The position numbers and the translations under genes were made by a program. This document shows positions 1 through 22,120 of a DNA stretch of 22,120 nt, piece by piece; the stretch's first letter is position 1; each line of letters opens with the position of its first letter. Origin of the DNA: a virus; the IMG/VR virus record IMGVR_UViG_3300035698_013283, positions 1 to 22,120 of that record; one strand, written 5' to 3'. Below the pieces are notes generated by a model. That model was not told the DNA's origin, did not search any database, and saw only the letters and a list, made by a program, of their open reading frames with translations.

Positions 1-14
1 ATTTGTTGATCCAT
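1..14 (-). CDS. Start of a leftward gene, cut by window edge
   Basis: Only the first four codons (Met-Asp-Gln-Gln) lie in the window. The case for a gene is the ribosome binding site: read on the minus strand, a near-perfect AAGGAGGG lies about eight bases before the ATG at 14-12, the strongest Shine-Dalgarno match in the leftward block. It follows the 64-aa gene ending at 64 in the same direction, so it is probably the next operon member. Nothing can be said of its function. Confidence 0.6.
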
Positions 15-63
15 TGGTAAACCCTCCTTGATTTTCGGCAATAGCGCCGCATAAACTGCGCTG

Positions 64-258
64 CTACTCCGCTTCGTATGCGTCAAACCAGGGGCCGCGT
101 TGTTTAGTGCGGCGTTTGCCGGCGGCATTGGTGCAAGTACTGGAGCTGGTTTCAGGGTCTCGACAATGCGCTTGAGCTTCGTTTAGTGTTAACCCGCGCT
201 TGATTTTGCGGCTTTTATCGTGATAGCGAAACAGTCTGACAATTTTGTAAGTTTCCAT
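64..258 (-). CDS. Small orphan-family protein with PETSSSTCT motif
   Basis: A 64-residue basic soluble protein. I recognise its pattern as a small uncharacterised family common in phages and prophages: an N-terminal strand, then KRGLTLNEAQAHCRDPETSSSTCT at about residues 20-43, then a basic stretch, then GPWFDAYEAE at the C-terminus. The HC..PETSS and WFD.Y elements are the family hallmarks as I remember them; no biochemical role is known to me. The ATG at 258 has an AAAGGA ribosome binding site about seven bases upstream on the minus strand. It sits in a leftward operon of tiny genes, the usual place for early or accessory phage genes. The family call is fairly sure; function is unknown. Confidence 0.85.
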   Translation of the reverse strand: METYKIVRLFRYHDKSRKIKRGLTLNEAQAHCRDPETSSSTCTNAAGKRRTKQRGPWFDAYEAE

Positions 259-269
259 TTTTAATCCTT

Positions 270-479
270 TTATGCAGCTATTAATTCGAGTAATTGAGGC
301 GCCGGATTAAAATCTATTGGCGCAGTCGCGCCGGTTTCCAGATTTTGCCAGCAGTAAGTGTTCCGACTGCCACCAGACCAATATGCGCCAGTCAGTGTTA
401 CGGATTCGGTGATCTCGTATTTAAACGATTTCCCGCCATAACCTGCCTTTAATCGCGAGGGTATATTTTGTATATACAT
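270..479 (-). CDS. Small hypothetical phage protein (69 aa)
   Basis: A 69-residue protein I cannot assign. It begins MYIQNIPSRLKAGYGG and is rich in aromatic residues and glycine, with a Y-W-S-G-G-S-R-N-T-Y-C-W segment in the middle and a hydrophobic end (LLELIAA). There is no membrane span or signal peptide. I chose the ATG at 479; an in-frame TTG nine bases upstream would add three residues and overlap the preceding gene, but the ATG sits directly after that gene's TAA (TAAAATG), which suggests translational coupling. It is followed eleven bases later by the 64-aa PETSSST gene. The length and packing fit a real operon member; function is unknown. Confidence 0.65.
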   Translation of the reverse strand: MYIQNIPSRLKAGYGGKSFKYEITESVTLTGAYWSGGSRNTYCWQNLETGATAPIDFNPAPQLLELIAA

Positions 480-480
480 T

Positions 481-675
481 TTAAGCAATCCAATCGTGTA
501 ATAAATCGTAACAATGCGCGCGTTGCGCTTCGGTTTGCGTCGCGGGGTTTACTTGCTCGCATTCAATCGTTTGCGCAGTCATAAACCCGACGCGCCCCAT
601 TAAGAAACCGCACCAGAAAATCAGCACAGCGGCTGCAACTGCAACTGCAGCGGCATCAAAATCTTTATTAGTCAT
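481..675 (-). CDS. Small single-span membrane protein (64 aa)
   Basis: A 64-residue protein with one clear hydrophobic helix at about residues 8-32 (Ala/Val-rich, then LIFWCGFLMG), flanked by an acidic N-terminal tail (MTNKDFD) and a polar C-terminal half with two cysteines. By the positive-inside rule the orientation is ambiguous. Its ATG overlaps the stop of the upstream 73-aa gene as ATGA, so the two are probably translated together. Size and topology would allow a holin-like or superinfection-type membrane protein, but there is no endolysin next to it, so I do not name it as one. Real gene likely; role unknown. Confidence 0.65.
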   Translation of the reverse strand: MTNKDFDAAAVAVAAAVLIFWCGFLMGRVGFMTAQTIECEQVNPATQTEAQRAHCYDLLHDWIA

Positions 676-893
676 CCGACCAACTCCAGCAGGTAGTCCG
701 CATCTGTAGGGATACGTTGACCATGCGCTACAAGCTCAAAGCTGGCGTCTATAGCCTGGAATGCTCGTATTGCGGCATGGGTGAGGGTCTTGGTTCCGGC
801 GGCCTGACAGATGGCCATGGAAAGGTCACACGCCGGGTATAGCACCGTCATTCCGTATTGGTTGGTAGGCTTTACTGTTAATTGGTTGCTCAT
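672..893 (-). CDS. Small conserved phage protein with YP...KTLT pattern
   Basis: A 73-residue soluble protein. The pattern N-Q-Y-G then L-Y-P-A-C, followed by A-G-T-K-T-L-T at about residues 32-38 and a helix, resembles a short uncharacterised phage family in which a Tyr-Pro element precedes a KTLT turn; I recall the pattern but no function for it. It is the first full-size gene of the leftward operon. No good Shine-Dalgarno sequence precedes its ATG; instead a 16-codon reading frame with its own ribosome binding site ends four bases upstream, which suggests coupled translation. Its 3' end overlaps the next gene by ATGA. Confidence 0.7.
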   Translation of the reverse strand: MSNQLTVKPTNQYGMTVLYPACDLSMAICQAAGTKTLTHAAIRAFQAIDASFELVAHGQRIPTDADYLLELVG

Positions 894-897
894 ATTC

Positions 898-948
898 TTA
901 TGTGAGCATTATTGCGGCCAGGGTGAATTTGATTGTGAATTTGAGCAT
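898..948 (-). CDS. Possible leader peptide (16 aa)
   Basis: A 16-codon frame, MLKFTIKFTLAAIMLT then TAA, is basic at the start and hydrophobic at the end. An AAGGA ribosome binding site (958-962 on the minus strand) lies nine bases before its ATG, better than that of the 73-aa gene that follows four bases after its stop. It lies about 35 bases downstream of a good promoter candidate. It may be a translated leader that feeds ribosomes to the next gene, or a tiny membrane peptide. Such a short frame could also arise by chance. Confidence 0.4.
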   Translation of the reverse strand: MLKFTIKFTLAAIMLT

Positions 949-989
949 GGTCTGTAATCCTTTCAATTATTCCGAAACCGGTATAACTC

Positions 990-1017
990 ATAATAAACTA
1001 TTGAAGGCAGGAGTCAA
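990..1017 (-). promoter_or_regulatory. Sigma70-type promoter of the leftward operon
   Basis: On the minus strand TTGACT (1017-1012) and TATTAT (995-990) are separated by 16 bases; each hexamer matches the sigma70 consensus at five of six positions. Transcription would begin near 983 and give a leader of about 35 bases before the 16-codon frame. No other candidate this good was seen in the gap. The heptamer repeats begin about 85 bases upstream of it. Confidence 0.6.
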
Positions 1018-1230
1018 TACTTTTAATGGCTCTTTTAATGGCTTATTTCCAACTATTTTTCAGACTGTGAACCAAGGCCGTCCGTGCCAGGCGGGATGCA
1101 GAGTGTCACCACTATACTGGTGACTATTTTTTTATAGTGGTGACGCTGTGGCCGTTGCTACCATTGGTCTGTCATAACTGTCACCAGTGTCACCACTTTA
1201 AAGTAATTAACTATATGAGAGTGAACAATA

Positions 1231-1454
1231 CCGGAACAGCAAATGTGCCGAAAGCGTAACGGCAATTGTATATATGTTGAAGTGTTTAGTTTGAGTGGTG
1301 ACACTAGTGAAAAAACGCTGAAACCGTTGCGGGGTATGGTTCTCCGCGTCACCACTATACTGGTGACACTATGCGAGACGGTGCCCCAATCGGAACCGTC
1401 TCAGGTGTTTTTTTCAGTTTTGCCCATTTTGGCTGTTTTGGCCGGAACAGCAAA
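1231..1454. repeat. 13-bp direct repeat pair CCGGAACAGCAAA
   Basis: CCGGAACAGCAAA occurs at 1231-1243 and again at 1442-1454 in the same orientation, 211 bases apart start to start. The two copies flank the second 20-bp palindrome and the hairpin. They may mark an internal duplication of the control region or be second-factor binding sites. Confidence 0.5.
1375..1414 (+). terminator. Hairpin with T7 tract (terminator or attenuator)
   Basis: GAGACGGT (1375-1382) and ACCGTCTC (1395-1402) form a perfect 8-bp stem with a 12-base loop, followed after five bases by seven T residues (1408-1414). This resembles a factor-independent terminator for rightward transcription, lying about 200 bases before the terminase genes. 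The large loop and five-base gap to the T tract weaken the call. If functional it would end a leader transcript or gate late transcription. Confidence 0.45.
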
Positions 1455-1614
1455 AAACACGCATGCGGAACATCACCGCCGAATTTTACGCTGTGCCGCA
1501 ACAAAGGTTAACAGGGTTAAAACGTAATCAGAATGGAGTGGTGACAGTGGTGCAATTGTTGCCCGCACATGCTCGCGACTGGATCTCACGCCGGCATGCG
1601 GGAATTGTTCGGGG

Positions 1615-2364
1615 ATGATAATCCCTGTTTTGAATCAGCCGATTTTTTCAAAAAAATATTTTTTAGCGCCCCCAGGTTCTGGAACATTGCACGCATTGGC
1701 ACAATTGACGCATGATTGGGCAATGAAAATTAAACCAGTGGCGGCGCAGCCGATTGATGATATGGCAGACCTCCGCGAACGTTTCCACATTGCTATACGG
1801 TCACTTTCGCCCAATCGTCAGGCATACGTTAACGCCTATCTATTAATCGGCACGGTATCCGGCGCCTCGCGCGAGGTTTATTCGAGCGCGCGCGGAGGCG
1901 AGCAGGCTAATAATGATCCAGTGGTGCAAGAGGCAATATTGATTGGGCAGCAATACAGACTCTCAATCATGCACGCCGATGCACAGCGCGTCATGGTGGA
2001 GCTGATAGATATGATCGATGCCGATCCGGCCGGCATGCTTGGCGCGGACGGTCTGCCTTTGCCGCTTGATCAGTGGCCTAAAGCACTACGCAAGCGGCTA
2101 AAAGCCTTCCGGCCAGTGATACGCGAGGGTAAAACGTTCGCAGAATCGCCAAAATTCACGGAATCGCGCGCATTGGTGGAGCTATTAGGCAAGCATGTGG
2201 GCGTCAATGCCTGGAAACAGGAAGACGACGGTGGCCGGGCTGATGAGTTCGCCGCCCGTTTGCAGGCCGCAGAGAATGCACTATCGGCACGCCTTGTAGA
2301 ACCGGACGCAACACACCATCCTGCAGTTGACTACTTGCCCATCGATGATGATGCCAGTGATTAA
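1615..2364 (+). CDS. terS: Terminase small subunit
   Basis: A DNA-packaging recognition subunit that binds the packaging site on concatemeric phage DNA and presents it to the large subunit. The 249-aa frame has the shape of the Terminase_2 family: an N-terminal helical segment with F..AI..LSPNRQAYVNAYLL at about residues 57-77 (the DNA-binding helices), a helical middle with VELIDMIDADP at about 128-138, and the typical GADGLPLPLDQWPKALRKRLKAF block at 143-165, followed by an acidic tail. Start choice is uncertain: the ATG at 1615 has only G-rich sequence before it, while the ATG at 1723 (213 aa) begins close to where the family similarity starts and is a credible alternative. It stands 275 bases ahead of the large subunit, an unusually wide gap for this pair. 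Confidence 0.85.
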   Translation: MIIPVLNQPIFSKKYFLAPPGSGTLHALAQLTHDWAMKIKPVAAQPIDDMADLRERFHIAIRSLSPNRQAYVNAYLLIGTVSGASREVYSSARGGEQANNDPVVQEAILIGQQYRLSIMHADAQRVMVELIDMIDADPAGMLGADGLPLPLDQWPKALRKRLKAFRPVIREGKTFAESPKFTESRALVELLGKHVGVNAWKQEDDGGRADEFAARLQAAENALSARLVEPDATHHPAVDYLPIDDDASD

Positions 2365-2460
2365 GCCGCATGCTCACGGCTGCAGTCATCCACGGACCCC
2401 ATGCCATTGGTGGCTTTTGATTTTATTAGGCTGAGACGCATACCTTATTATCTTTTGACC

Positions 2461-2488
2461 TTGACTTTGGTTTGAATATTCCTATTAC
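2461..2488 (+). promoter_or_regulatory. Possible promoter before terminase large subunit
   Basis: TTGACT (2461-2466, five of six) is followed after 16 bases by TATTAC (2483-2488, four of six). It repeats the -35 hexamer and spacing of the better leftward promoter. A transcript from here would carry about 145 bases of leader before the large subunit gene. The AT-rich setting makes chance matches more likely. Confidence 0.3.
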
Positions 2489-2569
2489 TTTCCTTACTGG
2501 TTTTGTTTGGTTGTATCTTAAATCTTCCTTCCCCTTTACTTATTTGGGGGTTAATAAGGGTTCCTTCAT

Positions 2570-2585
2570 AATTTTTCGAAAAATT
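2570..2585. repeat. Perfect 16-bp palindrome AATTTTTCGAAAAATT
   Basis: A perfect palindrome centred on TTCGAA, 53 bases before the terminase large subunit start. It could bind a dimeric protein or form a short hairpin; AT-richness makes chance palindromes somewhat more likely. Confidence 0.5.
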
Positions 2586-2638
2586 TGAAAAACGCTTGGT
2601 GAAAAACGCCCCAAAAAAATGTAAAAAAATGGTGAAAA

Positions 2639-4165
2639 ATGTCATTACAAAATGAGCAGCGCAAAAAAAATGTTGGTTTATTGGCTGACAAGCTGACGCA
2701 GTTTCGTTATTCGCCGTTGGCGCATGCGCGGTATTGTTATCCGTGGGGTGAGAAGGGGACGGTGTTGGAGGGTCATACGGGGCCGAGGGATTGGCAGCGT
2801 GAGTTGTTCAATGACATTGAGAAGCATTTGATGAATCCGGCGACCAGGCATACGCCGTTGAAGATTGCGATTGCGTCGGGTCATGGTATTGGCAAGTCGG
2901 CGGCGATGGGCATGTTGATACGTTGGGCGTTGGATACGAAGCGTGATACGCGAATTGTTGTTACGGCGAACACTGATTCTCAGTTGAAGTCGAAGACGGT
3001 GCCGGAGGTAACGAAGTGGGCGAACATGGCGTTGACTGCTGATTTTTTCAATACAGCGACGACGGCTATTTATTCTAAAGACCCTAAGCATGTGAAGTCG
3101 TGGCGTTGTGATTTTGTGCCGTGGTCGAAGGACAACAGTGAGGCGTTTGCCGGATTGCACAATGAGGGCCGGCGCATCATTTTGATGTATGACGAAGGCT
3201 CTGCGATTGACGATGTTATTTGGGAGGTATCGGAGGGTGCGTTGACGGATGCGAACACGGAGATCATTTGGTTGGCGTTTGGTAATCCGACGCGGAACGT
3301 GGGTATGTTTCGTGAGTGTTTCCGGTTGAATAAGGCGTTTTGGAAGACGCGCCAGATTGATTCACGGACGGTAGAGGGTACGAACAAGGAATTGTTTGAT
3401 GGTTGGGAGAAGCAGTACGGTGTTGACAGTGATTTTTTCAAGGTTCGGGTGTTGGGTCAGTTCCCGTCGATGTCTGACCGGCAGTTGTTTGACACGGGTG
3501 ATGTTGACCGGGCGTATGGTCGTGATTTGAATCGTGAGCAGTATGAGTTTGCGCCGATCATTTTGAGTTGTGATCCGGCGTGGGAGGGTGATGATGAGTT
3601 GGTGATCAGTAAGCGCCAGGGTTTGCATTTTGAGGTATTGGAGACGATGGCGAAGAACACCAATGATATGGAGGTTGGCAATAAGATTGCGTTGTACGAG
3701 GACCGATTTGAGGCTGACGCTGTGTTCATTGATGGTGGTTATGGCACGGGCATTATTTCGTCTGGCCGGACGATGGGTCGTGAGTGGACTATTGTTTGGT
3801 TTAATGGGAAGTCGGCTGATGAGTCTTGTATGAATAAGCGCGCGGAGATGCACGTTTTGGCGCATGCGTGGTTGAAGGAGGGCGGTTGCATACCGATTGA
3901 TAAGGATTTGCGTCACGAGATGATTTCTTGTCAGGTAGTCAATACGGATGACGGGAAAATAAGGCTGCTGCCCAAGAAGGATATGAAAGTATTAATTAAG
4001 CGAAGTCCGGGTCGGTTGGATTCGTTGGCGTTGACGTTTGCATTCCCTGTTGCCAAGAGGATTAATGCTGGGGTACAGTCGCTGGCATCACAGCGGGCAA
4101 GGGAATACAACCCGCATGATCGGTTGAAGTCGAGCCGTAAAGTTGAAGTCCAGAACAGGTTATAA
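2639..4165 (+). CDS. terL: Terminase large subunit (ATPase-nuclease)
   Basis: The packaging motor: it hydrolyses ATP to translocate DNA through the portal and cuts the concatemer. At 508 aa it is normal in length. The ATPase motifs are visible: Walker A GHGIGKS at 81-87, Walker B ILMYDE at 181-186 with the catalytic Glu following the Asp, and the coupling motif AFGNPT at 213-218. The RNase H-fold nuclease has acidic residues at D312 (LSCDPAW), D365 (FIDGGYG) and D461 (GRLDSLAL). The ATG at 2639 has only a weak GGTG upstream. Codon use is odd: 31 of 39 leucines are TTG, and third positions strongly favour G and T, unlike the capsid and later genes. It is followed two bases later by the small Pro-rich gene. 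Confidence 0.97.
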   Translation: MSLQNEQRKKNVGLLADKLTQFRYSPLAHARYCYPWGEKGTVLEGHTGPRDWQRELFNDIEKHLMNPATRHTPLKIAIASGHGIGKSAAMGMLIRWALDTKRDTRIVVTANTDSQLKSKTVPEVTKWANMALTADFFNTATTAIYSKDPKHVKSWRCDFVPWSKDNSEAFAGLHNEGRRIILMYDEGSAIDDVIWEVSEGALTDANTEIIWLAFGNPTRNVGMFRECFRLNKAFWKTRQIDSRTVEGTNKELFDGWEKQYGVDSDFFKVRVLGQFPSMSDRQLFDTGDVDRAYGRDLNREQYEFAPIILSCDPAWEGDDELVISKRQGLHFEVLETMAKNTNDMEVGNKIALYEDRFEADAVFIDGGYGTGIISSGRTMGREWTIVWFNGKSADESCMNKRAEMHVLAHAWLKEGGCIPIDKDLRHEMISCQVVNTDDGKIRLLPKKDMKVLIKRSPGRLDSLALTFAFPVAKRINAGVQSLASQRAREYNPHDRLKSSRKVEVQNRL

Positions 4166-4167
4166 AT

Positions 4168-4362
4168 ATGTGCATGACTCCATCACCGCCGCCGCCTCCG
4201 GCTCCGCCACCAGAGGCGCCCAATTTTCTGGGTGCGGTTGGCGCAAGGAACAGTGAGTTGAATCGACAGCGTGCTGCGTTTGGCGCATCGAATACTATTC
4301 TCACGGGCAACCAGGGTTTGGGTGGCGCGGGCAACACGGGCAAGACGGTGTTGGGCGCCTGA
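4168..4362 (+). CDS. Small Pro-rich protein next to portal
   Basis: A 64-residue protein with an N-terminal proline block (PSPPPPPAPPPEAP, about residues 5-18), a short charged middle, and a Gly-rich C-terminus ending GKTVLGA. Small proteins of this layout are common between terminase and portal genes in podoviruses, but I know no proven function. It begins Met-Cys and ends KTVLGA; the protein at 13418-13687 begins Met-Cys and ends KTILGA, which suggests that both bind the same virion partner. The gene starts two bases after the terminase stop and its TGA overlaps the portal ATG (TGATG), so all three are probably co-translated. Confidence 0.8.
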   Translation: MCMTPSPPPPPAPPPEAPNFLGAVGARNSELNRQRAAFGASNTILTGNQGLGGAGNTGKTVLGA

Positions 4363-6026
4363 TGCAAGATATATATGCCATTCGGAAGCGTCTCGAAAAA
4401 GAAGTCGAGGCGATGGATGACGAATATAATTTGTATTTGCCGGAGTGGCAGGACAACAGTGATTTTGTGTGGGGTGCGCGGGGGCGTTTTATGAAGTCGA
4501 ACAACGTCTCGCAGCGAGCGCGGAATCCGCGTTTGTACAATGAAGCGGCGAAGTTGTTTTTGCAGGTCATGACATCGGGTATGTCGGCGGGCATTACGTC
4601 GTCGTCGCGGCCTTGGTTCAAGACGGGGTTTGAAGATAAGCATCTGACTGAGTTTGGCCCTGTGAAGCAGTGGCTGATGCAGGTTGAGCGCGTGATGTAC
4701 GCGATGTTTGCACGTTCGAATTTTTACAACGTGATGAACGGTATGTATGCCGAGATGGGATTGTTTGGTCAGCAGCCCATAATGATACTCGAAGATTTTC
4801 GAACGGGAGTCCGGTTCGAGCCATATACTTGCGGGGAGTATCGGCTCAGTGTGAACTCCAAGCACAGCGTTGATCGTTTAGTGCGCAAGTTCGAAATGAC
4901 CGTTAACAACATGGAGCAGATGTTTGCCAAGGAGCGATTAAGCGTTCAGGCCAGAAATATGCTGAAGAACGGCAACGGTCACAAGAAGCGTGACATTGTC
5001 CATGTAGTCGAGCCGAACGAGGGTTTTGTTTTAGACAGCCCGTCGTCTCAGAAAATGGATTACATGAGTTTTTATTACGAGGAAGGTTCGCCGAACGAGG
5101 AATATTTGCGGAAGAGTGGTTTCCGCGAAAAACCGTTTGTGGCTCCGCGCTGGGATGCGTTGCCGGGGGATGTTTACGCTGCGGCGTATCCTTCGGTTAA
5201 CAGCATTGGCACGAACAAGTCGCTGCAGGTTGATGAGCTGGACAAGTCGATTGCGCAGGAGAAGATGCACAATCCAGCGTTGATTGCTGACGCTTCGTTG
5301 CGTAATGGTGGTGCGTCGATGACGCCGGGTGAGATCACATACGTTGCTGGCTTGATGCAGGCGCAGAGACCGGGCGTGCAGTCGGTGTACGACACCAACC
5401 CTCGAATTGATGAATTGATCAACGGCATCATCGCGAAAGAAGAGCGGCTGAGTAAGCATTTTTTCGCGGATTTGTTCATGATGATCGCGTCAATCCAGCG
5501 CACGCATGTGTCCGCCCAAGAGATCGCCGGCAAGCAGGAAGAGAAACTGCTGATGCTGGGGCCGGTCTTGGGGCGTCTGGATTATGAGGCGTTCGATCCA
5601 ATCATTGACCGGGTATTCAACATTGGTCAGGAAAAAGGTTTGTTTCCGCCACCTCCGCCTGAGATTGAAGGCAAGGCGATCAAGATTGAATACATATCCA
5701 TGCTGGCGCAAGCGCAACGCGCGATTGGCAACAGCGGCATTGATTCGACGGTGGCCTTCGTGCAGAACATTTCTCAGACGTGGCCGGAAGCGCGGCACAA
5801 GCTGAACATCATGCAGGCAGTGGATGAGTTCGCTGATACACGCGGCGCACCGCCATCAATACTGAATGACGATAAAACCGCGAGCGAGCGGTATGCTGCC
5901 GAAGTTCAGCAGCAGCAGCAGGCCCAGGCAATGGAAGCAGCACAGTCTGCGGCCGGGACAGCAAAAGATTTAGCAGGCGCCGACATGAGCGGCGATAACG
6001 CACTTAACAGGATGATGGGAGGCTGA
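4362..6026 (+). CDS. Portal (head-to-tail connector) protein
   Basis: The portal forms the dodecameric ring at one capsid vertex through which DNA is packaged and ejected. This 554-aa protein matches the T7 gp8-like head-tail connecting family: the early segment with RARNPRLYNEAAKLF and LQVMTSGMSAGITSSSRPWF at about residues 52-87, the YAEMGLFGQQPIMI segment around 128, and the later AYPSVNSIGTNKSLQ and MHNPALIADASLRNGG segments in the wing/stem are typical. The C-terminus has a five-glutamine run near residue 515 (a CAG repeat) and ends in a low-complexity Ala/Gln tail. The ATG overlaps the stop of the preceding gene. The first ~400 bases share the G/T-rich wobble of the terminase; the rest looks like later genes. 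Confidence 0.95.
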   Translation: MQDIYAIRKRLEKEVEAMDDEYNLYLPEWQDNSDFVWGARGRFMKSNNVSQRARNPRLYNEAAKLFLQVMTSGMSAGITSSSRPWFKTGFEDKHLTEFGPVKQWLMQVERVMYAMFARSNFYNVMNGMYAEMGLFGQQPIMILEDFRTGVRFEPYTCGEYRLSVNSKHSVDRLVRKFEMTVNNMEQMFAKERLSVQARNMLKNGNGHKKRDIVHVVEPNEGFVLDSPSSQKMDYMSFYYEEGSPNEEYLRKSGFREKPFVAPRWDALPGDVYAAAYPSVNSIGTNKSLQVDELDKSIAQEKMHNPALIADASLRNGGASMTPGEITYVAGLMQAQRPGVQSVYDTNPRIDELINGIIAKEERLSKHFFADLFMMIASIQRTHVSAQEIAGKQEEKLLMLGPVLGRLDYEAFDPIIDRVFNIGQEKGLFPPPPPEIEGKAIKIEYISMLAQAQRAIGNSGIDSTVAFVQNISQTWPEARHKLNIMQAVDEFADTRGAPPSILNDDKTASERYAAEVQQQQQAQAMEAAQSAAGTAKDLAGADMSGDNALNRMMGG

Positions 6027-6027
6027 C

Positions 6028-6321
6028 ATGCCCGATATATTCGCAGCAGGAACATTCGACGTTGACACCAGCGCGGCATGGCGCCGCACGTTGGAGTCAA
6101 AAAAAGGCAACCCACGGACGCTGCTGTTTAGCGGTGTATCGGTGGGTACGACGACTGAAATTCAGTATGAAACCGACGGAGGAACCTGGGCCACGCTGGA
6201 AGACGGCGACATCACATCGCTCCCTCGAAGTATCGTGCTGGATGCACTGGCGATGGATGTACGCATCGTCTCTACAGGCTCACCGATATTAAATGTGACC
6301 TTCGGTGGAACTGACCGATAA
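6028..6321 (+). CDS. Hypothetical head-region protein (97 aa)
   Basis: A 97-residue protein predicted to be mostly beta strand (alternating hydrophobic and polar residues such as RTLLFSGVSVGTTTEIQYET and SIVLDALAMDVRIVSTG), with no membrane span. I do not recognise the family. A strong GGAGG lies seven bases before the ATG, and the gene starts one base after the portal stop, so high expression with the head genes is expected. Its small beta-rich build and place between portal and scaffold are compatible with a minor head or connector component; that is inference only. Confidence 0.75.
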   Translation: MPDIFAAGTFDVDTSAAWRRTLESKKGNPRTLLFSGVSVGTTTEIQYETDGGTWATLEDGDITSLPRSIVLDALAMDVRIVSTGSPILNVTFGGTDR

Positions 6322-6645
6322 ATGAGCGCCGCGCGAGAAAACAGCGAACGTCGGCTGGACTTAGGCCCAACGGCCAAGGCCAAACTGGAGTCTCAAAAAG
6401 CGAAGGATGCTGCGGAAGAGCATGTAAAGCAGTTCGAGCGCGATGTGAAGGTTTTGTTGGAAACGCCGGAGTTTATTCGCTACATGCGTGTTAAATTGCG
6501 GCGCATAGGGATTTCGGAGTCGGCGTTTGCCGGCAATGAGTCCACGAATTATTTTTTAGGCAAGCAAGACAGTTCGAAAGAAGACTTCGCGGAATTGGTC
6601 GCGGTGGATTCTGAACTGGCATACAGATTATTGCTGCCTCAATGA
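6322..6645 (+). CDS. Bbp19-like small phage protein
   Basis: A 107-aa, mainly helical protein. After a charged N-terminal helix (about residues 18-44), the C-terminal half TPEFIRYMRVKLRRIGISESAF..GNESTNYFLGKQD has the layout of the Bbp19 family of BPP-1-type phages: a helix ending at a 'GI..S.F.GN..T.Y..G' turn, then a final helix (ELVAVDSELAYRLLLPQ). The family is found beside portal and scaffold genes; its function is not established as far as I know. The ATG at 6322 abuts the preceding TAA, and GGTGGA lies upstream. Family call moderate, gene call sure. Confidence 0.7.
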   Translation: MSAARENSERRLDLGPTAKAKLESQKAKDAAEEHVKQFERDVKVLLETPEFIRYMRVKLRRIGISESAFAGNESTNYFLGKQDSSKEDFAELVAVDSELAYRLLLPQ

Positions 6646-6657
6646 CGGAGCTGAGAA

Positions 6658-7383
6658 ATGCCACCAGAAGCACAGCAAGTTGAAGAAACGGTAAGCGCAG
6701 AAGCGCAGCAGGGCGAACTCGACGGTATGTATACCGACGACGCGCCTGCAGCAAAGGCTGACGCTGAAGAGGCCACTGAAACGGTCGAGGAAAAATCTGA
6801 GGACGCGCCGGAAGAGAAATCCGAAGAAGCGACTGAGGAAAAGTCGGACGATGAGGAAAAGTCGGAAGACAAGGACGATGCTGACGCCACAGATGGCGAC
6901 TCCGTTCCTGAAGGCGACTACGAATTTGAAATGCCGGAAGGCATGGAACTGGATGCTGATTTTGTTGCTGAAGTAACGCCGAAGCTCAAAGAGCTGGACG
7001 TTAGCGGCAACCTGGCGAAAGAACTTGGCAAGATTATGGCGGCGAAGGCCGTCAAAGACAGTGAGGCGATGCAGAAAGCTGCTGCTGATCAATTTGCCGA
7101 AGTGACTGAAGGTTATATTACAGAAATCAAGAACGACAAAGAGCTTGGCGGTCGAAACTTCGAAGAGGCATCCGCAACTGCGGCTGCAGCAGTCGATAAA
7201 TTTGGCTCGCCGGAAGTAAAGGATTTCCTCAATGCGTCAGGCATGGGGAATCATCCCGCTCTGGTTCGTATGTTCTACAAGGTTGGTAAAGCAACCAGCG
7301 AGGACGACTTGAGTGCAACAGGCGATTCTGTCGAAGGGAATTCGGACGCCGCAAGGCTGAAGGCGATGTATCCCGACGAATAG
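6658..7383 (+). CDS. Capsid scaffolding protein
   Basis: Scaffold proteins guide coat-protein assembly into the procapsid and then leave or are degraded. This 241-aa protein has the usual build: a very acidic, probably disordered N-terminal part with four EEKS repeats (residues 44-69), then a helical C-terminal half with EMPEGMELDADF near 90, KELGKIMAAKAVK near 121-133, the NDKELGG turn near 160, and the GNHPALVRMFYKVGK segment near 197. The ND.ELGG and GNHP elements recur in scaffold proteins of podoviruses. It lies directly before the major capsid gene, the canonical place. The ATG at 6658 has GGAGCTGAG upstream. Some relatives carry a protease; no catalytic motif is visible here. Confidence 0.85.
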   Translation: MPPEAQQVEETVSAEAQQGELDGMYTDDAPAAKADAEEATETVEEKSEDAPEEKSEEATEEKSDDEEKSEDKDDADATDGDSVPEGDYEFEMPEGMELDADFVAEVTPKLKELDVSGNLAKELGKIMAAKAVKDSEAMQKAAADQFAEVTEGYITEIKNDKELGGRNFEEASATAAAAVDKFGSPEVKDFLNASGMGNHPALVRMFYKVGKATSEDDLSATGDSVEGNSDAARLKAMYPDE

Positions 7384-7420
7384 GGTCATTTTATAATTAT
7401 TTTTTTGGGGAGTAGCCAAA

Positions 7421-8440
7421 ATGGCTGTCTTATCTAATCAATACGTCACACTTGCCGACCTCGGTAAGATGATGGACAAAAAAGGGAACATGGTTCCTGA
7501 AATCATTGAGATGCTCAATGAAACAAATCCAATCCTAGACGATATGCCTTGGATTGAGTGCAACAACGGTACTCAGCATTTGACGACCGTTCGCGCCGGT
7601 ATTCCTAAGCCTACATGGCGTCGTTTGTACCAGGGTGTTGCGCCTAACAAGGCAGGCAACACACAGGTCACTGACACCTGCGGCATGATGGAAGCATGGA
7701 GTGAAGTTGATTCCAAGCTGGTCGAAATGTCGAAGAATCCTGCGCTGCTGCGTCTGCACGAAGCTGATGCTCACATCGAAGGTATGAACCAAGAAATGGC
7801 GTCTACGCTGTTTTATGGCAACACGAAGACTGACCCTGAAAAGTTTGATGGTCTGTCTCCGCGTTTTGATGACTTGTCGGCGGCTACAAACCGCACGCAG
7901 ATCATTGATGCCGGTGGTAGTGGTTCTGACAACACTTCGATCTGGATGGTTGTATGGTCACCTCGCACGGCTCACGGCCTGTATCCTGAAAGTTCAAGCG
8001 CCGGTTTACAGCGCACGAACAAAGGCATGCAGACCAAAGAAGTCGGCGACGGCACTCTGTACGACGTTCATCGTGAGAAGTTCACATGGGATTGCGGCCT
8101 GACGGTTCGCGACTGGCGTTATATCGTTCGCGTTGCAAACATCGACGTAAGCGACATGGCTGCAGGTTCGACCGACATGTTTGGTCTGCTGCGCTCTGGT
8201 TTCTGGAAATGGAAACAGCGTCAGCGTTCGACTGGTCGTGCGGTTATTTACTGCAACAGCGATGTGTGTGAAGCACTCGACAGTCAGGCAACTCCTACGG
8301 TAGCAACGTCTGCGACCACTTCAAGCGGCAATGTTCGCCTGGGTCGTCAGGAAATCGAGGGTAAGGAAATCATGACGTATCGTGGTACTCCTATTCGCGA
8401 GGTTGATGCCATTCTCAACACTGAAGATCGCGTCGTTTAG
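7421..8440 (+). CDS. Major capsid protein, epsilon15 gp7/BPP-1 type
   Basis: Main shell protein, expected to have an HK97-like fold. At 339 aa it matches the roughly 335-residue epsilon15 gp7 and BPP-1 coat proteins rather than the T7 or P22 ones. The N-terminal run MAVLSNQYVTLADLGKMMD, the NPILDDMPWIECNNGTQHLTTVR segment (about 35-57), the PTWRRLYQGVAPNKA loop (about 63-77) and the SALNPALLRLHEADAHIEGMNQEMA-like helix (about 105-128) are characteristic. A strong GGGGAG ribosome binding site precedes the ATG; the short leader contains a TATAAT followed by a T tract but no matching -35 box. Codon use is CTG-dominated for leucine, in contrast with the terminase. It is followed by the cement protein gene. 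Confidence 0.93.
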   Translation: MAVLSNQYVTLADLGKMMDKKGNMVPEIIEMLNETNPILDDMPWIECNNGTQHLTTVRAGIPKPTWRRLYQGVAPNKAGNTQVTDTCGMMEAWSEVDSKLVEMSKNPALLRLHEADAHIEGMNQEMASTLFYGNTKTDPEKFDGLSPRFDDLSAATNRTQIIDAGGSGSDNTSIWMVVWSPRTAHGLYPESSSAGLQRTNKGMQTKEVGDGTLYDVHREKFTWDCGLTVRDWRYIVRVANIDVSDMAAGSTDMFGLLRSGFWKWKQRQRSTGRAVIYCNSDVCEALDSQATPTVATSATTSSGNVRLGRQEIEGKEIMTYRGTPIREVDAILNTEDRVV

Positions 8441-8479
8441 ACGGCGTAATCCTCATAACCTCTCATTTGGAGATTTGAA

Positions 8480-8935
8480 ATGATTCTCGACAATTTACTC
8501 ATGATGTCTGATGGCCAGGACTTGTCAACGACGGTTGGTGGCTGGGCATCATATAACGTCATTGACCTGAAAGGGTTTGATGTTACTGCTTCACAGGACG
8601 CGCCTTATGGCGTTGATCGTGACATTGGCAAAGGCAACTACCTTCCACTGCTTTGTCAGGTAACGGAAACGTTTGCATCTGGTGGCGCTGCAACTTTGGT
8701 TGTGGTGCTGGAAGTTGATGACGATGTTGCTTTCGGCAGCGCAACGCCTCTGTACACCAGTAAAACGTTTGCACTTGCTGAATTGGTTGCTGGCACGTTG
8801 CTTCTGCCGCAAGTTATTCCGTTTGGCTCTGACAAACGTTATATGCGGTTGGTATACACAATCGGCGGTGCAACAACGACTGCCGGTCGTGCTACTTGCA
8901 GCATCCCAACAGCTATCCAGTCTAATTCTCGATAG
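8480..8935 (+). CDS. Bbp16-like capsid cement/decoration protein
   Basis: A 151-aa beta-rich protein that I assign to the Bbp16 family, the cement protein that clamps the outside of BPP-1-type capsids. Supporting features are the start MILDNLLMMSDGQDLS, the SYNVIDLKG segment with an 'aspartate-to-gly' turn, a long middle strand pair around LVVVLEVDDDVAF, and the LVAGTLLLPQVIPFGSDKRYMRLVYTIGGA block, where the repeated long strands recall a jellyroll. It sits directly downstream of the capsid gene with a GGAG ribosome binding site, and a factor-independent terminator follows, so capsid and cement are the last genes before transcription is partly ended, which fits their need for high dosage. 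Confidence 0.8.
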   Translation: MILDNLLMMSDGQDLSTTVGGWASYNVIDLKGFDVTASQDAPYGVDRDIGKGNYLPLLCQVTETFASGGAATLVVVLEVDDDVAFGSATPLYTSKTFALAELVAGTLLLPQVIPFGSDKRYMRLVYTIGGATTTAGRATCSIPTAIQSNSR

Positions 8936-8946
8936 CAAATATGAAA

Positions 8947-8977
8947 GTCGGGGTCGATATTGGCCCCGGCTTTTCTT
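8947..8977 (+). terminator. Factor-independent terminator after capsid genes
   Basis: GTCGGGGTC (8947-8955) pairs with GGCCCCGGC (8962-8970) over nine base pairs, two of them G-T wobbles, with a six-base loop, and is followed at once by TTTTCTT. It lies twelve bases after the cement protein stop and just before the ribosome binding site of the next gene. It is the best terminator in the window and should lower expression of the tail genes relative to the capsid genes. Confidence 0.8.
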
Positions 8978-8992
8978 AACCGGAGAGGAACA

Positions 8993-9502
8993 ATGTCTAA
9001 AGATTTTCATTACACAGTTACGGACGAAAATGGCTGCTATTTCGATGGCACATTCCGCACGGACACAAAGAACCAAAATGTCAAAACAAAGGTTCCGTTC
9101 ACCGTAAAATTCGACCGCAGCAAGCCCGGTTCTCCGGAGATGCTGCCCAGTTATTTGAAACCAGCCAATAAGGCTGCGAAGCAGGCGCTTAAAGACGGCC
9201 CTGTAGGCACTGTAGCGAAGAAAGGCCCAAGTGGCGCTTCAGCTAAAGACAAAGCCGCTGCAGCCGCCGCAGAAGCTGCAGAGGATGAACTCGATGAGTT
9301 CGAAGGCGACGGTCTGGACGATGACGATGACGAAGATCAGGGTGACCCTGATGTCAACGCAACAGGCGGAGCAATTTCACTCGCAGAATTGAGTGAGATC
9401 GACGTTATGTCTGTACCAACGGCGGATCCTGATGGTCGAGTCACCAAGACCGATGTTCAGAATTATCTCGATTCAATCAATGACGGTGGGAATGAGATTT
9501 AA
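8993..9502 (+). CDS. Acidic protein with PSBD-like C-terminal motif (169 aa)
   Basis: A 169-aa protein with three parts: an N-terminal beta region (about residues 1-45) with alternating strand residues; an Ala/Lys then Asp/Glu-rich linker (about 60-120) including a seven-residue acidic run; and a short C-terminal helical unit (about 128-161) reading LAELSEIDVMSVP...DPDGRVTKTDVQNYL. That last unit resembles the peripheral subunit-binding/Lsr2-type two-helix motif, where 'DGR(V/I)TK.DV..YL' is the hallmark. The ATG at 8993 has GGAGAGGA upstream; an in-frame ATG at 8960 lies inside the terminator hairpin and is rejected. Found between cement and tail-tube genes, it is probably a virion or head-completion factor. 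The motif call is tentative. Confidence 0.7.
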   Translation: MSKDFHYTVTDENGCYFDGTFRTDTKNQNVKTKVPFTVKFDRSKPGSPEMLPSYLKPANKAAKQALKDGPVGTVAKKGPSGASAKDKAAAAAAEAAEDELDEFEGDGLDDDDDEDQGDPDVNATGGAISLAELSEIDVMSVPTADPDGRVTKTDVQNYLDSINDGGNEI

Positions 9503-9504
9503 TC

Positions 9505-10206
9505 GTGTCATCACTCGGCGAGACAGAAATTTGTAATGCGGCGCTCCGGCGAGTTCGCGGCGGTCGAATTGATAGCTACAAAGACGAAGACACTTCGCTG
9601 GCCGAAGATTGTCGGACTTTTTACCCGCAGGTCTTGGGGGTTGTGCTGGAAGATTTCGACTGGAACTTTGCGAAGGCCGTCCAGCCTCTGGCACTCAAAA
9701 CCGAAACCGCAACCGAGTGGTTGTACGTTTACGACTACCCTTCGCAGTGCGCAGCGGCCCGATATATTGTCGAGCCGTTTAATGTGTTGAGCGGAACGTC
9801 TGGCGGCGTGCTGGCTGACATAAACCTCACGCCGGATTGGAAAATTAAGTACCGCATTGGCCTGTCGGAAGATCAGAACTCGAAAGTGATTCTGACCAAT
9901 CAGGAAAACGCTTACTTAGCGTACACAGCGCACATCACTAACACCGCATTAATGACGTTTGCATTTACAACGGCGATGTCATGGGCGCTTGGTGCTGAAT
10001 TGGCCCTGAGCATAGGCGGCGACTCCGCAAAGGCTTACCGGGACGTTGCTCTGCAGGAATACAACCTGCTCAAGATGAAAGCGCAGGAGCAGTCTGGAAA
10101 CGAGGACAATGATCGCCGCATGGTAATCCCCCGAAATATTTCTGTTCGCAACAATACGATGGGCGACGATTATTTCCGTAACGGCCTAGCTTACCGGGGC
10201 CGGTAA
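9505..10206 (+). CDS. Tail tubular protein A (T7 gp11-like)
   Basis: An adaptor that forms a ring under the portal and joins the head to the tail nozzle. The 233-aa protein has the family's signature start: SSLGETEICNAALRRV with a helix, then a short Gly-Arg-Ile turn, CRTFYPQVLGVVLEDFDWNFAKAVQPLAL at about residues 37-65, followed by the strand YVYDYPSQCA. In this family the F..W segment is followed by a beta domain and a helical end, as here. The start is a GTG at 9505, two bases after the preceding stop; GGGAATGAGA is the only upstream purine-rich element. Its TAA overlaps the ATG of the tail tubular B gene, as expected for partners made together. Confidence 0.9.
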   Translation: MSSLGETEICNAALRRVRGGRIDSYKDEDTSLAEDCRTFYPQVLGVVLEDFDWNFAKAVQPLALKTETATEWLYVYDYPSQCAAARYIVEPFNVLSGTSGGVLADINLTPDWKIKYRIGLSEDQNSKVILTNQENAYLAYTAHITNTALMTFAFTTAMSWALGAELALSIGGDSAKAYRDVALQEYNLLKMKAQEQSGNEDNDRRMVIPRNISVRNNTMGDDYFRNGLAYRGR

Positions 10207-12956
10207 TGCCATTAGATTATCAGCCAACATTTACGGGCGGTGAAATAACACCCGATCTCCATTCCCGAACAGACTTGGAGAAATACGCAACATCGCTTGC
10301 GCTGGCTCGAAACTACTTTATTCGCGCCCACGGTGGCGCAATGTCTCGCGCTGGTTTCCAGTACGTTTACGACATGCCTGACAGCGACCTCAAGGTTCGT
10401 TTGCTTCCTTTTCGATTCAATGTTGAGCAGGCTTATGTATTGGCGCTTACGGCCGGCAAACTTCGGGTTTTTAGGGACGGTGGCATTGCTCTCGAGCCAA
10501 ATGTAACCATCGCGGCCATCACTCAGGCAAACCCTGCTGTTGTTACCAGTACATCTCATGGTTATGAAGACGGCGACCAGGTGTTCATTACCGGCGTTGT
10601 TGGCATGACCGAACTGAACAACAAATATTTTATTGTTGCCAATAAGACGGCCAATACCTTTCAGCTTTTGGACACAAACAGTTCCGCATACTCTGCATAC
10701 ATCAGCGATGGTTCTTCAGGCAGGGTATTTGAACTCGACGTTCCTTATGGAGAGCCTGCACTGCCTCTCATAAAATACACGCAGTCTGCAGACGTTATGA
10801 CGTTGGCACATCCTAGTTTCGATCTGCGCAATCTGTCGAGAACTGAGCATTACGCATGGACGCTTGATTCACTGAGCTTTGCCAATGGCTTAACGCCGCC
10901 AGTTGCCGTGATGGCCGCTTTTAATGGAGCTACCCCGTCTGGTCAGGTTAGAGAATACAGGTACGTTGTCACCGTCGTTGATGAAGATGGCCGGCAGTCG
11001 CTTGCTTCAAATGAAATTACTTCAGGCGAAGGAATATCACTCAGTACAACATGGGGCATGAGCGTTGGATGGGAGGAAGCTGCTGGTGCTGCGTATTACA
11101 ACGTATACAAAGAACTTGCGGCGGGCGCTGGCATTTACGGATTTATTGGTGAGTCTGAGCCTAAAGCAGAGACTGTTTTTACGATTTCTGGCGTCACAGA
11201 TACCGCTGCGGTTCAGATCAGCACTGACACCTTTCATACTTTCAAAAATGGTGATTGTGTTCTGATTGAAGGCACTGGCCTTAGCACCATAGACGACAAA
11301 TATTGGCCCGTATCTGCCTCATTCCCAAATGCGCAAGAATTTAAGTTGTTTGGGTCGACGGCTGGCGGCACTTCGGTAACGGGAACTGCAACCAAAAAGC
11401 AGTCCTTTGTAGACTCGAACCTTGGGCCGGATATGTCTTTGACGCCGCCCATTCAAAACAACCCGTTTTCTGGCTCCGGTAACAAACCTTCTGCCATTGC
11501 GTACCATCAGCAACGCAGAGCGTTCGCCGGCACAAATAACAACACTCAGCGTGGGTTTCTTACGAGAACGGCGCAATACAACAACATGGATTATTCGCGG
11601 CCACTGCAGGCTGACGACTCCATCCAGTTTGATTTGGTTGACGAGGAAGTTCAGGAAATTCGCCACTTGGTTTCAATGGATAACCTGGTTGCGCTCACGA
11701 ATGGCGCCGAGTGGGTTCTCAAGGCCGACGAGAACGGCGTTCTCACGCCTGCCAATACCTATCCAGACAAGCAGGGTCGCAGAGGGTCTTCCCATGTTCG
11801 ACCTGTTGTTGTGGGTGATAGCTTGCTGTATGTGCAAGAGCGTGGCAACAGATTTCGCGATCTGAACTACCAGCTTGAGCGCGACAAGTTGGTTGGTGAC
11901 GATTTGAGCTTGCTTGCCGAGCATTTGTTCCAAGGCAAAGAGATTGTAGATTGCTGTTATGCGCAGGAACCATACAGCATAATCTGGGCCATTCGCGATG
12001 ATGGCGTTTTGCTGTCACTGGTCTACCTTAAAGATCAGCGTGTTTGGGGCTGGTCGCAGCACGAGACTCAGGGTTTTGTTGAAAGCATAACCTGCATCCC
12101 TGAAGGTCAGGAGGACGTTTTGTACCTGTGCGTTAGGCGCACAATTAACGGCCAAACCAAGCGTTATATTGAGCGCATGGCAACCCGGTTGTACACGAAT
12201 ATCGAAGATTACTTCGGCGTTGATAGCGGCCTGACCTTTACAGGCTCAACGACAAGGGTTTTGGTTATCACTAACAATTCACCCGGCACTGTATTTTGTG
12301 AGCCGCATGATCTTGTAGAAGATGACGTTATCTGGATTAAAGACGTAGTTGGCATGGACGAACTGACTAACCAGTACATAGTCAAAAACGTAACCGCCAA
12401 TTCGTTCGATCTTTACGATCTGAACGGACGGGAACTGGACACGACGGGTTTTGGTTCTTATGTGAGTGGCGGTGAAATTCAGAAATGCACTTACTCACTG
12501 AGCAACCTTGACCACCTGGAGTCAGAGACTCTTGTCGCTCTGGCCGATGGGAATGTGGTTCGAGATATTGTTGTCACTGATGGTTCAGTCTCTTTTAGCG
12601 TTGCAGCTCATAAAATCAACATTGGCCTTGGCTATGTGTGCGACATGGATACCTTGGACATCAATTTCGAGGGTTCATCAGTCATTGTGAAGTCTCGCAA
12701 GATGTCGGTTGGACGGGTTGCCCTGCAAATACGCGAAACTCGCGGGCTAGAAGTTGGCGAGCCTGAAGGTCGCATGGAAAAAATCGACAAGCGCAATACG
12801 TCGATGAAATACGGTCGCCTGCCCGTTATTACAGGCACTGTATATCACGAGGTTTTGACCGCTTGGAGCAACGGGGGTCGGCTGCGAGTTCGACAACCCG
12901 ACCCTCTGCCAGCAAGCATTCTGGCGATAATCCCTGAAGTGACTGTAGATGGGTAA
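10206..12956 (+). CDS. Tail tubular protein B / nozzle (T7 gp12-like), with FCCH-like repeats
   Basis: Forms the tail nozzle of podoviruses. At 916 aa it is larger than T7 gp12 (about 790 aa). The N-terminus (QPTFTGGEITPDLHSRTDLEKYATSL) and the 'RAHGGAMSRAGFQYV' segment at 40-54 are typical of the family. The extra length comes from three similar modules at about 108-178, 328-400 and 681-757, each reading 'h.l..gD.V.i..v.GM.eL...Y.V.....N.F.L'; they resemble the FCCH domain known from E1 enzymes and from phage tail proteins. The middle one appears inserted in a fibronectin-III-like domain (about 232-405), between GFIGES and FVDSNLGPD. The gene overlaps its predecessor by one base and the next gene by eight. 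Confidence 0.92.
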   Translation: MPLDYQPTFTGGEITPDLHSRTDLEKYATSLALARNYFIRAHGGAMSRAGFQYVYDMPDSDLKVRLLPFRFNVEQAYVLALTAGKLRVFRDGGIALEPNVTIAAITQANPAVVTSTSHGYEDGDQVFITGVVGMTELNNKYFIVANKTANTFQLLDTNSSAYSAYISDGSSGRVFELDVPYGEPALPLIKYTQSADVMTLAHPSFDLRNLSRTEHYAWTLDSLSFANGLTPPVAVMAAFNGATPSGQVREYRYVVTVVDEDGRQSLASNEITSGEGISLSTTWGMSVGWEEAAGAAYYNVYKELAAGAGIYGFIGESEPKAETVFTISGVTDTAAVQISTDTFHTFKNGDCVLIEGTGLSTIDDKYWPVSASFPNAQEFKLFGSTAGGTSVTGTATKKQSFVDSNLGPDMSLTPPIQNNPFSGSGNKPSAIAYHQQRRAFAGTNNNTQRGFLTRTAQYNNMDYSRPLQADDSIQFDLVDEEVQEIRHLVSMDNLVALTNGAEWVLKADENGVLTPANTYPDKQGRRGSSHVRPVVVGDSLLYVQERGNRFRDLNYQLERDKLVGDDLSLLAEHLFQGKEIVDCCYAQEPYSIIWAIRDDGVLLSLVYLKDQRVWGWSQHETQGFVESITCIPEGQEDVLYLCVRRTINGQTKRYIERMATRLYTNIEDYFGVDSGLTFTGSTTRVLVITNNSPGTVFCEPHDLVEDDVIWIKDVVGMDELTNQYIVKNVTANSFDLYDLNGRELDTTGFGSYVSGGEIQKCTYSLSNLDHLESETLVALADGNVVRDIVVTDGSVSFSVAAHKINIGLGYVCDMDTLDINFEGSSVIVKSRKMSVGRVALQIRETRGLEVGEPEGRMEKIDKRNTSMKYGRLPVITGTVYHEVLTAWSNGGRLRVRQPDPLPASILAIIPEVTVDG

Positions 12957-13425
12957 AACATTTATCAGAGATGCGACACAGGATGACGCATTGTGGATGG
13001 CGCCCAGGATCAGAATGACTGATCTGCGGGAACTGCAGGCCGCATGCGGAGAAAATGTTGATGTTGCCGAGCGGCTGACTCGCTCTGTCAGGGTTTCGAC
13101 GTTGTGCAAGGTGCTGGAGTCAGACGGTGAGCCTGTCGTCATTTTTGGCGTTGCACCGCTGTCTGTTATTGCAAGAGAGGGCGCTCCTTGGCTGATAGCA
13201 ACGGATATGGCGAGCGACATGGAATATCGGTTTGCCCGATTGTCCAAACGACTCCTGCCGTTGATGATTGGGCCATACCTGCGTCTATACAATTATATTG
13301 ATGTTAGAAATGAGACAACAATGCGGTGGCTGAAGTGGTTGGGTTTTTCAATCAGTGAGCCGCTAGAATACGGCGTGAACGGTGAATTATTCATGCGGTT
13401 CGAAATGGAGGCAGATTATGTGTGA
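12949..13425 (+). CDS. T7 gp13-like protein with GNAT fold
   Basis: A 158-aa protein of the small phage family related to T7 gp13, which has an acetyltransferase (GNAT) shape. The family pattern is visible: IRDATQDDALWMAPRIRMTDLREL at the start, VIFGVAPLSVI..GAPWLIATD at about 64-86, a helix 93-110, and the closing NYIDVRNETTMRWLKWLGFSI at 115-135, which corresponds to the GNAT 'N..a...Y...GF' end. T7 gp13 is needed for correct internal core assembly; whether any member acetylates a substrate is not known to me. It overlaps the tail tubular B gene by eight bases and is in the T7 order (after gene 12, before gene 14), which supports a role in the ejection apparatus. Confidence 0.85.
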   Translation: MGKTFIRDATQDDALWMAPRIRMTDLRELQAACGENVDVAERLTRSVRVSTLCKVLESDGEPVVIFGVAPLSVIAREGAPWLIATDMASDMEYRFARLSKRLLPLMIGPYLRLYNYIDVRNETTMRWLKWLGFSISEPLEYGVNGELFMRFEMEADYV

Positions 13426-13687
13426 TGCAGGCGCATTTCGACCGCAGGAAATGCTGAAGGGCGGTTTAAGGACTTTGAAGGCGACAGGTAAAGCAGGCTT
13501 GATGCCGACCAAGAAAAACCTAACCGAATCTGTTAGAGCGCCGATGCAGCATATTGGCGATGCCTTTGCTGGCCGGCGCAAGGTTAAGCAGACCGAAGCG
13601 AGTTACGAAAACAACCCGCTTTACGGTACGCAGCGAACGACCACAAAGCAGTTTGGTAAGGCTAGCAAAACTATTTTAGGCGCATGA
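13418..13687 (+). CDS. Small protein with KTILGA end (89 aa)
   Basis: An 89-residue basic protein I cannot assign to a named family. It begins MCDAGAFRP, has a Lys/Arg-rich middle, and ends in a short NNPLYGTQRTT segment followed by GKASKTILGA. The ATG at 13418 overlaps the preceding stop by eight bases (ATGTGTGA) and has GGAGG six bases upstream, so I prefer it over a start inside the previous gene. The Met-Cys start and KT(I/V)LGA end are shared with the 64-aa protein beside the portal. Placed between the gp13-like and first ejection protein genes, it is likely a minor virion part or core-assembly helper; inference only. Confidence 0.8.
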   Translation: MCDAGAFRPQEMLKGGLRTLKATGKAGLMPTKKNLTESVRAPMQHIGDAFAGRRKVKQTEASYENNPLYGTQRTTTKQFGKASKTILGA

Positions 13688-13688
13688 T

Positions 13689-14231
13689 ATGTGTTTACCA
13701 TTTTTAGCTCCACTTGGGTTAGCTCTTGGCGCAAGCGCAAGCGCAAGCGCAAGCACCGCCGCAGCGATTGGAACGATGGCCGCAGCTACTGTTGCCAGCG
13801 GCGCGTTCTCTGCGTACAGCTCGATTGAGCAAGGCAACTTTCAGAGTAAGGTCGCCAAAAATAACGCGATCACACAGAACCAGTTGGCCGAAGCAAACAT
13901 AAAAGACGGTGAAGCTGCTGAAGCTAAACAGCGTCTGGCTAACGCACAGATACGCGGCGAGCAGCGAGCAGCACTCGGCGCGAACAATGTCGCGCTGGAC
14001 AGCGGCTCTGCATCGCTTGTACTTCAGGACACTGCACAGTTGGGTGAACTCGAAGCGCAGACGGTGAGAACCAACGCATCCCGCGCCGCATTTGGCAACA
14101 GGGTTTCAGCAACCAATTCAATCAGCCAATCACGGCTTGCCAGTTCTGCAGGCCAGATGAATGCGTTTGGCAGCATACTGGGTTCTGGCGCAAGCCTCTC
14201 AAGTGACTTAACGGCAATGAGGGCGGGCTAA
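13689..14231 (+). CDS. Internal virion/ejection protein, T7 gp14-like position
   Basis: A 180-aa protein rich in Ala, Ser and Gly. Residues 1-45 are hydrophobic and low-complexity (MCLPFLAPLGLALGASASASAS... then AAIGTMAAATVASGAFSAYSS), which fits a segment that enters the host envelope; the rest is a long amphipathic helix with many Gln and Ala (about 50-125). This layout is that of T7 gp14-type proteins, the outer core protein ejected to form a channel in the outer membrane. Sequence similarity is too low-complexity for certainty; the call leans on position. It starts one base after the previous stop and its TAA overlaps the next ATG. A four-unit hexanucleotide repeat encodes the (Ala-Ser)4 tract. 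Confidence 0.75.
   Translation: MCLPFLAPLGLALGASASASASTAAAIGTMAAATVASGAFSAYSSIEQGNFQSKVAKNNAITQNQLAEANIKDGEAAEAKQRLANAQIRGEQRAALGANNVALDSGSASLVLQDTAQLGELEAQTVRTNASRAAFGNRVSATNSISQSRLASSAGQMNAFGSILGSGASLSSDLTAMRAG
13731..13754 (+). repeat. In-frame hexanucleotide repeat (GCAAGC)4
   Basis: Four perfect copies of GCAAGC encode Ala-Ser four times in the hydrophobic N-terminus of the ejection protein. The array is 24 bases, so gain or loss of units keeps the frame and changes only the length of the segment. Confidence 0.85.
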
Positions 14232-16507
14232 TGCCAGTTGTAAGAACGAAGGCAGTTACCGGCGTTGGTTTAGCCACAACGCAAACGCCCTTGCAAAACC
14301 CAAGCGCGCCTGCAGGAGCATTCGGCGAAGGCATTGGGCAAGCACTGGGTCAGGTTGCTCGCGATTCTCGCCGCACCGCCATTCGTGCGTCTGAGCAAGA
14401 AAGGCGTGATCTCAAAATTGAAGAACGTGAAGCGGCAAACCGATCAGCTAAGGCCAGCCTTTCCGATTTTCGGCTAGGTAGGCTTAACATCCTGTCGGAT
14501 GGCGAAGATGCGTACCTAAGAAAAGAGGGTCGTGACGCCGTTGAGGCGCAGCAAGCCACGCTGCAGAAGTTAAAAGACCTACAGCTTGAGATTGGGGAGA
14601 AGTTAGGCCCAGGTGACGCGCAGGACATTTACAACGAAGTATCACCGGGCTACTACGACACTGCTGCAGAGCAGATGTCCTACCATGCGCGAAACCAGAT
14701 GAACGTCTGGAATGATCGTGAAGATGCCACTGCGGTTGAATTAAACATCGCCGAAGCGGCCAGCAGTTGGAAAGACAACTCGCAGCAACTGGACAACATC
14801 AGCCGCGGGCTTGAGTTCACTGCGCAGCGAAATGATTGGTCAGAGGACACGCTTGACCTTGCCGTGCTTAACGCGCAGACGGACGCTCACGCGCGGGCCA
14901 TTGGCAACATACTGGTTCAAGAGCCTCAGAAGGCGATGGCGTATCTTGAGGCTGCAAAAGAGGCCGGCGAGATTACCGATGATGCCTATAACCAAAATAA
15001 ACTGGGTATAGAAGCGGCCACCGACCCTGCTGAAGCGATTGAACTTGCTGCGATGCAGGTTTATGACCAAACGATTGATGGTATTGCTGACAATGAAATC
15101 AATCAAACGTCAACGATTGATGAAATGTACGAGCAGGGATTGCTTGGCGAGGGAGTAAGCGCGGTCAAAAAACAGATTTCGCTAAAGAACTCGATTCGAT
15201 CAGCCGCAGCCAAGCAAATCCAGATTGGCAGTATTGACGATGCGATGAAAAACAATTGGCGCCTTCCCAAAAGCGCCGAGTCTAAGGCGTCTGCAGACGA
15301 GTGGCTCAAGCAGAATGCTGTTGGCGAGGACGGCAGAATTGACCCTGAAGTGCTGATTTCCAAGGGTGCTGAATTGGCACATACGCTTGGTTGGGTTCCG
15401 CCTATTATTGATAACACTATGTCCGGCTCAGTGCGGTCAGCAGAGACTCTACCGGCAGGCGCTGTTGCCTACAAAGCTCTTTACGGCGACAAGGATTACA
15501 AACCCAAAAGCAGCCTTAGCGACCAAGAATTGACGTTGCTTGCTTCTACAGCAGAATTTATGGACACCATGAATGCTGAAGCAGCAGCAAAATTAGCCTG
15601 GAATGCGAGCAACCCCGACGAAGCAGAGCAGAATCGCCGCAAGGCCCGATGGGAAGAAATCAGCGAAGACTGGATTAAGGAGTCACACAAGCAACTGGAG
15701 TCTGCTTACGGCGATGGTGCGAACGATGACTTTCCTGTTGGCATGACTGCCGATCATGACCGTGTGTTCAAAATGGCTTTTGATTCGACTGGCAGCGACA
15801 AAGTTGCGAGTGAGGTTGCAATAAACCACACGCGCAAGGTTTGGTCGAAAACAAACATCAACGGCAAAACTGAATATCAGTTAGGCGGGTTTGAGGGTGG
15901 TGAGTTAATTCGAGACGACTTCGACGCCGAAGCAATTGGCACAACGGCCATTGTTATATCGCCTGACTTCCAAAGCAGCGAAGAAATAACCATTGACCCC
16001 AAGAAGGTTACTCTAAAACCACCACCGTTTGCAGAAGCACAGACTGATGAGCAGGGCCGGAAGATTTTCAATCTCTACGACAAAGATGGTCGCATTTTGA
16101 TGGGCATGAATGTCAATGAGGAAACTGGCGAAAGCGGTTTAGGCCCGCTCCAATACGTCGTGGAAGAAATTCAGGAGGTGAAACAGCAGCAAGAAAAGCA
16201 GTTGATGCAGCCTATGGATGAAGCAATTGAGGATGTTGAGAAAGATATTCTGTCGTTACAAAAAGACATTGGCCTTACGCGGCCCGGTGCTTCTCGGTCT
16301 ATTCGAAACCAAGACATTACAATTGATTTCGGTATATTTAGTGGCGTTGTTGGCCCAGGTGCCGGCGCAAAAACATACAGGTCAGAGTCTTCGAGAGAGA
16401 AGCTGGAACTAGCAGCTCTAGGGAAACAGCTTGAGCGCATGTATGAGCAGCGCGAAGAATCCAGAACTGAGTTCAGGGAAGCATTCGATGCCGCTAATAA
16501 CCTCTAA
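14231..16507 (+). CDS. Internal virion/ejection protein, T7 gp15-like position
   Basis: A 758-aa, mostly helical, charged protein. After a short N-terminal region (FGEGIGQALGQVARD near residues 31-45), there is a long Arg/Glu-rich helix, then the segment EDAYLRKEGRDAVEAQQATLQKL at about 96-118, a pattern shared with large internal virion proteins of podoviruses in which an internal 'Y....G.dAv' element leads into repeated helices. The central part continues with helical repeats (WSEDTLDLAVLNAQTDAHARAIGNIL near 212). No lytic transglycosylase motif (E-S followed by GLMQ) is present. T7 gp15 is a core protein ejected with gp16 to span the periplasm; I infer that role from position and build. 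It overlaps both neighbours. Confidence 0.8.
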   Translation: MPVVRTKAVTGVGLATTQTPLQNPSAPAGAFGEGIGQALGQVARDSRRTAIRASEQERRDLKIEEREAANRSAKASLSDFRLGRLNILSDGEDAYLRKEGRDAVEAQQATLQKLKDLQLEIGEKLGPGDAQDIYNEVSPGYYDTAAEQMSYHARNQMNVWNDREDATAVELNIAEAASSWKDNSQQLDNISRGLEFTAQRNDWSEDTLDLAVLNAQTDAHARAIGNILVQEPQKAMAYLEAAKEAGEITDDAYNQNKLGIEAATDPAEAIELAAMQVYDQTIDGIADNEINQTSTIDEMYEQGLLGEGVSAVKKQISLKNSIRSAAAKQIQIGSIDDAMKNNWRLPKSAESKASADEWLKQNAVGEDGRIDPEVLISKGAELAHTLGWVPPIIDNTMSGSVRSAETLPAGAVAYKALYGDKDYKPKSSLSDQELTLLASTAEFMDTMNAEAAAKLAWNASNPDEAEQNRRKARWEEISEDWIKESHKQLESAYGDGANDDFPVGMTADHDRVFKMAFDSTGSDKVASEVAINHTRKVWSKTNINGKTEYQLGGFEGGELIRDDFDAEAIGTTAIVISPDFQSSEEITIDPKKVTLKPPPFAEAQTDEQGRKIFNLYDKDGRILMGMNVNEETGESGLGPLQYVVEEIQEVKQQQEKQLMQPMDEAIEDVEKDILSLQKDIGLTRPGASRSIRNQDITIDFGIFSGVVGPGAGAKTYRSESSREKLELAALGKQLERMYEQREESRTEFREAFDAANNL

Positions 16508-19500
16508 CGCCGGAGCATTTACACCGCAGGTAAAACTGCCGGAAGCAGAACCTGACACAACGGGTGTTGTTGGCGCGGCGATTCGCACCGAAAGTATTAT
16601 TGGTTCTAGTCTCGCACTTCGGAAAGACAACAACTATTTCAGCCCTGACCCTGAATTCGATCCAATTACTCAGTTGGATACTGTTGACGACAAGTATCTA
16701 CCCTATTTTACAAAAATTGCGGAATCGCAGAGCCAGGCTGAGATGGATCAGGAGCTTCGTCAGATTGACCGTCAATTGGCCGACCGCCAGAAAATCAGTG
16801 ACGCCGGATGGGAAGGACTGACTTACTCGCTAGGAGCTGCTGTTTTAGACCCTCTGAGCCTGCTTTCCTTTCTTATACCAGCGATAGGTGAGGCCCGGTT
16901 AGGCACGGTAGGCGCTCGTATTGGACGCCTCACAGCGGAAACCGCTGCTATTGCTGGAGCGGAGGCAGTTGTCGAAGAGGGTTTGCTTCAATCGACCCAG
17001 ATAACGCGCACATGGCAGGAGTCGTTTCAAAACGTCGGCGCGACCGTCCTGCTTGGCGGCGTTATAGGTCAGGCAGCAGGTCGTCTTGGTGCTGCTGAGT
17101 TAAACAAGCTGATTGCGGAAACGCAGGTTGATCTGAACGACATCGCCAAAAACAAAGGAATGGAAGGGCCGGAAGGCGTTGAAGGCCCAGAGGCCGATCT
17201 TGATGTAAAACGATCTGCTGGCGCGGCTGAAGCAGGGACGCTTGCAGAAGAAGGCACTGGAATTGTTGGCCCTAAGTTCACGCCACTGACTCGCTTAATC
17301 AGTTCAGTTTCTCGAAATTCGCGCTCTATAATCAACAGCCTCGTTGGGCATAACTCCTGGCTGGGCAAAAACAAAACAACAAACGAGATACTGGACGCTG
17401 ACGGCAAAGTTATTGGTGTTGAGACAACGCACACGCGAACTGAAGATGCGGTTGAAACAAACATAAACCGCGACATCAGGGGTATGACGGTCAAGTATGT
17501 TCGTGCCTCACGCGATGCATGGGGTAAGTACCAAAAAAATACGCCGAGAGGTGAGCGTCTCAAGCGCAAAGAGTTTTTGCAGGAAGTCGGCAAAGCAATG
17601 CGCCGCAATGATCAGTCTGATATTCCAGAAGTTGCTGATCTCGCCAAGCAAATCCGCAGGGATGTTTTCGATCCTGTCGCAAAGCGGTATCAAGGGACTG
17701 GCGATTTGCCTGTTGATCTTGAGGCTCGTTTTGCCGACTCGTATTTCTCGCGCCTGTATGACGTAAAGAAAATCGACGCCAACCGTGGACGTTGGGATGA
17801 AATGCTGATTGCTCATTTCAAGGCGAAGTTCATTAAAGAGGCAACCACTGAAAAACCATCTCTCAGAGAGAAGTTTGTAAAACCGTCTGAGTCAAGAATG
17901 CGCAGTATCGAAGTTGACGCAGAATTGAAAGCAAAGCAGGTTGCGTTTGAAATCACTGAGGGAATCCGCAATACCCCGCTGGGCATGCTCACGCGCGAAC
18001 TTGATGGCGATGGTGTGGGTGGCGCAGGTGCGCTGAAAGAACGGACGTTGGATATTCGCGATGAATTTCTTGAGGATTTTCTCGTCAGCGATGTAGACAC
18101 CGTTCTGCAGCATCACATGCGGACGATGATTCCAGAACTTAACCTCAAGGAGAAATACGGTTCTCACGATATGACGGATCAGATTGACCAGATCAAGTCT
18201 GAATACCGGGAACTGCTCGCTGAAGCAAAGACTGCCGGCGAGCGCGCAAAACTTGAGAAGCGGCTCGATTCAGACATCAACGATATAGAGGCAATTCGCG
18301 ACTTGCTGCTTGGCCGGTCAACAAACCCGAAGTCTGCCCACAAACGACTCATTCAAACTGCACGAATCGCCAGAGCAATGACCTTCATGGCTCAACTCGG
18401 CATGATGGCAATATCTGCTTTGCCGGATGTGGCGCGACCGATCATGCAGCACGGCTTGCTCCCGTGGTTCAAGGCGCTGCCAAAAGCATTCACGTCGTTT
18501 GCCGCTAACGTGAAGCTCGAAACTCGACTTTGGCGAGAAGTAGGCATTGGCGCAGACAACTACCTCAACTCCAGAACCTATCTGATGGGCGACATTGACT
18601 TTGCCGGCGAGATAGTCGAAAAGCGCACTGCAGAGTTCGCCAGGCTCAGTGGCATGAGTGCGTGGAACACCGCGATGAAAACCGTTGCGGCCAATGTGGC
18701 TCAAAACGAATTCATTCGCATGGCCCGAAAATACACCAGCCTTAGCACAAATAATAAGGCGCGGATGGCAGCATTTGGTTTTGATGCGGGTGATGCAAAA
18801 ATCATCGCCGCTGAGATAGAAAAGCACGGCGAAAAGCACTTGGGATCATGGATTGGTAACACCCAGAAATGGGATAACAAAGAAGTTGCCGAGCGTTTTG
18901 AGAAGGCGTTGTTGAAGGATGTAGATAACGTCATCGTCACACCAAGCGTTGCCGACAAACCACTGCTGCTGAATTCAGAGATGGGCAAAATGCTATCTCA
19001 ATTCAAATCATTTTTTCTTGCGGCTCATAATCAAATGCTACTGCCACTTGCTGGCTCAATCAGCCGGGGTGAAATGCGCGCACTGAGTGGTATTTTCGCG
19101 GCTGTTGGCATGGGCATGGTTTCAGAGGTGGCTCGCTTGCAACTGTCTGGCCGTGGCGAAGAACTTGAAAATTACGAACCCCAAGACTGGGTTCGCGCCG
19201 GCATAGACAGGTCGGGCATTTTGTCCGTACCAATGGATGTTTTTAATATACTAGACCGTGGCGCGCATGGCCGACTGTCGAACGCTCTTGCACTGTCCGA
19301 GGGTTCTCGGTATTTCATGCGTAACGACGCAGGTACTTATTTAGGCCCAACAGCGGGCTATGCTGAAGACATGATGGGTTTATTTCTTGAACCGCTCAGG
19401 GAGGGCGACCAGATCACAGAGAGTGACCTGCAGAGCGCAAGGCGCCTTGTTCCGTACAATAATCACTTCGCGCTCCGCACGCTGCTTGACAAACTGGTTG

Positions 19501-19556
19501 AGGGTGCTGCTGACGAACTCGGCCTGCCAGAGCGCGAAAGTCGCAAGCGGAACTGA
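16488..19556 (+). CDS. Large internal virion/ejection protein, T7 gp16-like position
   Basis: A 1022-aa protein, the third large core/ejection candidate. I start it at the ATG at 16488, with AGGGAA upstream and a 20-base overlap with the previous gene; a TTG at 16431 would extend it without good support. After a Pro-rich N-terminus, residues 108-135 are hydrophobic (LGAAVLDPLSLLSFLIPAIG) and an Ala/Gly-rich segment with GATVLLGGVIGQAAG follows near 178-195, both able to enter membranes. A second apolar stretch around 640 reads MTFMAQLGMMAISALPDVARP. The remainder is helical and charged. T7 gp16 is longer and carries a transglycosylase domain; no such motif is seen here. It is the last gene before the tailspike promoter. 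Confidence 0.78.
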   Translation: MPLITSNAGAFTPQVKLPEAEPDTTGVVGAAIRTESIIGSSLALRKDNNYFSPDPEFDPITQLDTVDDKYLPYFTKIAESQSQAEMDQELRQIDRQLADRQKISDAGWEGLTYSLGAAVLDPLSLLSFLIPAIGEARLGTVGARIGRLTAETAAIAGAEAVVEEGLLQSTQITRTWQESFQNVGATVLLGGVIGQAAGRLGAAELNKLIAETQVDLNDIAKNKGMEGPEGVEGPEADLDVKRSAGAAEAGTLAEEGTGIVGPKFTPLTRLISSVSRNSRSIINSLVGHNSWLGKNKTTNEILDADGKVIGVETTHTRTEDAVETNINRDIRGMTVKYVRASRDAWGKYQKNTPRGERLKRKEFLQEVGKAMRRNDQSDIPEVADLAKQIRRDVFDPVAKRYQGTGDLPVDLEARFADSYFSRLYDVKKIDANRGRWDEMLIAHFKAKFIKEATTEKPSLREKFVKPSESRMRSIEVDAELKAKQVAFEITEGIRNTPLGMLTRELDGDGVGGAGALKERTLDIRDEFLEDFLVSDVDTVLQHHMRTMIPELNLKEKYGSHDMTDQIDQIKSEYRELLAEAKTAGERAKLEKRLDSDINDIEAIRDLLLGRSTNPKSAHKRLIQTARIARAMTFMAQLGMMAISALPDVARPIMQHGLLPWFKALPKAFTSFAANVKLETRLWREVGIGADNYLNSRTYLMGDIDFAGEIVEKRTAEFARLSGMSAWNTAMKTVAANVAQNEFIRMARKYTSLSTNNKARMAAFGFDAGDAKIIAAEIEKHGEKHLGSWIGNTQKWDNKEVAERFEKALLKDVDNVIVTPSVADKPLLLNSEMGKMLSQFKSFFLAAHNQMLLPLAGSISRGEMRALSGIFAAVGMGMVSEVARLQLSGRGEELENYEPQDWVRAGIDRSGILSVPMDVFNILDRGAHGRLSNALALSEGSRYFMRNDAGTYLGPTAGYAEDMMGLFLEPLREGDQITESDLQSARRLVPYNNHFALRTLLDKLVEGAADELGLPERESRKRN

Positions 19557-19603
19557 TAATCATGCCCTGCAGACTTAGCCGCCGCAAGCCGTCCATACTT
19601 TAC

Positions 19604-19630
19604 CGGCCTCAATTCTTGAGAATCTGGCCG
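19604..19630. other. Two-tier hairpin before the tailspike gene
   Basis: CGGCC (19604-19608) pairs with GGCCG (19626-19630), and inside it ATTCT (19612-19616) pairs with AGAAT (19619-19623), with small unpaired stretches between. No T tract follows, so it is a poor intrinsic terminator. It overlaps the -35 box of the promoter candidate, so it could be an operator or an RNA structure. Confidence 0.35.
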
Positions 19631-19644
19631 TATCTCAATAAAAT
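19616..19644 (+). promoter_or_regulatory. Sigma70-type promoter of the tailspike gene
   Basis: TTGAGA (19616-19621) and TAAAAT (19639-19644) are separated by exactly 17 bases; each matches the consensus at five of six positions. It lies in the only gene gap of the tail block, 25 bases before the tailspike ATG, so transcription would begin about 18 bases before that start. This would give the spike its own supply of transcript. Confidence 0.6.
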
Positions 19645-19668
19645 CATTGAAACTACTGGGTCAATACG

Positions 19669-22120
19669 ATGACGATTGCAGCCAATGCCGCATCTTTCTC
19701 GAAGTACACCGGCAATGGTGTCACTACGGAGTTCGATTACGGCTTTAAGATCACTGACAAAGACGAGCTTCTCGTCACCACAACGGACTCTCTTGGGGCC
19801 GTTACTGTGCTTGTTGAAGGCACTGATTACACCGTCAGCGGTGTTCGCGACAACCTGGGCGGCTACATAACGACAACTGTACCTGTTGTCAGTGGCGATC
19901 TACTGAGCCTCATCGACAATGTGGAATTGTCGCAAGACACACCGTATGGCACGCAGTCCCAGTTTTACGCATCGTCACATGAAGATTCTTACGACAAACT
20001 GACGCGACTATCGCGCAGGAACAGCGACAACATATCACGGTCGGTCAGGACTGCGGATACGGATACCGATTTGTCGATGGTGCTTCCCTCTGCTGCTGAC
20101 CGCGCCGGCAAGATTTTAAGTTTTGCAGTTGCTGATGGCGCTCTCGAAGTCTCGGACACGATTCCTGATTCTGTTTTATTCAACGCAACCACTATTGGCG
20201 AGCAGCTTTACCCGATAACTCTTGCTGAAGCTGCTTGTGACATTCAGGAGTATACGGCTGTCAACGGCGTTGGCAACATCATGTTCCCGCAGTACGTTCC
20301 CGGCGACTGCCGCAGGTACGGTGGCGACCCTAAAGGCATAGTTGAGTGTCGCGCCGCGCTACAGGCGTCTATCAATATGTCGTCCCATGCGGGTCAGCAA
20401 GGCGATGGCTGGGGTGTAGCTCTATGGCCCGCTGGCACATATAAATGTGATGGGCCTCTCTATGGGCATCGTGAGTTAATCGCTACCCCAGACAACGAAC
20501 CGTTTAACACGCTTGGGCCGGGTGGGTTTATTATCAGGGGTGACGGCGCTCGCTCCCAGCAAGACCAAAAGATCGCTCTTGATAGGCGCAGAGGCACGCT
20601 TATAGACTTCATCCATACCGATGACGATGGATTTATCATTGGTAATGGCTCTACTGCCGCCAAGCAGTTTATTGTCAGCGGCGTGAACTTCCGTATTACA
20701 TCCGACAATAAAGCAGTTGTACGAGTGGTTGATGCCGCTCAAGGTTGGGAGCTTTCCGATATATCCATTGCCAACTACTCAAGGGCAACGCCTTACGGGC
20801 TTGCCGTTGATACGGCATGGGGCGGCTCAATGAGCAACATCTGGATTCAGAGCGCACTTGACCAGACCGGCGGAGCTGTAGTGACTGACGGGTTTGGCCT
20901 TGCGTTCAACATGAACGACGGCGGCGGCGGGAATATGTCGTTCGACAATGTTAATGCTCAAGGTTTCTACGCTGGCATTATGGTCGGTGTTGAGTACAAC
21001 GCTGCGCTCAGCACCTCGACCAACACAATGTCCTTCAATAACTCGCAAGGCAATTACAATGTCATAAACTGGTGGTTCCGTCATGGGGCTGGCAATATTC
21101 ACCTAAAAGACTGTTTTGCAGAGCAAAGTGGACAGGGCGGAGCGGCTCTGCATCATGCCATTAAGTTCTCTGACAGTTGCGGCTACCGTGGCGGTGGTGG
21201 CGTGAGCGTAGATGTTGGGCCGGGAAGGCCGCAAGGTATTGTTATTGACGGTGGCTCGTGGGGCGGCTCAGATGATGGATTCCAAGCGTTCTGCATGGGT
21301 GACAACACTGGCACTATTGGCAGGGACAAGCATGGCCCGGTTTACTTTGTTAGACCCGGAATTGGGTTTGATGGTGACTCCGCAAACTTAGTTGAAGATT
21401 GCATTTGGCGGATTCACAACGTCAAGGGCAGCGGTGTTACATACATACATGAGCCGCAAGCACTTGGCAATGCTAACTCAACAATAATTATGCTGGATGC
21501 TGACTCGCAGCAGTATTCCCCTATTGTGTTCGAGGGCATGTCTGGGATGTGGCGATGGGATGACTCTCGTTTTTGTCGAGATGCTGCTTCCAATCCGAGA
21601 GTTCCGCTTTACAACAAATGGTTGGCCCAACTGCCTTCTCCACATTTAGGTACGCTTAGTAACGCTACTTACGACTACTCTGACGCTTACAGCTTGCCAC
21701 CTAAACTTGCCGTAGACGTTGATACGGGTGAGGTCTGCTATATCAACCTGCCTTGCAATCAACGCTGGGGATTTGGCAGCGCGTGTGAAATCGTAAAAAT
21801 AAACAACTCTGACGATGGGCAGATAGTGCTCCAGGTTACTGGCCCGCCTGAGTGGGCGGCTGGTCAGCCTTACGTCAACAATGACCGGGTAAAGGTGACA
21901 GCGAACAACCGGACGTACTTCCTACGATTCGGTGGCGATGGAACGGTTAATTCTGTGACAGCGCCGGTCGATGGCGTTACTGGCGCAGAAGGTATGCAAT
22001 GGATTCAAGAGGACAGCGATGAGGTCATCAGGATAAACGGCGCTACTTCTGTGACCTTCGAGGGTGCGCTGATTTCAGTCATGGTTGAGCAGCTAAATGA
22101 AAAGACCTATCGCGCGTCTA
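19669..22120 (+). CDS. Tailspike with head-binding domain and beta-helix, truncated by window
   Basis: Receptor-binding spike; 817 codons are visible and no stop is reached. The N-terminal domain (about 1-130) has the T7 tail-fibre/spike adaptor pattern: ASFSKYTGNGVTTEFDYGFKI..., LLV, VLVEGTDYTVSGV, GGYITTTVPVVSGD, then the acidic segment ending FYASSHEDSYDKLTRLSRR, a coiled helix. A beta-helix entry follows: GGDPKGIVECRAALQASI at about 218-235, then VALWPAGTYKCDGPL near 250, the usual start of pectate-lyase-like spikes. Later text has many Gly-rich turns and short strands consistent with helix rungs. Such spikes often cut host capsule or O-antigen, but I see no catalytic residues I can name. 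The N-terminal ATG at 19669 has only a weak GGGT upstream. No variable-repeat region was seen. Confidence 0.85.
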   Translation, partial: MTIAANAASFSKYTGNGVTTEFDYGFKITDKDELLVTTTDSLGAVTVLVEGTDYTVSGVRDNLGGYITTTVPVVSGDLLSLIDNVELSQDTPYGTQSQFYASSHEDSYDKLTRLSRRNSDNISRSVRTADTDTDLSMVLPSAADRAGKILSFAVADGALEVSDTIPDSVLFNATTIGEQLYPITLAEAACDIQEYTAVNGVGNIMFPQYVPGDCRRYGGDPKGIVECRAALQASINMSSHAGQQGDGWGVALWPAGTYKCDGPLYGHRELIATPDNEPFNTLGPGGFIIRGDGARSQQDQKIALDRRRGTLIDFIHTDDDGFIIGNGSTAAKQFIVSGVNFRITSDNKAVVRVVDAAQGWELSDISIANYSRATPYGLAVDTAWGGSMSNIWIQSALDQTGGAVVTDGFGLAFNMNDGGGGNMSFDNVNAQGFYAGIMVGVEYNAALSTSTNTMSFNNSQGNYNVINWWFRHGAGNIHLKDCFAEQSGQGGAALHHAIKFSDSCGYRGGGGVSVDVGPGRPQGIVIDGGSWGGSDDGFQAFCMGDNTGTIGRDKHGPVYFVRPGIGFDGDSANLVEDCIWRIHNVKGSGVTYIHEPQALGNANSTIIMLDADSQQYSPIVFEGMSGMWRWDDSRFCRDAASNPRVPLYNKWLAQLPSPHLGTLSNATYDYSDAYSLPPKLAVDVDTGEVCYINLPCNQRWGFGSACEIVKINNSDDGQIVLQVTGPPEWAAGQPYVNNDRVKVTANNRTYFLRFGGDGTVNSVTAPVDGVTGAEGMQWIQEDSDEVIRINGATSVTFEGALISVMVEQLNEKTYRAS

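Follow-up and report, generated by a model that had tools for sequence, protein, structure and literature searches.

What is the role of a dense cluster of short repeats that sits directly upstream of the terminase genes of an uncultured phage? We addressed this question in a 22,120-base fragment of viral DNA (the window; heptamer counts for this phage cover this fragment only), in which nine copies of GTCACCA or its complement TGGTGAC fall between positions 1105 and 1545 on both strands. We put a probability of roughly 85% on the array being a phage replication origin whose iteron, GTCACCA(C/G)T, is recognized by a winged-helix domain at the C terminus of a primase-helicase. The array, its layout and its position are seen in the window itself, the covariation of iteron and helicase is a statistical result from relatives, and it is a prediction from comparison that in this phage the array is bound, unwound and active as an origin. 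An earlier sequence-only reading had listed replication iterons among its options, and that option is now strongly supported by the arrays of relatives, the layout, the position and the covariation with the helicase C terminus.

A repeat array between opposed gene blocks

The array stands far above background. The heptamer occurs 13 times in the window, nine times in the array and four times as scattered singles (9440, 11894, 19774 and 21372), against a mean of 2.5 copies in dinucleotide shuffles of the whole window. Shuffles of the array region alone held a mean of 0.135 copies and a maximum of 3 (2000 shuffles), and the densest 450 bp for any heptamer held 3, 4 or 5 copies in 400 dinucleotide shuffles compared with the 9 observed. 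The shuffled-background comparison that the sequence-only reading had proposed thus places the nine copies far above chance within the window, and its counts and coordinates were right: the 20-bp near-palindrome GTCACCACTATACTGGTGAC is present in two exact copies (1105-1124 and 1348-1367) and GTCACCACTATA in three (1105 and 1348 on the plus strand, 1133-1144 on the minus strand). When extended, all nine units read either GTCACCACT (six) or GTCACCAGT (three). Searches of viral contigs for the exact 20-mer GTCACCACTATACTGGTGAC returned no match, the window contains no DnaA box of the form TTWTNCACA, and an Rfam search gave a single match, below threshold.

The surroundings fit an iteron origin, with a repeat cluster far above chance between gene blocks and an AT-rich stretch beside the repeats, in modest contrast to its flanks (Table 1). 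As the sequence-only reading had described, the blocks are oppositely transcribed, leftward ORFs on one side and rightward terminase genes on the other, and no gene matched to a Pfam or PHROGs family covers the array region. None of the four leftward ORFs had a match in Pfam, in PHROGs or among the ORFs of all fetched loci; the contig ends to their left, before the expected position of a primase-helicase gene. Rightward, the order is terS, terL, portal (Head-tail_con) and then other structural genes, among them those for a tail protein and an internal virion protein. The large terminase subunit TerL is about 52% identical to those of epsilon15 and phiV10, which makes this phage a relative of the epsilon15-like podoviruses. 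The pattern scan yielded no relatives of the window TerS. Between the right inverted pair and terS, the plus strand carries an 8-bp GC-rich hairpin followed by seven T (1375-1415; GAGACGGT...ACCGTCTC AGGTGTTTTTTT; -16.4 kcal/mol) that resembles an intrinsic terminator, with no evident rightward gene upstream.

Table 1. Features of the array and its surroundings (positions in the window)
Feature	Position	Strand	Remarks
Four small leftward ORFs	64-893	-	between array and contig end
Leftward promoter-like hexamers	990-1017	-	
Heptamer copies (nine)	1105+, 1118-, 1138-, 1180+, 1189+, 1296-, 1348+, 1361-, 1539-		
Left inverted iteron pair GTCACCACT-AT-ACTGGTGAC	1105-1124		units 1105-1113 (+) and 1116-1124 (-)
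Single iteron GTCACCACT	1136-1144	-	
Tandem pair GTCACCAGT GTCACCACT	1180-1197	+	9-bp spacing; points right to the central gap
Central gap	1198-1293		96 bp; candidate unwinding region; 66% AT vs 51% around it
Iteron GTCACCACT	1294-1302	-	on the far side of the gap, facing the tandem pair; degenerate unit TCACTAGTG 9 bp off
Right inverted pair	1348-1367		exact second copy of the 20-bp near-palindrome
Outlying iteron GTCACCACT	1537-1545	-	degenerate partner GCACCACT 9 bp off
Terminase small subunit ORF	1615-2364	+	PHROG 51, E 2.7e-7; start codon uncertain
Terminase large subunit	2639-4165	+	about 52% identical to epsilon15 gp2

Comparable arrays of other words in relatives

Phages found through TerL often have an equally dense array in the stretch upstream of terS and terL, built on a different word. 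Comparison with related phages, a check that the sequence-only reading had suggested, thus places comparable arrays at the same position in epsilon15-like relatives. Their words include AACTGCC (L008-L011), GTACGCA (L007), ATTGTCA (L017, L020, L021, L024), ACTTACA (L022), CTGGGAC (L040), AGTGGGA (L043), GGTAGAA (L196) and AAGTAAC (L157). Wherever a locus includes sufficient flanking DNA, a primase-helicase gene adjoins the array or lies 1.5-3.5 kb away. The linked genes encode Prim-Pol/PriCT_2/AAA_25 proteins (L007, L008), RepB_primase/DUF5906 proteins (L022, L024), VapE (L040, L043, L196) or a Toprim protein (L157). The order in L022 and L024 (helicase, small leftward genes, array, terS, terL) matches the visible part of the window. 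A cognate primase-helicase is linked to the array in many relatives, and the window contig stops before the place where one is expected.

The same word recurs in other viruses, often beside helicase genes

Pattern scans recovered 23 other viral loci with mixed-orientation GTCACCA arrays. Successive units in the same direction are most commonly spaced by 9 bp (51 of 97 across the 23 loci), and the unit consensus, T-GTCACCA-(C>G)-(T>C), also holds if the count is limited to positions that the search pattern leaves free. Many of these loci share the window layout, with 9-bp tandem pairs facing each other across an AT-richer gap and inverted pairs flanking them; in most of the 23, AT content is higher in the central gap than around it. 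Four loci with GTCACCA in a single orientation and spacings mostly in multiples of 9 (L342, L383, L385, L378) were left out, and their repeats are probably coding repeats rather than origins.

These arrays are associated with VapE-type helicases. VapE-helicase ORFs were found in 13 of the 23 GTCACCA loci compared with 6 of 111 other pattern matches (Fisher p = 5e-8), mostly ending 0-300 bp from the array; in the 10 loci where no VapE ORF was found, some are cut by the contig edge, some have other helicases and some are unexplained. Most of the VapE-type helicases next to GTCACCA arrays share a C-terminal pattern, R-Y/Q-Q-x-R ... G..R.W.Y. In L205 the array starts directly after a gene for a DUF927 helicase that carries a Cch HTH_56 domain and is similar to PDB entries 8tch ("pathogenicity island protein") and 5dgk ("active helicase"). 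In L380 a GTCACCA array is followed by a TerL assigned, like that of the window, to PHROG 5902; this contig, too, starts at the array, which comes just after an apparent gene end. Among the TerL relatives, none combined a GTCACCA array with a whole visible initiator.

Searching PDB sequences with an alignment of VapE C termini produced no convincing match, and a fold search with the C-terminal models gave no significant match, so we claim no membership at the fold level; for the VapE C-terminal model, SaPI PriRep1 (7pds) made up four of the best six matches, at non-significant E values of 0.19-0.51. In six loci (L302, L329, L332, L359, L389, L401) the array adjoins a small gene that in several contigs has a ILALDLGTTTGWA-like motif and perhaps encodes a RuvC-like resolvase.

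Iteron words follow a few residues of the helicase C terminus

Array words track the end of the helicase. Eighty loci with an L024-type helicase gave 55 non-redundant helicase-array pairs; L281, L234, L271 and L240 were dropped from the correlation because the automatic caller saw no clear iteron array in them, their tandem repeats lying closer to the helicase gene or their contig being cut short. Across the 55 phages, which are related and whose shared ancestry is corrected only partly by permutations and a core-identity control, array similarity correlated with similarity of a seven-residue helicase C-terminal segment (residues 728-734) at r = 0.82, and with core identity removed the partial r was 0.82, a value reached in 0 of 2000 permutations. 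The partial correlation of array with TerS was 0.08. The segment was first spotted by eye, and an unguided scan was run to remove that bias: a seven-residue window slid along the 769-residue helicase peaked at 728-734 (0.82), the best value before residue 680 being 0.24. The leading single columns were 728 (r 0.87), 733 (0.79), 734 (0.61) and 730 (0.51).

Because shared ancestry is only partly corrected, near-identical pairs weigh most. L235 and L252 have aligned TerS proteins that are 100% identical and helicase cores that are 98.6% identical, with only 29% identity in the segment, and their iterons differ throughout (TGGACAA vs ATTGTCA). The helicases of L007 and L008 are 74% identical over roughly residues 1-600 and 29% identical in the last 85, and again the iterons differ. 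Within the 55-phage set, 71 pairs combine TerS identity above 90% with unlike arrays, and zero pairs combine like arrays with TerS identity below 45%. Individual segments go with individual words: KSREFDT and close variants with TTGTCCACA, ASADFKS with ATTGTCA, ASRDYTT with ACTTACA, MSRDYPS with ATGACTA, KSSEYQS with ATGACCC, MARDYPA with GTAGTCA and YSREYAT with GTAGGCA.

In the AlphaFold2 model the helicase C terminus is a winged helix whose two strands are joined by a loop that holds residues 728-734 (local pLDDT 70-89). On this medium-confidence model, specificity in L024-type helicases appears to lie in the wing rather than in the invariant helix that precedes it. The window's own helicase gene, whose C terminus would be the one to match to GTCACCA, is absent from the fragment.

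Two further observations concern these loci. In L235, L244, L245 and loci of the KSREFDT type, the iteron TGTGGACAA/TGTGGATAA is the same, or almost the same, as the DnaA box of bacteria, TTATCCACA, and host DnaA might also bind these phage origins. Dense short tandem repeats, apart from the iteron array, lie near the helicase stop codon in L234, L229, L242, L281, L271 and L273; examples just downstream of the primase-helicase gene are ACCAGAC x19, CAGGCGG x16 and AGCTCTA x11.

Other roles for the array

Three other functions can be proposed for an array in this position. The heptamers could be operators at which a phage repressor or activator governs a divergent control region, and the sequence-only reading had named sites for a dimeric regulator. 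A dimer would account well for the inverted pairs, transcription units diverge on the two sides of the region, with a leftward promoter-like site at 1017-990, and the annotation of epsilon15 includes dispersed, palindromic sites for a repressor, one of them just upstream of terS. Those annotated sites (e.g. ATTACCATTTTGGTAAT), however, are mostly single and dispersed and have a different word. The units of the window array come as tandem 9-bp repeats and single copies as well as in dimer-like pairs. A distance of 88 bp separates the promoter-like site from the nearest unit, no unit overlaps the hexamers at 990-1017, and the array runs away from the promoter. Equally dense arrays in relatives, whose word tracks the helicase C terminus, also speak against the dimeric-regulator proposal, and we regard operators as improbable; a double role, with the initiator regulating itself at its own origin, is possible.

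The remaining two readings are less probable still. The location directly upstream of terS, where pac sites are often found, would suit a pac site read by TerS in the manner of the hexamer boxes of P1 pac. Arrays nevertheless do not follow TerS: their partial correlation is the 0.08 given above, TerS proteins that are 98-100% identical accompany entirely different arrays (L235/L252, L241/L246, L214/L216), and the putative DNA-binding stretch of TerS, AGYSKKTAYRMGSENLHKPHIAAAIAAALEKR, is identical in L007 and L008 while their arrays differ. A pac site is thus very unlikely. Hardly credible is the suggestion, also made from the sequence alone, that a single-subunit RNA polymerase of phage type would use GTCACCACTATA as its promoter core. 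This sequence does hold a T7-promoter-like CACTATA, but the element is simply iteron GTCACCACT plus ATA and is found at only three of nine units, and in other phages no fixed ATA follows the iteron. The units also point both ways, and no single-subunit RNA polymerase was found in the 22-kb fragment or among the annotations of the six complete relatives listed.

A proposed origin and its possible rewriting

We propose that the array works as a helicase-loading origin. The winged-helix C terminus of a primase-helicase of the D5/VapE/DUF927 type would bind the iteron GTCACCA(C/G)T, and helicase subunits would assemble at the iterons, tandem and inverted, that flank the gap at 1198-1293. The helicase would then open this AT-richer gap and load as two rings, after which a fused or neighboring primase would start synthesis. 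The predicted initiator gene probably lies just beyond the left contig end, and, judging from the other GTCACCA loci, its product would be VapE- or Cch-like.

The window array would belong to an already known kind of origin; more interesting is that, in the comparison set, phages that are otherwise nearly identical have iterons rewritten in concert with a few helicase residues. We lean, with some reserve, towards a broader reading, that aquatic phages switch origin specificity by repeatedly altering residues 728, 730, 733 and 734 of the wing loop and rewriting every iteron to match, while neighboring genes barely change. This would amount to a readable natural code that keeps co-infecting relatives orthogonal in replication, with GTCACCACT another such word, shared by VapE, Cch and the unseen initiator. 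Our literature search found no description of concerted iteron-helicase rewriting in these phages, which is not proof of absence.

For an uncultured epsilon15-like phage, these results single out a definite stretch as the predicted origin and say of the missing initiator something that can be falsified. The comparison set, in which near-identical phages have different origins and iterons follow four helicase residues, makes both the DNA reading of D5-type initiators and the reasons for specificity switching directly testable. Candidate causes of switching are superinfection, satellites and origin-directed nucleases like Odn. Natural pairs of origin and initiator that are orthogonal to one another could find use as replicons too.

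Relation to known origins

Helicase-read iteron origins are known from mobile islands and satellites. SaPI origins have an AT-rich stretch between two sets of iterons, and their specificity varies from island to island. SaPI Rep is a D5-like initiator helicase whose C-terminal domain reads several short iterons (PMC7581432, citing Ubeda 2007), and in both SaPI Rep and SCCmec Cch2 it is this domain that contacts the iterons, which lie downstream of the helicase gene (PMC7581432). The SaPI origin lies directly downstream of the helicase gene (PMC7581432), whereas the predicted window origin adjoins terminase genes, and in L022, L024 and apparently the window, small leftward genes separate helicase from origin. 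The present array also differs in belonging to a tailed phage and in its iteron word. At the putative SCCmec Cch/Cch2 origin, the iteron core AAGTG in TACCACTTAAT (PMC7581432) resembles CACCACTTTA at 1191-1200 of the window, and L205 pairs a GTCACCACT array with a Cch HTH_56-domain helicase. That origin has three iterons compared with nine in the window, where no initiator gene is seen. P4 alpha is a primase-helicase with a C-terminal winged-helix origin-binding domain and short iterons, TGTTCACC; the word of its ori/crr differs from that of the window. On the best-supported reading, the window origin would work like those of SaPI Rep, SCCmec Cch2 and P4 alpha and is a putative member of their kind, the contig ending before the expected gene.

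Modular swapping has a precedent in the PLE satellites of Vibrio cholerae, in which cognate RepA/ori initiator-origin modules are exchanged between relatives (PMC8263062), probably in part as an escape from an origin-directed nuclease (PMC8263062). PLEs share with the phages studied here a modular cognate specificity swapped among relatives, and differ in having a RepA_N initiator that is not a helicase, longer iterons and N-terminal DNA binding.

A second origin style appears within the same TerL group. phiV10, L103 and L181 have an O/DnaT-like initiator instead, with repeats inside the initiator gene that are presumably replication iterons. These resemble lambda O-type iterons and differ from the window array in lying within the coding sequence of an initiator that has no helicase domain. 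A heptamer is present in 6-7 copies inside the O/DnaT-like gene of phiV10 (L038, from 33688 onward) and of L103, L121, L139, L170 and L181.
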